Origin: Candidatus Planktophila lacus
GTDB lineage: Bacteria; Actinomycetota; Actinomycetes; Nanopelagicales; Nanopelagicaceae
DNA: 64,000 nucleotides
Reading direction: 5' to 3'
Assembly (NCBI RefSeq): GCF_002288385.1
Contig: NZ_CP016783.1
Span: 434,001-498,000, forward strand
The notes below the pieces were generated by a model. The model was not told the origin of the DNA. It searched no databases and was given only the letters and a program-made list of their open reading frames with translations. Shown piece after piece: positions 1 to 64,000 of the stretch. Position 1 is the stretch's first letter; each line of letters starts with the position of its first letter. Position numbers and translations under genes: made by a program.

Positions 1-1503
1 GAGGCTGTTGCTACATCAGCAACACTCACTCCAATCACCTCAGCCGGCGACATGATCGGCACCTACCTAGTTCCAGGAATTCCTGACGGATTAGGTGCAA
101 TCAAGAACGGAAACTCACTTCGCATCATTACAAACCACGAGTGGAGCGCAACTAACGCTGTTGCTGCAGGTCGCACAACTGCTGGTGGCCTCGTTTCAGG
201 TTCATTCTTGAGCGATATGACCTACGACATCGCATCAAATAAGGTGACCAAGGCTGTTGATCTATTTAAAGATGTCGTTTGGTATGACTACGCAACCGGC
301 AAGTACGGGCAGAACCCAGGCGCTCCTGCAAGTGCTGCGGTTAAGGATTCATTCGGAACCCTAAATCACTCTTATCTACTTAATCGTTTCTGCTCAGGCT
401 CCCTAGCTCCAGCAGGATCATTCTTTGACAAGACATCTGGCTTCGGCGTTAACGATGCAGTGTTTCTTGCCGGAGAAGAAGGCGGAGATGAATCTCGCGC
501 ATTCGCAACAAACTTAACAACTGGTCAACTAGTTCAGCTTCCAGCTCTTGGGTTGGCTGCTTGGGAAAACGTCATCCCTGCGCCAACTAAGGGTAAGACA
601 ACTGTGCTTATGACCAACGAAGATGGCGCTGCGACAGATAGCCAGCAATGGATGTACGTCGGAACAAAGACCAAGACTGGTGCCTGGTATGAAAAAGCGG
701 GCTTTACAAATGGAAAGTCATACGTTCTAGCAGCGGCTGCAGATGCAGTTGTAGCAAACGACAATGAAATCCGCACAAAGTACGGAAAGAACAAACCTTT
801 CCCAATCACATTCGCTGAAGTGAACACGAAGGCAAATGGTAAGGATCAGAATATCGAAGCCAACGCTAAGGGTATTGAACTCTCACGCGTTGAAGATGGT
901 CACTTTGATCCAAATAAGCCAAATGATTACTACTTCGTAACAACTGAATCAAATAAGGATCCAAAGGCAACTGCTGCTAACCCAGCAACTCCAACAGTTT
1001 CACGTGATGGTGGAGCCCTATGGCGCATACGTTTCAAGGATGTTTCAAAGCCACTAAGCGGCGCAACTCTAGAGATGTTGCTTGATGGTTCAGAAGATAT
1101 CTACATGTCAAAGCCAGATAACATTGCAGTAGATTCACTTGGAAACGTCCTAATCCAAGAAGATCCAGGCAACAATGCACACGTTGCACGTATCGTTTCT
1201 TACCGCATTAGTGATGGCAAGCTAGCAACAATTGCTCAATTCGACTCAAAGTACTTCGATTCAACTCGCCCTAACTACATCACTCAAGATGAAGAATCAT
1301 CGGGAATTATCGAGGTCAGCAATGAATTGCGTACTTCAAAGAACGATAAGGCTAGTTACTACATGTATGTAGCTCAGATCCACGCAACACCTGCAAAGGC
1401 TCGTCCAGATATGGCTGCAGATGATGCAACCCTGGCCAAGGCTATTGAAGGTGGACAGTGGTACATCTTGAAGATTACGAACTGGACTGACGTCTACAAG
1501 TAA
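1..1503 (+). CDS. Secreted PhoX/DUF839-like protein, 5' partial
   Basis: The frame is open from base 1, so the true start and any signal peptide lie upstream of the window. About 500 residues are visible. The sequence has the feel of a beta-propeller of the PhoX/DUF839 group: an early NHEWS segment, AGEEGGDESRAF, WENVIPAP, VEDGHFDP and a late PDNIAVDSLGNVLIQEDPG block like the PDNL-x-D-x-G-N-L-W-I-x-ED block of PhoX enzymes. Members are exported calcium-dependent phosphatases or uncharacterised relatives. Phosphatase activity is inferred only. The gene ends at a strong terminator shared with the convergent SDR gene. Confidence 0.6.
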   Translation, partial: EAVATSATLTPITSAGDMIGTYLVPGIPDGLGAIKNGNSLRIITNHEWSATNAVAAGRTTAGGLVSGSFLSDMTYDIASNKVTKAVDLFKDVVWYDYATGKYGQNPGAPASAAVKDSFGTLNHSYLLNRFCSGSLAPAGSFFDKTSGFGVNDAVFLAGEEGGDESRAFATNLTTGQLVQLPALGLAAWENVIPAPTKGKTTVLMTNEDGAATDSQQWMYVGTKTKTGAWYEKAGFTNGKSYVLAAAADAVVANDNEIRTKYGKNKPFPITFAEVNTKANGKDQNIEANAKGIELSRVEDGHFDPNKPNDYYFVTTESNKDPKATAANPATPTVSRDGGALWRIRFKDVSKPLSGATLEMLLDGSEDIYMSKPDNIAVDSLGNVLIQEDPGNNAHVARIVSYRISDGKLATIAQFDSKYFDSTRPNYITQDEESSGIIEVSNELRTSKNDKASYYMYVAQIHATPAKARPDMAADDATLAKAIEGGQWYILKITNWTDVYK

Positions 1504-1525
1504 TACTTTCTTGCGAGGGATAAGG

Positions 1526-1553
1526 AAAGAGGCCAGACGATCCTGGCCTCTTT
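1526..1553. terminator. Bidirectional rho-independent terminator
   Basis: A perfect 11-bp stem (AAAGAGGCCAG with its complement) and a 6-base loop are followed by a T-rich run on the plus strand and by TTTCC on the minus strand. It sits between the stop codons of the PhoX-like gene and the convergent SDR gene. Confidence 0.85.
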
Positions 1554-1561
1554 TCTTTTGC

Positions 1562-2266
1562 TTACCAAGAGCTTGTGCCTAGGCCACCATCGAAGTCGTA
1601 AGTACTTCCGGTAGCCCAGGCATTTGCATCAGATAATAAAAATTCCGTAACTCCGACAACTTCACTAGCTGATGCATAACGTCCTAGCGGTGTTGCAGCC
1701 TTCCAAGCAGCAACGCCTTCTGGCCATGCTTGATCAATTCCGTCACGACCGATTAAACCTAAACGCAGACCAAGTACGCGCATCGGTGCATGTGCACGAG
1801 ATGCTGAACGAGTTAAGACATCTAACGCCGCCTTACTTGCGCCATAAATTTCATGGCCCGCACGTGGGTTAAGCCCTTCAACTGATGAGATATTTAAGAC
1901 AACCTGCACTCCTGATTTCGCTGCTTCATCGATAATCTCTTTTGGCGCATCAACGTTGATTCGCATCATAAGTTCTATTTCAGAGCGCGATGCCGCAGCA
2001 GGATCGAGGATCGCTTGGTTAGCCGCATTATTGATTACATAATCTAACTTTCCTGCACGAGCGAGTGCCTCTTGCACTAGCGAATTTCCTGATTTAGTAA
2101 CCGATAGATCTTCGGCAATGACATGTAAATTTGGACGGGCGTGGATCTCGCCAGTATTTACTTGGGCGCAGACGGTGAAGCCAAGTTCTAGAAAGCGATC
2201 AACGTAGGAGCGCCCGATAAAGCCCGAGGCACCGGTGATTAGGATGCTGTTGCCAGCAAAGTTCAT
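1562..2266 (-). CDS. SDR family NAD(P)-dependent oxidoreductase
   Basis: A 234-aa classical short-chain dehydrogenase. Visible motifs are the Rossmann nucleotide loop ITGASGFIG near the N terminus, NNAA in the centre, a serine in NISS and the catalytic YGASK. The C terminus ATGSTYDFDGG is the usual SDR ending. Its ATG overlaps the stop of the upstream amidohydrolase (ATGA), so it is translated as the last gene of the nucleoside salvage operon. The substrate is not evident; a role in oxidising a sugar or nucleoside product is a guess from context. Confidence 0.85.
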   Translation of the reverse strand: MNFAGNSILITGASGFIGRSYVDRFLELGFTVCAQVNTGEIHARPNLHVIAEDLSVTKSGNSLVQEALARAGKLDYVINNAANQAILDPAAASRSEIELMMRINVDAPKEIIDEAAKSGVQVVLNISSVEGLNPRAGHEIYGASKAALDVLTRSASRAHAPMRVLGLRLGLIGRDGIDQAWPEGVAAWKAATPLGRYASASEVVGVTEFLLSDANAWATGSTYDFDGGLGTSSW

Positions 2267-3561
2267 CGAAGTGGGTCCAGCGCTTTTACTCGATGATTTA
2301 CCCGCTTAATCAAATCTGTTAGATCGATCTTGGTGCTGGTTCGGTTAGCAACTACTTGATCACCTGCAACCCAGACATCTGTAACATCGCCACGGCCTGC
2401 TGCAAAGACTAAGAGCGCGTTGACATCATGCACTGGCGTTAAATGTGCGGCGTGAAGATCAATGGCAATGAGATCTGCCTCTTTACCGATCTCGATACTT
2501 CCTACTCGGTCGGCTAGACCAACCGCATGCGCTGCTTCGATAGTTGCCGCACGCACAATTGATATCAGGTCAACATCGGCAGGGGATTGGCGAAGGGCAA
2601 CAACGTGGGCTGCCATACGCATTACTGAGAACATATCTAGATCATTAGATGAAGAACATGAATCTGTGCCCAGGCCAACTTTGATGCCAGCTTTACGTAG
2701 GTCATTAAAGCGCGCAAGGCCTGAGCCAAGTTTTAAATTACTGCCCGGGCAATGGCCAACTGATGCGCCTTTACTTGCCGCAATCGCCATATCGGAATCT
2801 GATAAATGCACGCCGTGTCCGAAGATAGTTGGGACATCCAAGATGCCGGTATCGCGACAAACTTCGGTAGGAGTCTTGCCATAACGCGTTGCCACATCAT
2901 CGTTTTCTGCTTGTGTTTCCGAGACATGTAAGTGAATACGTGCGCCAAGTTCTTTAGCGATTGCAGCCACCTGCGTCAAGTTTTCTGGTGAATCTGTATA
3001 AGTTGAATGCGGCATTAAATATGTTGGAATATATGGGCCGCCGATTTCAGCAAGTACGGCCTTCCACTGGTGTGCTCGTTCGATGCGTTGCTCCCATTGC
3101 AGACCATCTAGGCCTGGGAAATCAAAGAAGATTGGCCCTGCGATATGGCGAAGGCCAACGCGCACTGCGCCACGATGTGTTGCGGCAGGATTTAAATACA
3201 TATCCATCGTGGTTGTTGTGCCAGATAGCAAAGCTTCTAGCGCGCCGAGTTCGGTACCGAGTTCGCAGGTTGCCTCATCCATGATCTCACCTTCAGCGGC
3301 CCAGACGCGTTCTAGAAAACCTTGCAGGTTTACGCCCTCTGCCCAACCGCGCAATAGCGACATTCCTAAATGGGTATGGCTATTGATTAAACCTGGTGCG
3401 ATCAACTTGCCCGACGCATCATAACTTTTAGTTGCAGCAGGTTTATCTGTACCGATATATGCAATCTTGCCGTCTTTGATACCGATCGAGATATTTTCTA
3501 AGATCTCATCGCTACCGTTAGAGGTTACTGCGTACCGCGCATTGGTGATTAATAGATCCAT
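2263..3561 (-). CDS. Amidohydrolase, MTA/SAH (or other nucleoside) deaminase-like
   Basis: A 432-aa metal-dependent amidohydrolase of the TrzA/AtzB/MtaD group. Metal ligands and signatures are visible in order: APGLINSHTHLGMSLLRG (HxH), PHSTYT, IHLHVSE, IFGHGVHL and GLGTDSCSSSNDLDM (catalytic Asp). This arrangement is that of 5-methylthioadenosine/S-adenosylhomocysteine deaminases, which release ammonia from the adenine ring. The neighbour upstream is a methylthio-nucleoside phosphorylase and the rest of the operon imports nucleosides, which supports a nucleoside deaminase. Guanine- or cytosine-type deaminase activity remains possible. The stop overlaps the start of the SDR gene. Confidence 0.8.
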   Translation of the reverse strand: MDLLITNARYAVTSNGSDEILENISIGIKDGKIAYIGTDKPAATKSYDASGKLIAPGLINSHTHLGMSLLRGWAEGVNLQGFLERVWAAEGEIMDEATCELGTELGALEALLSGTTTTMDMYLNPAATHRGAVRVGLRHIAGPIFFDFPGLDGLQWEQRIERAHQWKAVLAEIGGPYIPTYLMPHSTYTDSPENLTQVAAIAKELGARIHLHVSETQAENDDVATRYGKTPTEVCRDTGILDVPTIFGHGVHLSDSDMAIAASKGASVGHCPGSNLKLGSGLARFNDLRKAGIKVGLGTDSCSSSNDLDMFSVMRMAAHVVALRQSPADVDLISIVRAATIEAAHAVGLADRVGSIEIGKEADLIAIDLHAAHLTPVHDVNALLVFAAGRGDVTDVWVAGDQVVANRTSTKIDLTDLIKRVNHRVKALDPLR

Positions 3562-3574
3562 ATTATATTTTCAA

Positions 3575-4315
3575 CTACGAAGCCAGGATTTTTATCGCAC
3601 CATCAATGATCGTGATTACATTTCCTGCACAACCCTTGATGACTTCACCGACGCCTTCATGGCTAATCTCTTCCTTAGAAAGGCCTGCTGCCGGGTTGGC
3701 AACAGCTGCGATTGCGGCGTAACGAAGCCCTGCTTCACGTGCCAACGTAGCTTCAGGTACACCAGTCATTCCAACCACGGTTACACCCAACATGGCGCAC
3801 ATGCGGATTTCAGCTGGTGATTCAAAACGAGGACCGTTATAGACGGCGTAGATTCCACCTTCGTGCAATTTAATATCAGACTTCTTTGCAGATTTCGCAA
3901 GAGCTTTTTGAATCTTCTTGTCATAGATATAGGTCATATCAATATGCTGAACGCCACCTTCTTGAACGCCATCAAAGAAGGTATCTGCGCGACCATGAGT
4001 GAAGTCGATGAAATCATCAACTAACTGCAAGGCACCTGGCTTTAACTTCTTATCGACGCCGCCAACTACATTTACACCGATAACGAGCTCTGCACCCCAG
4101 TTCTTTAGCGCTTGGATATTTGCGCGGTAGTTAACTTGGCTAGGTGGCACGGTGTGGTTAACGCCATGGCGAGTTAAGAAAGCAACTTCTGCGCCATGCC
4201 ATTTTCCAGTTGTGATAACTGCCTGGCCGTAAGTGGTATCGACAGTTGTAGGGGATTGGCCTTCGAGCGCCGGCAGATTGTAGAAACCTGTGCCAGCGAT
4301 TATTGCGATCTTCAA
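3575..4315 (-). CDS. S-methyl-5'-thioadenosine/thioinosine phosphorylase (PNP/MTAP family)
   Basis: A 246-aa trimeric-type purine nucleoside phosphorylase of the MTAP branch. It cleaves a nucleoside with phosphate to free base and (methylthio)ribose-1-phosphate. Motifs: GTGFYN at the N terminus (phosphate), TRHGVNHTVPPSQVNYRAN, YNGPRFESPAEIRM and VGMTGVPEATLAREAGL. In the base-recognition segment it reads VANPAAG, with Asn where adenine-specific MTAP has Asp, which suggests a 6-oxopurine (thioinosine or inosine) substrate. That fits the deaminase encoded next. It follows the ABC ATPase by 4 bases. Confidence 0.85.
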   Translation of the reverse strand: MKIAIIAGTGFYNLPALEGQSPTTVDTTYGQAVITTGKWHGAEVAFLTRHGVNHTVPPSQVNYRANIQALKNWGAELVIGVNVVGGVDKKLKPGALQLVDDFIDFTHGRADTFFDGVQEGGVQHIDMTYIYDKKIQKALAKSAKKSDIKLHEGGIYAVYNGPRFESPAEIRMCAMLGVTVVGMTGVPEATLAREAGLRYAAIAAVANPAAGLSKEEISHEGVGEVIKGCAGNVITIIDGAIKILAS

Positions 4316-4319
4316 TTTA

Positions 4320-5828
4320 TTACTCCTTAAGACCGGCCATTAGACGGCCGATGTAGTTGCGATCCGCATCTTTGGAGTCAACGATCGCAACGATCTTTCC
4401 ACCCGACATAACCGCGATGCGGTCTGAGAGGGAGAGAATTTCATCGAGTTCGGCAGATACCAAAAGTACGCCAGCGCCGTTATCGCGCGCTGAAATTAAC
4501 TGGTTATGGATAAATTCAATCGAACCAACATCCACACCACGCGTTGGTTGAGCGGCAACCAACACTGGAAGTTCTTGGCTTAGTTCGCGAGCAACAACAA
4601 CTTTCTGCTTATTTCCACCAGAGAGTGAACTCGCTTGATTAAAGGCTGAAGGTGTGCGGATATCGAACTTCTCAACAAGTTGTTCGGCATTCTTAGCAAC
4701 TTCGCCAAGGTTTCGAATCCAACCTTTAGCAAAAGGCGCTTGATCGAATTGGTTTAACACCAAGTTATCGGCGATCGAGTAATTAGCGACTAGACCATGC
4801 TTTTCACGATCTTCAGGTACATGTGAAATACCGGCTTCGTGTACTGAATGTGGGGCCATATCTCTAGAAGCAACGCCGCTGATTAGAACTTCGCCTGCCT
4901 CGCGATGGCGCATACCGCAAATTGCTTCGACTAATTCGCGCTGACCATTTCCTTCCACGCCTGCAACACCAAGAATCTCGCCTTTATGAAGTACGAGATC
5001 TACTCCCTTAACTGACAAGATCTTGCGATCATCGCGAACTTGTAGCCCTTTAACTTCTAGAACTACTGCGCCGCGCTTAGCCTCAGTGCGATTGACCTGC
5101 AGAACAACAGAGCGCCCCACCATCATCTGCGCCAAGCCTGCTTCGTCGGTCTCTTTAGGAGTTGTTGTTCCGACTAGCTTTCCACCGCGTAAGACGACTA
5201 CGCGATCGGCTACAGCCATAACTTCGTGGAGTTTGTGGGTAATCAAGACCACGCCAACACCTGATTTAGCGAGGTTACGAATAACACCTAATAGTTCATC
5301 GATCTCTTGTGGAGTTAGAACTGCAGTTGGCTCGTCGAGAATCAAAAGCTTTACATCTTTACGCAGCGCCTTAAGAATTTCCACGCGCTGCTGCATACCA
5401 ACTGGCAGATCTTCGATTACCGCATCAGGATCTACTTCAAGGCCATAACGCTTTGATAGCGCGATAATTTCTGCGCGTGCTGCCTTCTGATTGATAAATA
5501 ATCCGCGCTTTGGTTCATCTCCCAAGATCAAGTTTTCAGCAACAGTCATAACCGGTACCAACTGGAAGTGCTGGTGAACCATACCGACGCCACGTGAGAT
5601 AACTCCTGCGGTATCGCCGAAGACGATTGGAGTGCCACCGATCTTGATCTCGCCAGAATCTGGCTTAATCAAACCGAATACTGCTTTTAGCAACGTTGAT
5701 TTACCAGCACCATTTTCGCCAAGCAGTGCAACAACTTCGCCAGCGTTAACAGTTAGCGAAACATTGTCATTTGCAACAACTCCGGGATAGCGCTTGGTTA
5801 CGCCAGTTACTTCAAGAAGAGCGCTCAT
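4320..5828 (-). CDS. Nucleoside ABC transporter, double ATPase subunit
   Basis: A 502-aa protein with two fused ABC domains, as in RbsA and in the NupO/YufO type of nucleoside importers. The first domain is complete: Walker A GENGAGKST (residues 37-45), a degenerate signature LPVGMQQRVE and Walker B LLILDEPTAVLT. The second has a weakened Walker A (GVEGNGQREL), a canonical LSGGNKQK signature and QPTRGVDVG. This one-active-site layout is normal for the family. It powers import through the two permeases encoded directly upstream (2-base gap). Confidence 0.92.
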   Translation of the reverse strand: MSALLEVTGVTKRYPGVVANDNVSLTVNAGEVVALLGENGAGKSTLLKAVFGLIKPDSGEIKIGGTPIVFGDTAGVISRGVGMVHQHFQLVPVMTVAENLILGDEPKRGLFINQKAARAEIIALSKRYGLEVDPDAVIEDLPVGMQQRVEILKALRKDVKLLILDEPTAVLTPQEIDELLGVIRNLAKSGVGVVLITHKLHEVMAVADRVVVLRGGKLVGTTTPKETDEAGLAQMMVGRSVVLQVNRTEAKRGAVVLEVKGLQVRDDRKILSVKGVDLVLHKGEILGVAGVEGNGQRELVEAICGMRHREAGEVLISGVASRDMAPHSVHEAGISHVPEDREKHGLVANYSIADNLVLNQFDQAPFAKGWIRNLGEVAKNAEQLVEKFDIRTPSAFNQASSLSGGNKQKVVVARELSQELPVLVAAQPTRGVDVGSIEFIHNQLISARDNGAGVLLVSAELDEILSLSDRIAVMSGGKIVAIVDSKDADRNYIGRLMAGLKE

Positions 5829-5830
5829 GG

Positions 5831-6811
5831 TTACTGTCCCTTCTCATATGGTTGACCTTCTGCGGCAGGTGGTCGCACCTTGCCGGCAGAAATTGTTAAG
5901 ACAACGATCGTTAAAACATATGGAAGTGCCGCGGTAAATTGTGAAGGAATATTTACAACCTGATCGATCATCAACTGGCTGGCGTAAGCCTGAGTCAGCC
6001 CGAAGAAGAGCGCTGCCGCAAGTGCACCGAGTGGATTCCAGCGACCGAAGATCATCAAGGCAAGTGCGGTGAAGCCCTTGCCGGCGATAAAGCCGCGTTC
6101 AAATGAACCAACTAGTTCGAGTGCCAGGTATGCGCCAGCAAGTGCACCGATCGCACCTGCGATCGTGACATTTATATAGCGCAGGCGAGCTACTGAAACA
6201 CCTGCAGTGTCAGCGCTAGATGGGTGTTCGCCAACTGCACGAGAGCGCAAGCCCCAAGGCGTGTGATAAATCCCGACATAGAGAATCAGAATTACCGCAA
6301 GACCTATGAAGGTAAGTGCGCCGTGGATAAAGAGAACTTGTCCAAAGAATGGAATCTTGGAGAGAAGTGGAATTTCAAATGATTGGAAGACCGAAGGAAT
6401 TGTCTTTCCCTGAACGTAGAGAAATGAAGTCAGTCCAGTCGCCAAAATATTGATAATAGTTCCGGCGATAATCTGATCCATGCGCCAAGAAACTGCCATC
6501 AACGCCAAGATAAAGCCCATCAGCGCACCAACCATGAGAGCGGCGATGAGTCCGATGACGATGTTTTGAGTCAGATAAGAAACAAAGAAGGCGACGAATG
6601 CTGAGATAAGCATCGTTCCCTCAATACCAATATTTACGATACCGGTACGTTCGCACATGATTCCGACCATCGCTGCGAGTGCAAGGGGGAGTGCGAAAGC
6701 AGTACCTGTTGCGTAAACGGAAGTTGTTATATCTGCGTCACGAGAGTAGAAGAAAGCTGTTGCTGCAACTGCGAGCAAGATATAAATATTGCGCTTGGTG
6801 AGGTGTTTCAT
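5831..6811 (-). CDS. Nucleoside ABC transporter permease 2
   Basis: A 326-aa polytopic membrane protein of the BPD_transp_2 family (YufQ/NupQ type). Hydrophobic segments cover most of the chain. The motif MCERTGIVNIGIEGTMLISAF and the block VGEHPSSADTAGVSVARLRYINV are typical of these permeases. It forms the membrane channel with the neighbouring permease, from which it is separated by 2 bases. Confidence 0.92.
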   Translation of the reverse strand: MKHLTKRNIYILLAVAATAFFYSRDADITTSVYATGTAFALPLALAAMVGIMCERTGIVNIGIEGTMLISAFVAFFVSYLTQNIVIGLIAALMVGALMGFILALMAVSWRMDQIIAGTIINILATGLTSFLYVQGKTIPSVFQSFEIPLLSKIPFFGQVLFIHGALTFIGLAVILILYVGIYHTPWGLRSRAVGEHPSSADTAGVSVARLRYINVTIAGAIGALAGAYLALELVGSFERGFIAGKGFTALALMIFGRWNPLGALAAALFFGLTQAYASQLMIDQVVNIPSQFTAALPYVLTIVVLTISAGKVRPPAAEGQPYEKGQ

Positions 6812-6813
6812 AA

Positions 6814-7902
6814 TTAGTTACCCCATCCGCTAGTCATAGATTTATTTGAGCTGTTTTTAAAGAAACGGGTAATTAAAGGCGCTGTGACAAAGAGCAGAAT
6901 CAGCGCCATCAAGAGATCAACAATTTCTGGGGCAACACCGGCATCAAATTGCATATTGGCAGCACCTGCCCGCATGCCACCAATCAAGATTGCGCCCGGA
7001 ATAATTCCAATCGGATGAACGCGGCCCAGCAGTGCAATTGTGATTCCATCAAATCCCAAACCTAAGTTAAATGCTGGTGCGTAGCGGTAGGTGATACCCA
7101 AAGTTTCGATCGCTCCACCTAATCCAGCTATTGCACCAGATACGACCATCGCTGATACAACTGTGCGCTTTACCGAGATACCTGAATACCAAGCGGCATG
7201 GCGGTTGCGACCAACGGTTTCGATTCGGAAACCGCTGGTTGTGCGACCTAGAACCCACCAGATAAAGACGCCAAGGATTACTGCGATAAAGAATCCTGAA
7301 GGCAAGTTTCCAATGATCGGAAGCCTTGCACTTTCGGCGATCTCTGAAGTTCGCGTTAAGAATTGACCTGGTTCGCGCAATTTTCCTGATGCCAAATAAT
7401 CGGCAATTGCCATCACAATACTGTTAAGCATGATCGTTGTGATAACTTCATGGACACCGCGGTAGGCCTTTAACAGCCCTGAAATTGCAGCAACAATTGA
7501 TCCGAAGAATGCGCCGATTATCAACGCAACTGGAATGTGAATGTAGCCAGGAAGACCATCAAAGGTAACGCCGGCCCAAGCCGCAGCAAGTGAACCAGAG
7601 AGAAGTTGTCCTTGAGCGCCGATATTAAATAAGCCAGCGCGTAAACCAACTGCAACTGCGAGTCCGCTTAAGACAAGAGGAGTTGATTTGCCGAGAGTTG
7701 CTCCAATTCCTTCAATGGAGCCAAAGGCGGTTTTAAAGAGTGACTTGTAAGCAACAACTGGATCGAGTCCTTGCAACTTTATTAATATTCCGCCAATAAA
7801 GAGCGCAATAAAAACTGCAATTATCGGAATCAACCAAGAGCCAACATCAAACTTTTTATCTGTCTTTTCCAGATCGGTTTTTATGGATTTCGTCTCGCTC
7901 AT
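6814..7902 (-). CDS. Nucleoside ABC transporter permease 1
   Basis: A 362-aa polytopic permease (YufP/NupP type). After a charged cytoplasmic N terminus come about nine hydrophobic segments. GLRAGLFNIGAQGQLLSG and ETVGRNRHAAWYSGISVKR are the family's conserved cytoplasmic loops. It is the first gene after the strong hairpin that separates it from the binding-protein gene, so it is expected to be made in smaller amounts than the binding protein. Confidence 0.92.
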   Translation of the reverse strand: MSETKSIKTDLEKTDKKFDVGSWLIPIIAVFIALFIGGILIKLQGLDPVVAYKSLFKTAFGSIEGIGATLGKSTPLVLSGLAVAVGLRAGLFNIGAQGQLLSGSLAAAWAGVTFDGLPGYIHIPVALIIGAFFGSIVAAISGLLKAYRGVHEVITTIMLNSIVMAIADYLASGKLREPGQFLTRTSEIAESARLPIIGNLPSGFFIAVILGVFIWWVLGRTTSGFRIETVGRNRHAAWYSGISVKRTVVSAMVVSGAIAGLGGAIETLGITYRYAPAFNLGLGFDGITIALLGRVHPIGIIPGAILIGGMRAGAANMQFDAGVAPEIVDLLMALILLFVTAPLITRFFKNSSNKSMTSGWGN

Positions 7903-7971
7903 AATTGGCTATCTTATTGGTTTTTTGTAATAAAGAAAGAGGAAGGGAACTTCTAAAGATGGCTGGAGAAA

Positions 7972-8009
7972 TGAAAGAGCGGGTGTGCAAATGCACACCC
8001 GCTCTTTCA
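7972..8009 (-). terminator. Strong intra-operon hairpin (partial terminator)
   Basis: A perfect 17-bp stem with a 4-base loop lies between the binding-protein gene and the first permease gene. The minus-strand 3' arm ends GCTCTTTCA and continues ATTTC, so termination is probably partial. Such hairpins raise binding-protein levels over those of the membrane subunits by terminating or by protecting the upstream mRNA. Confidence 0.8.
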
Positions 8010-8029
8010 ACTAACTCTCAGATTATTAA

Positions 8030-9064
8030 TTAACCCTTGAAGCCAGTTGGGATTGAACCAGCAAGAACGCCAGTTGTTGTCTTCTTCAAACGTACCTTGA
8101 CTGCTGCAGGAACTTTTGAATCCAAGTCGTGGTGTGGTGCGAGACCAACTTGACCTGTGTAGTTTCCGCCCTTGATTGTTCCGGCCTTAGCCTGACCAAC
8201 AAGTGTTGCAACTCCAAGTACTAGCTTCTTCTCTGCAGAAGTTACGAGACATGACTTTGCTTCAGGAACTGTGTAGTACTGATCGATGTCAACACCGATG
8301 CAGAGCGCGCCAGCCTTTTGGGCTACCTTGCCGATAGCACCGTTACCAGTTGATCCACCTGCACCGAAGATAACGTCGTATCCCTGTGTAAGTAGCTGGT
8401 TAGCAGTTGTTGCGCCCCATGCTGGATCTGAGAAAGCGTTATCGCCAGCTGCGTGGTAAACAACAGTTGACTTGATCTTCTTGCTGCGCTGCTTTGCTGC
8501 GTATGCAATTCCGCCTTCGTATCCTTCACCGAACTTGCGAACAGGAAGTACTTCCTTCATACCGAATACTGCGCCGACCTTATTGGTCTTTGTTAGGTAT
8601 CCAGCGAGGTAACCGGCCAAGAAGCCAGCCTTATCTTCGTCGAAGATCAAACCTGTGTAGTTAGTTTCTGTTGATGCGTTGAACTGATCAACACCGATGA
8701 ACTTGATCTTTGGATAAAGCTTTGCAGCAGCTGCTGAAGCATCACCCATCAAGAAGCCGACAGTTACGATTGCGTTGTAACCCTTGTCAGCGAAAAGTTT
8801 GATGTTCTTTGCATAATCTTTTGAATCTGTAGTTTCGATGTACTTAGCGAAACCGCCGGCTTTCTTAGCGCCTGCTACAGCGCCTTCCCATGCTGCTTGG
8901 TTGAATGACTTGTCGTCAATCTTTCCAAGGTCAGTTACGAGACCAACGCAAAATTCGCCAGCCTTACCGCAATCTGCTTCTGTTGTTGCAGCATTTGCTG
9001 GAACAATGAAGCCAACTGTTGCAAGAGCGAGTGCAGCTGTAATGGCTGAAATTCTCTTAATCAA
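8030..9064 (-). CDS. BMP-family nucleoside-binding protein
   Basis: A 344-aa exported binding protein of the BMP (basic membrane protein/PnrA) family, which binds purine nucleosides outside the membrane. The N terminus is a Sec signal (MIKRISAITAALALATVGF..ANAA) without a clear lipobox. The diagnostic LGKIDDKSFNQAAWEGA block follows, and later GAGGSTGNG and IGVDIDQY. The start is TTG, supported by AAGGAG six bases upstream (9071-9076). It is the first gene of the salvage operon. Confidence 0.92.
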   Translation of the reverse strand: MIKRISAITAALALATVGFIVPANAATTEADCGKAGEFCVGLVTDLGKIDDKSFNQAAWEGAVAGAKKAGGFAKYIETTDSKDYAKNIKLFADKGYNAIVTVGFLMGDASAAAAKLYPKIKFIGVDQFNASTETNYTGLIFDEDKAGFLAGYLAGYLTKTNKVGAVFGMKEVLPVRKFGEGYEGGIAYAAKQRSKKIKSTVVYHAAGDNAFSDPAWGATTANQLLTQGYDVIFGAGGSTGNGAIGKVAQKAGALCIGVDIDQYYTVPEAKSCLVTSAEKKLVLGVATLVGQAKAGTIKGGNYTGQVGLAPHHDLDSKVPAAVKVRLKKTTTGVLAGSIPTGFKG

Positions 9065-9231
9065 GTGGAGCTCCTTATATAGACGCGGTCGATTAGGGCA
9101 ATCGACCTACAAAACGTTTGTGAGGTAAGAGTAACCGAGCCCAAGAAATGTGCTATTCACTCGCCGTTTTCTGCACGTTAATCTTTATTACGTTTTGATT
9201 AACTTAAACCTTCAACTTGAGGTTTAGGTCC

Positions 9232-9237
9232 TATGAT
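9232..9237 (+). promoter_or_regulatory. -10 box TATGAT, leaderless start
   Basis: TATGAT ends six bases before the ATG at 9244, so transcription should begin at or near the start codon. There is no Shine-Dalgarno sequence. Confidence 0.6.
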
Positions 9238-9243
9238 TTACGC

Positions 9244-9732
9244 ATGAGATCAAAGAGATTGGCAGCATTCGCAGTGCTAGCGCTCTTATTCTCGGGTTCG
9301 CCCACCGCTGAGGCTTTATCTAAAGGCTCTTTCTACCTAGAGCTAAAGACTGGTTGCTACAGCGCCAATAAAGCGCCAACTAAATCAAGCCGCTGGACCG
9401 ATACAAATTACAAAACTCTTTATCCAACCGGTTGCACGGCACCACATCATTACGAAGTCTTCTACATCGGCAAGATAAAGGCGAAAGATTTAAACTCTGA
9501 TGCGGCAAAGAAAGAGGCAGGAATCGCTTGCGACAATGCCGCGATTGCAACGCTTACTGGACAGAAAGAGTTGCCACCGACTTTAACTTACGGATATTTC
9601 TTTCCAGATCCAGGTGCCGAAGAGAAGAAGTACGGCAAGAAAATACTGTGCTTCTTTAGAGTCGCCGATCCCAAGAACGACAAGTTAACGCTTTCGATCA
9701 AACGCACTTTCCGCGAAGTCAGTTACGTTTAA
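9244..9732 (+). CDS. Small secreted protein of unknown function
   Basis: A 162-aa protein with an N-terminal signal sequence (MRSKRLAAFAVLALLFSGSPTAEA). The mature part has five cysteines, including GCYSANKAP, GCTAPHHYEVFYIGKI, ACDNAA and LCFFRV, a pattern seen in secreted septum-formation-like or DUF4333-like proteins, but no family is assigned. An in-frame TTG at 9217 would lengthen it. The ATG at 9244 is preferred because a -10 box sits just ahead of it and the signal peptide starts there. The stop overlaps the convergent iolD stop in a TTAA. Confidence 0.75.
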   Translation: MRSKRLAAFAVLALLFSGSPTAEALSKGSFYLELKTGCYSANKAPTKSSRWTDTNYKTLYPTGCTAPHHYEVFYIGKIKAKDLNSDAAKKEAGIACDNAAIATLTGQKELPPTLTYGYFFPDPGAEEKKYGKKILCFFRVADPKNDKLTLSIKRTFREVSYV

Positions 9733-11648
9733 TTTCTTTCAATAGCGCCCTTACCGAAGTATCTCTTCTGCGCTTTGCGCGCCTCTGAATAATGCGCGTA
9801 TGCCTTCTGGGTGCTTTCCAAAGTAGAGACTGCAGGAATCGGAACTTCCCACCACGCTTCTCCACCTGGTGCATAAAGCAGCGGATCGCTATTGATATGG
9901 ATCAGCGTTGCAGTTGGGTGCGCCTTAGCAACCTTCATCGCTGCAGATAGATCTGCAATGGCGTTAGGAGTTTCAGCGATGCGAATTACATTCATTCCGA
10001 GGCTCTCGGCATTTGTTGCAAGATCAACTGGCAAGACATCGCCGGTTTCGTGGTTATTGGCTTTCTTATCGCGGAAGCGGTACTTGGTACCAAAGCGTTG
10101 TGAGCCAATATCTTCAGAGAGATGGCCGATCGAAGCAAAGCCATGGTTCTGCACCAAGACGACAATAAATTTCAGGCCTTCAGCAACCGCGGTAACGAGT
10201 TCGGTATGCATCATTAAGTAAGAGCCATCACCCATCATCACAACTGGTGTACGTGATGAATCAGCGCGAGCGACACCTAAACCTGCAGCGATCTCATATC
10301 CCATACAAGAGAAGGCATATTCCATGTGATATCCAAGTGGATCACGTACGCGCCATAACTTATGGAGATCACCAGGAAGTGAACCGGCTGCACCAACCAG
10401 AACATCACGCGGATCGGTTGCCGCCTGTACTGCACCGATGATCTCGCTCTGGCTTGGCTTGGCTAACTTTTGATCAATAAAAGATGCATCAACAATTGCA
10501 TTCCAGGTTGTCTTCTCTTCAGCAATCTTCTTGGCATATGCCGCATCTAGCGCATATCCATTTAGCTCTTGTAAAAGTTCAGTTAACGCCTCGCGCGCAT
10601 CGGCAACAACCGGAATTGCGCTGCCATGCTTAAAGGCATCGAAGGCGGTTACGTTGATATTGATAAATTTAACATCTGGGTTTTGGAAGACGGTGCGAGA
10701 TGCGGTTGTGAAATCGCTATATCGAGTGCCGATACCAATTACTAGATCCGCATCTTTAGCTAGTCGGTTTGAAGTAGTTGTACCTGTTGCGCCCACTGAA
10801 CCGCACATTTGTGGGTGATCCCAATTAAGTGAACCCATTCCGGCTTGTGAAACCCCAACTGGAATGCCAGTTGCTTCCACGAACTTAGTTAGCGCTGCAT
10901 GAGCATCAGAGTAGATAACTCCGCCACCAGCGACAATAAATGGACGCTTTGCGTTGCGGATCGCCTTTGCAGCAACTGCGCTGACACCAGCATCAGGGCG
11001 TGGACGGCGGATATGCCATTCGCGATCTGCCAAGAATTCTTCAGGGACTTCAATAGTTTCGGCCTGCACATCTTCTGGAAGACAGATAGTTACTGCACCT
11101 GTTTCGGCAGGATCGGTCAACACACGCATTGCGCCAAGCAGCGAACTAAAGATTTGTTCTGGGCGATTAATGCGATCGAAGAATTTAGATAGCGGCTTAA
11201 ATGCATCATTTACCGACATCGTTAAGTCATATGGTTGCTCTAGCTGCTGCAGAACAGGATCGGCAACCCGGTTAGCAAAGGTGTCCGCCGGAAAGAGCAG
11301 CACTGGTAAACGATTTGTTGTCGCAACTGCGGCACCAGTGAGCATATTTGTCGCACCTGGCCCAACTGATGATGCACATGCAAAGGTAGAACGGCGACGA
11401 GTCATACGGGCATATGCCGATGATTCGTGAACCATTGCTTGTTCATTACGCGCTTGGTGGTACGGCATTAAATCTGGATCAGTTGTTGATAATTGTTTTA
11501 ACGCTTGTCCAATACCTGCCACGTTTCCGTGTCCAAAGATTCCAAAGACGCCCTGAATAGTTCGCTCGCGATGTGTGCCATCAACTGTGTATTGATGGGC
11601 CAAGAATTCGACGATTGCTTGACCGACGCTCATCTTGCGAGTTGCCAT
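9729..11648 (-). CDS. iolD: 3D-(3,5/4)-trihydroxycyclohexane-1,2-dione hydrolase
   Basis: A 639-aa thiamine-diphosphate enzyme, matching the usual length of IolD. It opens the ring of the diketo-inositol intermediate to 5-deoxy-glucuronate in myo-inositol breakdown. Seen: the N-terminal pyrimidine domain with GIFGHGNVAGIGQAL and SVGPGATNM, the central domain, and the ThDP motif GDGSYLMMHTEL to VQNHGF. A Shine-Dalgarno GGGAG precedes the ATG. It is the last gene of a three-gene minus-strand set with mmsA. The other inositol genes (iolB, C, E, G) are not in the window. Confidence 0.93.
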   Translation of the reverse strand: MATRKMSVGQAIVEFLAHQYTVDGTHRERTIQGVFGIFGHGNVAGIGQALKQLSTTDPDLMPYHQARNEQAMVHESSAYARMTRRRSTFACASSVGPGATNMLTGAAVATTNRLPVLLFPADTFANRVADPVLQQLEQPYDLTMSVNDAFKPLSKFFDRINRPEQIFSSLLGAMRVLTDPAETGAVTICLPEDVQAETIEVPEEFLADREWHIRRPRPDAGVSAVAAKAIRNAKRPFIVAGGGVIYSDAHAALTKFVEATGIPVGVSQAGMGSLNWDHPQMCGSVGATGTTTSNRLAKDADLVIGIGTRYSDFTTASRTVFQNPDVKFININVTAFDAFKHGSAIPVVADAREALTELLQELNGYALDAAYAKKIAEEKTTWNAIVDASFIDQKLAKPSQSEIIGAVQAATDPRDVLVGAAGSLPGDLHKLWRVRDPLGYHMEYAFSCMGYEIAAGLGVARADSSRTPVVMMGDGSYLMMHTELVTAVAEGLKFIVVLVQNHGFASIGHLSEDIGSQRFGTKYRFRDKKANNHETGDVLPVDLATNAESLGMNVIRIAETPNAIADLSAAMKVAKAHPTATLIHINSDPLLYAPGGEAWWEVPIPAVSTLESTQKAYAHYSEARKAQKRYFGKGAIERN

Positions 11649-11690
11649 TTGTAGCTCCCTTGATGTCTCTATTAAATAGTTCTAGATCAA

Positions 11691-13181
11691 TTAGTTCTGT
11701 GGGAAGCCGAGGTTGATTCCACCATGGCTTGGATCTAACCAGCGGCTAGTGATCGCTTTGCCGCGAGTAAAGAAGTGCACGCCTTCTTCACCGTGCGCCT
11801 TAGTGTCACCAAATAACGATTGTTTCCAACCACCGAATGAGTAGTAAGCAACTGGCACAGGAATCGGAACGTTAATTCCGACCATGCCAACTTGAATCTC
11901 ATTCTGGAAGCGACGCGCTGCGCCACCATCGTTGGTAAAGATCGCAGTTCCGTTGCCGAATGCACCGCTATTAATTAGCGCAACGCCTTCGTCGTATGTC
12001 TTTACGCGAACAATAGAAAGGACTGGACCGAAGATTTCATCCTTATAAACACTTGAAGTAGTTGGTACTTGGTCGATCAGGGTTGGTCCAAGCCAGAAAC
12101 CTGCAGCCTCACCGTCGGCCTTTACGCCGCGACCATCAACAACAACCTTTGCACCATCTTTAACAGCGACATCAATGTATGAAGCGACCTTGTCACGGTG
12201 TTCTTTAGTAACAAGTGGACCCATATCGCATCCACGGCGACCATCACCGGTGCGCAGCTTGTCCATACGAGTAACAATCTTCTCGATTAACGCATCTGCA
12301 ACTGGCTCGACTGCAACGACAACTGAGATCGCCATGCAACGCTCTCCAGCTGATCCGAAGCCTGCGTTGATTGCTGAATCTGCAACGAGTTCTAGATCAG
12401 CATCTGGCAAGACCAACATGTGGTTCTTTGCGCCGCCAAGTGATTGCACACGCTTTCCAGCCTTCGCGCATTCTTCGTAGATATAACGCGCAATAGGAGT
12501 TGAACCAACGAATGAAATTGATTCAACATCAGGGGAGTGCAGCAATCCATCTACTGATTCTTTATCGCCATTCAAAACGTTAAATACGCCATCAGGCAGA
12601 CCCGCTTCTTTCCAAAGCTTGGCGATCCAGATTGATGCAGTTGGATCTTTTTCGGAAGGCTTCAGTACAACTGTGTTACCGGCAGCGATTGCGATTGGGT
12701 AGAACCACATCGGAACCATCGCTGGGAAGTTAAATGGAGAGATGATGCCAACTACGCCAAGTGCCTGGCGAGTTGAATAAACATCCACACCTGTTGAAAC
12801 GTTTTCAGAGTAATAACCCTTAATAAGTTGTGGCATTCCAACTGCAAACTCGACTACTTCTTGGCCTCGGGTAATTTCACCTAGGGCATCAGATAAAACT
12901 TTTCCGTGTTCGCTAGTGATGATCTCGGCGAGCTCGCCCTTCTTCGCATTTATAAGTTCGCGGAATTTAAAGACGATCTGTTGACGCGCTGCGAGTGAAG
13001 TCTTCGACCAACCAGGAAAAGCTTTCTTCGCAGATGCGATAGCAGCGTTGATCTCTGCCGCATTTGCTAGCGCAACGCGCTTTGTCTCAACGCCTAAAGC
13101 AGGGTCATAGACAGGTGCAGTGCGACCTGATGTGCTTGGTACTTCTTTATTATCAATCCAGTGGCCAACAGTTGTAGTCAT
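11691..13181 (-). CDS. mmsA: Methylmalonate-semialdehyde dehydrogenase (CoA-acylating)
   Basis: A 496-aa aldehyde dehydrogenase of the MmsA/IolA branch. It converts malonate or methylmalonate semialdehyde with CoA and NAD to acetyl- or propionyl-CoA, the last step of inositol and valine breakdown. Visible: the N-terminal GHWIDNKEV, the cofactor region GIISPFNFPAMVPMW, SFVGSTPIARYI and the catalytic cysteine in GERCMA (about residue 282). Branch-typical GDGRRGCDMGPLVT is present. It lies 42 bases before iolD and 4 bases after the amidohydrolase. Confidence 0.93.
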   Translation of the reverse strand: MTTTVGHWIDNKEVPSTSGRTAPVYDPALGVETKRVALANAAEINAAIASAKKAFPGWSKTSLAARQQIVFKFRELINAKKGELAEIITSEHGKVLSDALGEITRGQEVVEFAVGMPQLIKGYYSENVSTGVDVYSTRQALGVVGIISPFNFPAMVPMWFYPIAIAAGNTVVLKPSEKDPTASIWIAKLWKEAGLPDGVFNVLNGDKESVDGLLHSPDVESISFVGSTPIARYIYEECAKAGKRVQSLGGAKNHMLVLPDADLELVADSAINAGFGSAGERCMAISVVVAVEPVADALIEKIVTRMDKLRTGDGRRGCDMGPLVTKEHRDKVASYIDVAVKDGAKVVVDGRGVKADGEAAGFWLGPTLIDQVPTTSSVYKDEIFGPVLSIVRVKTYDEGVALINSGAFGNGTAIFTNDGGAARRFQNEIQVGMVGINVPIPVPVAYYSFGGWKQSLFGDTKAHGEEGVHFFTRGKAITSRWLDPSHGGINLGFPQN

Positions 13182-13185
13182 AGCC

Positions 13186-14778
13186 TCATCCTATGACGGC
13201 AACCCCAGATTTATAAACGGCCTTAATCTTGATACTGGCCACATCATGCGGCGCGATTGCCAGCGGGTTCTGCTCCAGAATCATCAAATCCGCCTGCATT
13301 CCAACGGCGATCTCACCGAAGCGCTTTTCATTAAAGCCTTGGTAGGCAACGCCTGCGGTGTAGAAAGACAGACTCTCTTCAACCGTTATCGCCTCGTGTG
13401 CGCTCCAACCTTCAGCCGGCCATTTATCTGGCGACTGGCGATGGGTTGGAACAGCCAGCGCCAACAAAGGAATGTAAGAGGTAACTGGCCAATCGCTTCC
13501 GTAACTCATACGCGCACCGCTTTTAACCATCGACTTCAATTGGTACTGGCGATTATTACGCTCATCACCAATGCGCGGTGCAATAAGTTCTTTATTCATC
13601 GGATCTAAGTAAGTCCACAACGGTTGGAAGTTTGCAATTACGCCTAGGGATGCAAAACGTGGCAGATCTGCTTCATCAATTAACTGCGCATGTGTAATTA
13701 CCGGACGGCGATCCCACTTGGGATTTACTGCAACCATCTTTTCAATCGTATCTAACGCCTGACGCACCGCAGCATCGCCGATGGCGTGCATATGTAATTG
13801 AAAACCTTGCGAATCAAATAGAACAGCGGCATCCAAGATTTCGTCATCGTTCCAGATCAATAGACCCTTTGATGTTGGATCATCTAAATAAGGAGATAAC
13901 AAAGCAGCAGTGCCGGCAGATAAAGCGCCATCGCCAATAATCTTTATCGTCTTACATGCCAACTTCGACTTTGGACCAAGTGCCTTAACTTGTTCGCGAA
14001 TCTGCCCAAAGTATTCGACGTTATCTCGCCATGAATCAGGCTGTGCCAACAGATATAGGTCCATATCAATCTTTAGCGCACCACTTTTATCAGCGGCCAT
14101 ATATGCCTCTGCCATACCCTCGCGAACCCACGCATCAACGGATGCGGTTACTCCACTTTCTAAGTAGCGCTGCGATGACCATGCAATTGCCGCCACATCA
14201 TCTTCCAGCGTGCGCTCTGGCGCATGTTTCATAATCAAATCCATGGCAGATGGCTCGCGCAAAGTGCCACGGGCTGAACCATCGAGGTTGCGCGCAATAG
14301 TGCCGCCATCAGGATCAACGGTTGCAACGGTGATTCCAGCAATCTCAATAGCTTTGCTATTTACCCAAATCGTATGGTGATCAACTGCCTGCAATACAAC
14401 AGGACGATCGCTAACAACTTCATCTAACCAAGTTGCTAAGAAGTCTCCACCGTTAACAGCGGCAGCTTCATAAGCACCGCCCACAATCCACGGCGTATTT
14501 GGATTGGCATCTGCAAACCTTTTTACTTCGGCAACCATTTCAGCAACAGTCTGCAGACCATTTACCAACGGCCCTTGTGCTTCACGCCCACCAAACAAGG
14601 GATGTGCATGTCCATCCATAAATGCTGGTGCCATAAATGCACCTGCTAAATCGACAACGTTATCTCCAGGTTCAGCTGCACCATTTATCTCAACGATCTT
14701 CTCGCCATCGATGCGCACAGAATTGGCAACGCAACCGATGCCACACCAGATAGTGCCGCCGCTAAAGAAAGTTGCCAC
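13186..14778 (-). CDS. Amidohydrolase family protein (YtcJ-like)
   Basis: A 530-aa metal-dependent hydrolase of the amidohydrolase_3 / YtcJ type. Seen: APAFMDGHAHPLFGG (HxH metal site), VDHHTIWVNSKA, the DPDGGTI and GTLREPSAM blocks, LHMHAIGDAAV and GSDWPVT (late Asp). Members hydrolyse amide-like bonds in diverse small molecules; the substrate is unknown. The start is GTG. It is the first gene of the mmsA-iolD group, so the substrate may feed the same pathway, which is inference. Confidence 0.85.
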   Translation of the reverse strand: MATFFSGGTIWCGIGCVANSVRIDGEKIVEINGAAEPGDNVVDLAGAFMAPAFMDGHAHPLFGGREAQGPLVNGLQTVAEMVAEVKRFADANPNTPWIVGGAYEAAAVNGGDFLATWLDEVVSDRPVVLQAVDHHTIWVNSKAIEIAGITVATVDPDGGTIARNLDGSARGTLREPSAMDLIMKHAPERTLEDDVAAIAWSSQRYLESGVTASVDAWVREGMAEAYMAADKSGALKIDMDLYLLAQPDSWRDNVEYFGQIREQVKALGPKSKLACKTIKIIGDGALSAGTAALLSPYLDDPTSKGLLIWNDDEILDAAVLFDSQGFQLHMHAIGDAAVRQALDTIEKMVAVNPKWDRRPVITHAQLIDEADLPRFASLGVIANFQPLWTYLDPMNKELIAPRIGDERNNRQYQLKSMVKSGARMSYGSDWPVTSYIPLLALAVPTHRQSPDKWPAEGWSAHEAITVEESLSFYTAGVAYQGFNEKRFGEIAVGMQADLMILEQNPLAIAPHDVASIKIKAVYKSGVAVIG

Positions 14779-14845
14779 TTGCGCTTGCCGCCTAATCTCT
14801 CAAGAAACCAAATCTCTAAATAGAGAAGCGGCGCAAGTCTAGGGG

Positions 14846-16531
14846 TTACTTCTTTTTATATCCCGCCGGGCACTTAGGACTTACTGCCGTTACCTTTTTA
14901 GTGGTCTTTCCCTTTACGCAAGAGATTGTGACCTTCTTCTTAGCAACCGGTGTTACCACGGGAGTTTCAGAAGGTGATGGCGCCGGAGCCGGTGCAACAA
15001 CCTTCTCCTGCGAAAGCTTGACGTTGATAGTTGGAGATGAGAAGCCAAATCCCTTCGCTGACAAGTAAAGCCAACCGTTCTTCTCGCTTACTATCGTTGT
15101 CGCAACCTTCTTCTCTCCACCTGAAGTTGTGACTGAAATTTCAGCCTGAATTGGCGCGCTAGAGAACTCATAGATACAACGCGCAACCTTGCTGTTAATT
15201 GCTAAGTCATACGTGCCAGATGCTTCAGCGCCACTTGCCTCATAGTGCGGAGATGCAACCTTGTATTCAAGTGCACCAGTTGCTTTATTAAATGTTGGGG
15301 GACCGGCGCTATAGGTAAGCGCGTTGGTTGTAACAACGCCACCAAGTTCATCCTTTGATTTACTGCAGCGTTCAATCTCTGGGTTCTGCCACGTATTTAG
15401 CGCGCGATAAGACCAATACTGCGTTGTCTTTGTCGCCTTATCTCCGATAGTCGGCAACATATCGTTCATAATCTGCATCGTCTGCGGATTAGAGAGCCCA
15501 TTTAGCATTGTCTTAACGCTGTCGCCATTGACATTACCCTGCAAACCCCAATCGACATCAGCAAAGATGACTTTGCGAACTGATTCAGGGATTTGCGCAT
15601 TAGGAATTGTGAAATCTAAAGTAGAAATCTTTACCGGCTCAGCCTCGATATTTACAATCTGACCTGTTCCATTTGGCGTGATCTCAATCTGCGGAAGTGC
15701 GATACGTCCGTGGAACCAACCGCTTAACTTCTGCGCCAGTTGCACAGACATTCCAAAGCGATAACCGGTTGGGAAATCCTGTGGAAGTTGGCAGACACCG
15801 GTATCGACAACCATGCAACGTTCTCCTTGCGGAGTATTCGAAGGACCCGAGTTCGCAGGAGCACCTGTTGGCCCCCAGTTAGGGCGCGAAGTCATCGGTG
15901 CATAATTTCCAGAAACTGGTTTCACTGGGGTTATGCCCGCCATAAAGCTTCCGTAATAAATTTTAGTTGTACTCATTGGCACGCCCGCGGCTTTATCTAC
16001 ATAAGAATCAATTCTTAACGAAACAAAGTATTCATCGGTTCCGCCACCATTGATAACGCCCGGAACTTTCCAGAGCCCACCGAACCCATTTGCCGCAGAT
16101 AACATCATCGATGGAATCGCTGGGCGATCAGTGGTTCCCTTAACTGGCAAAGAATTTAAGAATTGGCCATCGATTCTCTTGCCGGCCGAATCAATGGCCC
16201 AAATAGATTTGATGCAATCAAAAGATGAATCAACGGCACATGTAGGAAGATTGTTGATTGTCTTAACTGAAGTTGCTTGGGTGCAGATCGGATCATCAAC
16301 AGATTCACATCGCAACATCTTGCTGTGGTCTGCAGAATCAGCATTTGCCCAGAAGTTATTTGGTTCGATCGCCAAGTCAAAGCTTTCGGTTAGATAGAGA
16401 CCGAAGTTTGGAATCGTGGACGGAATCTTTCCTCCAGCGCTAGCTGTATTAGCCTGAACCAACGAACCCAACAAAAGCGCAGCAACTAGAGCTGCTCCAT
16501 ATTTACGGACTGACTTCACGTAAAACCCCAT
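14846..16531 (-). CDS. Large secreted protein with Cys-containing Lys-rich C-terminal tail
   Basis: About 561 aa. The N terminus is a signal sequence (KYGAALVAALLLGSLVQANTASA). The body is a Cys-containing extracellular domain of unknown function, with pairs such as RCESVDDPICT and ERCMVVDTGVCQ. A proline/alanine linker (about residues 510-530) leads to a C-terminal module with ISCVKGKTTKKVT and KCPAGYKKK. The same tail ends two other proteins in this window (S1 protease and the 38.9-40.1 kb protein). The segment before the tail also resembles that second protein. The start is uncertain: TTG 16537, ATG 16531 and GTG 16519 are in frame. Confidence 0.75.
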   Translation of the reverse strand: MGFYVKSVRKYGAALVAALLLGSLVQANTASAGGKIPSTIPNFGLYLTESFDLAIEPNNFWANADSADHSKMLRCESVDDPICTQATSVKTINNLPTCAVDSSFDCIKSIWAIDSAGKRIDGQFLNSLPVKGTTDRPAIPSMMLSAANGFGGLWKVPGVINGGGTDEYFVSLRIDSYVDKAAGVPMSTTKIYYGSFMAGITPVKPVSGNYAPMTSRPNWGPTGAPANSGPSNTPQGERCMVVDTGVCQLPQDFPTGYRFGMSVQLAQKLSGWFHGRIALPQIEITPNGTGQIVNIEAEPVKISTLDFTIPNAQIPESVRKVIFADVDWGLQGNVNGDSVKTMLNGLSNPQTMQIMNDMLPTIGDKATKTTQYWSYRALNTWQNPEIERCSKSKDELGGVVTTNALTYSAGPPTFNKATGALEYKVASPHYEASGAEASGTYDLAINSKVARCIYEFSSAPIQAEISVTTSGGEKKVATTIVSEKNGWLYLSAKGFGFSSPTINVKLSQEKVVAPAPAPSPSETPVVTPVAKKKVTISCVKGKTTKKVTAVSPKCPAGYKKK

Positions 16532-16602
16532 TCGCAACTGACCGATACAGCCTACTTAGGCCTACATATCCGCCGTCAATTACCCCCGCGATTTATGCAG
16601 GC

Positions 16603-17289
16603 CTACTCGAGTTCCTTGGGCGCCTGCATCTTAAGCGGCGGGATCGCAGGCTTATCTTCCTCGAGTTCTTTCATATTCTTATCTATCTCCTGAATTACCC
16701 GATCTATGCCGTACTCGGCGGCGATCAGGGCGCAGGATAAGAAACGGTTAAATTCTCGGCCATCACGGGCGCCGAATAAAACCCCCGAAGTCTTCTGACG
16801 ATTGCTGACATGAAAGATGTAATCAGTCTCATCGGCGGATGCGGCAGCACCGTTCCACTTTGAAAAAGCCCACTCTTTGGTATTAAACATTCCGTTAAAC
16901 AAAACGCGCTGGGTTGTTAAAAGCACATCGCCGATTTCAGCATATTTCTGAATTGGATCACCGGAAACATATGTACCGCGCGTTGCACCAACGCGATAAC
17001 GAATACCGGCAACCACCGGAATGCTTAGCCCTTGGCTAGAGCCTTGAAAACTTCCGGCGCCTCGACCTGCTTCGTGGAATTGACCTTGCGCAGTCCAGAG
17101 AACTATTTCGCCAGCCTTTTGAATCGTCTGATTAACAACAACATCTTCACCTTTAGCAGCGAGCACAAATGCATCGCGCGCCTTCTGAAAGATTTCAATA
17201 TCGCTCTGCCAATCAGTTAACTCGGCATCGTAAACTTCCATCGCGCTTTTATATGCGCGCTTAGCTTTCCAATTAGCGATAAATCCCAT
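16603..17289 (-). CDS. Cytoplasmic PH-like domain protein
   Basis: A 228-aa soluble protein with no signal or membrane segment. The first 70 residues are Lys/Glu/Ala-rich and probably helical. The centre (about 105-160) has GDVLLTTQRVLFNG, then WAFSKW, the strand pattern of bacterial PH/GRAM-like domains. The last 25 residues are acidic and Pro-rich. The function is unknown. It starts 3 bases after the CPBP protease stop, so the two are co-translated. Confidence 0.7.
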   Translation of the reverse strand: MGFIANWKAKRAYKSAMEVYDAELTDWQSDIEIFQKARDAFVLAAKGEDVVVNQTIQKAGEIVLWTAQGQFHEAGRGAGSFQGSSQGLSIPVVAGIRYRVGATRGTYVSGDPIQKYAEIGDVLLTTQRVLFNGMFNTKEWAFSKWNGAAASADETDYIFHVSNRQKTSGVLFGARDGREFNRFLSCALIAAEYGIDRVIQEIDKNMKELEEDKPAIPPLKMQAPKELE

Positions 17290-17292
17290 GGC

Positions 17293-18186
17293 CTAATTCT
17301 GCCCAACTAGCGCCGGTTTGTCCGAACTTTCGTCAACTAACTTCCATTTAATTGCTAGACGGATAGCAAAGCCTTTCAACCACCGCGGAACCCAGATCTT
17401 GCGTGGCTTTGAAAAGTAGAGAATCAAGAGAGCGGGAAAGAGAATCATTAAGAAATCTGAAAATGGCGATGTCAGCCCTTCCCAAAATGGATATGAAGTC
17501 GGCGGGTTATCAGCCAATTTTGGGGGAGTTTTATCAAAAACAACGCTCCAGTCCATTAGCGCGTGCACCAACACTGGAACCCAAATGCTGCGCGTTGCAA
17601 TCATGATCGCGCACATCAAGAAACCAAAACAGAAAGCGCTCATCACATGCCAATAGGCCAACCATGGATCCCAGTCACTGCCCGTGTAGAGATTTAAATG
17701 CATCAACCCGAAGAAGAGCGATGAAACAAATATCGCCGCCTTATGGCTTCGCCGCTTTAATACGCCATATATAAAGCCACGAGCAACGATTTCTTCACCG
17801 AAACCGATAGAGAGCAAGAAGATAATCCCGGGCACCGCAACTTTCCACGGTTTCATCGCGTTATCTTCGTTAGAGATAACGGAAATCAAGATCGCAGCAG
17901 AGAGAGCTATGGCAAAGATTGAACCAGGTGAAATACGCGGCAAACCAAAGTATTCAAGCGATGGCAAATTAAATCGCTTAATGAAAAAGAGAAAGACTAA
18001 ACCCATCACAACGAAAGCCGCGATATTGCTGGCGCTTCCGGATGGATCCATAAATGGAACGCGCACGTATCGCAATAACAATATGGCAAAGAACGAGAAC
18101 CCCGCTAAGGTCAACCCGATCTGCAATCGCTTCATACCTGCAAAGCTAGCGAGCCCCACTGACAAACGTGGTTCATATCTATCCAC
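17293..18186 (-). CDS. CPBP family intramembrane metalloprotease
   Basis: About 297 aa with eight or so hydrophobic segments. The three CPBP (Abi/CAAX-protease-like) motifs are present: EEIVARG (EExxxR), FFGLMH (FxxxH) and HALMDW. The family cleaves or processes membrane-linked substrates; the substrate is unknown. The GTG at 18186 has no Shine-Dalgarno. An ATG at 18135 (MKRLQIG) has TAGCTT seven bases upstream and may be the true start, giving 280 aa. It forms an operon with the PH-like protein. Confidence 0.8.
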   Translation of the reverse strand: MDRYEPRLSVGLASFAGMKRLQIGLTLAGFSFFAILLLRYVRVPFMDPSGSASNIAAFVVMGLVFLFFIKRFNLPSLEYFGLPRISPGSIFAIALSAAILISVISNEDNAMKPWKVAVPGIIFLLSIGFGEEIVARGFIYGVLKRRSHKAAIFVSSLFFGLMHLNLYTGSDWDPWLAYWHVMSAFCFGFLMCAIMIATRSIWVPVLVHALMDWSVVFDKTPPKLADNPPTSYPFWEGLTSPFSDFLMILFPALLILYFSKPRKIWVPRWLKGFAIRLAIKWKLVDESSDKPALVGQN

Positions 18187-18198
18187 AGCAAAGTAAAA

Positions 18199-18232
18199 AA
18201 CCTAAGTCAGCAAACTTCTACTGACTTAGGTT
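18199..18232 (-). terminator. Hairpin with T run on the minus strand
   Basis: A perfect 12-bp stem (AACCTAAGTCAG and complement) with a 10-base loop is followed on the minus strand by a run of T. It stands between the plus-strand tRNA-like gene and the divergent CPBP gene, so it is not placed to end either one. It may block antisense or read-through transcription. Confidence 0.55.
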
Positions 18233-18243
18233 CCGTCCTGCGT

Positions 18244-18317
18244 ACCGCTGTAGCTCATTGGATAGAGCATCCCACTAACTACGGGAATGGTAGCGGGTTC
18301 GAACCCCGCCAGCGGTA
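18244..18317 (+). tRNA. tRNA-like gene, apparent anticodon AAC, isotype uncertain
   Basis: The cloverleaf is clear: acceptor ACCGCTG pairs with CAGCGGT, the D arm is GCTC-ATTGGATA-GAGC and the T arm is GCGGG-TTCGAAC-CCCGC. The acceptor helix extends by five further pairs outside the gene (18239-18250 with 18310-18321). The anticodon arm is poor: TCCCA against CGGGA leaves an A-C mismatch, loop CTAACTA, with T at position 37. No CCA is encoded. It could be an odd Val tRNA or a decaying copy. Confidence 0.6.
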
Positions 18318-18324
18318 CGCACAC

Positions 18325-18359
18325 CTAATGGCCACGCCGTAGTTAAGCGTGGCCATTAG
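18325..18359 (+). terminator. Hairpin downstream of the tRNA-like gene
   Basis: A perfect 13-bp stem (CTAATGGCCACGC and complement) with a 9-base loop lies 7 bases after the tRNA-like gene. The T tract after it is short (TATTTCC). Confidence 0.65.
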
Positions 18360-18406
18360 TATTTCCTAACGCACAGTAACTATTTACTTAACAACCAAAG
18401 ACCCAA

Positions 18407-18412
18407 TACTTT
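18407..18412 (+). promoter_or_regulatory. -10 box TACTTT, leaderless start
   Basis: TACTTT ends five bases before the ATG at 18418. No Shine-Dalgarno is present. Confidence 0.5.
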
Positions 18413-18417
18413 TACCT

Positions 18418-19494
18418 ATGCAATTTCGCGCAGCCGCCTTGGCCTTAGCCCTATGCGCATCCACATTTACCCAACCCGCAAACGCTGGATTAAACGCAGC
18501 AATTGATCTCTCGAATCCCAGAATTGTGCCAATTTATACTTCCAATGTTGATGCAATACCGAACGCAGGGAACCAGGCTTCATATTCTGGATTCCTATAC
18601 TCGTCACGAATCGTTTTCTCCGCAGCGCACTCCGAGTATCAATTTGACTCGCAAGGTAACAAGATCATGTTCGGGGCAAAGTATGCCTTTGTTGGTAAAC
18701 CCAACTCGACGGCTGGTGACTACAACGGAGCGATAAAAGTGGAAAAGAGGTTTATCGCCAAGGGTTATCGATATAACAATGCGGCGGTCGATGACTTTGC
18801 AGTTTATGTTTTGGAGAAAGATTTAATCCCGGCGCCACCTGTGAAACTCTTGACTCCTGAGCTCGAACTTGAAATCCGTGAATCGCGCACGCCAATTAAA
18901 ATGCACGGATACGGAGAGTATAGAGATCGCTGCGATGCCAACGAAAAACTACCGTGTTCTTCTAAGTACCAAAAAACTTTTCAGCCCAGGTCGTTGACTA
19001 CTATTTTGCGAACTCTTCAAGAGGTCGAAGCGATTGTTGGTTATGAGCGCAAACAATTAGAAAACCATCTAATTATGAATAATGGGAAGGCAGGATTCGG
19101 TTGCGGTGGCGATTCAGGAGGCTCCATCACGTCAACTTACAAAAATGAGTTTATTTACATGGCTACAACTCCAAATGGTATGAACGGTTATTCCTGCGGT
19201 GCATCTGGAGATTACGACGGCAAAGGTGGAATCAACTACGCATCTCCTGTTTACAAGCACCTCGATATAGTGAGGGAAGCTGAAGCCTACGTTGCTGCAG
19301 CGCTGGCGCAAGAAGCGATAGAGAAAGCAAAAGCAGCACCTTCGCCATCAGCATCTCCAACACCGGTAGCAAAACCAATCGCGGCGCCTAAGAAATCAAC
19401 AATTACCTGCGTTAAGGGCGCTACCGGAAAGAATGTAACTGGAGTAAATCCAAAGTGTCCGAAGGGCTACAAGAAAGTCATTATCCGCCCATAA
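18418..19494 (+). CDS. Secreted trypsin-like (S1) serine protease with Cys/Lys-rich tail
   Basis: A 358-aa exported protease. A signal peptide ends near ANAG (residue 24). The catalytic triad is visible: His71 in FSAAHS, Asp in DDFAVYVL and Ser in GCGGDSGGS. Extra cysteines (DRCDAN..PCSS, GFGCGG, YSCGA) fit an extracellular fold. A Ser/Pro linker leads to the tail TITCVKGATGKNVTGVNPKC, then PKGYKK, as in two other proteins here. The tail is extended by VIIRP. A frame-shifted second copy of its end follows the stop codon. Confidence 0.85.
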   Translation: MQFRAAALALALCASTFTQPANAGLNAAIDLSNPRIVPIYTSNVDAIPNAGNQASYSGFLYSSRIVFSAAHSEYQFDSQGNKIMFGAKYAFVGKPNSTAGDYNGAIKVEKRFIAKGYRYNNAAVDDFAVYVLEKDLIPAPPVKLLTPELELEIRESRTPIKMHGYGEYRDRCDANEKLPCSSKYQKTFQPRSLTTILRTLQEVEAIVGYERKQLENHLIMNNGKAGFGCGGDSGGSITSTYKNEFIYMATTPNGMNGYSCGASGDYDGKGGINYASPVYKHLDIVREAEAYVAAALAQEAIEKAKAAPSPSASPTPVAKPIAAPKKSTITCVKGATGKNVTGVNPKCPKGYKKVIIRP

Positions 19495-19537
19495 AGTAAT
19501 GGGCCCAACTGGCTATAAGAAGAAGTAGAGTCCACAC

Positions 19538-20026
19538 ATGACAATCTCACTTCAGCGCGCACTCGAACATATGGCTTGGGCCAACCAAGAGATCTACAAG
19601 TTAATTGCCGAGCTACCCGATGAAGCACTCGATGCCTATGCCACAGACCCAGAATTTCCAGTCCGCGAAATCCTGCGCCACATCGCATCTTCATCCGGCG
19701 GTTACGCATCGCGCCTTGAAGGCAAAGAGGCCGAAGTTCTAGAGCAGCCAAAGAACATGTCCGAACTACGCGAGATCGCAAAAGTATTAGCCACCAACGA
19801 TGCCCGCTTATTGAAACTCGTTGATCTTGAAGATCAATCAATTGAAGTTATCCGCGATGGCCAAACATTCCACTGGATGCGCTCGACAATCATCACGCAA
19901 GCGGTACATCACTCAATCGAACACCGCGCGCACGCAGTTTCTGCACTCGAAGCCCGCGGCTACAAAAAGGTAGACCTAGATGACTTCGATGTCTGGGGCT
20001 ACGAACTCAGCCTGAGAATCGATTGA
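19538..20026 (+). CDS. DinB-like four-helix protein
   Basis: A 162-aa soluble protein of the DinB/DUF664-type superfamily. The start HMAWANQEIYKLI and the metal-site histidines HIASSSGGYAS and HHSIEHRAHAVSALEARGYK follow that family's pattern. Members are metal-binding bundles, some of them thiol-dependent transferases. The exact activity is unknown. The gene stands alone, 43 bases after the S1 protease gene. Confidence 0.8.
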   Translation: MTISLQRALEHMAWANQEIYKLIAELPDEALDAYATDPEFPVREILRHIASSSGGYASRLEGKEAEVLEQPKNMSELREIAKVLATNDARLLKLVDLEDQSIEVIRDGQTFHWMRSTIITQAVHHSIEHRAHAVSALEARGYKKVDLDDFDVWGYELSLRID

Positions 20027-20064
20027 GAAGCCTGTTTTAACGAGAATATTCAAGGCTCGGTTGG

Positions 20065-20070
20065 TACCGT
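20065..20070 (+). promoter_or_regulatory. -10 box TACCGT, leaderless start
   Basis: TACCGT ends seven bases before the ATG at 20078. No Shine-Dalgarno is present. Confidence 0.45.
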
Positions 20071-20077
20071 TTACTTC

Positions 20078-20452
20078 ATGTTCGCCTTCAAATCGCTAGC
20101 GGCCAAGTACAGCGGGGCAATGGCGCTATTTCTGGTGATCTTTTCCGCCGGGTTTGTTGTCGTGCATGCATGTCACTCAGAGCAGGCGACTCATGCCAGC
20201 GCAGCCGGTCATCATCAAGTTCTCGAACAATCCGGCGGCAATGTAATTGGCGGTAATTCACTGGTTGCAAATGTTTGCACAGCAGCCTTCTTTTTAGTAC
20301 TTCTAGCAAGCCGCAAATATCTTCTGAAAAAATCTCTGAAGGCTCTTCTGCATTATAAATCTCAAGTTTTTCTCTTGGGTAGCGTGATGCAAAGACCTCC
20401 AAATATTAAATATGCACTATCTCTTCCGCAATTAGGAGTCATTCGAATCTAA
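20078..20452 (+). CDS. Small membrane protein of unknown function
   Basis: A 124-aa protein with two hydrophobic segments (about residues 13-30 and 62-78). Between them is a His-rich extracytoplasmic stretch (HACHSEQATHASAAGHH), which could bind a metal. It lies 50 bases upstream of a DUF305 gene, a family often found in copper loci. A metal-related role is inferred only from this. No family is recognised. Confidence 0.6.
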   Translation: MFAFKSLAAKYSGAMALFLVIFSAGFVVVHACHSEQATHASAAGHHQVLEQSGGNVIGGNSLVANVCTAAFFLVLLASRKYLLKKSLKALLHYKSQVFLLGSVMQRPPNIKYALSLPQLGVIRI

Positions 20453-20502
20453 TCCTCTCTCGCTACTGAATTGAAATGTTCATCGACGAGAAAAGGATTA
20501 AT

Positions 20503-21045
20503 ATGTTTAGAAAACTAATTATTGCAGCGATTGTTGCTATTTCATTCTTTCCCAGCAACCCTGCCACTGCGACCTCGCATGGCAAAACACTTTCAAACTT
20601 AAATAACAACGACATCATGTTCGCTCAAATGATGATTCCGCATCATCAACAAGCGATAGATATGTCCAAATATGCTCAGAAGAATAGTTCCAATAGAGAG
20701 ATAAAGGCGCTGGCGTCGGCTATCTCATCAGCCCAAGGGAGAGAAATTACGCAGATGAAGTATTGGCTGAGCGCCACTAAATCACCGGCGACTATGGGCC
20801 ATCACATGGATATGAACGGCATGATCTCAGATAAGCAGATGAAGGAGTTGAGCGCCCTAAAGGGAGCTAAATTCGATAAAGCATTCTTGAGCGCAATGAT
20901 CGAACATCACCAGGGAGCCCTGGAAATGGTGGAACTTTTAAATTCAACTAAGAACGCAGAAGCGAAAAAATTGGCAAAGGAAATAATCCGAGTGCAAAAA
21001 GCTGAGATTTCTTCGATGAAGAAGCTATTGGCCAAGTCCGCTTAA
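20503..21045 (+). CDS. DUF305 secreted protein
   Basis: A 180-aa exported helical-bundle protein. After a signal peptide (MFRKLIIAAIVAISFFPSNPATA) come the two family repeats: MMIPHHQQAIDMSKYA and SAMIEHHQGALEMVELL, each with a His-His pair. Met and His residues between them (MGHHMDMNGM) suggest a soft metal such as copper. The ATG at 20503 is chosen because AAAGGA stands just before it; an ATG at 20476 would add nine residues before the signal. Confidence 0.85.
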   Translation: MFRKLIIAAIVAISFFPSNPATATSHGKTLSNLNNNDIMFAQMMIPHHQQAIDMSKYAQKNSSNREIKALASAISSAQGREITQMKYWLSATKSPATMGHHMDMNGMISDKQMKELSALKGAKFDKAFLSAMIEHHQGALEMVELLNSTKNAEAKKLAKEIIRVQKAEISSMKKLLAKSA

Positions 21046-21057
21046 GGCGATTTCCCC

Positions 21058-22059
21058 ATGATGCGCATAATTCTCGTCTTTGCCTTATTTCTAACTTCTC
21101 TCATCACTTCACCTTCTGCGGTAGCGGCGCCATCGGTTGCTTCTGCCCAGCGCGATGTGAACCGACTTAGGACACTGGCTGCTGAAAAATTTGAAGCAGC
21201 CAATGAGGCAAATATTAGAATTAAGCAGCTTGAGAAAGAGAACTCTGCGCTGGTTGCCAAGGAGGCAGTTCTCAAGGAGAAGTTAAACGCCTCGAGTGAA
21301 ATTCTTGCACGAATTGCAATTGCAAATTTTCAAGGCCATGGCTTTGGTAAAACTGTTGATTTGATGTTTTCAGCAGATCCAACTCAGTATCTGTCAGATG
21401 CCTCTGTTTTGGAGATCATCACTCGTGGTTATTCCCAAGAGTTACAAGAATTCACTCGGAATAAACAGAAGGTAGAAGCATCGCGATATGTAGTCTCAGA
21501 TAAAACGGAACTCTTGAAGAGAGAAAAGTTGCGTTTAAATAAAGAGGTTGCATCCGCAAAGACTGCATTAGCAAAAGCAGAGAAAATCTTAAAGTCGTTA
21601 AAGAAAGAAGATAGAGAACGCCTGGCACGCGAAGAGGCCGAACGCGAAGATAAAATCCTCAACGACTCCAAGAAATACGCAGCCAGTTACGCTGGTGACA
21701 ATTCGCGCGGCTCAATCGCCCTTAAGTATGCGCTAAAACAAATTGGCGATATCTATGTCTGGGCCGCGGCAGGTCCAACCCGTTGGGATTGCAGTGGTTT
21801 AACGATGCGGGCATATCAAACAGCGGGAGTTTCGCTGCCTCATTCATCGCGCATTCAAGTCAAATATGGAAAACCAATTTCATATAACGCTCTCAAACCA
21901 GGTGATTTGCTCTTCTTTGGTAAGCCAATCAGCCATGTTTCGCTCTATATGGGCGGCGGAAAGATGGTCCAGGCACCACGTCCCGGAAAGCGCGTTGAAG
22001 TTGTGAAGTTAACTAAACGCTTTGGATCAAAGCCATTTGTTGGAGCAAGGCGGCTATGA
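21058..22059 (+). CDS. NlpC/P60 peptidoglycan endopeptidase with coiled coil (RipA-like)
   Basis: A 333-aa exported cell-wall hydrolase. A signal peptide (MMRIILVFALFLTSL..AVAA) is followed by a long coiled coil (about residues 27-205) and a C-terminal NlpC/P60 domain. The catalytic cysteine is in WDCSGLTMRAY and the histidine in ISHVSLYMGGG. Such enzymes cut peptide stems during division, with the coiled coil holding them inactive. The stop overlaps the start of a second, related gene (ATGA), so the pair forms one operon. Confidence 0.88.
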   Translation: MMRIILVFALFLTSLITSPSAVAAPSVASAQRDVNRLRTLAAEKFEAANEANIRIKQLEKENSALVAKEAVLKEKLNASSEILARIAIANFQGHGFGKTVDLMFSADPTQYLSDASVLEIITRGYSQELQEFTRNKQKVEASRYVVSDKTELLKREKLRLNKEVASAKTALAKAEKILKSLKKEDRERLAREEAEREDKILNDSKKYAASYAGDNSRGSIALKYALKQIGDIYVWAAAGPTRWDCSGLTMRAYQTAGVSLPHSSRIQVKYGKPISYNALKPGDLLFFGKPISHVSLYMGGGKMVQAPRPGKRVEVVKLTKRFGSKPFVGARRL

Positions 22060-22293
22060 AGTTATCCAAACGGTTTGCACTCCTTACCTTAATTGCGGCA
22101 TTCACATTCTCAAGCACTGTCACCGCTCCAATTTCGGCAACTAACCATAAGCCAACCTTGGCACAGATTGAAGCTGCTAAGAAAGCAGAACTTGCCAAGA
22201 AGAAGATCGCAGATGAAGCATTTAAAAAGTTGGCGAAGGCACGTGGAAATTTAAAGGCGCTCGTTCAATTAGCTAACGCCGCCGATGCAAAAT

Positions 22294-23185
22294 ATAAGCG
22301 CGCTAGGGCCGATCTCGCTGTCGCCGTAAATCAATCACAGCAGGCACAGGCATCATATGAAGTAGCAGTAGCCGCCGTTGCCGGTACGCATCGCGAGATC
22401 GGTAAGTTGGCGATGAATGCATATATTTCAGGCGGTGGCTTAACAGATCTCGAATCAATTCTGAGTTCTAACGGACCACAGGATGTAATAGATCGATTAT
22501 CAACTTTAGATAATTTAGGTGAGGGAAATAAAACTGCGCTAAGACGATTTAAAGTCGCTGAAGATATAGCAGAGGCGGCGAAGATTAAGGCAGAAGTTGC
22601 CAAAGCAAATCAAGCTGCAGTGACCGTCCGTGTTGCCGCGGCAAAGAAAGAGGCAGATGATGCCCGTAGCGAGCAGCAGAAAGAAGTTGATAAATTACAG
22701 GCTGTTCAAGATAAGTTGCAGCGAGATTTAGCATCAGCGAAGAAAGTTCGCATTACCTTGGAACAGAAGCGACAGTTGGCGATCTTGGAAGAAACGCGCG
22801 CTAACGAAGCTAGCAAAACCAAGACGCAGTCAAAAATTTGGAAAGGCGGAGGACCAACTGGCGTCTCCCGGATCAGGACCACGGAAGAACAACGTTTAAA
22901 GGTAGTTGAATTTGCTAAGAAACAAGTCTTAGCCGGCAAGCCATATATCTGGGGTAGTGAAGGACCAAATGCCTTTGACTGTTCTGGTCTTGTTTATGCC
23001 GCCTTTAAATCGGTTGGACTAGGTTGGCCGATTTGGGATCGCTTAAACTCAAGCCTTTATTACACCTACACAAAACAGATCCCAATTGCAGAGATGCAAC
23101 CCGGTGATCTAATTTTCTACTCATATAAGGGAACCCAAAGCACCATTCACCATATAAGTATTTACGCTGGAAATGGCATGATGTG
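22294..23185 (+). repeat. 892-bp direct tandem repeat, copy 1
   Basis: Begins ATAAGCGCGCTAGGG inside the NlpC/P60 gene and ends GGCATGATGTG. It appears identical to the following copy over its whole length. Confidence 0.95.
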
Positions 23186-24077
23186 ATAAGCGCGCTAGGG
23201 CCGATCTCGCTGTCGCCGTAAATCAATCACAGCAGGCACAGGCATCATATGAAGTAGCAGTAGCCGCCGTTGCCGGTACGCATCGCGAGATCGGTAAGTT
23301 GGCGATGAATGCATATATTTCAGGCGGTGGCTTAACAGATCTCGAATCAATTCTGAGTTCTAACGGACCACAGGATGTAATAGATCGATTATCAACTTTA
23401 GATAATTTAGGTGAGGGAAATAAAACTGCGCTAAGACGATTTAAAGTCGCTGAAGATATAGCAGAGGCGGCGAAGATTAAGGCAGAAGTTGCCAAAGCAA
23501 ATCAAGCTGCAGTGACCGTCCGTGTTGCCGCGGCAAAGAAAGAGGCAGATGATGCCCGTAGCGAGCAGCAGAAAGAAGTTGATAAATTACAGGCTGTTCA
23601 AGATAAGTTGCAGCGAGATTTAGCATCAGCGAAGAAAGTTCGCATTACCTTGGAACAGAAGCGACAGTTGGCGATCTTGGAAGAAACGCGCGCTAACGAA
23701 GCTAGCAAAACCAAGACGCAGTCAAAAATTTGGAAAGGCGGAGGACCAACTGGCGTCTCCCGGATCAGGACCACGGAAGAACAACGTTTAAAGGTAGTTG
23801 AATTTGCTAAGAAACAAGTCTTAGCCGGCAAGCCATATATCTGGGGTAGTGAAGGACCAAATGCCTTTGACTGTTCTGGTCTTGTTTATGCCGCCTTTAA
23901 ATCGGTTGGACTAGGTTGGCCGATTTGGGATCGCTTAAACTCAAGCCTTTATTACACCTACACAAAACAGATCCCAATTGCAGAGATGCAACCCGGTGAT
24001 CTAATTTTCTACTCATATAAGGGAACCCAAAGCACCATTCACCATATAAGTATTTACGCTGGAAATGGCATGATGTG
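23186..24077 (+). repeat. 892-bp direct tandem repeat, copy 2
   Basis: The second copy follows with no spacer. It is then followed by GGAAGCGCG, which shares AAGCGCG with the head of the unit, a short homology near the exchange point. Confidence 0.95.
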
Positions 24078-24162
24078 GGAAGCGCGTTCTACCAAAACTG
24101 GCCTTCGTTATTCAAATATCTATAGCGTCGAAGGCATGATGCCATATGCAGGAAGAGTTTAA

Positions 24163-24942
24163 ATGCGACCAGTAAAAATTATGGCAACGGTATTTGCGCT
24201 AGCGCTTACACAAATCTCACCGTTAAGTGCCGCCACCTTTGATTCGGTCTCACATATTCACGGGATCAAAGCATTTAATAACACAATCTTGATGGGCACT
24301 CACGAAGGCTTATTTGAGTTTGTCGCTCAAAACAGTATGAAACCAATCGGTAAAGATCGCTTTGACATCATGGGTTTGGACAGCAACGGCGCAACTCTCT
24401 TTGCCAGCGGACACCCAAGTGCAAATTCAAAGCTACCCAACCCAGTCGGCCTCCTGCGCTCAGTTGATGGCGGCAAAACTTGGAAGTCATTATCGCTCCT
24501 TGGCGAAGTAGATTTTCACTTTCTAGAAGTATCTGGTTCTCAAATTTATGGTGGTAATGCGACAGATGGTTCGCTGATGTATTCCAAGAATCTAGGTAAA
24601 AGTTGGAAGCGAATCGGTGAAATGAAATATACAGATATCGCAATTTTACCTGGCACACAGGGTGGCGCCTTAGCAATTGAAAAGGGAAAGCTATTTAAAA
24701 CCAGTAACTCATTTGCGAATTCCACTGCGGTATCTTTCAAATCTGAAATAGCGGCTGTGGAGAGCGTTGGCAAAGATCTTTACATTGCTTCAAAGAATCA
24801 GATCTTCCGCTCAACGGATCAGGCCAAAAGTTGGGAAATCTTTAAAAGCTACAAAGCTGATATTTCAGATTTCTCAGTCTCATCAAAGATATTGGCAGCC
24901 ATTGTCGCCGGAGAGGTATTAACCATTAAAGTAGGCGCATGA
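24163..24942 (+). CDS. Secreted Asp-box (sialidase/sortilin-like repeat) protein, F510_1955-like
   Basis: A 259-aa exported protein. A signal peptide (MRPVKIMATVFALALTQISPLSAA) leads to a beta-propeller marked by Asp-box repeats: SVDGGKTWKSL, SKNLGKSWKRI and STDQAKSWEIF. The opening SHIHGIKAF with GTHEGLFEF matches the F510_1955 group. No sialidase catalytic residues are evident, so it is probably a binding or sensing propeller. The ATG directly follows the stop of the NlpC/P60 gene. The stop overlaps the next start. Confidence 0.75.
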   Translation: MRPVKIMATVFALALTQISPLSAATFDSVSHIHGIKAFNNTILMGTHEGLFEFVAQNSMKPIGKDRFDIMGLDSNGATLFASGHPSANSKLPNPVGLLRSVDGGKTWKSLSLLGEVDFHFLEVSGSQIYGGNATDGSLMYSKNLGKSWKRIGEMKYTDIAILPGTQGGALAIEKGKLFKTSNSFANSTAVSFKSEIAAVESVGKDLYIASKNQIFRSTDQAKSWEIFKSYKADISDFSVSSKILAAIVAGEVLTIKVGA

Positions 24943-25970
24943 ACGCTATCTACTTCACGCAATTCAAGGGACCACTTGAAATCAAAGATATCCCGGTCCC
25001 AACTGCAACAAACGATGGCGTCGTAATCAAAGTAGAAGCAACGGGTTTATGTCGCAGCGATTGGCACGCTTGGATGGGCCACGACTCTGACATCGTCTTG
25101 CCACATGTTCCAGGCCACGAACTTGCAGGTGTTATCTCCGAAATCGGCAGCGCAGTTACCAAATTTAAAGTTGGCGATCGCGTAACCGTTCCCTTTGTCT
25201 GCGGCTGCGGAAAATGCCAATACTGCACACGCGGTGATGCTCAAGTCTGCCCAACCCAAACTCAACCTGGCTTTACCGGCTTCGGCTCATTCGCTGAATA
25301 CGTCGCGATCAATAACGCCGACTTCAACTTAGTAACAATTCCCGAAAACGTTTCCTTTGCAACCGCCGCAGCTCTTGGTTGTCGCTTTGCAACTTCCTAT
25401 CGCGGCCTCATTAAACGTGCACACGTTAAAGCAGATGAGAAAGTTATTATCTACGGATGCGGCGGCGTTGGCCTAAGCGCAATCATGATCGCCAAAGCCC
25501 AAGGCGCACACGTTTACGCCGTCGACATCAACGATGCCGCACTTGAAATCGCACAATCACTTGGCGCCGAAACAATTAACTCCAGCAAAGTCGATCCCGT
25601 TGCCTTCATGCAAAACCTCGGGGGAGCAGATGTCGCAGTCGATGCACTAGGCAGCCAACAAACCGCCAGCGCATCCGTACTTTCACTTGCTCGTCGTGGT
25701 CGCCACTTACAACTCGGACTCTTACTCACAGCAAACGGTTTAACTGATATCCCAATGGCCCGCGTTATCGCTTGGGAGTTAGATCTTCTTGGTTCACACG
25801 GAATGGCCGCAAAGGATTACCCAGAAATGTTGGCGCTCGTTGCCAGCGGCAAGTTAAACCCGGCATCACTAATTACACGTGAAGTTGGCTTAGTTGAAGG
25901 CGCCAAAGCACTCGCTGAATTAGATTCCCAACCTTTCGGTGGCATCACAGTCATTACACCTGAGCTTTAG
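24939..25970 (+). CDS. Zinc-dependent alcohol dehydrogenase
   Basis: A 343-aa medium-chain dehydrogenase. Seen: catalytic-zinc residues in GLCRSDWHAW and PGHELAG, four structural-zinc cysteines in CGCGKCQYCTRGDAQVC, and the Rossmann motif GCGGVGLSA. It oxidises an alcohol or reduces an aldehyde with NAD(P); the substrate is unknown. It overlaps the Asp-box gene by 4 bases (ATGA) and is followed by a terminator. Confidence 0.9.
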   Translation: MNAIYFTQFKGPLEIKDIPVPTATNDGVVIKVEATGLCRSDWHAWMGHDSDIVLPHVPGHELAGVISEIGSAVTKFKVGDRVTVPFVCGCGKCQYCTRGDAQVCPTQTQPGFTGFGSFAEYVAINNADFNLVTIPENVSFATAAALGCRFATSYRGLIKRAHVKADEKVIIYGCGGVGLSAIMIAKAQGAHVYAVDINDAALEIAQSLGAETINSSKVDPVAFMQNLGGADVAVDALGSQQTASASVLSLARRGRHLQLGLLLTANGLTDIPMARVIAWELDLLGSHGMAAKDYPEMLALVASGKLNPASLITREVGLVEGAKALAELDSQPFGGITVITPEL

Positions 25971-25998
25971 CAACTAATTCACTAAAGCTTTGCAAAGT

Positions 25999-26028
25999 AA
26001 AAGCCCGCGGATTTCTCCACGGGCTTTT
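25999..26028 (+). terminator. Rho-independent terminator
   Basis: AAAAGCCCG pairs with CGGGCTTTT, with two further GG/CC pairs beyond one mismatch. It stands 28 bases after the alcohol dehydrogenase stop. Confidence 0.8.
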
Positions 26029-26111
26029 CCTGTAACTCACACTCCTGCGACGTGGTTAAAAGATACAGCCGATTTCTCCACGAAGTTCTCTTAATTACTC
26101 TGCGTAACAAC

Positions 26112-26117
26112 TATTCT
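26112..26117 (+). promoter_or_regulatory. -10 box TATTCT, leaderless start
   Basis: TATTCT ends six bases before the GTG at 26124 and helps to place the start of the DUF2256 gene. Confidence 0.5.
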
Positions 26118-26123
26118 TCTAAT

Positions 26124-26261
26124 GTGATCGCAAAGACCAAGAACGGCTTCCCGCCAAAGATCTGCGCAACCTGCGGTCTGCCCTTTGAATGGCGCAAGAA
26201 ATGGGCGCGCGATTGGGAGAACGTTAAATACTGTTCAGAGAAATGTAAGAACGGAAAGTAA
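26124..26261 (+). CDS. DUF2256 zinc-ribbon protein
   Basis: A 45-aa protein with the full family signature: [18 protein letters not shown], then YCSEKCKNG. The CxxC and CxxxC pairs suggest one bound zinc. DUF2256 proteins often sit beside photolyase/cryptochrome genes; here a photolyase is encoded about 11 kb away. The frame is open from 26052, but GTG 26124 gives the normal family length and has a -10 box at the leaderless distance. The stop directly abuts the convergent oxidoreductase stop. Confidence 0.8.
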
Positions 26262-27326
26262 TTAAATAGTTCGGCCGCGATCAAGCGGCAACGACCAGTC
26301 AATCTTCACACCCAACGCCTCTGCCGCGTTCATCGCCCAACGTGGATTGCGCAACATCGCACGCGCCAAGAAAACCGCATCTGCTTCTTCAGTCTCAATA
26401 ATGTATTGCGCTTGCTCTGGCTCGGTAATCAATCCAACTGCCGCAGTTGGAATTCCCGCCTCTTTACGGATCGCAGCCGCAAAGGGAACTTGAAAACCTG
26501 GCGTTGCCTTAATCGGTGCGTTATGAACGGCGCCCCCTGATGAAACATCAATCAGATCAACGCCCGCAGCCTTTAACTTCGCCGCCAATTCAATCGAATC
26601 AATTAAGTTCCAACCTTCATCAACCCAATCAGTTGCCGAGATACGAACAAAGAGCGCCACTTGATCACCAATCGCAGCGCGCACCGCAGTGGTTACCTCC
26701 ATCAAGAAACGGATCCGATTCTCAAAGCTGCCACCGTATTCATCGGTGCGATCATTAGAAACCGGTGAATAGAACTGGTGCAACAAATAACCATGCGCTG
26801 CATGTATTTCAATTACATCAAAGCCAACTGCCACAGCACGTCGAGCCGCATCAGCAAACTCACTTACCAACTGCGCAATCTCAGCAACCGTTAAAGCACG
26901 TGGCGCCGGATATCCCTCAAAGGCTTTATCCGTTGATGAAACCGCTTGCCATCCGCCTTCACCAATTTCAGCCATTCGCGTTGTATCCCACGGACGCATC
27001 GTCGATGCCTTGCGTCCAGCATGTGCCAACTGAATTCCCATCTTCACGCCCTGCGAATGCGCAAAATCAACCATCGGTGCAAATGCCTGGGCATGCGCGT
27101 CATCTTCAATCGTTGGACAACCAATTGAGATTCGCCCCTCTGGAACAACACCAGTTGCCTCAACCATGATCAACCCCGGCGCACCCGTTGCAAACGCTCC
27201 CAAGTGCGCGCTATGCCACGCACCCACAAAACCATCCGTTGCGCTGTATTGGCACATAGGAGAGACCCAAACGCGATTCTGAAATGTAACTCCGCGCAGA
27301 GTAAATGGATCAAAGAGTGTGTTCAT
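26262..27326 (-). CDS. NADH:flavin oxidoreductase, old yellow enzyme (YqjM-like)
   Basis: A 354-aa TIM-barrel FMN enzyme. Seen: VSPMCQYSA (the YqjM-type Cys near FMN), IQLAHAGRKAS, EIHAAHGYLLHQFYSP and TDEYGGSFENR. It reduces activated C=C bonds (enones, maleimides, nitro compounds) with NAD(P)H. It is single and probably leaderless: TAAGAT lies six bases before its ATG. Confidence 0.92.
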   Translation of the reverse strand: MNTLFDPFTLRGVTFQNRVWVSPMCQYSATDGFVGAWHSAHLGAFATGAPGLIMVEATGVVPEGRISIGCPTIEDDAHAQAFAPMVDFAHSQGVKMGIQLAHAGRKASTMRPWDTTRMAEIGEGGWQAVSSTDKAFEGYPAPRALTVAEIAQLVSEFADAARRAVAVGFDVIEIHAAHGYLLHQFYSPVSNDRTDEYGGSFENRIRFLMEVTTAVRAAIGDQVALFVRISATDWVDEGWNLIDSIELAAKLKAAGVDLIDVSSGGAVHNAPIKATPGFQVPFAAAIRKEAGIPTAAVGLITEPEQAQYIIETEEADAVFLARAMLRNPRWAMNAAEALGVKIDWSLPLDRGRTI

Positions 27327-27332
27327 ATCTCG

Positions 27333-27338
27333 ATCTTA
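27333..27338 (-). promoter_or_regulatory. -10 box TAAGAT, leaderless start
   Basis: On the minus strand TAAGAT ends six bases before the ATG at 27326. Confidence 0.5.
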
Positions 27339-27401
27339 CTCTGAAATAAAATCACTTACCCAGTAAGATTTAAACAAGAGCGATCAAACAAGGAGAATAA
27401 A

Positions 27402-27548
27402 ATGGGCGCTTGCGCTTGCGGATACACAACGGATCCAGAGAAGAACTGCAACGGCACTCACAATGTAGTCAAGGCTGTTAAAGCCGACATCATCGCAAAG
27501 CTCGAAGCCAGCGGCCACACAGATGCCGCGGAGTCGCTAAAAGCTAAG
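27402..27548 (+). CDS. 48-aa Cys/His protein, CDGSH-like
   Basis: ATG follows a strong AAGGAG. The N terminus reads GACACGYTTDPEKNCNGTH, a CxC...C-N-G-T-H arrangement close to the 3Cys-1His site of CDGSH proteins that holds a 2Fe-2S cluster, with Asn for Asp and an altered spacing. The rest (NVVKAVKADIIAKLEASGHT) is one amphipathic helix. Too short for most gene finders. A hairpin ends the transcript 28 bases later. Cluster binding is inferred. Confidence 0.75.
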
Positions 27549-27576
27549 TAATCTCTTTATCTTTAAAGTAAAAAGA

Positions 27577-27604
27577 AAACCCCGCCATCTCTGGCGGGGT
27601 TTTT
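27577..27604 (+). terminator. Hairpin a, AAAACCCCGCCA type
   Basis: A perfect 12-bp stem with loop TCTC and a following T run. It ends the 48-aa gene. It is the first of three similar hairpins, each followed by a tRNA-like half. Confidence 0.9.
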
Positions 27605-27606
27605 CG

Positions 27607-27642
27607 CTGTTACTCAGCAAAAGCATCCTTTTGACGAAGGGT
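27607..27642 (+). repeat. Decayed tRNA 5' half a
   Basis: GCTGTTACTCAGCAAAAGC followed by ATCCTTTTGACGAAGGG aligns with positions 6 to about 43 of the intact tRNA at 30191, including an anticodon loop with GAC. The 3' half is missing. Confidence 0.6.
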
Positions 27643-27660
27643 GATAAAGCGGTATCAGAT

Positions 27661-28737
27661 TTAGTTGGAAAATCTAATTTGGAGGTTTAATTTGATTTTA
27701 TCTACGCCCTCATCTGTATAAATAAAACCATATTTATGCTTTTTCGTGTCACCACGCTCGAAAGCTACGTTATTGAAAAGATACTCTTCAAATTTCTTTC
27801 TGTTGTACAAATAGTAAAAAACAATGTCACCATTCTTTTTCACAACAAGAATTCCGCTGAACTTAGTAGTGTCGCCATCCCATGATTTGCTAGGTCGCAA
27901 ACCCATCGCTACGGCTCCAAGAAATTCTTTTAGTTTGAAAATTGGTTGCCTTGAACCCACGGCTTCTTCTGGAAAGACATTCTGAACTGCAGCAGAGAAT
28001 GTTTTATCTCCCGTTAAATAGTATTGAAGCAGGACTTTTGCCAAATAATCAGGAAATTTCATGTCTAAAAGTGTCAAGTTTTCATAAAAATTCGGATTCG
28101 CCGTTTCCAAAAATTCAAGATGAAATCCAGCTGCATATAAAGAATTTATGTTACTAATATGTTTACCGTGCTCGAACTTTGGATAAGCTCTAGCTACATT
28201 TGGATCGTCAGGGACAATTTTATAGATGAAATTTGTAGCTCCAGAGGCATTTAAAAGAGTAGCTCTTGCACCAATTTGGGATTTTATGCTGAATCCAACT
28301 CTAGGTGTTGCTACTTGAGTGACTTGATCCTCTAAAACGAGATCCAGATCATTCTCGTGGCTGCTAGAGGCTGCACTAATTCTCGTTCTTTTCAGAAGTT
28401 GCATCAGTTCAGAACCAGTTGCCAATGCGAAAGTTTTTTTATGGGTGCCATCTGTTAATTCGTTGAGCATCAGTTCAAGAGAACGCTGTATCAGGCTGCG
28501 ATCAATATGCCCAACTTCGTTCCCACCGACCAGAATTGCGACGTCGGATGGACCAATCACATAATTTGTTTCTGGAGCATCTACGGTTTCAGCCAAGTAA
28601 ACCTGTAAGACTTTATAGAAAATCTCAGGTATAGCTGATTGTTCTTCATCAGCAGCAAATGCTCCGCCATGGACCAATAAATATCCGAGAGTATAAAGTT
28701 CGCTCCACTCACCAATATTTCCCCGTGGGTCAGGCAT
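27661..28737 (-). CDS. Type II restriction endonuclease, HpaII-like (predicted CCGG)
   Basis: A 358-aa protein, the same length as R.HpaII, with features of the RE_HpaII family: GNIGEWSELYTLGYLL at the N terminus, GFSIKSQIGARATLLNASG and TNFIYKI in the centre and KKHKYGFIY near the end. Such enzymes cut unmethylated CCGG; the recognition site is inferred from the family. Its start lies 1 base after the methyltransferase stop. The gene is visibly richer in A and T than its neighbours, which suggests transfer. Confidence 0.85.
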   Translation of the reverse strand: MPDPRGNIGEWSELYTLGYLLVHGGAFAADEEQSAIPEIFYKVLQVYLAETVDAPETNYVIGPSDVAILVGGNEVGHIDRSLIQRSLELMLNELTDGTHKKTFALATGSELMQLLKRTRISAASSSHENDLDLVLEDQVTQVATPRVGFSIKSQIGARATLLNASGATNFIYKIVPDDPNVARAYPKFEHGKHISNINSLYAAGFHLEFLETANPNFYENLTLLDMKFPDYLAKVLLQYYLTGDKTFSAAVQNVFPEEAVGSRQPIFKLKEFLGAVAMGLRPSKSWDGDTTKFSGILVVKKNGDIVFYYLYNRKKFEEYLFNNVAFERGDTKKHKYGFIYTDEGVDKIKLNLQIRFSN

Positions 28738-28738
28738 A

Positions 28739-29605
28739 TTATCCCCTGGGATTCTCTAGGGAGTAAATAATCTGTTTCGCATAATCTTGAATCGCAGAAA
28801 CCGCGACACTGTTTCCCAGTTGCTTCATTGCCGCTATATCAGAAACTGGAAATTTGAAACTTGCTGGAAATCCTTGCATTTTTAAACCTTCACGTGGAGT
28901 AAGGCGCCTGACTTTGCCATTCACGCGATACCCATCCCAGTTGCGGCGGTCATCAATTGGCGACGTTCTCCCCCCAACGCGGAGTGTGTAACCGATTTCA
29001 CGATCAACTTTCCCGTCCATCACGTCGGACATGTTGAATTTTAGTTCCCGTTTTTTTGGAAATTCAAAGACCGTATCAGGATTTCGGAATCCAACCATAA
29101 ATAGTCTTGGTCGATGTTGAGGTAATCCATGGTCTGAGGCCTTAACAATCGCATGGTGGAATGAGTAGCCGAGATCCTCCGTTAGAGTCTCTTTAATTGT
29201 TTGAAAGGTTCTTCCACCGTCATGCGAGTAAAGTCCTCGCACGTTTTCTAAGAAGAATGCCTTTGGCTTCTTTATTTTGATAATTTCGGCAATATCGAAG
29301 AATAGGGTGCCACGTGTATCTTCAAATCCCTTTTTGAAGCCTGCCTGACTAAACGGTTGGCATGGAAATCCGCCAGTTAAAATGTCAAAGTTTGGAATAA
29401 TTGATTTCTTCACTTGCGTTATGTCGCCAACAAAGTTGTTGGACTTAAACAACTTTGGAGAAATCTTCTTAAAGTTCGCCTCGTAAGTAAGCCGCGCATC
29501 CTCATCCCATTCAGATGCGAAAACGCACTCTGCGCCAGCTTTATGGAAGGCTAAATGGAAGCCGCCAATTCCAGCGAAAAGGTCGATAAATTTGTACTTA
29601 GACAA
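28739..29605 (-). CDS. DNA (cytosine-5) methyltransferase, partner of the HpaII-like nuclease
   Basis: A 288-aa C5 methyltransferase with all main motifs: FIDLFAGIGGFHLAF (I), GGFPCQPFSQ with catalytic Cys82 (IV), ENVRGL (VI), QHRPRLF (VIII) and KQLGNSVAV (X). It protects host sites from the adjacent nuclease. The TTG at 29605 is chosen because AGGAG lies five bases upstream and motif I then begins near residue 6, as is usual. A GTG at 29695, overlapping the upstream gene's stop, would add 30 residues. Confidence 0.9.
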   Translation of the reverse strand: MSKYKFIDLFAGIGGFHLAFHKAGAECVFASEWDEDARLTYEANFKKISPKLFKSNNFVGDITQVKKSIIPNFDILTGGFPCQPFSQAGFKKGFEDTRGTLFFDIAEIIKIKKPKAFFLENVRGLYSHDGGRTFQTIKETLTEDLGYSFHHAIVKASDHGLPQHRPRLFMVGFRNPDTVFEFPKKRELKFNMSDVMDGKVDREIGYTLRVGGRTSPIDDRRNWDGYRVNGKVRRLTPREGLKMQGFPASFKFPVSDIAAMKQLGNSVAVSAIQDYAKQIIYSLENPRG

Positions 29606-29694
29606 TGCTTCTCCTCTTAATGATCCGACTTTATCTGCTGACAGGGCTGAAATCTGCTCGGAAACGTTCGTTGCGTGTATTTCGGTTGAATTCA

Positions 29695-29979
29695 CTACCG
29701 ATGCTTCCCAACCTGTTTTAACTTCCGCAGCGCTTTCGGCGTGATCTTGCCACCGAAAGTTCCGCGCTTTGGTGCAGTGAGAAAGCCGATATCCATTGCA
29801 GTGCTCACGCATTCTCCGATGAATTCTTCGGGGAGGACGAGTTCGTAGGCGAGGTCGATAACGGGGATCTGTGAACCGGTGAGGACTACGCGGTTATAGA
29901 GCCAAGCGATTTCAAGGAGGTATTCCTCGCTATCGGAGTCGGGTGTAAGGGTGCGGGCGCGTTCGAGTGCGAAGTCCAT
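29695..29979 (-). CDS. Small winged-helix-like protein upstream of the methyltransferase
   Basis: A 94-aa basic protein. Residues 24-90 (LLEIAWLYNRV..IPVIDLAYEL..FIGECVSTAMDIGFLT..GGKITPKAL) read like a helix-turn-helix plus wing. It ends at the possible GTG start of the methyltransferase and begins the minus-strand cassette, so it may be its regulator, the place a C protein often holds, though it does not resemble known C proteins. The ATG has TAGATT six bases ahead. Confidence 0.6.
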   Translation of the reverse strand: MDFALERARTLTPDSDSEEYLLEIAWLYNRVVLTGSQIPVIDLAYELVLPEEFIGECVSTAMDIGFLTAPKRGTFGGKITPKALRKLKQVGKHR

Positions 29980-29985
29980 GTGGGG

Positions 29986-29991
29986 AATCTA
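29986..29991 (-). promoter_or_regulatory. -10 box TAGATT, promoter of the restriction-modification cassette
   Basis: On the minus strand TAGATT ends six bases before the ATG at 29979. Confidence 0.5.
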
Positions 29992-30016
29992 TGGGTGGGG
30001 TGTGACATGGGGAGAG

Positions 30017-30050
30017 AAAGCGAAAACCCCGCCATTGCTGACGGGGTTTT
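30017..30050. repeat. 34-bp direct repeat with hairpin b
   Basis: Identical to 30332-30365. It contains AAAACCCCG pairing with CGGGGTTTT (30023-30031 and 30042-30050), a terminator-like hairpin. Confidence 0.9.
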
Positions 30051-30052
30051 CT

Positions 30053-30086
30053 GCTGTGCTCTTAAGAGCACCTCTATGACGAAGTA
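30053..30086 (+). repeat. Decayed tRNA 5' half b
   Basis: It follows hairpin b. AGAGCACCTCTATGACGAAG (30065-30084) is identical to 20 bases of the intact tRNA (30211-30230). The 3' half is missing. Confidence 0.8.
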
Positions 30087-30190
30087 GTAAAAGGATATCA
30101 AAAAGTTCTTAATTCTATTCTCGAAGTTATACACAGTTAAGAGATTAAAAAATTTGACTCAGCCAGATGGCATTTAAGTTGCGCATGTGT

Positions 30191-30267
30191 CTGGCTGTAG
30201 CTCAGCGGATAGAGCACCTCTATGACGAAGAGGACGGTCGTGGGTTCGAATCCCGCCAGCCAGACCA
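30191..30267 (+). tRNA. tRNA-Val (anticodon GAC)
   Basis: A complete cloverleaf: acceptor CTGGCTG/CAGCCAG, D arm GCTC-AGCGGATA-GAGC, anticodon stem CCTCT/AGAGG with loop ATGACGA, T arm GTGGG-TTCGAAT-CCCGC, discriminator A and encoded CCA. The anticodon GAC (30224-30226) gives valine. Position 1 is C and the variable region has six bases, both slightly unusual for tRNA-Val, so charging is inferred from the anticodon only. Confidence 0.85.
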
Positions 30268-30274
30268 CACATTA

Positions 30275-30314
30275 GAGGCCCTGGGATTTCGTCACCCGGG
30301 GCTTCTTTGTTTTT
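30275..30314 (+). terminator. Terminator of the tRNA
   Basis: GAGGCCCTGGG pairs with CCCGGGGCTTC (one G-T and one T-G pair), followed by TTTGTTTTT. The loop and 3' arm closely match the terminator after the mycoredoxin gene. Confidence 0.85.
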
Positions 30315-30331
30315 ATTTGAAGTTATGTGGA

Positions 30332-30365
30332 AAAGCGAAAACCCCGCCATTGCTGACGGGGTTTT
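30332..30365. repeat. 34-bp direct repeat with hairpin c
   Basis: Identical to 30017-30050. The two copies bracket the intact tRNA. Confidence 0.9.
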
Positions 30366-30367
30366 TC

Positions 30368-30404
30368 GTTGTAGCTGCGGATAGAGCGCCTTCTGACGTA
30401 GTGC
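30368..30404 (+). repeat. Decayed tRNA 5' half c
   Basis: GTTGTAGCTGCGGATAGAGC followed by GCCTTCTGACGTAGTGC aligns with the 5' half of the intact tRNA, with small deletions; GCGGATAGAGC is identical. No 3' half follows. Confidence 0.75.
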
Positions 30405-30439
30405 ATTTACTTTAACAAACATTTATCAGTGTGCGCCAG

Positions 30440-30445
30440 TACTCT
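30440..30445 (+). promoter_or_regulatory. -10 box TACTCT, leaderless start
   Basis: TACTCT ends six bases before the ATG at 30452. Confidence 0.5.
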
Positions 30446-30451
30446 TAGGGC

Positions 30452-30691
30452 ATGTCATTTGTTATGTATTCAACTAGCTGGTGTGGTTACTGTAAGCGTT
30501 TGAAATCTCAATTAGGTGAACTCGGAGTTACTTTTGAAGAGATCAACATTGAGGAAGTACCGGGAACGGCTGAGATCGTTGAGAAGGTAAATGGTGGCAA
30601 TCGCACGGTGCCGACTTTGGTTTTCTCAGATGGAAGTGCGATGACCAATCCTTCGGCTAAAGAAGTTGTTGCGAAGTTGGCATCGCTTTAA
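30452..30691 (+). CDS. Mycoredoxin / glutaredoxin-like protein
   Basis: A 79-aa thioredoxin-fold protein. The active site is WCGYC (Cys11 and Cys14), followed by KRLKSQL; TVPTLVFSDG holds the cis-proline. Size and motif match actinobacterial mycoredoxin-1, which reduces mycothiol-protein mixed disulfides. A general glutaredoxin role cannot be excluded. It is single and probably leaderless, with its own terminator. Confidence 0.9.
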   Translation: MSFVMYSTSWCGYCKRLKSQLGELGVTFEEINIEEVPGTAEIVEKVNGGNRTVPTLVFSDGSAMTNPSAKEVVAKLASL

Positions 30692-30720
30692 TTGCGCTAA
30701 CTGGATATATTTAACGCTGA

Positions 30721-30760
30721 AAGAAGCTCCGGATTTAGTCACCCGGGGCTTCTTTCTTTT
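30721..30760 (+). terminator. Rho-independent terminator after mycoredoxin
   Basis: AAGAAGCTCCGG pairs with CCGGGGCTTCTT, then TCTTTT. About 30 bases nearly match the tRNA terminator at 30275. Confidence 0.85.
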
Positions 30761-30791
30761 GTAGGTATTCCTAAATGTCGGTCGCTGGCTT

Positions 30792-30797
30792 TAGGAT
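30792..30797 (+). promoter_or_regulatory. -10 box TAGGAT, leaderless start
   Basis: TAGGAT ends six bases before the GTG at 30804. Confidence 0.5.
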
Positions 30798-30803
30798 CAT
30801 TGC

Positions 30804-32417
30804 GTGAAGCGCATAGTGAAATTGATTGCGGTAGTTTTGCCGCTGACATTGATAGCGAGCAATTCTTATGCTGCAGTTAAACCTGGTGCGGCCTGTAAGA
30901 AGGTTGGACAGATCACTACCGTTTCGGGAAAGAAGTACACCTGCGTTAAAAAGGGTAAGGCGTTTGTTTGGGATAAGGGTTCAGTTGTTTCCAAGCCATT
31001 ACAAACAAAGCCATCTTCTCCCGCTCAACCAGAGCCGGTTGCTACAAAGAGCGCTGAACCCGTAGCTGCAAAGGTTGATTACTCGAAAACTTTTTCAACC
31101 GACCAGGGCTATTACACAGACTTTAGCGGCCCCTGCCAAGAGGATCGCGCACTGGATGTTGCGCTAGCAGAGATCCAGAAGTACTTCACTGATTTTCAAT
31201 GGTGTGCCGGTCAAATGCGCATCAATAAATACGAATTGGGCAAAGATCGACCAAGTAGCACTTACGATGCAAAAACGTTGTTCAGCGATACGGAACCTTG
31301 CAAATTAGTCACGCCAACAGGAGTTCAAGGAAGTCTGGGATACACCACCGCAGAGCCGTGGCGCAATCAGTACGACTCGATTCGAAAATTCCCTTCACCG
31401 AACGCGGTTATTCAACTCATTCCAGTCTATTCAACCGATAGCGCACAACCCAAGAATTCACCTGCTCAAGACTACGACGTCTATATGAAGTTGCTCAAAG
31501 ACTGGTTTGAATATTCGGCTGACTTTCCATCATCGGTAGATATAAGAATTCCGGATCAGTATATAAAAATGAATTCCAAGTTAGGTGACTATAAGATTGT
31601 CCACACTGCGCGCCACGATGCTCCAAATCACGTTCGCTTTAATCGCGATCTTGTCGCTGCCGTTGATCCGGTTATAGATTTCAAGGGCGTGAATATCGTC
31701 ATCGTTGTACCCCCTGCTGGCTCAGATGCGAGCATTCTCGCGCAAGCATCAATTGGTTCCCTAAACACTGCAGAGGGATTTGTCGCCCTGGGTTCAACTC
31801 AACAGGCGCACCTGGCTGCTAATCCAAATAGAGAATTTTTGTCTGAGCTAGGTCATCCATTTTGGTGGATACACGAGCTCTTTCATGCTGGTGTCGGATT
31901 TGATGATCATTACGGCGATAAGTTGCAGAACATCAATACCGAGTACGGCATGGGTTGGCTCACCATGATGACGCCATGGGGTGGAGATTTAACCACTTGG
32001 GAAAAGTGGCGACTTGGTTTCATCAAAGATTCGCAAGTTCAGTGCGTAACAAAAGGTGGTTCAAGCATCCATTGGATTGCGCCATCTACTGTTCAAACGA
32101 ATGAAAGCAAATCAATCATTATTCGAGTCTCTGCCACCAAGGCGATAGTTGTTGAAACACTTCGACCTGCAGGTCTTTACTACAAACTTCCTAAGCAGAG
32201 CCAAGGCGCCTTGGTTTACGAATTGGATATAACCGAGACACGTCACGGTTTTGGAATGAAGTTATCTCTACCGATCGGGCGAACGGTCACCAGTGAGCCA
32301 TTCTTTATGGCGTCATACCCGTTGAAGCAGGGCGAGAGCACAATTTCTAATGGGTACAAAATAACGATTGTTGAGTCAGGGACTTTTGGAGATATTGTTA
32401 AGGTAGAAAAAGTTTAG
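30804..32417 (+). CDS. Secreted HExxH metalloprotease-like protein with N-terminal Cys module
   Basis: A 537-aa exported protein. A signal peptide (KRIVKLIAVVLPLTLIASNSYAA) is followed by a module at about residues 27-58 with PGAACKKVGQ, YTCVKKGK and FVWDKG, then a Pro/Ser linker. The body carries HELFHAGVGFDDHYG (His357, His361), a zinc site resembling M6/immune-inhibitor-type proteases, with GMGWLTMMTPWGGDLTTWEK downstream. Proteolysis is inferred. The same N-terminal module opens the cytochrome-b5-like protein at 34.5 kb. The start is GTG. Confidence 0.75.
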   Translation: MKRIVKLIAVVLPLTLIASNSYAAVKPGAACKKVGQITTVSGKKYTCVKKGKAFVWDKGSVVSKPLQTKPSSPAQPEPVATKSAEPVAAKVDYSKTFSTDQGYYTDFSGPCQEDRALDVALAEIQKYFTDFQWCAGQMRINKYELGKDRPSSTYDAKTLFSDTEPCKLVTPTGVQGSLGYTTAEPWRNQYDSIRKFPSPNAVIQLIPVYSTDSAQPKNSPAQDYDVYMKLLKDWFEYSADFPSSVDIRIPDQYIKMNSKLGDYKIVHTARHDAPNHVRFNRDLVAAVDPVIDFKGVNIVIVVPPAGSDASILAQASIGSLNTAEGFVALGSTQQAHLAANPNREFLSELGHPFWWIHELFHAGVGFDDHYGDKLQNINTEYGMGWLTMMTPWGGDLTTWEKWRLGFIKDSQVQCVTKGGSSIHWIAPSTVQTNESKSIIIRVSATKAIVVETLRPAGLYYKLPKQSQGALVYELDITETRHGFGMKLSLPIGRTVTSEPFFMASYPLKQGESTISNGYKITIVESGTFGDIVKVEKV

Positions 32418-32480
32418 GTGCTCGCAATTTAAGACGCAGGTGAATACTCCGAGACCTTTAAGTGAAAATTAGGGAGCCGC

Positions 32481-32987
32481 ATGAAGAAGATAATTGCAGC
32501 AACTCTGGCTCTGACTTTGCTTGGCATGGCGCCGGCAGCTGCGCATCAACCGGTGGATTTGTTAAATAGCGACACCACGCCAAGTGCTGGGCCTCTGTTG
32601 GTGGATGGCACAGTCTCATTTGCGGTGCGCGCATCATTTACTAAGGCTGGACAGAAGAAGGCATTTCGCGCCGCCTTAAAAGAAGGCGATCAGTTGGATG
32701 TTCAATACCTAATCATTGATAAGAAGCCAGAGAATAAACTGAAGAATTCTAAATTACCGCTACTGGTTATAACTTCGCCGTCGGGTAAGAAGACAACAAT
32801 GAAATTCACCGAGCGAACTGAGTTCTTGGAAACTTATAGTCGGACCATGTATTTGTATTTATCGCGCATTAGCGAAGTCGCAGAACCTGGGATCTATAGC
32901 TTCATGATCACTGCGCGTACTAAATCTGCGATAACGCTCGGGGTTGGTGCGAGAGAAGTGCCTGGCGAAGTTCTGCGCGGGCAATGA
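32481..32987 (+). CDS. Small secreted protein of unknown function
   Basis: A 168-aa exported protein with a clear signal peptide (MKKIIAATLALTLLGMAPAAAH). The mature part is beta-rich, with PLLVITSPSGKKTTMKF and YSFMITARTKSA, reminiscent of an Ig-like fold. No family is recognised. AGGGAG precedes the ATG. The stop overlaps the DoxX start (ATGA). Confidence 0.7.
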   Translation: MKKIIAATLALTLLGMAPAAAHQPVDLLNSDTTPSAGPLLVDGTVSFAVRASFTKAGQKKAFRAALKEGDQLDVQYLIIDKKPENKLKNSKLPLLVITSPSGKKTTMKFTERTEFLETYSRTMYLYLSRISEVAEPGIYSFMITARTKSAITLGVGAREVPGEVLRGQ

Positions 32988-33385
32988 GATTCGTCCAAGG
33001 TTTTGCACGGGTAGCCCTAGGTATTGCGCTTGGGTATGCGGGGTTTACACATTTAACTTCTAGCCGTTTGGAATTTCAGGCACAGGTTCCGAACTGGGTT
33101 CCATTTAGCGCTGACTTTGTGGTTCTGGCATCTGGTGTGGTGGAGATTGTCTTGGGTCTGGCGTTGGTCTTTTTAGTTAAGTACCAAGTGCAAGTGGGTT
33201 GGGTTGTGGCTGCGTTCTTTGTGGCGATCTTTCCGGGAAATATCTCGCAGTATGTAAATGGGATAGATGCATTTGGGTTAGATACCGACCGGGCGCGGTT
33301 GGTGCGTTTGTTCTTTCAGCCGCTGCTTGTGGCGTGGGCGCTATGGGCAACTGGGGCGTGGCGAGCGGTTCGACGGGCGAGGTAA
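32984..33385 (+). CDS. DoxX-like membrane protein
   Basis: A 133-aa protein with four hydrophobic helices. GIALGYAGFTHLTSSRLEFQ and PFSADFVVLASGVVEIVLGLALVF fit the DoxX/DoxD-like family. The function is not defined in most bacteria. It is translationally coupled to the secreted protein before it. Confidence 0.8.
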   Translation: MRFVQGFARVALGIALGYAGFTHLTSSRLEFQAQVPNWVPFSADFVVLASGVVEIVLGLALVFLVKYQVQVGWVVAAFFVAIFPGNISQYVNGIDAFGLDTDRARLVRLFFQPLLVAWALWATGAWRAVRRAR

Positions 33386-33397
33386 AGAACGCGGGTG

Positions 33398-33403
33398 TAC
33401 CGT
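33398..33403 (+). promoter_or_regulatory. -10 box TACCGT, leaderless start
   Basis: TACCGT ends five bases before the ATG at 33409. Confidence 0.45.
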
Positions 33404-33408
33404 TTTCT

Positions 33409-33891
33409 ATGGCAAAAAAAGAGATTGAATCTGAAGATAAAGTCTATGGAGAGAAATCCATCCTTCCACTGAAGTACGTGGACATGATGGAAGATATCTT
33501 TCACGCAGTTCTTGCACTCGCCTTGTTGGGTATCGGCATTGGCGCATTTTTCTTTAGCATCAAACGCTTAATTGAGACTGCGCCCTTCTTTCCAAATGGA
33601 ATGATCCAAGGCGTAAATGACATCTTGTTTATCGTCATCATTCTTGAAATCTTGCGCACTGTTATCTCGCGCTTTACCGATGGCGTTTACCAGCTCGATA
33701 AGTTTTTGATTATTGGTGTCATCGCTGCTGTGCGACATATCTTGACGGTGGGCGCATCGCTTACCTTGCAGACAGGCAAGAGCGATGTGGCATTTGAGCG
33801 CGCGATTTACGAGATGGGGTTAAATGCCCTGATAGTTGTTGCTTTGGTATTTGCGATCTTCTTATCGAAGAGCGCGCATCGCCGTAAGTAG
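33409..33891 (+). CDS. PsiE-family membrane protein
   Basis: A 160-aa protein with four hydrophobic segments. It matches the phosphate-starvation-inducible PsiE family: FHAVLALALLGIGIGAFFFSI, ILFIVIILEILRTVISRFTDG and AAVRHILTVG. The biochemical role is unknown. The frame is open from 33199, but that part overlaps DoxX; ATG 33409 has a -10 box at the leaderless distance. Confidence 0.8.
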   Translation: MAKKEIESEDKVYGEKSILPLKYVDMMEDIFHAVLALALLGIGIGAFFFSIKRLIETAPFFPNGMIQGVNDILFIVIILEILRTVISRFTDGVYQLDKFLIIGVIAAVRHILTVGASLTLQTGKSDVAFERAIYEMGLNALIVVALVFAIFLSKSAHRRK

Positions 33892-33893
33892 AA

Positions 33894-34016
33894 CTACTCG
33901 AAATCTCCGCCGCGGCCGGTAAGGCGCTTCGGGTCTTTGCGCGGCCGATCAAAACGCGTTGCCAGAGCAATGACCGCTATCGCATTGATGGCAATTAAGA
34001 CAAGACCGATCTTCAT
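33894..34016 (-). CDS. 40-aa membrane miniprotein
   Basis: Encodes one hydrophobic helix (MKIGLVLIAINAIAVIALAT) and a charged tail (RFDRPRKDPKRLTGRGGDFE). Its ATG shares one base with the stop of the upstream gene (TAATG), so it is translationally coupled to that membrane protein. Such coupling argues that it is real. The function is unknown. Confidence 0.65.
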   Translation of the reverse strand: MKIGLVLIAINAIAVIALATRFDRPRKDPKRLTGRGGDFE

Positions 34017-34393
34017 TAGGCGCCTAGTACTGCCCAGACAACGAGAGCGAAGATTGCAATATCAAATGCGATGATCGCAATTGCTGAAAGTGAAACAAGG
34101 CCGCGTGAATCTGCGATCTTTTCAGTCATTGCAGATGGCTTCTCTACTTTGCGAAGATCAACGATCAACGCTTCGCCTTCACGCACTGCTGCGTATTGGC
34201 TGATAGTTGCAAGGATTCCGGTAACGGCTGCAACGCCAAGGGCTAAGTACTTCGCGCCATCTGATGCGGTTTCAAAGGAACCGATTGCAGCAAGAGCGAC
34301 AATTGCAATAAGAACTAGAGCTGGGGCAACTTGTGCCTGAATGATTTGAAGACGTAGGTGGTTCCACTGCTTGATAAGTGACTTTTCGTCCAT
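34016..34393 (-). CDS. Small integral membrane protein
   Basis: A 125-aa protein with an N-terminal amphipathic part (MDEKSLIKQWNHLRLQIIQA) and about three hydrophobic helices (PALVLIAIVALAAIGSF, YLALGVAAVTGILATI, SLSAIAIIAFDIAIFALVVW). The ATG at 34393 is preferred over upstream starts because of AGAGGA before it. No family is recognised. It is co-translated with the 40-aa protein. Confidence 0.75.
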   Translation of the reverse strand: MDEKSLIKQWNHLRLQIIQAQVAPALVLIAIVALAAIGSFETASDGAKYLALGVAAVTGILATISQYAAVREGEALIVDLRKVEKPSAMTEKIADSRGLVSLSAIAIIAFDIAIFALVVWAVLGA

Positions 34394-34524
34394 GAGCGTT
34401 TCCTCTCCAAGAAACTCTGTTATCCGTTTGGATACCTTAAAGGTTAGGCGCACGGAAGGAGAAGTGCGACCTGAAAAATCCATGTGAATTTTGGTTCTAG
34501 CGCGCATAGCCCAGCACGCTGGTT

Positions 34525-34530
34525 TACCCT
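34525..34530 (+). promoter_or_regulatory. -10 box TACCCT, leaderless start
   Basis: TACCCT ends six bases before the ATG at 34537. Confidence 0.5.
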
Positions 34531-34536
34531 TTCGCT

Positions 34537-35085
34537 ATGAAAATTTATGCGATCGCCACTGGCGCAACCGTTGCTCTGGCTCTAGTTGTTGCCCCATCTG
34601 CCTCTGCCGCTGCTAAAGAAGGTGCGGCATGCAAGAAGGCGGGACAGTCTTCGACAGTATCTGGTCGCAAATTTACTTGTGTGAAAAAGGGAAGTAAGTT
34701 GGTTTGGAATAAAGGTGTGGTGGTTAAGAGCGCACCAACTGCATCGGCAACTGCTGCTGCAAGTGCGGCACCTGCTGCACCAGCGATGAGTGCAACTCCA
34801 ATGGCAACCAAATCTGCAGAGCCAAGTAAATCTGCAGCTCCAGCTTCAACGGGTTACACAATGGAGCGCGTAAAAGCTAACGGCACATCTTCTAGTTGTT
34901 GGACTGTAATTAATGGATATGTTTACGATTTAACGAAATGGATTGGTTCTCATCCAGGCGGATCAGGTGCAATTACATCTTTATGTGGCACAGATGGCAC
35001 ATCAGAGTTTCTTGCTATGCACCGTGGACAGGGAAAGCCAGAAGCGCGCTTAAGTGGTTATGCGCTTGGCAAACTAGAAAAGTAA
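34537..35085 (+). CDS. Secreted cytochrome b5-like heme protein with N-terminal Cys module
   Basis: A 182-aa exported protein. A signal peptide (to about ASA, residue 24) is followed by the Cys module AACKKAGQSS, FTCVKKGSKLVWNKG (residues 30-60), a Thr/Ala/Pro linker (61-105) and a small cytochrome-b5-like domain. That domain shows CWTVINGYVYDLTKW, His139 in HPGG and His162 in MHRGQ, the expected heme ligands, plus two cysteines. An extracellular electron or heme carrier is inferred. The stop is 1 base from the convergent cupin stop. Confidence 0.82.
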   Translation: MKIYAIATGATVALALVVAPSASAAAKEGAACKKAGQSSTVSGRKFTCVKKGSKLVWNKGVVVKSAPTASATAAASAAPAAPAMSATPMATKSAEPSKSAAPASTGYTMERVKANGTSSSCWTVINGYVYDLTKWIGSHPGGSGAITSLCGTDGTSEFLAMHRGQGKPEARLSGYALGKLEK

Positions 35086-35086
35086 G

Positions 35087-35545
35087 TTACGAGCGAATAA
35101 AAGCGGCAACTTCAGAATTGCTCTTCATTTCGGCAAGTTCTTCAGCGGTTGGCAGAGTTGGGCGATCGCGTTTTACCTTGACCATACATAGGAAGCCAAG
35201 CACTTCGTTTTCAGCGGCGCGGAATTGGTGCCACGCCCATGATGGAACGTAGACCAAGTCATGAATTGCTAGAGGTAGAACTTCATCGCCAACTAAACAA
35301 GAGCCCTTACCTTTAATCGGAATCACTAGGTGGGTGTGCTCGTGCTTTTCGAGAGTGGTGTGGCCGCCGGCATCTACTTCGAAGTAGCGAACTTCCATAC
35401 CTTCTTGATGTTCTTCACCAAATAAGACGCGGCGGGTTACATCTTTAAATGTGGCATCGCCATCTTCATCTTTGTAGACGAGCTCTTCAACGTTGCGCCA
35501 GCGATGAGGTTCATCTTGGGTAACGTGGAATTTGCTCGTGCTCAT
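35087..35545 (-). CDS. Cupin-domain protein
   Basis: A 152-aa protein with a single cupin barrel: HTTLEKHEHTHLVIPIKGKG (metal histidines and Glu) and VYVPSWAWHQFRA. The metal site is complete. The C-terminal 40 residues are helical. Substrate unknown. It is leaderless with an ideal TATAAT. Confidence 0.85.
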   Translation of the reverse strand: MSTSKFHVTQDEPHRWRNVEELVYKDEDGDATFKDVTRRVLFGEEHQEGMEVRYFEVDAGGHTTLEKHEHTHLVIPIKGKGSCLVGDEVLPLAIHDLVYVPSWAWHQFRAAENEVLGFLCMVKVKRDRPTLPTAEELAEMKSNSEVAAFIRS

Positions 35546-35551
35546 TCGGCG

Positions 35552-35557
35552 ATTATA
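35552..35557 (-). promoter_or_regulatory. -10 box TATAAT, leaderless start
   Basis: On the minus strand a consensus TATAAT ends six bases before the ATG at 35545. Confidence 0.7.
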
Positions 35558-35589
35558 GCCGCGATACGGAATTGGTGTTTAATTGGTTT

Positions 35590-36900
35590 ATGAGCGAACA
35601 CAAGTGGGGCTTTAAAACTAAGGCTCTGCACGCTGGCACGCAGCCAGATCCACAAACTGGTGCGCGCGCACTTCCGATTTACCAATCATCAGCATTTGTC
35701 TTTGAAAATACCGAAGATGCCGGAAATTTATTTGCGCTACAGAAGTACGGCAATATCTATAGCCGAATTGGTAACCCAACAGTTTCAGCCTTTGAAGAAA
35801 AGATTGCAGCACTTGAAGGCGGCATCGGGGCCGTTGCAACATCTAGCGGACAAGCAGCGCAGTTCTTAACTTTCGCAGCTCTTGTCGGTACAGGCGATCA
35901 CGTAGTTGCATCATCTGCTTTATATGGCGGCACGTTGACTCAGTTAGATGTCACCTTGCGCCGCTTCGGTGTGGATACAACTTTCGTAAAGTCGGATAAG
36001 GCTGAAGATTTTGCCGCGGCGATCACTGATAAAACCAAGTTTCTTTATGCCGAGATGGTGTCCAACCCAGCATCACAAGTTGGCGATATTGAAGCACTGG
36101 CAAAGGTGGCACACGATGCTGGCCTGCCTTTAGTTATCGATTCAACTGTTGCCACACCATATTTAGTGCGCCCAATCGAATTTGGTGCTGACATTGTTCT
36201 TCACTCAGCAACCAAGTTCTTAGGTGGACACGGCACAACACTGGGCGGTGTAATCGTTGAATCCGGCAAATTTAATTGGGGTAACGGCAAGTTCCCTATG
36301 ATGACCGAGCCAGTTCCTTCATACGGTGGAGTCTCTTGGTGGGAGAACTTCGGTGAATTTGGATTCTTAACCAAGGTTCGCGTTGAACAGCTGCGCGATA
36401 TCGGAGCATCGCTAAGTGCGATGTCAGCTTTCTTATTGGTGCAAGGCGTTGAAACGCTGCCACAACGTATGCGCGATCACGTCATCAATGCCAAAGCCGT
36501 CTCGGAATGGTTAGAAAGTGATTCACGTATTGCCTGGGTCAAGTACTCAGGACTTGCTAGCCATCCACATTATGCGCGCGCTAAGAAGTACATGCCAGAA
36601 GGTCCTGGTTCAGTATTTTCATTTGGCGTTAAGGCATCAGGTGATTTATCTGGACGCCAAACAGGTGAGAAATTTATTAACTCGGTGCAGTTAGCGAGCC
36701 ACTTAGCCAATATCGGAGATGTGCGCACGCTAGTGATTCACCCAGCAAGCACCACGCACCGCCAGTTAACTGATGATCAGTTGATTGAGGCCGGAGTTCC
36801 ACAAGACTTGGTTCGCATAAGCGTAGGCTTGGAAGATATTGAAGATATCTTGTGGGATCTAGATCAGGCTTTAACAACTGCAACAGGTAAGGCTCGCTAA
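35590..36900 (+). CDS. metY: O-acetylhomoserine sulfhydrylase
   Basis: A 436-aa PLP enzyme of the Cys/Met metabolism family, branch MetY: GFKTKALHAGTQPDPQTGAR, YSRIGNPT, SSGQAAQFLT and the PLP lysine in HSATKFLGGHGT. It makes homocysteine from O-acetylhomoserine and sulfide. The donor is made by MetX, encoded 25 kb downstream. The start is ATG 35590, where TTTAAT lies six bases upstream; a TTG at 35572 is less likely. The next gene overlaps by one base. Confidence 0.93.
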   Translation: MSEHKWGFKTKALHAGTQPDPQTGARALPIYQSSAFVFENTEDAGNLFALQKYGNIYSRIGNPTVSAFEEKIAALEGGIGAVATSSGQAAQFLTFAALVGTGDHVVASSALYGGTLTQLDVTLRRFGVDTTFVKSDKAEDFAAAITDKTKFLYAEMVSNPASQVGDIEALAKVAHDAGLPLVIDSTVATPYLVRPIEFGADIVLHSATKFLGGHGTTLGGVIVESGKFNWGNGKFPMMTEPVPSYGGVSWWENFGEFGFLTKVRVEQLRDIGASLSAMSAFLLVQGVETLPQRMRDHVINAKAVSEWLESDSRIAWVKYSGLASHPHYARAKKYMPEGPGSVFSFGVKASGDLSGRQTGEKFINSVQLASHLANIGDVRTLVIHPASTTHRQLTDDQLIEAGVPQDLVRISVGLEDIEDILWDLDQALTTATGKAR

Positions 36901-37379
36901 TGGCATTTACTGAACCAAACGCGATGGAGCGTTTGAAGTACATGCAGGATGCCAAGACCGTTGCAATCGTTGGGGCATCAGATAACCCATCACGCGCTAG
37001 TTACTTTGTTGCAACTTATTTACTCTCGGCCGCGCACTTTAAGTTGTTCTTTGTAAACCCGAAGGTCGATGAGATCTTAGGCCAGAAGGTTTATAAGTCA
37101 CTTGCTGATATTCCAGAGCCAGTGGACATTGTCGATGTTTTCAGAAAGGCATCAGATATCCCTGGCGTCCTTGATGAGGCGATCGCAATAAAGGCTAAGA
37201 CTTTCTGGATGCAGCTCGGAATTAGCGATGATGTATCTGCCGAACGTGGCGTGGCTGCGGGGCTAAATGTTGTGCAAGATAAATGCATAAAGATCGAGCA
37301 TGCCCGCTTTGCTGGCGGGCTTAACCTGGCGGGTTTTAATACCGGGATTATCTCTTCCAAGCGCAATAAATCTATTTAG
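36900..37379 (+). CDS. CoA-binding domain protein (YccU-like)
   Basis: A 159-aa Rossmann-fold protein of the CoA_binding family: VAIVGASDNPSRASYFVATYLL, PEPVDIVDVFRKASDIPGVLDEAI and the late QDKCIKIEH. The family binds CoA; its role is unknown. It overlaps metY by one base (TAATG), so it is translationally coupled to methionine synthesis here. Confidence 0.88.
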   Translation: MAFTEPNAMERLKYMQDAKTVAIVGASDNPSRASYFVATYLLSAAHFKLFFVNPKVDEILGQKVYKSLADIPEPVDIVDVFRKASDIPGVLDEAIAIKAKTFWMQLGISDDVSAERGVAAGLNVVQDKCIKIEHARFAGGLNLAGFNTGIISSKRNKSI

Positions 37380-37390
37380 TTAAAGTTAAT

Positions 37391-38863
37391 TTAAATAGTT
37401 CCTGCATCTAAACCCTTTAGAACTTCTTTCGCGCGCACCTTTAACTCAGGTAGATCAGATAAGCGATTAAGACCGAAGATCTGCTGGCTCATGCGGTGGT
37501 TCTTCTTAAAGGTTTCAGAGTGACGATCTAGGAAATCCCAATACAAAGTAGTAAATGGACAAGCGGTATCGCCGGTGCGCAGTTTGGGGTTGTAGGCGCA
37601 GCCTTTACAGTAATTAGACATGCGCGAGATATAGGCACCGCCTGCCGCATATGGCTTAGTCATCATCGCACCGCCATCTGCGTGAACGCCCATACCAATA
37701 ACGTTGGGAACCATTACCCATTCGGTGGCATCGATAAATACTTCGCGCATCCAATCGAGAAATTCTTGTGGGTTGGTGCCGGTGATCAGGGCTAAATTAC
37801 TTAAGACCATAAGGCGCGGGATGTGGTGAACCCAGGCGCGATCTTGAATATCTGTGACGATAGTTTTAACGCAGTTCATCTGGGTCTTGGTGGGATCGCT
37901 AAAGAGCGGCAGAAGTTTCTTGGTGGCGTTAAGTTGATTGTTATCGCGGTATTCAGGGCCTAAGTACCAGTACATGCCATTTACATATTCGCGCCAGCCA
38001 ATTACCTGACGGATGAATCCTTCGGCAGATTCGATCGGAATATCACCGGTGTTGAACTTCTTTACTGCGGCATCGATAACTTCGCTGGCGTGAAGAAGTC
38101 CATTGTTTAGGTATGGGCTAAGAAGTGAATGGTGGAGCGCCCAGTTATCAAGTGCCATGGCATCTTCATATGGCCCAAATGTTGCAAAGTGGTTTTCGAT
38201 GAAGTTATTTAACTGAGCAAGTGCGCCTTTGCGAGTAGTCGCCCATGTTGTGGTGGGAGTGAAGCCCAGTTCTTTACCAACCTCAAGATCAATCGCATCT
38301 GGTTTATGTTCTAAATACTTGGGCCAGGTGTAATTTTTTGGGGGAGGCAAGCGGTTCTCTTTATCGAAGTTCCACGCACCCCCGGTTGGTTTGCCGTTTT
38401 CGATCAAGATATTTAAGCGAGCACGTTGAGCGCGATAGAAAGTCTCCATCAGATAACTCTTCTGCGAATCTGCCCAGATAAAGAAGTGCTTGCGGGTGGT
38501 TAGGAAGAAGTCGTTTTCTACTAATTCTGCGCCGAATCCTTTGAGTTGTTCCATCTGGCGATGAGATGAAGGTTCGGCGCAGATTAACTTGTGGGTCTTA
38601 TATTTCTTTTGAACCTTGGTTATGCCATCGATTGTGGTTGGAGCTTTCTCATATTCCACGGTGAAGCCTTCATCGCGCAGTGATTGTGCAAAGTGGCGAG
38701 CGGAGGAGATAAGAAAGTGCAGGCGCTGTGGGTGCCAGTTCCGGCCGGTGGTCATGCGCGCACTTTCGACCATCACAATTACATCTTGCTTAGGGTCAGC
38801 GTTCTTTAGCGCGCCAAATTTGCGGTGCAGGTGATCAAAAGGAAGATAGATCAGCTGCGACAT
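37391..38863 (-). CDS. phrB: Fe-S cluster photolyase/cryptochrome (bacterial (6-4) type)
   Basis: A 490-aa flavoprotein of the iron-sulfur bacterial cryptochrome/photolyase group. Seen: an N-terminal segment with ESARMTTGRNWHPQRLHFL, the FAD region RQVIGWREYVNGMYW and four candidate cluster cysteines: QMNCVKT, YCKGC and ACPF. Members repair (6-4) pyrimidine photoproducts with light, which suits a surface-water organism. It is single and probably leaderless. Confidence 0.9.
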   Translation of the reverse strand: MSQLIYLPFDHLHRKFGALKNADPKQDVIVMVESARMTTGRNWHPQRLHFLISSARHFAQSLRDEGFTVEYEKAPTTIDGITKVQKKYKTHKLICAEPSSHRQMEQLKGFGAELVENDFFLTTRKHFFIWADSQKSYLMETFYRAQRARLNILIENGKPTGGAWNFDKENRLPPPKNYTWPKYLEHKPDAIDLEVGKELGFTPTTTWATTRKGALAQLNNFIENHFATFGPYEDAMALDNWALHHSLLSPYLNNGLLHASEVIDAAVKKFNTGDIPIESAEGFIRQVIGWREYVNGMYWYLGPEYRDNNQLNATKKLLPLFSDPTKTQMNCVKTIVTDIQDRAWVHHIPRLMVLSNLALITGTNPQEFLDWMREVFIDATEWVMVPNVIGMGVHADGGAMMTKPYAAGGAYISRMSNYCKGCAYNPKLRTGDTACPFTTLYWDFLDRHSETFKKNHRMSQQIFGLNRLSDLPELKVRAKEVLKGLDAGTI

Positions 38864-38869
38864 GCGTAA

Positions 38870-38875
38870 AGAGTA
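38870..38875 (-). promoter_or_regulatory. -10 box TACTCT, leaderless start
   Basis: On the minus strand TACTCT ends six bases before the ATG at 38863. Confidence 0.5.
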
Positions 38876-38905
38876 ATTGGATCAGCGTTTTTACGCGCCT
38901 TTTAG

Positions 38906-40138
38906 CTACTTCTTTTTAAAGCCAGTTGGGCACTTAGGTGGTGCGCCGGTTACTTTCTTGGAGGTCTTGCCTTTGACGCAAGTGATTGTGGATTTCTTTG
39001 GCGCAACTGTTTTAGTAGCCTCCGCTGGCTTCTTAAAGCTAACTGCCAATCGCGGTGATGAGTAAGAGAACCCGTAGGCACGCAGATTGATCCAATCGTT
39101 CTTTGCGTCATAGGTCGCAGTCACTGTTGCAACCTTCTTGGTGCCATCGTCATAGGAAACTTCAACTTTGGCATATCCGGCAGCGATTGCTGGGTCGATA
39201 CCCCACCAATCACGTGCGCGATTTCCTTTAACTTTCAACTCCAGCCAGCCTTCGATCTCTTTGCCGTTTTCATCAAAGTGAACGTTGCCAACCTTTACAA
39301 CGATCTGCTGGCTATCGCGATCAAAGCGGAAATCACTTAGACACCACCAGCCGTTGGTTCCGAGGATCACATCATCGGCGCGAGTATCTGAAGTTTTATT
39401 TCCTGCATCCCAATAGACCATGTTGACTGCCATATTGCGTTGAGTTGATGCGGCTTTCAAAAGATTAGATTCGCAGACCGGATCGTTCGGGCGGGCTGCC
39501 GGGCTATTTTCAGGGAGTCCCTTAACGGTAATTAAATCTCCAGTGACGCTAACTTGTGGATCGCGAACATTGGAGAGCACCCATTTGATTCGCTTGGAAA
39601 AGCCTGGGCTCTTTAAAATAAATTGAAAGTAGTAGCCCGCTGGAAGAGAAGCCTTATTCATATCATTTGAAGTTAAATAGATCTGCAGACTGCTATTCAT
39701 CAAGTGAACGCTGGCGCTGACTTCACTTGATCCATCAGTAGTTGTTACACCAGCAGGTAGAGTCCAGATATGAGCTAATCCGCCGAAGTCCTTTACTGAA
39801 GAGTAATTCTCAATTTGTTCTCCTTGAGGAGATGAAATCATTTGCCACTCTTGAACGGCAGTAGTTGGGTCGAAGTTTGGTTGCTTCTTGTATTTCATTT
39901 CACCAACTTCGGTGCCATCTTCTTTAATAACCTTGATGCTCTGAGTGCAATCTGTTGTGATCTTCCACTGCTCATCGCAAGGGAGCCAAACTCCGTAACG
40001 CACATCGGTGATGCCAGTTTGCTTCCACCACTTTGGTTCAGGTGGCATCGGAAAAGGATCGGCGGCGCTGGCGGGGGTAAGAGTGGTTGCAGCCAGGAGT
40101 AAGGCGATTGCGATGCGAAGCGCTGAACGAGTTTTCAT
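38906..40138 (-). CDS. Secreted protein with Cys/Lys-rich C-terminal tail
   Basis: A 410-aa exported protein with a signal peptide (MKTRSALRIAIALLLAATTL..ASA). The body has paired cysteines (LPCDEQ..TDCTQS; PVCESN; WWCLSD). Near the end, KKVATVTATYDAKNDWINLR and AYGFSYSSPRLAV parallel the same region of the 14.8-16.5 kb protein, then follow a short linker and the tail TITCVKGKTSKKVTG with KCPTGFKKK. Function unknown; the two proteins are paralogues at least in this part. Confidence 0.78.
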   Translation of the reverse strand: MKTRSALRIAIALLLAATTLTPASAADPFPMPPEPKWWKQTGITDVRYGVWLPCDEQWKITTDCTQSIKVIKEDGTEVGEMKYKKQPNFDPTTAVQEWQMISSPQGEQIENYSSVKDFGGLAHIWTLPAGVTTTDGSSEVSASVHLMNSSLQIYLTSNDMNKASLPAGYYFQFILKSPGFSKRIKWVLSNVRDPQVSVTGDLITVKGLPENSPAARPNDPVCESNLLKAASTQRNMAVNMVYWDAGNKTSDTRADDVILGTNGWWCLSDFRFDRDSQQIVVKVGNVHFDENGKEIEGWLELKVKGNRARDWWGIDPAIAAGYAKVEVSYDDGTKKVATVTATYDAKNDWINLRAYGFSYSSPRLAVSFKKPAEATKTVAPKKSTITCVKGKTSKKVTGAPPKCPTGFKKK

Positions 40139-40276
40139 GGCTACTTCACCGTTTCTTTTGCCACTTTTTATGCGCCCAGTGCGGTTGTCGGCGCGCTGGA
40201 TTAGAGTCTAAATCTAGGTAGTCCTATGCCCATCGGCAATAGCAGGTGGCGAACTTGTACTCACAAGGAGGCAGAA

Positions 40277-40675
40277 ATGTTCGAACTATTGGCTCTTACG
40301 GCGGTTATCTATCTCTTTATCAATCGCAGGAAGAAGGTGCGCAAGCCGCGGGGGATCGATGCCGAACTCCGCGAGCTAGTCGAGAGCACTTATTACTCCG
40401 ATGCGATGGCCGCTGAGATCAAGGGTTATCTGCTTTCAGTTGTTGGCGATGATCGCGATGGCGCCGAGAAATTTTCCGATGCACGAATTGCGCAGGCGCA
40501 ATCTATTTTAGATAAGGCCGGGCCTTCCGCTTTTTACTGGATGACTGAAATCGCAACGCAATTAGCGGTTTTATCTGCCGCCAAGATCAATGGCATCGCC
40601 ACAAATGTTGAAAGCGAGATTGGCGCTGACCCAGTAACGCCGGAAAGCGTTGTTCGCATCGTCGTTCAAGGTTAA
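40277..40675 (+). CDS. Membrane-anchored protein of unknown function
   Basis: A 132-aa protein with one N-terminal hydrophobic segment (FELLALTAVIYLFI), a basic stop-transfer (NRRKKVRKPR) and a cytoplasmic helical domain. The ATG at 40277 has AAGGAGG ahead and is preferred over an upstream open frame. No family is recognised. Confidence 0.7.
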   Translation: MFELLALTAVIYLFINRRKKVRKPRGIDAELRELVESTYYSDAMAAEIKGYLLSVVGDDRDGAEKFSDARIAQAQSILDKAGPSAFYWMTEIATQLAVLSAAKINGIATNVESEIGADPVTPESVVRIVVQG

Positions 40676-40803
40676 GAAAATTACAGAAAGTAGTTTTAAT
40701 TATTTGATTAAATTATTTGATTGCACTTGCAGAGAAAGAATTTTGATATATATTTAGTGGACCGCGCCGGTTCGCCAGAACCGACACGGCCGCCAGATGC
40801 GAA

Positions 40804-40920
40804 TTAAAGATTGCTGAGATCCGGCCCGTCGTTATTTCGACGGGCGCTTCGCATTTCCACGTATCTAAATACGAGGTCGGCTAAGGCAACGACAAGCGTC
40901 ACCCAATCGGTAGCTCTCAT
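40804..40920 (-). CDS. Possible 38-aa membrane miniprotein
   Basis: Encodes MRATDWVTLVVALADLVFRY followed by VEMRSARRNNDGPDLSNL. AAAGGAG lies ten bases before its ATG, and a two-codon ORF (ATG AAA TGA) overlaps that ATG. The last codons coincide with a stable hairpin. The case rests on the ribosome site and one hydrophobic helix only. Confidence 0.4.
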   Translation of the reverse strand: MRATDWVTLVVALADLVFRYVEMRSARRNNDGPDLSNL

Positions 40921-41116
40921 TTCATTTGCACTCCTTTCTCCATTCTCAGCCTTTGCTGAGTGAACAAATGGGTCGCTGGCGGCGCGCATCTGCGTGGAGT
41001 TAAGGATTAAGGCGTGCGAAAGGTATTGGTAACAAGCCGCCAAGATTCAGATTTCTCCTTGGCTGTGGATATATCTCAATCAGCCGCTCGGATTAGTTAA
41101 TTAATTGGCCGCTGAT

Positions 41117-41122
41117 TAGAAT
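41117..41122 (+). promoter_or_regulatory. -10 box TAGAAT, leaderless start of prpB
   Basis: TAGAAT ends six bases before the ATG at 41129. Confidence 0.55.
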
Positions 41123-41128
41123 GCGCAG

Positions 41129-42013
41129 ATGAAGCCAGAATCGGCCGGAAGTAAATTTAAGAAGGCGCTGCAGGAAGAGAAGCCACTGCAGATTGTTGGT
41201 GCAATAAATGCAAATCATGCGTTGCTGGCAAAGCGGGCTGGATACCGCGCCATTTACTTATCTGGTGGTGGGGTCGCCGCAGGTTCACTGGGTGTTCCAG
41301 ATCTTGGAATAACAACTTTAGAAGATGTCTTAACTGATGTTCGTCGAATAACTGGAGTTTGTGATCTGCCCCTGTTGGTTGATGCCGATACAGGTTTTGG
41401 GCCATCGGCTTTTAATATCGGTCGCACTGTAAAAGATTTAATCAAAGCAGGCGCAGCTGCAATGCACATTGAAGATCAGGTGCAGGCAAAGCGTTGTGGC
41501 CATCGCCCGAATAAAGAGATTGTTAGCAAGGGCGAAATGGTTGATCGCATTAAGGCAGCCGTTGATGCGCGCACGGATGCAGATTTTGGAATCATGGCGC
41601 GCACAGATTCGATTGCAATTGAAGGTATCGATGCTGCGATTGAAAGAGCACTTGCCTACATTGAAGCTGGTGCTGATTTTGTTTTCCCTGAGGCGATCCG
41701 CGATCTGGAAAGTTATAAGAAGTTTGCCGCCGCTGTTGGTAAGCCGATCTTGGCTAACATCACCGAATTTGGTTTAACCCCTTTATTTACTCGTGACGAA
41801 CTCGGCGCCAATGGCGTGGGAATGATCTTGTATCCGTTGTCAGCTTTCCGCGCGATGAACAAGGCGGCCGAAAACGTTTATGAGGCGATTCGCCGTGATG
41901 GAACCCAAGCCGGTGTCATCGATTCGATGCAGACCCGCGAAGAGTTGTACGAGCGAATTAATTATTATGAATTCGAAAAAGCGCTAGATCAATTCCAGAG
42001 CGAAAAGGATTAG
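41129..42013 (+). CDS. prpB: 2-Methylisocitrate lyase
   Basis: A 294-aa member of the isocitrate lyase/PEP mutase family with the lyase signature KRCGHR (121-126, catalytic Cys123), DADTGFG and HIEDQV. It splits 2-methylisocitrate to pyruvate and succinate. PrpD follows 2 bases after its stop. No methylcitrate synthase (prpC) lies in the window. Confidence 0.93.
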
Positions 42014-42015
42014 TA

Positions 42016-43470
42016 ATGTCGGCAAATATCACCCGTGTAAATCAGGAGTTCGATAAAGAAATCGTAGATATCGTCGATTACGTCTTTGATTACGAAGTTA
42101 CTTCGGATCTGGCATATGAAACTGCGTGGTCATGTTTGATGGACACCTTGGGTTGTGGCCTGGAATCACTCGAATACGAAGCCTGCACCAAGTTGCTTGG
42201 TCCGCTAGTTCCAGAACTTCAGGTTAAAGATGGTGTGCGCGTTCCGGGCACCGCTTATCGCTTAGATCCAGTGCAGGGTGCATTTAATATCGGTGCCCTT
42301 ATCCGTTGGTTAGATTTCAATGACACCTGGCTTGCCGCTGAATGGGGACACCCATCAGATAACTTAAGCGCGATCTTGTCTGTCGCTGACTGGATCTCGC
42401 AGCATCCGCAATATGGCACCGGTAAGAAACTCACTATGCGCGATGTAATGACTGCGATGATCAAGGCCCACGAAATTCAGGGCTGCATCGCACTTGAAAA
42501 TTCATTTAACAAAGTTGGTCTAGATCACGTGATCTTGGTAAAGATCGCATCCACCGCTGTGGTTTCGCAGATGCTCGGTTTAACTCGCGAGCAAGCGCTT
42601 AACGCGGTTTCACTTGCTTGGATCGATGGACATTCACTTCGCACATATCGCCATTACCCAAATGCGGGATCACGTAAATCTTGGGCGGCAGGCGATGCCA
42701 CATCTCGCGCGGTGCGTCTTGCACTTATGGCCAAGTTAGGTGAGATGGGTTATCCATCTGCACTAACTGCCAAGACCTGGGGTTTCTACGACACCTTGTT
42801 CCGCGGCAATCACTTTAAATTCCAACGCCCATACGGTTCATATGTAATGGAGAACGTGCTCTTTAAGATTTCCTACCCAGCAGAGTTCCACTCACAAACA
42901 GCGGTAGAAGCAGCATTTACGCTGCATAAGCAGATGGTTGCTGCAGGAAAGACCAGCGATGACATCGCCAAGATCAGCATCCGCACCCACGAAGCATGTA
43001 TCCGAATCATCGATAAGAAGGGGCCGCTTAATAACCCTGCAGATCGCGATCACTGTATCCAGTACATGGTTGCGGTGCCGTTGATCTTTGGTCGTTTAAC
43101 TGCCCGTGACTACGAAGATGTAATCGCGGATGATCCACGAGTTGATGCGCTGCGCGCGAAGATGCACCTGCGCGAAGATGAAAGCTTTACTGCAGATTAC
43201 TTTGACCCCGCAAAGCGTTCGATCGCTAATGCAATGACCATCGAATTTAACGATGGAACAGTGCTTGGTGAAGAAGTCGTCGAATATCCAGTAGGCCATG
43301 CTCGTCGTCGCGCTGAGGGAATTCCGTTGCTAGTTGAGAAATTCAAGATCAACTTAAACCGCATCTTCGACGCCAATCAACAGAAGAAGATCTTGGACCT
43401 TTGCTTAGATCGCAAAGCGCTGGAGGCCACTGAAGTTAAGGACTTCATGGCGATGTTGGTCAAGGAATAA
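42016..43470 (+). CDS. prpD: 2-Methylcitrate dehydratase
   Basis: A 484-aa MmgE/PrpD protein. Seen: WLDFNDTWLAAEWGHPSDN, HSLRTYRHYPNAGSRKSW and PAEFHSQTAVEAA, all typical of PrpD. It dehydrates 2-methylcitrate in propionate breakdown. AAAGGA precedes the ATG. Propionyl-CoA could come from MmsA encoded at 11.7 kb. Confidence 0.93.
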   Translation: MSANITRVNQEFDKEIVDIVDYVFDYEVTSDLAYETAWSCLMDTLGCGLESLEYEACTKLLGPLVPELQVKDGVRVPGTAYRLDPVQGAFNIGALIRWLDFNDTWLAAEWGHPSDNLSAILSVADWISQHPQYGTGKKLTMRDVMTAMIKAHEIQGCIALENSFNKVGLDHVILVKIASTAVVSQMLGLTREQALNAVSLAWIDGHSLRTYRHYPNAGSRKSWAAGDATSRAVRLALMAKLGEMGYPSALTAKTWGFYDTLFRGNHFKFQRPYGSYVMENVLFKISYPAEFHSQTAVEAAFTLHKQMVAAGKTSDDIAKISIRTHEACIRIIDKKGPLNNPADRDHCIQYMVAVPLIFGRLTARDYEDVIADDPRVDALRAKMHLREDESFTADYFDPAKRSIANAMTIEFNDGTVLGEEVVEYPVGHARRRAEGIPLLVEKFKINLNRIFDANQQKKILDLCLDRKALEATEVKDFMAMLVKE

Positions 43471-43474
43471 ACCT

Positions 43475-44125
43475 TTGAAGAAATTGCGCGGCCTGCTTAA
43501 AGCCTCACACTTTGGGCCGACGCTAATTGTCACGAGCATTTCTTGGTTCTTTGCCGCGCATTACTGGTGGGAAGGACCCGCCTATGTAATCGCTTTTGGT
43601 GTATTTACCGGTCAATTGGTTGTCGGCTGGAGCAATGATCTATATGACTATAAAGATGATTTGATGCATAACCGGCAGAACAAACCACTTGTATCTGAAC
43701 TTATCTCGCAAAGCTATTTAAAGCGCTGGTTAACTTTCATGGTGCCGTTCTCATTTGTGGCAAATTTGCTTGGCCCGCTTGGGTTTAAAGGCGGCTTGGT
43801 TTATATGTTTGGAATATCAATGGGAGTTGCCTACAACTTCTACTTTAAATTCAATGTCTTCTCATGGTTTCCATACGCGCTGGCTTTTGCGGCGCTACCT
43901 TCATGTATTGCGATATCAAAAGATGTAACTCCACCAGTATGGATGTGGCTTGGGGGAGCGTTGCTGGGATCTGCTGCACACTTTATAAATGTAATTAAAG
44001 ATATGGATCAGGATCGCGCAAGTGGCATTGGTGGTGCGCCACAGCGAATCGGTAAGCGCAACTCAATAGTGGTTGCAGGGCTGTTGATCGCCCTAGGGCT
44101 TTCAACGCTAGTTGTATTTAACTAA
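43475..44125 (+). CDS. UbiA-family prenyltransferase
   Basis: A 216-aa polytopic protein. The two Asp-rich sites are present: SNDLYDYKDD (first) and KDMDQDRASGIGGAPQRIG (second), with about seven hydrophobic segments. It transfers a prenyl chain to an unknown acceptor. It is shorter than UbiA/MenA (about 290 aa). The start is TTG with AAGGA upstream, inside the prpD end, so it is co-transcribed with prpBD without an obvious functional link. Confidence 0.85.
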   Translation: MKKLRGLLKASHFGPTLIVTSISWFFAAHYWWEGPAYVIAFGVFTGQLVVGWSNDLYDYKDDLMHNRQNKPLVSELISQSYLKRWLTFMVPFSFVANLLGPLGFKGGLVYMFGISMGVAYNFYFKFNVFSWFPYALAFAALPSCIAISKDVTPPVWMWLGGALLGSAAHFINVIKDMDQDRASGIGGAPQRIGKRNSIVVAGLLIALGLSTLVVFN

Positions 44126-44144
44126 TTTAAATTAAAGTAATTAA

Positions 44145-44819
44145 CTAGCGAACGCTGCGCATAACAGCGGTGACTTTGCCCAAGATCTCGCAATTATCGC
44201 CATTGATTGGCTCGAATGCGGGGTTGGCAGGAAGTAACCAGATGTGGCCGTTCTTGCGCTGGAAAGTCTTAACAGTTGCTTCGCCATCGATCATCGCGGC
44301 AACGATCTCGCCATTGTTGCAATCCTTCTGTTCGCGAATAACAACGTAATCACCATCGCAGATTGCGGCATCGATCATTGATTCACCGACAACTTGCAAC
44401 ATGTAGAGGTTGCCCTTGCCGACCAAAGTTTCAGGGAGTGCAAAAGTTGATTCAACGTTCTGTTCTGCGGTGATTGGGCCACCGGCTGCGATACGACCAA
44501 CGAGTGGAACCTGCTTGGTGGCTTCGACTTCGAGTTCGGATTTCTCGCCAGGCATTAATACTTCAAGTACTCCGCCGCGAGTTGGGTGGGCGGTGATAAA
44601 ACCCTTTTCCTGCAAGATCTCGAGCTGGTATTTGACGGAGGCAGGGGATGAAAGGCCGGCGGCCTTAGCGATCACACGCATTGACGGTGGGTAACCCTCG
44701 TCGTCCATGCTCGCCTTGATGACCTGGAGGATCTTGAGCTGGCGGGCGGTTAGCTTCTCCTCGTCGGAGGTGAAGTCTGGGAGCTCGGTTACTTTGCTGG
44801 ATGCGGGTTTCTTAGCCAT
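44145..44819 (-). CDS. lexA: LexA repressor
   Basis: A 224-aa SOS repressor. The N-terminal winged helix includes LTARQLKILQVI and YPPSMRVIAKAAGLSSPASVKY. The cleavage site is Ala112-Gly113 (IAAGGPI), and the protease dyad is Ser147 (VGESM) and Lys184 (ATVKTF). It represses DNA-damage genes, including itself and the divergent LysM protein, through two SOS boxes in the shared promoter region. Confidence 0.97.
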   Translation of the reverse strand: MAKKPASSKVTELPDFTSDEEKLTARQLKILQVIKASMDDEGYPPSMRVIAKAAGLSSPASVKYQLEILQEKGFITAHPTRGGVLEVLMPGEKSELEVEATKQVPLVGRIAAGGPITAEQNVESTFALPETLVGKGNLYMLQVVGESMIDAAICDGDYVVIREQKDCNNGEIVAAMIDGEATVKTFQRKNGHIWLLPANPAFEPINGDNCEILGKVTAVMRSVR

Positions 44820-44850
44820 GGGCTAATCGTCCCACGCCTAGGAAAAAAAA

Positions 44851-44866
44851 TCAAACATATGTTCGA
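44851..44866. promoter_or_regulatory. SOS box 1 (lexA-proximal)
   Basis: TCAAACATATGTTCGA matches TCGAAC-N4-GTTCGA with one mismatch. It lies 32 bases before the lexA start. Confidence 0.8.
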
Positions 44867-44911
44867 AAATAACTTGCCGATGTCGGTGGCATGGGGTTTA
44901 ATTGGCCTTGT

Positions 44912-44927
44912 TCGAACAACTGTTCGA
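44912..44927. promoter_or_regulatory. SOS box 2 (perfect)
   Basis: TCGAACAACTGTTCGA is a perfect LexA operator of the actinobacterial type, 36 bases before the LysM gene start. Confidence 0.9.
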
Positions 44928-44963
44928 ATACCTTCCCCAAGGTAGTACCAGCAGGAGAAAACC

Positions 44964-45341
44964 ATGAGCACAGTTTCTTTAAACGCAACAAGCGCGCAAA
45001 CCCTTATAAATCAAGGGTTTCAAGGCTATTCAACCAATCCGTCCGGCTTTCGTTTAAATCGCCGTGGTCGCCTAGCCCGTACGTTCGTGGTTCTCTCACT
45101 CGCTGTGGTCCTAGCCAGCGTCTTTGGCTTCCAGGCCGGGGCCGGCACAACCGACACCGTTGGCGCCCCAACATCTTTTATTGAGATCACCGCAGCCCCT
45201 GGGGATACCCTCTGGTCGCTGGCTACCCGTATGGCAGATGGCGGAGATGTTCGCGCGCTCGTAGATGAGATCGCTTCCGTTAACTCGCTGGCAACGGCTG
45301 AGCTCCAGGCAGGCCAGAAGGTACGCATCCCGCTCGATTAG
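44964..45341 (+). CDS. SOS-controlled LysM protein (YneA/ChiZ/DivS-like division inhibitor)
   Basis: A 125-aa protein: basic N terminus, one transmembrane helix (TFVVLSLAVVLASVFGFQAGA, about residues 46-66) and a C-terminal LysM domain (ITAAPGDTLWSLATRMA..VNSLATAELQAGQKVRIPL). Divergent placement from lexA matches Rv2719c/ChiZ of mycobacteria and YneA of bacilli, which halt division during DNA repair. AGGAG lies upstream. Division control is inferred from this synteny and the SOS boxes. Confidence 0.88.
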   Translation: MSTVSLNATSAQTLINQGFQGYSTNPSGFRLNRRGRLARTFVVLSLAVVLASVFGFQAGAGTTDTVGAPTSFIEITAAPGDTLWSLATRMADGGDVRALVDEIASVNSLATAELQAGQKVRIPLD

Positions 45342-45433
45342 TTTTGAATTAGTTTTAAGAGATAGCCCCGACACGCCCTAGCAATGGTTAATGCGTACTC
45401 ATCAGGAAAACTCTCAAGATTTGCTTTATAGTT

Positions 45434-45480
45434 CCCACTATATGTAGGGGTCGAAACGAAGAAAACTTCCATAAGTAGTG
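45434..45480 (+). promoter_or_regulatory. Candidate tandem NrdR boxes
   Basis: CCACTATATGTAGG (45435-45448) resembles the NrdR operator core CACwATATnTwG. A weaker second site (TCCATAAGTAGTGT, about 45468-45481) lies about three helical turns further, the usual arrangement. They stand before nrdR-nrdJ, so autoregulation is likely. Confidence 0.45.
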
Positions 45481-45558
45481 TTTTTAGGGTAGTTTCAGCG
45501 GTTCGCCAATACATCTAAATTTGGGAATATCTAGTATTTCGAAGGGAGACACGCCGAG

Positions 45559-46122
45559 ATGATTTGCCCGTTCTGCAGCCACGATGATTCTCGAGTTGTT
45601 GACTCTCGTCCGGTCGAAGATGGCACTCAGATCCGCCGTCGCCGTGAATGCCCACAATGTGGCGAGCGCTTCTCAACTCAGGAAGTCGCTCTTCTCAACA
45701 TTATTAAACGATCTGGTGCAACCGAGCCATTTGCTCGCGAAAAAGTTTTGGTTGGCGTACGTAAAGCCTGCCAAGGTCGCCCAGTCGGCGAAGATGATCT
45801 AGTCCTGTTGGCCCAGCGCGTTGAGGAAACCCTTCGCCGCACTGGCAAAGCAGAAATCGAAGCTCAAGAAGTGGGCTTGGCAATCCTTGCGCCACTTCGC
45901 GAACTCGATGAGGTGGCTTACCTGCGATATGCCTCGGTATACCGTAACTTTGCCTCCCTTGAAGATTTCGAAGGCGAGATCGCGTTACTGCGAGCGGTGC
46001 CTTCGAGCGCTATTTCCCACAGCGCAAACTCAGCAAGTGCAAATTCCTCAGTAAATGCAACAAAAGAACAAAGCGACGCCCCATCGTTAAAAACGAATCA
46101 AACAACAACGAGCAATCGTTAA
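45559..46122 (+). CDS. nrdR: Transcriptional regulator NrdR
   Basis: A 187-aa repressor of ribonucleotide reductase genes. An N-terminal zinc ribbon ([10 protein letters not shown]...CPQCGERF) binds DNA and an ATP-cone ([20 protein letters not shown]) senses dATP/ATP. The usual length is about 150-160; the last 35 residues are a Ser/Asn/Thr-rich extension. AAGGGAG lies upstream. It is followed by nrdJ after 22 bases. Confidence 0.96.
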
Positions 46123-46144
46123 AAGAGAAGACGGGAAAATAAAA

Positions 46145-48994
46145 ATGTCAGATACGGTCATCAACCGACCAATCAAGATCAAAGCTCATAACACCGTAAA
46201 GGGTAAGGGCTTAACGATCGAACGTATTTATACAAATGAGGGAATTCATCCATACGATGAAGTTAAGTGGGAGCGTCGCGATGTTGTCCAGGCTAACTGG
46301 AAGACAGGCGAGACAGTATTCGAACAACTCGGTGTTGAATTTCCAGATTTTTGGTCAGTAAACGCATCAACAATCGTTACTACCAAATACTTCCGCGGGG
46401 CAGTGGGAGCAGAAAATCGCGAGTGGTCTCTAAAGCAGGTCATCGATCGCGTAGTTCTTACATATACAAAGGCCGGAAAAGAATTCGGTTACTTTGCAAC
46501 AGATAAAGATGCAGAGATCTTCGAGCACGAGCTAACACATATGCTCTTGCACCAGATCTTCTCCTTTAACTCACCAGTTTGGTTTAACGTCGGAACAGCA
46601 GCACCTCAGCAAGTAAGCGCATGCTTCATTTTGTCGGTTGATGACACGATGGATAGCATCCTTAACTGGTACCGCGAAGAAGGAATGATCTTCAAAGGTG
46701 GATCAGGTGCAGGACTTAACTTGTCACGTATCCGTTCATCAAAGGAACTTCTAAAGTCCGGTGGAACAGCCTCTGGCCCAGTTTCATTTATGCGTGGTGC
46801 AGATGCATCTGCAGGAACAATCAAATCTGGTGGCGCAACCCGTCGCGCAGCCAAGATGGTTGTTCTAGATGTTGATCACCCAGATATCGAAGAATTCATC
46901 GAAACCAAGGTCAATGAAGAAGACAAGATTCGTGCACTACGCGATGCTGGCTTTGATATGGATTTGGGAGGCAAAGACATAATCTCTGTGCAATATCAGA
47001 ACGCGAATAACTCAGTCCGCCTTTCAGATAAGTTCATGCAAGCGGTTGAAAACGGAGAGCAGTTTGGTTTAACAGCTCGCTCAACTGGCGAAGTTATCGA
47101 CACAGTTGATGCGCGCGAACTCTTCACAAAGATTGCACAAGCTGCATGGGCATGTGCTGATCCTGGAGTTCAATTTGATGACACCATCAATGATTGGCAC
47201 ACAACTCCAGAGTCAGGTCGCATCAACGCGTCAAACCCTTGCTCTGAGTACATGTCACTAGATAACTCATCATGTAACTTGGCTTCACTTAACTTGATGA
47301 AGTTCCTAAAGGATGATGGATCATTTGATGCCAAGACATTTGGACGCGCATCTGACTTGATCATCACTGCAATGGATATCTCAATCTGTTTCGCAGATTT
47401 CCCAACTGAAGCGATCGGCGACACAACTCGCGCCTTCCGTCAGCTCGGAATCGGATACGCAAACCTTGGCGCACTTCTTATGGCTTCAGGTCTTGCCTAC
47501 GATTCAGAGGGTGGACGCGCTCTTGCTGGTGCAATCACTTCACTTCTAACCGGAACAACATATAAGCGCTCAGCAGAACTTGCTGGCATTGTTGGTCCAT
47601 ATGCAGGCTTTGCACAAAATGCTAAGCCTCATGCCCGCGTAATGCGCAAGCATGCAGCAGCATCATCTGCAGCTAAGCAGCTTTCAACTCTAGATATCGA
47701 TGTCTGGACTGAAGCAAATAAGGCATGGGATGCATGTCTATCAACTGGCGACAAGAACGGCTGGCGTAACGCACAGATCTCTGTGCTTGCACCAACCGGA
47801 ACAATCGGCTTGATGATGGATTGCGATACAACTGGTATCGAACCTGACTTCTCATTGGTTAAGTTCAAGAAGCTCGTCGGTGGCGGCTCAATGCAGATCG
47901 TTAACCAGACAGTTCCAGCTGCGCTACGTAAGCTCGGTTACAACGAAGAGACAATCGAAGCGATTGTTGAATTCATTGCAGCCAATGGCCACGTAATCGA
48001 TGCTCCAGGGCTAAAGACAGAGCACTACGAAGTATTTGACTGTGCACTAGGTGCGCGTTCAATTGCTCCAATGGGCCACGTACGCATGATGGCTGCTTGC
48101 CAGCCGTTCCTATCAGGTGCGATTTCAAAGACAGTTAACCTCCCAGAGGATGCAACTGTTGAAGAAGTTGAAGAAGTTCACCTTGAAGCATGGCGCATGG
48201 GTATTAAGGCGCTCGCTGTCTACCGCGATAACTGCAAGGTTGGTCAGCCACTTTCTGATGGAAAGGCTAAGAAGAAGGATGCTCCTGTAGAAGCTGCAGC
48301 AGCGCCAGTTCGTAAGCGTCTTCCAAAGTCACGTCCATCAACTACAACATCATTCTCTGTTGGCGGCGCTGAGGGTTACATGACCTCAGGTGCATACGCT
48401 GACGGTGCACTTGGTGAAGTATTCCTAAAGCTCGGCAAGCAGGGTTCAACTCTTGCCGGAGTAATGGATGCATTCTCAATCGCAGTTTCAATCGGACTCC
48501 AGTACGGCGTTCCACTAGAAACATTCGTTGAGAAGTTCACAAACTTGCGCTTCGAGCCAGCAGGTATGACAGATGATTCAGATATCCGCATGGCGCAATC
48601 CATGATGGATTACATCTTCCGTCGTCTTGCACTTGATTACTTACCATTCGATCAACGTTCAGCGATGGGGTTGTTTACATCCTCAGAGCGTGCACGTGCG
48701 CTAGAAACAGGCGAGTACACACAAGATGCAGCACCTGCGAGTGCTGATACCCCAAAAGCAGTAGCTGCTCCTGTGGCGGCTCCTGCGGCTGTACTAATAA
48801 CAACTCCTAAGCCAGTTGAGGTAAAGATCGAAGCAGCACCACTTGATCGTGCAATCGGTTCATCATCTGATCTCCTTGAATCAATGGGAATCAAATCAGA
48901 TGCACCGCTCTGTATGACATGTGGAGTCAAGATGCGTATGTCAGGTGCATGTTTCGTATGCGAAGGCTGCGGAAATACATCTGGTTGTTCATAA
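46145..48994 (+). CDS. nrdJ: Adenosylcobalamin-dependent (class II) ribonucleotide reductase
   Basis: A 949-aa enzyme. Seen: SACFILSVDDTMDSI, GGSGAGLNLSRIR, NPCSEYMSLDNSSCNLASLN (active-site region), APTGTIGLMMDCDTTGIEPD, and a C-terminal Cys-rich segment CMTCGVKMRMSGACFVCEGC that shuttles electrons. It makes all dNTPs and needs B12, so the cell must import or rebuild cobalamin. A strong terminator follows. Confidence 0.96.
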   Translation: MSDTVINRPIKIKAHNTVKGKGLTIERIYTNEGIHPYDEVKWERRDVVQANWKTGETVFEQLGVEFPDFWSVNASTIVTTKYFRGAVGAENREWSLKQVIDRVVLTYTKAGKEFGYFATDKDAEIFEHELTHMLLHQIFSFNSPVWFNVGTAAPQQVSACFILSVDDTMDSILNWYREEGMIFKGGSGAGLNLSRIRSSKELLKSGGTASGPVSFMRGADASAGTIKSGGATRRAAKMVVLDVDHPDIEEFIETKVNEEDKIRALRDAGFDMDLGGKDIISVQYQNANNSVRLSDKFMQAVENGEQFGLTARSTGEVIDTVDARELFTKIAQAAWACADPGVQFDDTINDWHTTPESGRINASNPCSEYMSLDNSSCNLASLNLMKFLKDDGSFDAKTFGRASDLIITAMDISICFADFPTEAIGDTTRAFRQLGIGYANLGALLMASGLAYDSEGGRALAGAITSLLTGTTYKRSAELAGIVGPYAGFAQNAKPHARVMRKHAAASSAAKQLSTLDIDVWTEANKAWDACLSTGDKNGWRNAQISVLAPTGTIGLMMDCDTTGIEPDFSLVKFKKLVGGGSMQIVNQTVPAALRKLGYNEETIEAIVEFIAANGHVIDAPGLKTEHYEVFDCALGARSIAPMGHVRMMAACQPFLSGAISKTVNLPEDATVEEVEEVHLEAWRMGIKALAVYRDNCKVGQPLSDGKAKKKDAPVEAAAAPVRKRLPKSRPSTTTSFSVGGAEGYMTSGAYADGALGEVFLKLGKQGSTLAGVMDAFSIAVSIGLQYGVPLETFVEKFTNLRFEPAGMTDDSDIRMAQSMMDYIFRRLALDYLPFDQRSAMGLFTSSERARALETGEYTQDAAPASADTPKAVAAPVAAPAAVLITTPKPVEVKIEAAPLDRAIGSSSDLLESMGIKSDAPLCMTCGVKMRMSGACFVCEGCGNTSGCS

Positions 48995-49013
48995 GACTTT
49001 AAACCACCCCGTT

Positions 49014-49050
49014 AAAAAGCCCCGCTGATTAATTTCAGCGGGGCTTTTTT
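49014..49050 (+). terminator. Terminator of nrdR-nrdJ
   Basis: A perfect 15-bp stem (AAAAAGCCCCGCTGA and complement) with loop TTAATT, followed by Ts, 19 bases after the nrdJ stop. Confidence 0.95.
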
Positions 49051-49137
49051 TATTAAACAGTTCAATTCGCTAGATTTCTTCAAATGCAAGGGCTTGGCAA
49101 AGATAAGATATGTACTTCGCAAGTTAAGGAGAAGTAA

Positions 49138-50262
49138 TTGCCACAAGCCCTGCCCCGCAAGTTGGTGCATCGCTTGGTGACCTTAAATGCGATGAGCTCG
49201 TTTCTAATGGGTTCTCTCGGATTTTCAATTCAACTAATTAAACGCGACTTTGAGTTAACCCGCGTAGTAGCCAGTTGGCACAACATCGGCTGGGCGGCAG
49301 CCTTGGTATTTATCTCATTTATATTGCTCGGTCATGGCCATCGCCGGCCTGCCCACCAAACTATTCGCTTTGGTTGGGCGCTATTAATTCTTGGTTCACT
49401 TGTCTATTGCCTTAGCCCAAATATTTATTTCTCAGTACCTGCCGTGATCCTTACTGCAACTGGTTCGGTTATCGCAGGCAACACAACGACGGCAATCTTG
49501 GGCGCGCATTCAAAGACGGCGCTGAAGAATATGTTCCGATCAACCGGAGTCGGTTTGTTTGCGGCATCCGTTTCTCCAACGGTAATTGGCATTACGACGC
49601 AGGCAGATATTCCTTGGCGCGCAACAGTTGCAACAACTGCTGTGCTTATTGGGCTAGTTGCCTTAAAGATCGTTCCTGAATTAGAAGCTCGTCCAGAGCC
49701 AGACCATGCCGATAGCAAGATCATCTGGAATAACACGATGATCGCAATTCTTCTCTTTGCTTTTATGACGATAACAATGGAAGTTTCACTATCGGCTTGG
49801 GCGCTAGATCTTTTAACTGAGCGTGGATCAGAGGTTAAATCTGCGGTTCTATTTGCAACCATCGCACCTTATTTCGTGGCGCTAACTCGCATCTATCTTT
49901 CAACTAAGAATGAACATAACCTGTATCGCATCTGGCGATTCTCATTTGTGGCGATCGGATCAGGTGTATTGCTCGTTATCTTTGCATCATCACCAACGCT
50001 TACCTTGGCAGGTTTGATTATTGCCGCTGCAGGTATTGGGCCATGTGCATCTATTGCTATCGCAAACGCATCTTCGACCGCGCAGGGTTCAGATCGCGGT
50101 ATCGCCGCCTTTGTGATTGGTATGGGCATTTCAAATGGCACATCACCATGGATCATGGGATTTGTCAGCGAGAACTTTGGATTTGCCGCAGCCTACGGAG
50201 TCATCTTGCTTGCACTAATTGCTGCAACTTATTTCTTTGCAACTATAAATAAGAAAAATTAA
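49138..50262 (+). CDS. MFS transporter
   Basis: A 374-aa polytopic membrane protein with about twelve helices of the major facilitator type, e.g. RWRATVATTAVLIGLVALKI-like repeats and GIGPCASIAIANASS in the second half. Substrate unknown; its neighbours suggest a sugar acid, which is a guess. The start is TTG with AAGGAG six bases upstream. The stop overlaps the convergent SDR stop in a TTAA. Confidence 0.82.
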   Translation: MPQALPRKLVHRLVTLNAMSSFLMGSLGFSIQLIKRDFELTRVVASWHNIGWAAALVFISFILLGHGHRRPAHQTIRFGWALLILGSLVYCLSPNIYFSVPAVILTATGSVIAGNTTTAILGAHSKTALKNMFRSTGVGLFAASVSPTVIGITTQADIPWRATVATTAVLIGLVALKIVPELEARPEPDHADSKIIWNNTMIAILLFAFMTITMEVSLSAWALDLLTERGSEVKSAVLFATIAPYFVALTRIYLSTKNEHNLYRIWRFSFVAIGSGVLLVIFASSPTLTLAGLIIAAAGIGPCASIAIANASSTAQGSDRGIAAFVIGMGISNGTSPWIMGFVSENFGFAAAYGVILLALIAATYFFATINKKN

Positions 50263-51020
50263 CGAGGAAGGCGAAGCCCCTGCATTCCGCCATCTACGCC
50301 AAGTGCGGTGCCCGTTGTAGATGCTTGTGCAGGATTTGCCAGAAAGATAATCGCGCTAGCAACTTCTACAGGTGAAACAAGACGCCCGATTGGTTGGCGC
50401 GCTTGCAAGGCGGCATATTCCTGATCAGGGTTATCTGCCTTAGAAAGTAAGTTTTTAATCCAAGGGGTATCTGATGTTCCAGGGTTAACGCAGTTAACGC
50501 GAACACCGTGAGCAATTCCATCGGTTGCCATAGCAAGAGTAAGTGCGTAGATCGCACCTTTGCTTGCACCGTAAACCGCGCGATTTGGAACGCCAGCTGT
50601 TGCAACTAGCGAACAAGTGTTAACGATTGCGGCATGTGAACTGGCCTTTAGGTATGGCATCGCTGCAGCGCTCATGCGCCCTGTGCCAAAAACATTTACA
50701 TTGAAAACTCGTAGCCATTCTTCTTCGGTGGCTTGCTCGACGGTGCCGATAGCGCCGATGCCAGCGTTGTTGATCAGAATATCTAGCGTCTTGCTCTGGC
50801 TGGCGAATTCAACAAATGCTTTCTTAACGCTATCGGGGTTGGCGATATCGCATTCAATAAATGTTGCTAGCTGACCCATATCACCAGAGCGAAGATCAAA
50901 GCCGAATACCTTCGCACCTTGCTCAGTTAACTTACGGGCAACTTCTAAACCGATACCAGAGCCTGCGCCTGTAACAATGGCGGTTAAGCCTGCGAAATCT
51001 TTACTTATTGATTGGCTCAT
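50259..51020 (-). CDS. SDR dehydrogenase, 2-keto-3-deoxy-L-fuconate dehydrogenase-like
   Basis: A 253-aa short-chain dehydrogenase: VTGAGSGIG (cofactor), NNAGIG, NTCSLVA and catalytic VYGASKGA, with VNCVNPGTSDTPW and VDGGMQG at the end. The pairing with an FAH-family hydrolase directly upstream is that of non-phosphorylative L-fucose/deoxy-sugar-acid pathways. The start abuts the FAH stop (one-base overlap, 51020). Confidence 0.85.
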   Translation of the reverse strand: MSQSISKDFAGLTAIVTGAGSGIGLEVARKLTEQGAKVFGFDLRSGDMGQLATFIECDIANPDSVKKAFVEFASQSKTLDILINNAGIGAIGTVEQATEEEWLRVFNVNVFGTGRMSAAAMPYLKASSHAAIVNTCSLVATAGVPNRAVYGASKGAIYALTLAMATDGIAHGVRVNCVNPGTSDTPWIKNLLSKADNPDQEYAALQARQPIGRLVSPVEVASAIIFLANPAQASTTGTALGVDGGMQGLRLPR

Positions 51021-51877
51021 TACTTGACCTCTGCTTTATAGGCTTTAACGTGGTTGGTAATTTCGCCGATACCTTCGATACCGGTCTTAAGAACGTCGCC
51101 AGCCTTTAGATAAATAGGTGGCTTAAAGCCCATGCCTACGCCGAAAGGCGTTCCGGTATTGATGATGTCACCTGGGCAGAGCTCCATAAATTGGCTGATG
51201 TACCAAACAATGTGGTTGATTCCGTATAACAAATCATCGGTATTGGAATCTTGCTTCATCTCGCCATTTACTGAACACCATAAGCGCAGGTTATGAGCGT
51301 TAATTGAATCTGCTGAAACGATAACTGGACCAACTGGATTAAAGGTTGGGAATGATTTGCCCTTAACCCATTGCCCGGCGCGCTCCATCTGCCAGTGGCG
51401 CTCTGAAACATCCTGCGAGATTGAGTAACCCAAGATGTGCTCGGCTGAATCTTCAGGAGAATTTAGATAAAGCGCGGACTTGCCAATAACAATGGCGAGT
51501 TCAACTTCGTAATCTGTGGCTGCGCTATTTGGTGGAATAACAACATCATCATTTGGACCGGTGATTGAATCTGGTGCTTTCATAAAGATAACTGGCTCAG
51601 GTGGAGTATCGAACCCCGCCTCTTTGATATGCGCTAAATAATTAAGACCTACGCAAATAATCTTGGTTGGCTTATTGATAACTGCGCCGTAGCGAAGACC
51701 GGCAAGTGGAGTGCGGGGAAGTGAATTCAGATCAGCGTTGGCAACGCGTAGATAACCACCGGCTTCTAAATTTTCGCGATCCCAGTCGCTGACAAGTGAG
51801 TCAACATAGATTGCGTTATCACCATCGATAACTGCTGGGCGTTCTGATCCGCGTTCACCAATTCGTGCGATTTTCAT
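51020..51877 (-). CDS. FAH-family hydrolase (2,4-diketo-3-deoxy-L-fuconate hydrolase-like)
   Basis: A 285-aa fumarylacetoacetase-fold enzyme. Seen: KIICVGLNYLAHIKEAG, PVIFMKAPDSITGP, DYEVELAIVIGK (metal Glu/Asp), GYSISQDVSER and NTGTPFGVGMG. It hydrolyses C-C bonds in diketo acids such as 2,4-diketo-3-deoxy-L-fuconate to pyruvate and lactate. GGAGG precedes the ATG. The exact sugar acid is inferred from the pair. Confidence 0.87.
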   Translation of the reverse strand: MKIARIGERGSERPAVIDGDNAIYVDSLVSDWDRENLEAGGYLRVANADLNSLPRTPLAGLRYGAVINKPTKIICVGLNYLAHIKEAGFDTPPEPVIFMKAPDSITGPNDDVVIPPNSAATDYEVELAIVIGKSALYLNSPEDSAEHILGYSISQDVSERHWQMERAGQWVKGKSFPTFNPVGPVIVSADSINAHNLRLWCSVNGEMKQDSNTDDLLYGINHIVWYISQFMELCPGDIINTGTPFGVGMGFKPPIYLKAGDVLKTGIEGIGEITNHVKAYKAEVK

Positions 51878-51982
51878 TGTTCCTCCAGGTCTTACACAAC
51901 CTTATATGAGCAAGTAAGGCTTGGTCACGGGCGGTGTCACTGATTTTCGCTACTGTGGCCCCATGGGGATTGAACTACAAAT

Positions 51983-53977
51983 ATGAGTGATCTATCGGCG
52001 AAAGTGCGTTCGGCCCTAGATGCAGCAGTCGCCGCCATTGGGGGATCACCACGTGAAGGCCAGATCGAAATGGCTGAAGCGGTGGCAAATGCGCTCACCG
52101 ATCGCCACCATTTAATGGTGCAGGCCGGCACTGGAACCGGAAAATCTCTAGCTTATTTAGTTCCAGCCCTCGTTCATGGCCGCAAAGTTTTGATTGCAAC
52201 AGCAACTCTTGCGCTGCAACGTCAATTAGTAGAACGAGATTTACCTGCCGTTGTGCCAGCACTTGAAAAAGAGTTAGGCCGTGAGATCACTTATGGAATT
52301 TACAAAGGCGTAGGCAACTACATCTGCTTGCAGAAGATGAATACCGATGAACCAGATCCTGATGGCCAAGTTTTATTGGAAGTTAGTTACCTAGAAAAAG
52401 ATGCCAAACGCTTACATGCTTGGGCAAAGACGCCCGGTGTTTCAGGTGATCGTGATGATGCACCAGATGTCGACCGCAGAGTCTGGGCGGCAAATTCACT
52501 TTCTGGACGCGAATGCGTTGGCGCCGATGTCTGTAATTACGGGCCACAATGTTTTGCAGCACTCGCTAAAGCGAAGGCACAGACCGCAGATGTTGTAGTC
52601 ACCAACCACACCTTGCTTGCGATCGAAATCGTTGATTCACATCCGATCTTGCCCGAACGCGATGCGGTGATCTTGGATGAAGCCCACGAGTTTATGGATC
52701 GCACTACGCAGGCAGTGACCGAAGAGCTCACATCTGCGCGCGTGATTCGCGCAGCCGCGATGGCGCGCAAACATATGCCGGGCAAGTTAGCTGATGCGCT
52801 CACTAAAGCTGCCGATAATTTCCACGATGCGATGGCAGATTATGGCGATCAGATCCGCGGTGACTTTGCCGCACAAGGTCGGCTTGAAGAAATTCCTTCT
52901 TCACTTGAGGCACCGATTCGTAAAGTTAAAGATGCGGCAGCTGCGATCGTGCAGATCATCAACGCCGATGACGACATTATCGATTCTGATGCGATTGCAG
53001 AGCGCGCCCGTGTAAAAGGTGCGGTCTCTGAGATCAATACAACTTGTGGCAAATTGTTAAAGATGGGCAATACCCACGTGCTCTGGTATGAACCAACCTT
53101 TTCAACACTGCATTTAGCACCGCTTTCTGTCTCTGAAGTTCTCCGTTCAAACCTATTAACCAAGACTCCAGTGATTGCGACATCTGCAACGCTCACCGTT
53201 GGCAATGGCTTTGATGCGATGGCGCGCAGTATTGGTTTCGTCGTTGGTTCAGATGCAGACACTGAAAGTGAAGATGGCGATATTGATCCGGCAAATGTGC
53301 AGATGCTCGATGTTGGCTCACCATTTGATTTCGCCAATCAAGGCGTTCTATATATGCCAAAGCATCTACCTGAACCAGGTCGCGATGGACCAAGTCCTGA
53401 AGTCTTAACTGAACTCGGCGAGTTAATTGATGCAGCGGGTGGACGCACCTTGGCGCTATTTAGTTCATGGCGCGGTGTTGAAGCAGCCGATGCCCATCTG
53501 CGCAGCGTTTTAAAAGAGTTACCGATCACCATAATTACTCAGAAACGTGGAGATGCAGTTGGTCCGCTCGTTGAACGTTTTGCGAAAGATGAAACATCAA
53601 TTCTGCTCGGCACGATGTCGCTCTGGCAGGGCGTTGATGTTCCAGGTTCATCTTGCATCTTGGTTGCAATTGATCGAATTCCATTTCCGCGTCCTGATGA
53701 ACCGGTTATGTCAGCTCGTGCATCGTTGGCAGATGCCGCAGGTGGCAGTGGCTTTATGCAAGTATCACTACCGCGCGCAGCGCTACTGCTGGCGCAAGGC
53801 ACTGGCCGCTTAATTCGCAGCGTTGATGATCGCGGGGTAGTGGCCATTTTAGATTCGCGAATTGTGACCAAACGCTACGGAAGTGTCCTACTTAACTCGA
53901 TGCCGCCGCTCTGGCGCACCAGCGATCGGGCTGTGGTGATCGATTCACTGCGCAGGCTTTCGCAAACCATGAAATAA
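51983..53977 (+). CDS. dinG: DinG-type ATP-dependent DNA helicase
   Basis: A 664-aa superfamily 2 helicase of the XPD/DinG group. Seen: REGQIEMAEAV (Q-like), Walker A AGTGTGKSLAYLVP, an Fe-S cysteine set (YICLQ, RECVGADVCNYGPQC), VVTNHTLLA, DEAH box (ILDEAHEF) and QGTGRLIRS (VI). It unwinds 5'-3' and resolves R-loops and D-loops. No SOS box is visible upstream, unlike in E. coli. Confidence 0.92.
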   Translation: MSDLSAKVRSALDAAVAAIGGSPREGQIEMAEAVANALTDRHHLMVQAGTGTGKSLAYLVPALVHGRKVLIATATLALQRQLVERDLPAVVPALEKELGREITYGIYKGVGNYICLQKMNTDEPDPDGQVLLEVSYLEKDAKRLHAWAKTPGVSGDRDDAPDVDRRVWAANSLSGRECVGADVCNYGPQCFAALAKAKAQTADVVVTNHTLLAIEIVDSHPILPERDAVILDEAHEFMDRTTQAVTEELTSARVIRAAAMARKHMPGKLADALTKAADNFHDAMADYGDQIRGDFAAQGRLEEIPSSLEAPIRKVKDAAAAIVQIINADDDIIDSDAIAERARVKGAVSEINTTCGKLLKMGNTHVLWYEPTFSTLHLAPLSVSEVLRSNLLTKTPVIATSATLTVGNGFDAMARSIGFVVGSDADTESEDGDIDPANVQMLDVGSPFDFANQGVLYMPKHLPEPGRDGPSPEVLTELGELIDAAGGRTLALFSSWRGVEAADAHLRSVLKELPITIITQKRGDAVGPLVERFAKDETSILLGTMSLWQGVDVPGSSCILVAIDRIPFPRPDEPVMSARASLADAAGGSGFMQVSLPRAALLLAQGTGRLIRSVDDRGVVAILDSRIVTKRYGSVLLNSMPPLWRTSDRAVVIDSLRRLSQTMK

Positions 53978-53984
53978 TTTTTTT

Positions 53985-54581
53985 ATGCCCAAGATTTCCA
54001 CGCAAGATCTAGCCTCGCATCGCGATTGGCGCCGTAATCAATTGATTTCAGCGGCCACCCAGATCGCACTTGAGGAAAGCTCTGCCAGCATCTCAATCGC
54101 AGCAGTGGCAGCGCGCGCCGGGCTGTCGCGAACTTCAGTCTATGAATACTTTTCGAGCAGCCAAGATCTCGTTGCCGATCTGTTAATCGAAGAGTTAAAG
54201 AACTTTGGCGAACTCTTACGCGGCGCCATCGAAGATGAAAGCGATCCGATTTCTGCGCTAACTATCTGGATCGAAACATCCCTTAACTATGTGGGCGATG
54301 GACGACACCTACTTGCCAAGTCACTTCACGCCACAACTTTGCCGCGCGAGCGAAACGCTGAAATAGGTGCGGCCCACCGTCAGATGTTGGCGCCACTTAG
54401 CAAAACTTTTGCTTCTCTTGGCATCACAGATACCGCACGCGCTTTCGCGCAGTTGCAGGCGATCACAGATGTAGCAACCCGCCGCATCGAATCAGGCGCC
54501 GCAACGCCACAAGATGAGATCGCAGTTACAACCGATTTCTATATCGCCGGAATTAAGACGTTAGCTAACTCTAATTCTTAG
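53985..54581 (+). CDS. TetR/AcrR family regulator
   Basis: A 198-aa repressor: N-terminal helix-turn-helix ISIAAVAARAGLSRTSVYEYFSS, then a ligand-binding helical domain. The ligand and targets are unknown. It starts 7 bases after dinG and its 3' end overlaps the convergent secreted-protein gene by 21 bases. Confidence 0.9.
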   Translation: MPKISTQDLASHRDWRRNQLISAATQIALEESSASISIAAVAARAGLSRTSVYEYFSSSQDLVADLLIEELKNFGELLRGAIEDESDPISALTIWIETSLNYVGDGRHLLAKSLHATTLPRERNAEIGAAHRQMLAPLSKTFASLGITDTARAFAQLQAITDVATRRIESGAATPQDEIAVTTDFYIAGIKTLANSNS

Positions 54582-55529
54582 CTCTTGCTTAAGCGCTAGC
54601 CACATTCCTTCTTTAGCCGGCGCTGTTGCGACGATGGTGCAGATCCCGCGCTTCTGAGCCTCTATTAGATTTAACTCAACGCGACAGTTCTTACTCAAAC
54701 TTCTGTAAGAAATTGTCTCGCCGAAGTTGGTTTCAGCAGGCATCGCCTTTGGCTTACCCTTTTTGAGTTCCTTGGTAGCGCGCTCAACCTTCTGAACTCC
54801 AGGTTCGAGAATAAATGGGTAGTTTGCAGAACTTGCTGCGAACTTATCGTTGCCGGCAGTTCGGTGAGCAAGTGCGCACTGGCCAGCTCCCTTGAGCGCA
54901 GTTAGCGTTCCATTTGCGTATGAGCATTCCGGAGTCAACGAAGTTAGTGTCACTGGCAGACCAGATTGCGCAGTTGCAACAATCTTTGCGCTCTGGCGAT
55001 AAGCAAGTGCCATCGGAACATTTCGGGTTAGCGGCTTGGTATTCAATGTAACTGTTACTACATCAGCCGGTAGCAAAGGCGCGGCAGCACCTTCGCGGAA
55101 GGTAATCGGAAGGAATAAATCTTCGCTGGTATCTGCAGTTGCAGAACGATCCAGGCGGAAGAAGATTCCACAAGATGTTTTGGTGCAGTCAACCGCTACG
55201 CCGCGACCAGTGATCTGTGCTGCGACCTTAAATGCGATTGGCCCGGTTGCACTTACTGAACCGACTTCACCTTTAGTACTGATCCAGAGCTGTAATTCAT
55301 CGCTGCAGGTTGCAGGACGAGCACCAGCGACTGGGGCGATGCATTGCTGCATATACAGTCCGCCCTTGGTCGTAAACTTTGTAAAGCCGCCATTGACGAT
55401 GGCACCTGCTGGATCAAGATTTGTTAGCGGGCCGCTCTGGAAGACAAATGTCTCCGCGCTGGCGCTAGGCGCTGTGAAGACAGGTATAGCCAGTGCTAAT
55501 ACTGAGATTAACGTAATTACTTTCTTCAT
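54561..55529 (-). CDS. Secreted protein with four-Cys beta domain (paralogue 1)
   Basis: A 322-aa exported protein (signal MKKVITLISVLALAIPVF..ASA). The N-terminal domain has GGLYMQQCIAPVAGARPATC and VDCTKTSCGIFFRLD then DLFLPITF, the same pattern as the next gene. The C-terminal half is a bacterial Ig-like part (QSGLPVTLTSLTPECSYANG). AAAGGA precedes the ATG. Next to a metal-chelate ABC transporter, it may be a surface binding protein, which is inferred. Confidence 0.72.
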   Translation of the reverse strand: MKKVITLISVLALAIPVFTAPSASAETFVFQSGPLTNLDPAGAIVNGGFTKFTTKGGLYMQQCIAPVAGARPATCSDELQLWISTKGEVGSVSATGPIAFKVAAQITGRGVAVDCTKTSCGIFFRLDRSATADTSEDLFLPITFREGAAAPLLPADVVTVTLNTKPLTRNVPMALAYRQSAKIVATAQSGLPVTLTSLTPECSYANGTLTALKGAGQCALAHRTAGNDKFAASSANYPFILEPGVQKVERATKELKKGKPKAMPAETNFGETISYRSLSKNCRVELNLIEAQKRGICTIVATAPAKEGMWLALKQELRIRVS

Positions 55530-55531
55530 AT

Positions 55532-56053
55532 CTATTTCCTTTTCTTAAATGTGACTGGAATAAAAAGATCACGCGATCTATCCCCTTCACGTAGATGATC
55601 TGATCTAACTGTTAAAGCGCATTTACTTTTGCGGCAATCGATCTTGCCGATTTTTTCCGAGACTCCGACGCTCTTCGTAAATCTGCCACCGGCGCGGAAA
55701 GGTTCTGCCAGATTTGCGGCATAGGGTGGTGCATTTGATGAGATCCAGTAAGAAGCATCGCCGATGCCGGATTTGTTAACGCCACCACCACAAGGAGTCG
55801 GAGCAGCACCTGATTTTGGCATCACGCAGTACGCAAGATAGATACCGACGGTTTCATCAAAACCTTTTCCGGTGATGACAATTTGGGCCTGACCATTTTT
55901 ATCAACTGCTATATCTCGCGCTTGTGCGCTAATTGATTCGCCAAACTGGCCCTTTATTAATTGTGGTTTCTGCGCAGCGTTGCTCGGTGAAACACTAAGT
56001 GAGATCAGAAGCAGCGCAGATAGGGCTGTTGGAAGAAAAGCCTTTGCGCGCAT
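55532..56053 (-). CDS. Secreted protein with four-Cys beta domain (paralogue 2)
   Basis: A 173-aa exported protein (signal about residues 1-27, FLPTALSALLLISLSVSPSNAA). One domain with GIYLAYCVMPKSGAAPTPCG and KIDCRKSKCALTVRSD, then DLFIPVTFKKRK, parallels paralogue 1, so two disulfides are likely. It starts the two-gene minus-strand operon and is divergent from the ABC transporter. A leaderless -10 box precedes it. Confidence 0.72.
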   Translation of the reverse strand: MRAKAFLPTALSALLLISLSVSPSNAAQKPQLIKGQFGESISAQARDIAVDKNGQAQIVITGKGFDETVGIYLAYCVMPKSGAAPTPCGGGVNKSGIGDASYWISSNAPPYAANLAEPFRAGGRFTKSVGVSEKIGKIDCRKSKCALTVRSDHLREGDRSRDLFIPVTFKKRK

Positions 56054-56059
56054 GAGAAA

Positions 56060-56065
56060 ACCTTA
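56060..56065 (-). promoter_or_regulatory. -10 box TAAGGT, leaderless start
   Basis: On the minus strand TAAGGT ends six bases before the ATG at 56053. Confidence 0.5.
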
Positions 56066-56137
56066 CTTTTATCTCAGCACGGCCTTATCCGACAACCCAC
56101 CCGTATCTGTCAGGTAAAAGGCTGAGATGATTTAAGG

Positions 56138-57055
56138 GTGCTAAAGAATGGTCGATACCGGCATCTGACAGTGGCTCTCGCCACAGCGCTTTCTTTAACC
56201 GCTTGCAGTTCCAGTGAAGTTGCTGTGCAAGAGATTAAAGCTGCTGCCGCAATAAGTATTGAAGATGGCGGCACTTCTTCAGCAACGCGCGTAATCGCAC
56301 TGGCAAACGGATCTGCAGAAATTTTGGTTTCTTTAGGCTTAAAGCCAATTCTTATTGGACGAGATATCGCCAGCACTGAAGAAGTTCTTCTAGATATTCC
56401 AATTGTTACCTCTGGCCATCAAGTTGTTGCTGAAAATATTTTGAAGTTAAACCCAGATTTAGTTCTGATAGATGATGCAACTGGACCGTTAGCTGCAATT
56501 AAGACCCTGCGCGAAAATGGAATCAAGATTGTTCAGGTGCGCCAGGCCTGGACGCTCTCGGATATAAACCTAAAGATTGCCGATATTGCAGGGGCTGTTG
56601 GAGCAATTCCGTCGGGCGTTGCCTTGAGCGAGAAGATCAACCAATCACTCTCTGAAGTTAAGAAAGCAGATCGAAAAGCACGTATCGCCTTTCTCTATCT
56701 CCGTGGCGGAAACTCCATCTATCTACTTGGTGGGAAAGGTTCCGGGGCGGATTCGCTAATCACGGCGATAAATTCCGTTGATGCCGGCGCAGAGTTTTCG
56801 AAAGATCCCTTTACGCCAGTTAGCGCCGAAGTTCTTGCCGAGTTAAATCCAGATGTAATTTTAGTTATGAGTAAAGGCTTGGCCTCAGTTGGGGGAGTTG
56901 CTGGTTTAAAGGCGCTTCCTGGAGTTGCCCAGACGAGTGCTGGAAAGAAGGGGCGCATCCTTGCCGTTGATGATTCTCTTCTACTCTCCTTCGGCCCCCG
57001 CACACCTGATCTGATTCTTCAGATGGCGGCTTCTGTAGATGAGTTGATGAAATGA
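56138..57055 (+). CDS. Heme/cobalamin/siderophore ABC transporter, binding lipoprotein (HmuT-like)
   Basis: A 305-aa class-III binding protein with a lipobox (LSLTACSSS, lipidated Cys23). Seen: RVIALANGSAEILVSLGL, NPDLVLIDD, FLYLRGGNSIYLLGGKGSGADSLI and LNPDVILVMSKG. The YLLGGKGSGAD block is like that of hemin-binding HmuT. Heme is the first choice; cobalamin, needed by NrdJ, is the main alternative. The start is GTG. It overlaps the permease by 4 bases. Confidence 0.85.
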   Translation: MLKNGRYRHLTVALATALSLTACSSSEVAVQEIKAAAAISIEDGGTSSATRVIALANGSAEILVSLGLKPILIGRDIASTEEVLLDIPIVTSGHQVVAENILKLNPDLVLIDDATGPLAAIKTLRENGIKIVQVRQAWTLSDINLKIADIAGAVGAIPSGVALSEKINQSLSEVKKADRKARIAFLYLRGGNSIYLLGGKGSGADSLITAINSVDAGAEFSKDPFTPVSAEVLAELNPDVILVMSKGLASVGGVAGLKALPGVAQTSAGKKGRILAVDDSLLLSFGPRTPDLILQMAASVDELMK

Positions 57056-58026
57056 AGTTACGTTTCTCGCTAATTGTTATCGCGCTTAATATTGCGGTGG
57101 TTGCATCTCTATTGCTTGGTGCAACGCAGGTGGAAAATATCTGGCGTTATCTATTTAACCCAGGCTTTGACAGCGCAAGTACCAACCATTTGATTCTCTG
57201 GCAGATACGAATTCCACGCATTCTGGTTGCACTTTTAATTGGCGCAGCACTTGGGCTGGCCGGTGCGATCGCACAATCTGCGGCGAATAATCCGCTGGCA
57301 GATCCTGCAATCTTAGGAACATCAGCTGGTGCAAGCCTGGGCGTTGTAATTGGCGTTCTCCTAAACCTTGCTGAAGTTGGTTCAGTGTTGGCCGTTCTCT
57401 TTGCAACTATTGGTGCGCTGATTGCAACGGCGCTCACTTTCACTTGGGCGCGCTCTGTTGGAGCTTTAATCATTATCGGAATCGGTACCTCAGCGCTCTT
57501 TTCCGCAGTTGTCGGGCTACTAATTACCGCCACAAATAATCCAGAGATACGTTCAATCTCTTTCTGGTCGCTTGGTTCATTAGCGTTAGCTACTTCAGAG
57601 AGCCTTTTGATTATCACGCCAGTATTTCTGATCTGTTTCTTCTTCTCCTTTAAAATCGCTCCACAGTTAGATCTACTCTCACTCGGTGATATCTCAGTTC
57701 GTCATTTAGGGTTTTCTGCAAAAGCGATACGTCTGAAAGCCTTCTTGATAATTGGTTTATTGGTTGCAGTCAGCGTAAGCACCGTGGGCTCGATCTCCTT
57801 CTTGGCGCTTGCGGCTCCACATATTGCGCGCATTCTCATTGGTGGAAAGAATCGAATATTGACGATCGCATCTTCGCTCATCGGTGCCCTGATCTTGCTA
57901 GTCGGTGACACGATCGCGCGCAGCGTTCTTCCGCCATACGAGCTACCTATCGGTTTGATTACATCTCTATTGGGTGCACCAATTCTTATCCTGCTAGTGC
58001 GAAAGGCGGCGCTGACATGGAAATAA
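57052..58026 (+). CDS. FecCD-type ABC transporter permease
   Basis: A 324-aa permease of the FecCD/BtuC/HmuU family: WQIRIPRILVALLIGAALGLAG, NNPLADPAILGTSAGASLG and GSISFLALAAPHIARIL, with about ten helices. It forms the channel for the chelate bound by the preceding lipoprotein. It overlaps the ATPase gene by 10 bases. Confidence 0.93.
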   Translation: MKLRFSLIVIALNIAVVASLLLGATQVENIWRYLFNPGFDSASTNHLILWQIRIPRILVALLIGAALGLAGAIAQSAANNPLADPAILGTSAGASLGVVIGVLLNLAEVGSVLAVLFATIGALIATALTFTWARSVGALIIIGIGTSALFSAVVGLLITATNNPEIRSISFWSLGSLALATSESLLIITPVFLICFFFSFKIAPQLDLLSLGDISVRHLGFSAKAIRLKAFLIIGLLVAVSVSTVGSISFLALAAPHIARILIGGKNRILTIASSLIGALILLVGDTIARSVLPPYELPIGLITSLLGAPILILLVRKAALTWK

Positions 58027-58631
58027 TTGAGATCCAAGGCTTAACGCTGCAGCGCAATAACCGCGAACTCTTCGAGGGGCTAAACGCCACCATTACTAAA
58101 GGTTCAATTAGCGCAATCATCGGTCCAAATGGTTGCGGCAAGAGTTCGTTGCTCTTGGCTATAACCGGTGACTTAAAGCCAAGTAGCGGTTCTATCTTTA
58201 TCGCTGAAAAGAATCTGCAAGATCTAAGCGATCTCGAACAATCGCACCTGCGCAGTATGGCGCTACAAGAGCGCACCTTCTGGCTACCGATGACAGTCCG
58301 CGAAGTACTTGCCTTGGGGCAGAGCGATGAGGCTAAGAATCAGATTGAGAATATAGCGGACGACTTAGGGCTTACCGAATTGTTGGGCAACTTAGTGACC
58401 ACGCTTTCGGTAGGACAGGTGCAGCGCATTGAAATCGCGCGCACCTTATTGCGCGACTGCCCGATCTACCTTTTTGACGAACCATTTGCAGCGCAGGATC
58501 TAGCGAGCAAAGAGAAGTTAATTGAGATCTTTAAGCAACTGCGCAGCGCAGGAAAGACCATCGTTCTGGTTGCACATAGCGAAGTTGAAAAATTATCTTG
58601 GTGTGATCAGATAATCCAACTTGGCTCTTAA
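58017..58631 (+). CDS. ABC transporter ATPase of the same system
   Basis: A 204-aa ATPase: Walker A GPNGCGKSS, signature LSVGQVQRIEIA (Val for the usual Gly), Walker B IYLFDEPFAA and the switch VAHSEVE. It is about 50 residues shorter than typical HmuV/FecE (about 255), ending soon after the switch histidine. It still holds all catalytic motifs. Its end overlaps the antisense NUDIX gene by 39 bases. Confidence 0.9.
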   Translation: MEIIEIQGLTLQRNNRELFEGLNATITKGSISAIIGPNGCGKSSLLLAITGDLKPSSGSIFIAEKNLQDLSDLEQSHLRSMALQERTFWLPMTVREVLALGQSDEAKNQIENIADDLGLTELLGNLVTTLSVGQVQRIEIARTLLRDCPIYLFDEPFAAQDLASKEKLIEIFKQLRSAGKTIVLVAHSEVEKLSWCDQIIQLGS

Positions 58632-59060
58632 GTCGCGCCAAGATTTTGCAAAGCTGGGGTGTAGCGGCAAACGGGTTACATCATCAAATAAGACCCAACG
58701 CACTTCATGTGATTCATCATTTAACTCATGCGCCACAAGTTCGCTCGTTGCCTCAGCGATAACGGTGTCATAAGACCAGTTACCGTGGTTATCGTTATGG
58801 GTTTGGCGCGGGGTTAACTGCTGTGGATCAATACCGGTCTCTTCTACCGCTTCGCGAATTGCGCCATCAATAACGCTCTCGTGTGAATCACGCGCACCGC
58901 CTGGGATTCCCCAAGTATCTCCGTTATGAACCCAGGGTGCGCGGTGCTGTAACAAGATTGCGCCATCGCGATAGATAAGTAAACCTGCTGCGCCATGCAA
59001 GCCCCAATGTTTAGAGCCGCAACTGCACTCGACCCAACCATCTCCATCGCGCGCAGCCAT
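58593..59060 (-). CDS. NUDIX hydrolase
   Basis: A 155-aa pyrophosphohydrolase with a full Nudix box from GGARDSHE to REAVEETGI. The N terminus has CSCGSKHWG, a possible partial metal site. It cleaves nucleoside diphosphates linked to X, perhaps damaged nucleotides; the substrate is unknown. It is convergent with the ABC operon and overlaps it. Confidence 0.9.
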   Translation of the reverse strand: MAARDGDGWVECSCGSKHWGLHGAAGLLIYRDGAILLQHRAPWVHNGDTWGIPGGARDSHESVIDGAIREAVEETGIDPQQLTPRQTHNDNHGNWSYDTVIAEATSELVAHELNDESHEVRWVLFDDVTRLPLHPSFAKSWRDLRAKLDYLITPR

Positions 59061-59136
59061 GTTCCTACCTTTCCATATGAGCCGTTAACTATCCACATGG
59101 AGTAGGTGCGGGGCGTTTTTTATCAGTTGCAAGATC

Positions 59137-59142
59137 TATCTT
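59137..59142 (+). promoter_or_regulatory. -10 box TATCTT, leaderless start
   Basis: TATCTT ends seven bases before the ATG at 59150. Confidence 0.5.
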
Positions 59143-59149
59143 CCCGCAG

Positions 59150-59887
59150 ATGAAGCTCCCATTAATTCTGATTACAGCGTTGGTAATTTCTCTACAAACT
59201 CTCACTTCGCACGCAGCAGATTGCGTCAAAGCCTGTGTTGATGTCTATACCCAAGATGGGCAATTGGTTATTGAAGCGCGAAAGGGAAGTGGCCCAAGTT
59301 CAAGCAAGGTGACCAAACCCAAAGTTGTTAAGCCAAAGGTTGTTGCTAAACCTAAAGTTGTAGCCAAACCTAAGCCGGTTGTAAAGCCTAAAACCGTTGC
59401 ACCGATCAAGAAAGCCCCCGCAAAACCTGCAAAGAAGCCAGTTAAAAAGGCGGCACCGAAAGTTGTTGCAGCAACTTCACTTAGCGATCGCTTAAGCAAA
59501 TCACTTCCAACTGGCGGCATTTCATATCAGCCAAATTTCAAACCGTTAATTCACACTCCGGTCTATTTCTGGAATGACTTGCCATCGGTCTTTCGCACCC
59601 AAGTTAATTTAATTGGCGAAACCATCGATGTGGTTCTGCGCCCTTCATATTTGTGGTCCTTCGGTGATGGTTCATTTCTTGCGACAACCGATCCAGGTGG
59701 GCCATTTCCCGAAGGCAAGATCACACACATTTATTCACAGCCCGGCATTTATCCAGTGCTGCTAACAACAACTTGGAACGGCACTTTTTCTCACAACGCC
59801 GTAGAACGCGCCATTACCGGCCAAATCAAAAAAGTTTCAGCGCTGACTATCACCGTGGTGGCAGCTCCAACCCGCTTTATGAATTGA
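59150..59887 (+). CDS. Secreted PKD-like protein with Lys-Pro-Val repeat stalk
   Basis: A 245-aa exported protein. The signal peptide (MKLPLILITALVISLQTLTSHAA) is followed by a short Cys-pair segment (DCVKACVD), a basic stalk at about residues 55-110 built of KPKVV/KPKPVV/KKAP units, and a C-terminal PKD-type domain (YLWSFGDGS..THIYSQPGIYPVLLTT). It probably links the envelope to an outside ligand; this is inferred. Confidence 0.8.
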   Translation: MKLPLILITALVISLQTLTSHAADCVKACVDVYTQDGQLVIEARKGSGPSSSKVTKPKVVKPKVVAKPKVVAKPKPVVKPKTVAPIKKAPAKPAKKPVKKAAPKVVAATSLSDRLSKSLPTGGISYQPNFKPLIHTPVYFWNDLPSVFRTQVNLIGETIDVVLRPSYLWSFGDGSFLATTDPGGPFPEGKITHIYSQPGIYPVLLTTTWNGTFSHNAVERAITGQIKKVSALTITVVAAPTRFMN

Positions 59888-59892
59888 GAGAG

Positions 59893-60912
59893 ATGACCAC
59901 ACTTACATCACCACATGACCTACTTGCCGCAATCCCTTTTCTTATCGGTTATCACCCGGAAGATTCGTTAGTTGTTGTCTCGATTAAAGATAACGCTGTC
60001 GGAATGGCGATGCGGATTGATTATCCAGTTGATATTCCCGAAGGTGCTTACGACTTATTGGCTTCACATCTACAGCGAGATTTGGCAACTGGGGCGCTGT
60101 TGGTTGCTTATGTTCCAAGCGATCGCAGCGATGGGGAAGTTGTTCTTGCCGATGCAAGTGCGGCGTTAACCCGAATTGGTATTGCTACTGATGAATCTCT
60201 GCTCATCCAAGGCGGGCGTTATCGCTCTGTTCTATGTCAGGATCAAGGTTGTTGCCCTGCTGAAGGAAACTTAATTCCCGAGATCGATGGTTCGCGTATT
60301 GCCGTTGAACATGTTGTTGCAGGTCGTGCGATGCCCTTTGCCAATCTGCAAGCGCTCACTGATTCAATTTCATCGCTGCCGGTAGCAACGGAGGCTAAAT
60401 GGTGCGAAATGGTGGACAGCTTTGCGATCCCTAAAGTTCTAGATAACTTGCCGAAGTTACAACGCGATGGCGCAGCTGCGGTAATTGATTTAGCAGGTGA
60501 ATTTGCCAGTGGACGCATTGGCCAAGATCTCGAACTGACCGCAAGAGTTATCGGTCGGTTAAGGGATATTCAGGTGCGCGACTTTGCACTGGGCAGCCAT
60601 GATGAAGAGAACGTTGATACCTACTTTCAGATGTGGCGCCACCTAATGCGGATCGCACCAAAGGGTTACGTGGCACCGATCGCATCGTTGTGTGCAGCCT
60701 TGGCGTATGAAAGCGGTGATGGCGCACTTGCCCATCGCGCGCTAGATCGCGCCCTCGAAGATGCCAATGGTTATTCCCTGGCGCTCTTATTGCGCCGCGT
60801 CTTTACAGCAGGGTGGCCACCCGCATCCTTTGCGGCGATGCGCAGAGAACTACATCCCAAAGTCTGCGCTGGAATTTTTGGGTTAGACTTGCCTCCAGGT
60901 CACGAGCTCTAA
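59893..60912 (+). CDS. DUF4192 protein
   Basis: A 339-aa soluble protein of the actinobacterial DUF4192 family: TSPHDLLAAIPFLIGYHPEDSLVVVSI at the start, SVLCQDQGCCPAEG and a helical C-terminal half. Function unknown. ATG 59893 with GAGAG upstream is preferred over an earlier frame that overlaps the PKD gene. Its last codons overlap the SAM-IV riboswitch. Confidence 0.88.
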   Translation: MTTLTSPHDLLAAIPFLIGYHPEDSLVVVSIKDNAVGMAMRIDYPVDIPEGAYDLLASHLQRDLATGALLVAYVPSDRSDGEVVLADASAALTRIGIATDESLLIQGGRYRSVLCQDQGCCPAEGNLIPEIDGSRIAVEHVVAGRAMPFANLQALTDSISSLPVATEAKWCEMVDSFAIPKVLDNLPKLQRDGAAAVIDLAGEFASGRIGQDLELTARVIGRLRDIQVRDFALGSHDEENVDTYFQMWRHLMRIAPKGYVAPIASLCAALAYESGDGALAHRALDRALEDANGYSLALLLRRVFTAGWPPASFAAMRRELHPKVCAGIFGLDLPPGHEL

Positions 60913-61004
60913 TCGATAGCCCCGGCTGATTAGACGGCAACCCTCCACCGCGGTGGGGTGCTCCGGGTGACGACCAGGTTTGCATCACACGATGTGAGCA
61001 AGTG
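60898..61004 (+). promoter_or_regulatory. SAM-IV riboswitch
   Basis: GGTCACGAG (inside the DUF4192 end) begins the aptamer; GCCCCGGCTG, CGGCAACCCTCCACCGCGGT, GGGGTGCTCCGGGTGACGACC follow, matching the SAM-IV core in order. A hairpin TTGC-TCACA/TGTGA-GCAA with the GAAGGA ribosome site just after it forms the likely expression switch. It should shut off metX when SAM is high. Confidence 0.9.
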
Positions 61005-61018
61005 CGTGAAGGAATTAA

Positions 61019-62107
61019 ATGTCGAACTCGATTACTACAGCAGTTACAGGGGCATGGCTAGAAAGCCACGATCCCGGCGATCGCAAATTTGTAAAGATCG
61101 GTTTTCTATTACTCGAAAGCGGCGAGACGCTGCCCGATATCACGATCGCTTATCAAACTTGGGGCACACTAAGCGCTGCAAAAGATAATGCGATTTTAAT
61201 TAACCACGCGATGACTGGTTGGTCTGATGTAACTAGCTGGTGGCCAAATATGGTCGGCCCAGGTCTTCCTTTTGATACCGATAAATACTTCATTGTCTGT
61301 CCCAATGTAATTGGCGGATGTCAGGGAAGTACTGGTCCATCGAGTATTGCTCCCGATGGCAAACGATACGGTTCACGTTTTCCAGTTGTCACTGTGCGCG
61401 ATATGGCCGCTGCCGAACTTTTATTTAGCGATGCCATTGGCATTAAGAAATATCGCTTAGCGGTTGGTCCATCCCTTGGCGGAATGCGCTCGCTGGAATG
61501 GGCGATTGAATATCCCGACCGTGTAGGTGCGATCTGCACGATCGGTTCCTCTGCCGTAGCAACTGGTGATCAGATCGGTGGATTCTCAGTTCAAATCCGC
61601 GCGATTAAGAGCGATCCAAATTTCAATGGTGGCGATTATTACGAGCAAGCAAACGGCCCAATCGAAGGCTTGGGTATCGCCCGACGTATCGCGCATCTGA
61701 CTTACCGCACCGAATCTGAGATGGATGTGCGCTTTGGAGGCCAGATGCAGGGCGATGACACCGGGCGCTATGCCGTTGAGTCTTATTTAGATCACCAGGC
61801 GGTTAAATTGGCTAAACGCTTCGATGCCAATACCTATATCTCGCTGACTTCAGCGATGGCATCCCATGATGTCGGCCGAGATCGCGGGGGAGTCGTGGCG
61901 GCGCTGGAATCGATCAAGATTCCGGTCGTTGTGGTCTCAATTGATACCGATCGTCTCTTCCCACCTCGACTTCAGGTTGAGATTGCCGAGCTGGTTCCTA
62001 AGGCGCAACCGCTAATTACTATCTCATCGGACTTCGGACACGATGGCTTTTTGGTCGAATCTGAGTCAGTTGGCGCTGCAATCGCCAAAGCGCTGAGTAT
62101 AATATAG
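61019..62107 (+). CDS. metX: Homoserine O-acetyltransferase
   Basis: A 362-aa alpha/beta-hydrolase enzyme that acetylates homoserine with acetyl-CoA in methionine synthesis. Seen: INHAMTGWSDVT, nucleophile Ser152 in VGPSLGGM, Asp in SIDTDRLFPP and His in DFGHDGFL. The nucleophile elbow is GPSLGG, not the common GGSMGG. It is controlled by the SAM-IV riboswitch and supplies MetY. Confidence 0.95.
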   Translation: MSNSITTAVTGAWLESHDPGDRKFVKIGFLLLESGETLPDITIAYQTWGTLSAAKDNAILINHAMTGWSDVTSWWPNMVGPGLPFDTDKYFIVCPNVIGGCQGSTGPSSIAPDGKRYGSRFPVVTVRDMAAAELLFSDAIGIKKYRLAVGPSLGGMRSLEWAIEYPDRVGAICTIGSSAVATGDQIGGFSVQIRAIKSDPNFNGGDYYEQANGPIEGLGIARRIAHLTYRTESEMDVRFGGQMQGDDTGRYAVESYLDHQAVKLAKRFDANTYISLTSAMASHDVGRDRGGVVAALESIKIPVVVVSIDTDRLFPPRLQVEIAELVPKAQPLITISSDFGHDGFLVESESVGAAIAKALSII

Positions 62108-62123
62108 ACATCGCTTCGAGCAG

Positions 62124-62143
62124 TTCGAAACAAAAGTTTCGAA
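62124..62143. promoter_or_regulatory. Palindrome upstream of rpoD
   Basis: TTCGAAAC-AAAA-GTTTCGAA is a perfect inverted repeat, and a further TTCGAA half lies at 62150-62155. It resembles a stretched SOS box and may bind a regulator. It stands 28 bases before the rpoD start. Confidence 0.45.
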
Positions 62144-62170
62144 GATAGTTCGAAAAACCAAAGGATAATT

Positions 62171-63838
62171 GTGGCTGTATTTAGTGCGCTCAAAAACAAG
62201 GCAAAGTCAGCAAAGGCGGCGAAAAAAGCTCCTGCCAAGAAAGCTGTTGCTAAGAAAGCACCTGCAAAAAAGGTAGCCGCCAAGAAGGCACCTGTTAAGA
62301 AAGCACCTGCAAAAAAGGTAGCAGCGAAGCCTGTTAAGAAGGCCGTCGTTAAGCCAGTTAAGCCGGTAAAGGTTGCGCTGAAGAAGGACTTATCTGCAAA
62401 AGAAGTTCAACAACTTGTAAATTTGAAGAACGACGTCGCTCGCCACAAAGAGATCGTCGAAACACTTGCTGCCAGCGGTATCGATAATTATCGCAAAGCG
62501 GTTAAGAAAGAATTTTTGGCGCTCGCCCAAGAAGCGCGCCACCTTGATGAAGTAATTGCAACTGATTCTGAGAAAGCACGCAAAGCAGGACTCGGAACAT
62601 CTGCGCGAATTCTCTCTAAAGCCCAACTCGCACTAATTGCGCCACCTCCAGCACCTGTTGCTCCAAAGAGCGAAGGTAAAGCCGGCAAGGCTGCGGTAGT
62701 TCTAGATGATGAAGGTAACGAAATCGTCGTTGAAGAAATTGAACTTGAAGATGTCGAAACTCTTATCGCTGAAGTCGCTGAAATCATCGAAACAGAAGCA
62801 GAAGATAAATCTAATCAGCCACGCGTTGTAAACCTGGCTGAAGAAGCATCTGGAAACGAAGAAAATGCCTTCACCCTTAAGGCCTCTGAAGAAGATGATG
62901 CACCTGCGCAGACAGTTATGACTGCTGGTGCAACAGCTGACCCAGTAAAGGATTACCTAAAGCAGATCGGCCGCGTAGCACTCCTTAATGCTGAGCTCGA
63001 AGTAGAGCTAGCAACACGTATTGAAGCCGGGCTCTTTGCTGAAGAGAAAATTAAAGAAGATAAGAAGATGGAGAAGAAGTTCAAGCGCGAACTTGAATGG
63101 ATCGTTGAAGATGGCAAGCGCGCTAAGAACCACTTGCTAGAAGCAAACCTTCGTCTCGTTGTCTCTCTTGCAAAGCGTTACACCGGTCGCGGCATGTTGT
63201 TCCTTGATCTAATTCAAGAAGGAAACCTCGGTCTTATCCGTGCGGTTGAAAAGTTCGACTACACAAAGGGTTACAAGTTCTCTACCTATGCAACATGGTG
63301 GATCCGTCAGGCGATCACTCGCGCGATGGCAGACCAGGCTCGCACAATTCGTATTCCAGTTCACATGGTTGAAGTCATCAACAAGTTGGCTCGCGTTCAG
63401 CGCCAGATGTTGCAAGACCTCGGTCGCGAACCGACTCCAGAAGAGCTCGCTAAAGAACTTGATATGACACCTGAAAAGGTTGTTGAAGTTCAGAAGTATG
63501 GTCGCGAACCAATCTCACTTCACACACCACTTGGTGAAGAAGGAGATTCTGAGTTCGGAGATCTCATTGAAGACTCTGAAGCGGTTAAGCCTGAAGAATC
63601 TGTAACTTTCACAATCTTGCAAGAACAGTTGATGCAGGTCCTTGGCGGCCTCACCAACCGTGAAGCAGATGTAATCAAGGCTCGTTACGGACTTACAGAT
63701 GGTCAGCCAAAGACACTTGATGAGATCGGCAAGGTTCACGGGGTAACTCGCGAACGTATCCGTCAGATCGAATCTAAGACTATGTCGAAGTTGCGCCACC
63801 CATCACGTTCGCAATCACTTCGCGATTATCTAGATTAA
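62171..63838 (+). CDS. rpoD: Principal RNA polymerase sigma factor (HrdB/SigA)
   Basis: A 555-aa primary sigma factor. Regions 1.2 to 4 are complete: [16 protein letters not shown] (1.2), [27 protein letters not shown] (2), [17 protein letters not shown] (2.4) and [20 protein letters not shown] (4.2). The first 60 residues are Lys/Ala/Pro repeats (KKAPAKK units), common in actinobacterial HrdB-type proteins. The start is GTG after AAAGGA. Confidence 0.97.
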
Positions 63839-63868
63839 AACTAGATTAAAAAGAAATCGAGTTCTAAC

Positions 63869-64000
63869 GTGGTTAAGCCAAAGGTTTTCATAAACCCCAA
63901 AAGTGGTTCTATCCGCATAACCGGTGAAGTTGAAATGGTTGATGCTGATGGCAACGTTCTGGAGACTTTAGAAAATCCAAAGTTCTGCGGATGTGGCCAA
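63869..64000 (+). CDS. CDGSH iron-sulfur domain protein, 3' partial
   Basis: GTG starts a frame that is open to the window end (44 residues). SGSIRITGEVEMVDADGNVL followed by PKFCGCGQ matches the start of CDGSH proteins, where the CxC supplies two ligands of a 2Fe-2S cluster and C..DGSH follows beyond the window. No Shine-Dalgarno is seen. Confidence 0.75.
   Translation, partial: MVKPKVFINPKSGSIRITGEVEMVDADGNVLETLENPKFCGCGQ

Follow-up and report, generated by a model that had tools for sequence, protein, structure and literature searches.

Candidatus Planktophila lacus belongs to an abundant group of freshwater bacteria whose genomes are noted for their streamlining. The stretch of its DNA analyzed here, referred to as the window, comprises 64,000 nucleotides of contig NZ_CP016783.1 (positions 434,001 to 498,000, forward strand), and all coordinates are those of the window. 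Two genes for tRNA-shaped (cloverleaf) RNAs lie in it, one at 18 kb and one at 30 kb, together with three sites, a to c, at which a hairpin adjoins a copy of a tRNA 5′ half in one and the same orientation (27570-27639, 30017-30086, and 30332-30404). The original prediction had recognized these sites and offered three readings of them: a recombination hot spot built on a tRNA, a repeat family of terminator plus tRNA half, and expressed regulatory halves, which it ranked as "more speculative."

The cloverleaf at 30191-30267 is identified as tRNA-Val(GAC) by ARAGORN and as a tRNA by Rfam. Previously described as the intact tRNA, it is an additional gene; canonical tRNA-Val(GAC) and tRNA-Val(UAC) are both encoded in the same genome. 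The predicted sense RNA gene (30187..30313, plus strand) consists of the cloverleaf followed by its own terminator hairpin, and its start, placed at the foot of the outer stem, is deduced from the −10 element TAAGTT (30175..30180). The R1 model matches 30181-30313 with 121.5 bits, this unit being among the source sequences of R1. The predicted fold retains an intact cloverleaf plus the terminator, with covariation computed across 34 units. The anticodon-loop recognition sequence, TGACGAA (30223..30229, columns 43-49 of alignment A1), is complemented by the terminator loop TTCGTCA (30288..30294) in seven continuous Watson-Crick pairs. Upstream of the cloverleaf promoter lies TTATACACA (30127..30135, plus strand), a putative DnaA-box-like motif.

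The second sense RNA gene (18240..18364, plus strand) contains a cloverleaf that ARAGORN labels tRNA-Val(AAC) (18244-18318), a terminator, and a long continuous outer stem; its −10 element, TAGGTT, begins at 18227, its R1 match (18234-18364) reaches 128.7 bits, and its fold is likewise predicted. The loop TAACTAC (18276..18282) complements the terminator loop GTAGTTA (18339-18345) in eight continuous Watson-Crick pairs, one flanking base included. Upstream of this copy neither an antisense gene (own-half score 13, the level of chance) nor a box of the form TnnTMCACA was found. The cloverleaf D-arm GGATAGAGC and T-arm are the same as in the genome's tRNA-Arg genes, and tRNA-Arg is the probable ancestor on these sequence grounds. 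The cloverleaf RNA differs from tRNA-Arg in its NAC anticodon loop, its variable anticodon stem, a stem usually longer than 7 bp, and a terminator loop matched to the anticodon loop. No non-tRNA family of Rfam 15 exceeded its gathering score at the window units, either in a scan of the whole window or in a permissive scan of 27540-30460.

Half-sites and the neighboring cassette

In local alignment with its own flanks, the tRNA 5′ half reached scores of 40 upstream and 37 downstream; the corresponding maxima in mononucleotide shuffles (n = 60) were 21 and 20. The halves thus align better than shuffled sequence, a point on which the original prediction had staked itself, and chance is an unlikely source of the matches. 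With module c as the query, these three copies alone were recovered from the 1.41-Mb single-contig genome at E≤1e-3. Beyond the anticodon arm, the half stretch runs on into a minus-strand promoter. Because an extended −10 lies by the seed, the seed stands at the predicted 5′ end, and the GC hairpin can serve as a terminator, each half most likely represents a minus-strand antisense RNA gene.

Candidate antisense RNA b (30017..30085, minus strand), whose start is deduced from its −10, would have at its 5′ end a seed that can pair with the cloverleaf anticodon arm, and would end at a GC-hairpin terminator. Its extended −10, TGATATCCT (30092..30100, minus strand), is an exact match located 15 nt from the seed. 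As had been noticed earlier, one half shares 20 identical bases with the tRNA: the 20-mer AGAGCACCTCTATGACGAAG is common to half b (30065-30084) and the cloverleaf gene (30211-30230). The predicted duplex of antisense b has −53.6 kcal/mol with the 30-kb cloverleaf and −35.7 with the 18-kb cloverleaf. Candidate antisense RNA c (30332..30402, minus strand) lies on the downstream side of the cloverleaf and has no further cloverleaf next to it; its extended −10, TGTTAAAGT (30409..30417, minus strand), is also exact and 15 nt from the seed. The previously reported identity of two hairpin blocks over 34 bp holds for b (30017-30050) and c (30332-30365). The duplex predicted for antisense c with the cloverleaf (−45.0) is nearly equaled by those with ordinary tRNA-Arg genes (−43.0, −42.1, and −39.9, the first being tRNA-Arg(CCG)). 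Half c is found at the corresponding place in the sister genome G068. Candidate antisense RNA a (27570..27640, minus strand) stands by itself within the left end of a variable segment; the closest −10 image (27649-27657) is 17 nt away from its seed and departs from the motif at one position. Half a is missing at the same place in G068 and G121, and among the matches listed for the left gene in other genomes none extends into half a.

The strain-variable segment spans 27552..29694, and other genes take its place in G068 and G121. It carries an HpaII-like endonuclease (27661-28737; PF09561, E 1.2e-71) and a C5 methylase (28739-29812 when taken as its longest open reading frame; PF00145, E 7.5e-85), which extends beyond the right edge of the segment. 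Pfam supports the HpaII-like cassette of the original prediction. Half a is inside the left end of the variable segment, and some 320 bp separate half b from its right edge, beyond which b lies. G068 and G121 hold a different insertion at this place, with a left edge that lacks the half. The HpaII cassette, an insertion that varies among strains, stands apart from the RNA module. An empty site lacking a cassette was not found in the stretches examined, in which only G068 and G121 kept both flanking genes.

A family of cloverleaf units

Cloverleaf RNAs with a tRNA body, a variable anticodon arm, their own −10, and their own terminator form a family in Ca. Planktophila and its relatives, and the unit layout is repeated in further genera of the same family. 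Units are seen in at least 69 of 135 genus genomes, in one to four copies each, when R1 matches of at least 83 bits are counted (n = 112, of which 8 fall between 83 and 90). At that cut-off 66 of the 135 are without a unit, many of these assemblies being incomplete. All-genome R1 tallies are uninformative because ordinary tRNAs match as well; tRNA-Arg(ACG) of this genome itself reaches 69.2 bits, and matches outside the family at 84.9 (G392), 83.9 (G274), 83.8 (G368), and 83.7 bits (G270) could be tRNAs or units alike. Some copies may be missed, because 25 or 11 candidates were scored per genome under strict filters. The counts exclude two records, one from Arthrobacter (73.6 bits) and one of gammaproteobacterial origin (78.5 bits), and the named-locus test covered 22 of 80 named loci. 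In single-contig genomes such as that of the window (G000), the units sit in the 1.3-1.5-Mb contig.

Alignment A1 comprises 34 of 36 sequences, omitting L056 (cut by a contig end) and L060 (near-identical to L054); L071, an ordinary tRNA from another family, and one L066 row incompatible with the anchor had been set aside at collection. The unit set was drawn from 62 of 96 R1 rows, the rest being duplicates that arise where loci overlap, plus a single place of 60.8 bits. Removal of one identical sequence leaves 61 units, 60 of them with at least 150 nt upstream. A half was accepted at a score of 16 or more in 44 units, and dropping L052 (score 17, distance 172) as a chance match leaves 43. In 42 of the 44, the distance from the seed to the cloverleaf model start downstream of it is 77-113 nt, and a repeat family of terminator plus tRNA half was thus a correct description. 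Of the 60 units whose upstream sequence was long enough, 17 have no accepted half, including the 18-kb cloverleaf of the window; the antisense partner is therefore not obligatory.

The predicted pairing is specific to each unit. Half against own cloverleaf scores 21.35 on average in the 60 units, compared with a permuted mean of 12.9 and a maximum of 14.8 in 10,000 permutations, and own duplexes in the 43 units average −43.7, compared with −31.1 when permuted (minimum −33.7 of 10,000); these permutation counts are not exact probabilities, because the units share descent and some are nearly identical. The own half outscores every same-genome paralog in 15/15 cases, and the own duplex has the lowest energy in 29/43 rows. 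The longest exact match of the seed is 7-20 nt (median 12), and anticodon loop positions 44-46 fall inside the longest identity in 36/43 units. In sequence, the 43 units with a half match the type I toxin-antitoxin pattern in which a divergent antisense RNA is complementary to the adjacent RNA over a short stretch.

A minus-strand extended −10 (TGnTAnnnT) stands beside the seed in 37/43 units (mononucleotide-shuffled mean 2.2, maximum 6), and in these 43 the plus strand of that stretch has none. A rightward TAnnnT is found at −7 or −6 of the model start in 54/61 units. The A-tract on the left of the hairpin exceeds the T-tract on the right in 27/43 units (reverse in 5, ties in 11), as expected if the GC hairpin terminates a leftward transcript; this count retains L046, L121, L123, and L081 12391, in which the hairpin choice seems wrong. 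Cloverleaf covariation across 34 units is 0.392, compared with 0.172 for shuffled and at most 0.097 for slid alignments; fold and covariation indicate a structured RNA. In the same 34 units the loop-loop helix is 91.2% paired, with both sides changed at three of six pairs. Among all 61 units, the terminator loop forms a run of 4.87 with its own anticodon loop (permuted 3.94, maximum 4.46), and 14 units have three or fewer continuous pairs. L117 mixes its loops, the anticodon loop being G000-like and the terminator loop G068-like.

In the anticodon arm plus variable loop, G000 and G068 agree at 17/30 and 18/29 positions (57-62%), compared with 28/29 and 27/28 in the acceptor 5′ strand plus D arm and 95-98% in the genes alongside the units. 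Identity is also low from half b to the cloverleaf (61/92), in half b itself (33/52), in the 30-kb terminator (38/46), and in the 18-kb T arm plus 3′ strand (19/24); divergence is therefore not confined to the anticodon arm.

Three other associations of the units were considered and rejected. Attenuator or T-box control of a downstream gene does not fit the nearest downstream open reading frame, which has the same orientation in 24/50 cases, the opposite in 25/50, and is absent in 1/50; Rfam scans of the window gave no T-box match. No widespread protein partner appeared among open reading frames within 2.5 kb of 44 units in 31 loci, the commonest neighbor cluster reaching just 9 of the 31. Phage origin was dismissed, as exact patterns of cloverleaf or hairpin-half were absent from viral_contigs. 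A phage BLAST gave 256 records, and among the 20 examined annotated tRNAs accounted for 11, a terminator for 1, and unannotated sequence for 8; the other 236, including most of 176 Mycobacterium phage records, are outside that tally.

Interpretation and rival explanations

Sequence comparison supports the cloverleaf, its terminator, cognate pairing, the promoter motifs, and loop covariation. With a probability of about three in four, the halves and the tRNA-shaped RNA would constitute a divergent RNA-RNA module in which the antisense RNA is aimed at the neighboring cloverleaf RNA, a fast-evolving pair of freshwater actinobacteria that is apparently undescribed so far. Expression of the halves is accordingly the best supported of the three readings first proposed, to judge from sequence, although the strand must be corrected: they would be read from the opposite strand as antisense RNAs.

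Whether the two RNAs are made, which of them controls the other, and what the tRNA-shaped RNA ultimately does we infer as follows. A rightward, tRNA-shaped noncoding RNA of about 125 nt would run from its own promoter to its own terminator, whose loop would pair with the anticodon loop of the same molecule. A leftward RNA of about 70 nt would carry a 5′ seed complementary to the cognate anticodon arm and end at the GC hairpin. This antisense RNA most probably recognizes its cognate cloverleaf at the U-turn (YUNR-type) anticodon loop, where binding would displace the intramolecular loop-loop contact and leave the bound cloverleaf RNA to be inactivated or marked for cleavage. Quick divergence of the anticodon arm would keep each pair specific and separate from its paralogs, and the tRNA-shaped RNA may act on translation or on tRNA-binding proteins. 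A bolder and less likely possibility is that a tRNA has been recruited into a control or addiction system made of RNA alone, in which it serves as sense partner and the pairs are mutually specific. Its anticodon arm would be a recognition code that changes fast and that both a dedicated antisense RNA and the RNA's own terminator loop read; such protein-free, toxin-antitoxin-like modules would be multiplying in streamlined freshwater actinobacteria.

The ARAGORN and Rfam calls, the conservation across the alignment of the D-loop and T-loop positions of the tRNA elbow, and the NCCA of the 30-kb copy would suit an extra working tRNA-Val whose halves are functionless, decaying partial duplicates. 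This is improbable, as canonical tRNA-Val(GAC) and (UAC) already exist in the genome, the 66 genus genomes noted above lack a unit, and NCCA follows the 7-bp stem in 6/61 units and is missing from 55/61; for the NCCA subclass a charged tRNA is possible, judging by that ending. Pairs continue past the 7-bp stem for at least two in 57/61 units and for five or six in 39/61. A purine is usual at tRNA position 37, yet the column after the anticodon is T in 41/61 units (the 18-kb copy among them) and G in 20/61 (including the 30-kb copy). Decaying copies, moreover, would be expected to lose both their minus-strand promoter and their match to the 5′ anticodon strand, given that the arm itself differs between sister genomes. 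Less credible still is that an integrase acts at the anticodon region and the halves are attachment-site remnants around the cassette. Cassette content at the site does differ between G000 and G068, and half b and the tRNA-like gene share a core; the segment edges at 27552 and 29694 fall elsewhere than at the halves, however, the left-side half is missing in G068 and G121, and G026 has three half-cloverleaf units in tandem, none with anything between its half and its cloverleaf. No integrase was found among 13 Pfam-scanned proteins (8 from the window, 3 of the 4 larger open reading frames of the G068 cassette, and 2 methylases of other loci). The hot-spot reading is further weakened in that related genomes carry the halves without this cassette, an outcome that the original prediction had itself named as refuting.

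Two special cases of the divergent RNA-RNA module concern its function. The cloverleaf could be a toxic tRNA mimic with the antisense RNA as antidote, an RNA-only toxin-antitoxin or addiction module. The divergent layout with short pairing, as in tisB/istR-1, the patchy presence of one to four copies per genome, the matching of each G026 tandem copy to its own half, and the solitary antisense copies a and c make this a possibility, albeit a doubtful one, given that units lacking an antisense gene exist and are apparently tolerated. It is rather unlikely that the cloverleaf is a replication or cell-cycle regulatory RNA, with DnaA acting at the upstream box and the antisense RNA tuning its level as in plasmid copy control. 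TTRTMCACA, like TTATACACA, is DnaA-box-like, with putative binding by DnaA; it occurs exactly in 31/61 units (shuffled mean 0.22), and the looser TnnTMCACA in 36, located 51-55 nt upstream of the model start in 35 and 72 nt in one. Against this, 25/61 units, the 18-kb unit included, have no TnnTMCACA match, downstream genes vary, and no recurring Rep-like gene was recognized among the 22 neighbor clusters shown, a minority of them scanned with Pfam.

Comparison with known systems

The combination of a conserved elbow, a fast-diverging anticodon arm, and an antisense RNA that follows it turned up neither in Rfam 15 nor in the titles and opening lines of abstracts of the literature searched. ARAGORN labels the units tRNA-Val, and a probable noncoding RNA family may therefore hide in tRNA lists. 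The module is a candidate RNA-only toxin-antitoxin or regulatory system in streamlined genomes, and its roughly 40 cognate RNA pairs offer a natural set for studying how antisense specificity diversifies. The loops of plasmid copy-control systems also diverge yet remain matched. Recognition by loops is shared with ColE1 RNA I/RNA II and similar systems, from which this module differs in being chromosomal and in having its antisense gene upstream of the target rather than on the target's opposite strand; no plasmid replication gene was seen among the neighbors shown. A YUNR U-turn in the recognition loop is described for plasmid antisense control in PMC4485353. CreTA resembles the module in setting an RNA antitoxin against an RNA that touches tRNA biology; as described in PMC8501985, it is set apart in that CreA guides a CRISPR effector and CreT sequesters tRNA by its codons. 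Similar layouts are those of the type I toxin-antitoxin loci tisB/istR-1, shoB-ohsC, zor-orz, and dinQ-agrB of Escherichia coli, where, according to PMC4147584 and PMC5668327, the antisense RNA is divergent and non-overlapping and pairs away from the start site, the dinQ locus being depicted with both agrA and agrB. There, as predicted here, the antisense RNA is encoded divergently beside its target; the E. coli targets are mRNAs that encode small toxic proteins, whereas in Ca. Planktophila the target would be a tRNA-shaped RNA.

Hairpin-half copies and the HpaII cassette

Three copies of a GC hairpin joined to the 5' half of a tRNA are located at 27570-27639 (a), 30017-30086 (b) and 30332-30404 (c). 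The sequence confirms these copies as originally predicted, together with the 34-bp and 20-bp identities claimed among the copies and the tRNA, and the flanks resemble the tRNA 5' half far more closely than do 60 shuffles. With module c as the query, only copies a, b and c are found in the whole genome at E≤1e-3. The original prediction also had copies a and b flanking the cassette that encodes an HpaII-like endonuclease and a C5 methylase. These halves do not mark its borders: the right edge of the cassette segment, at 29694, is about 320 bp left of b, and a lies inside the left end. Among the matches listed to the left gene in other genomes of the genus, none continues into a.

The cassette segment (27552-29694) varies between sister genomes. 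At this site the sister genome G068 carries a Schlafen-group-3 helicase (PF09848) and a sub-threshold MazG-like match, and the same proteins occur in G121, another sister genome. The replacing cassette of G068 (L073, 12353-15397) also encodes a 282-aa protein without a Pfam match, and these three are possibly defence genes; another gene, on the minus strand, lies at the left end of the cassette. Two other features of the window are a SAM-IV riboswitch at 60898-61010 (98.7 bits) and a tandem duplication at 22056-24162 within a gene for a secreted protein, which we take to resemble NlpC/P60 proteins. The duplicated gene includes open reading frames at 22056-23186 and 23299-24162 and identical minus-strand frames at 22331-22603 and 23223-23495; in G068 both parts of the duplication correspond to a single copy, over stretches that overlap.

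Structure of the tRNA-shaped genes

The single-contig genome of 1,410,107 bases yields 40 tRNA-like matches, including canonical tRNA-Val(GAC) and tRNA-Val(UAC). The cloverleaf genes at 30191-30267 and 18244-18318, referred to with their terminators as the 30-kb and 18-kb units, are extra to the canonical tRNA-Val set and have GAC or AAC anticodons; their D-arm, GGATAGAGC, is the same as in tRNA-Arg genes. Relatives are frequent in Candidatus Planktophila (family Nanopelagicaceae). Two tRNA-Leu genes called by ARAGORN in the same genome, CAA (L035, 597433; 74 nt) and UAA (L026, 156913; 76 nt), have no long variable arm, a feature that is usual for leucine tRNAs.

An alignment of 34 units with flanks was used to evaluate a structure comprising a cloverleaf whose outer stem is extended, a terminator hairpin directly behind it, and a contact between the anticodon loop and the terminator loop. 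Across the 42 pairs tested, 92.1% of cells are paired (80.2% when shuffled), changes on both sides occur at 28 of the 42, and the covariation score is 0.392 versus 0.172 shuffled and at most 0.097 in slid versions. The loop-loop helix by itself is 91.2% paired, with both-side changes at three of its six pairs. Over 61 units, the complementary run between the terminator loop and its own anticodon loop averages 4.87, compared to 3.94 when permuted (permuted maximum 4.46 of 10,000), and is three or shorter in 14 units. Complementarity is perfect in the 30-kb unit (TGACGAA with TTCGTCA) and in the 18-kb unit (TAACTAC with GTAGTTA). At least two continuous pairs extend past the 7-bp stem in 57 of the 61 units (five or six in 39), and the anticodon loop is of YUNR form in 43.

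Upstream, 54 of the 61 units have the -10-like motif TAnnnT beginning 7 or 6 nt ahead of the model start, a spacing that places the predicted transcription start at the foot of the outer stem. Exact TTRTMCACA lies upstream of 31/61 units (shuffled mean 0.22). The looser TnnTMCACA is present in 36 units and begins 51-55 nt upstream in 35 of them; the 18-kb unit has no TnnTMCACA match upstream. This TTATCCACA-like site is a putative DnaA box, by sequence likeness to the consensus. A motif resembling a palindrome, with the form GTnACTCTnnGTnAC, seen by eye upstream of units in four loci (L126, L150, L198, L215) and downstream of several Planktophila units, could be the operator of a regulator.

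Predicted antisense pairing, divergence and distribution

Of 60 units, 17 are without an accepted half. In the remaining 43, the plus-strand image of an extended -10 (TGnTAnnnT) lies 8 to 36 nt beyond the seed in 37 (shuffles: mean 2.2, maximum 6; none in the other direction). The distance is 15 or 16 nt in 26 of the 37, so the predicted RNA start falls at the seed. An exact -10 lies 15 nt from the seed in copies b and c; that of a, at 17 nt, has one mismatch. Beside the hairpin, the A-tract (a minus-strand U-tract) is the better in 27 units and the reverse in 5, with 11 ties. The placement of the -10 image and the better A-tract thus point to transcription of the half from the minus strand, as a putative antisense RNA. 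Two loci (L080, about 8190-8310; L062, near 1113) have two tandem antisense-like seeds behind a single hairpin, an arrangement that suggests stepwise seed replacement.

The anticodon arm matches its own upstream half with a mean of 21.35, compared to 12.9 when permuted (maximum 14.8 of 10,000 permutations; 60 units). Duplex energies are -43.7 for own and -31.1 for permuted partners; the own cloverleaf is the predicted best partner for 29 of 43 antisense RNAs, and the own half wins all 15 same-genome comparisons. For antisense c, predicted pairing with an ordinary tRNA-Arg is almost as good as with the cloverleaf. In 36 of the 43 units, the longest stretch identical between half and cloverleaf (7-20 nt, with a median of 12) spans the anticodon loop; in the others it mostly lies near the D arm.

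Between the genome studied here and G068, the anticodon arm and variable loop of two orthologous units are 57% and 62% identical; the acceptor 5' strand with the D arm is 96-97% identical, and neighbouring genes 95-98%. For the 18-kb unit, identity is 98% in the promoter, 45/46 in the terminator, and 19/24 in the T arm with the 3' strand. Reading these two sequences against each other, the single changed terminator base is a loop position and re-establishes the pair altered in the anticodon loop; G121 (L117) is an exception, with a mismatch. In the 30-kb unit the half-to-cloverleaf stretch (66%) and the terminator (83%) have also changed; therefore, rapid divergence has its centre in the anticodon arm but is not limited to it.

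At 83 bits or more, at least one unit is present in 69 of 135 genus genomes (112 units among the matches listed, one to four per genome); many of the genomes without one are incomplete. Four single-contig genomes at least 99% complete (G123, G124, G040, G065) have no unit at this cut-off. Among the matches listed from 296 genomes across the class, those of at least 90 bits are confined to the same family, with up to seven units in G242. Among named records, two from Hainich and one from groundwater (90.7-97.5 bits) have the same layout. Scanning named genomes for the pattern yielded 90 stretches; of the 80 listed, most are titled actinobacterial metagenome assemblies, although a few record titles appear misassigned. 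Two exact-pattern scans of viral contigs gave no cloverleaf and no hairpin-half match.

Proposed mechanism and known systems

In the proposed mechanism, the tRNA-shaped RNA would present its anticodon loop, of YUNR form in most units. YUNR U-turns are known to assist the recognition of loops by antisense RNAs (PMC4485353). The 5' seed of the antisense RNA would pair with the anticodon loop and stem strand in competition with the terminator loop, and the cloverleaf would probably be inactivated or cleaved as a result.

The preferred guess is that the free cloverleaf mimics a tRNA, with a toxic or regulatory effect. Three features favour this: conservation of the tRNA elbow, the patchy and duplicated occurrence of the modules, and a layout similar to that of tisB/istR-type loci. 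A strict toxin-antitoxin reading is opposed by those units, the 18-kb unit among them, that lack an antisense gene. Use as a charged tRNA is possible for the 30-kb copy, which carries NCCA. An attenuator was rejected: the nearest downstream open reading frame runs in the same direction as the unit in 24 of 50 cases and against it in 25. Of the protein clusters near the units, the most frequent occurs at 9 of 31 loci.

At the window's units, Rfam 15 matched nothing beyond tRNA, and none of the papers listed from a limited library of open-access full text deals with a tRNA-shaped RNA paired with a cognate antisense RNA. Control by antisense RNA is itself well established; of the known kinds compared, none accommodates a tRNA-shaped RNA whose cognate antisense RNA diverges along with it.
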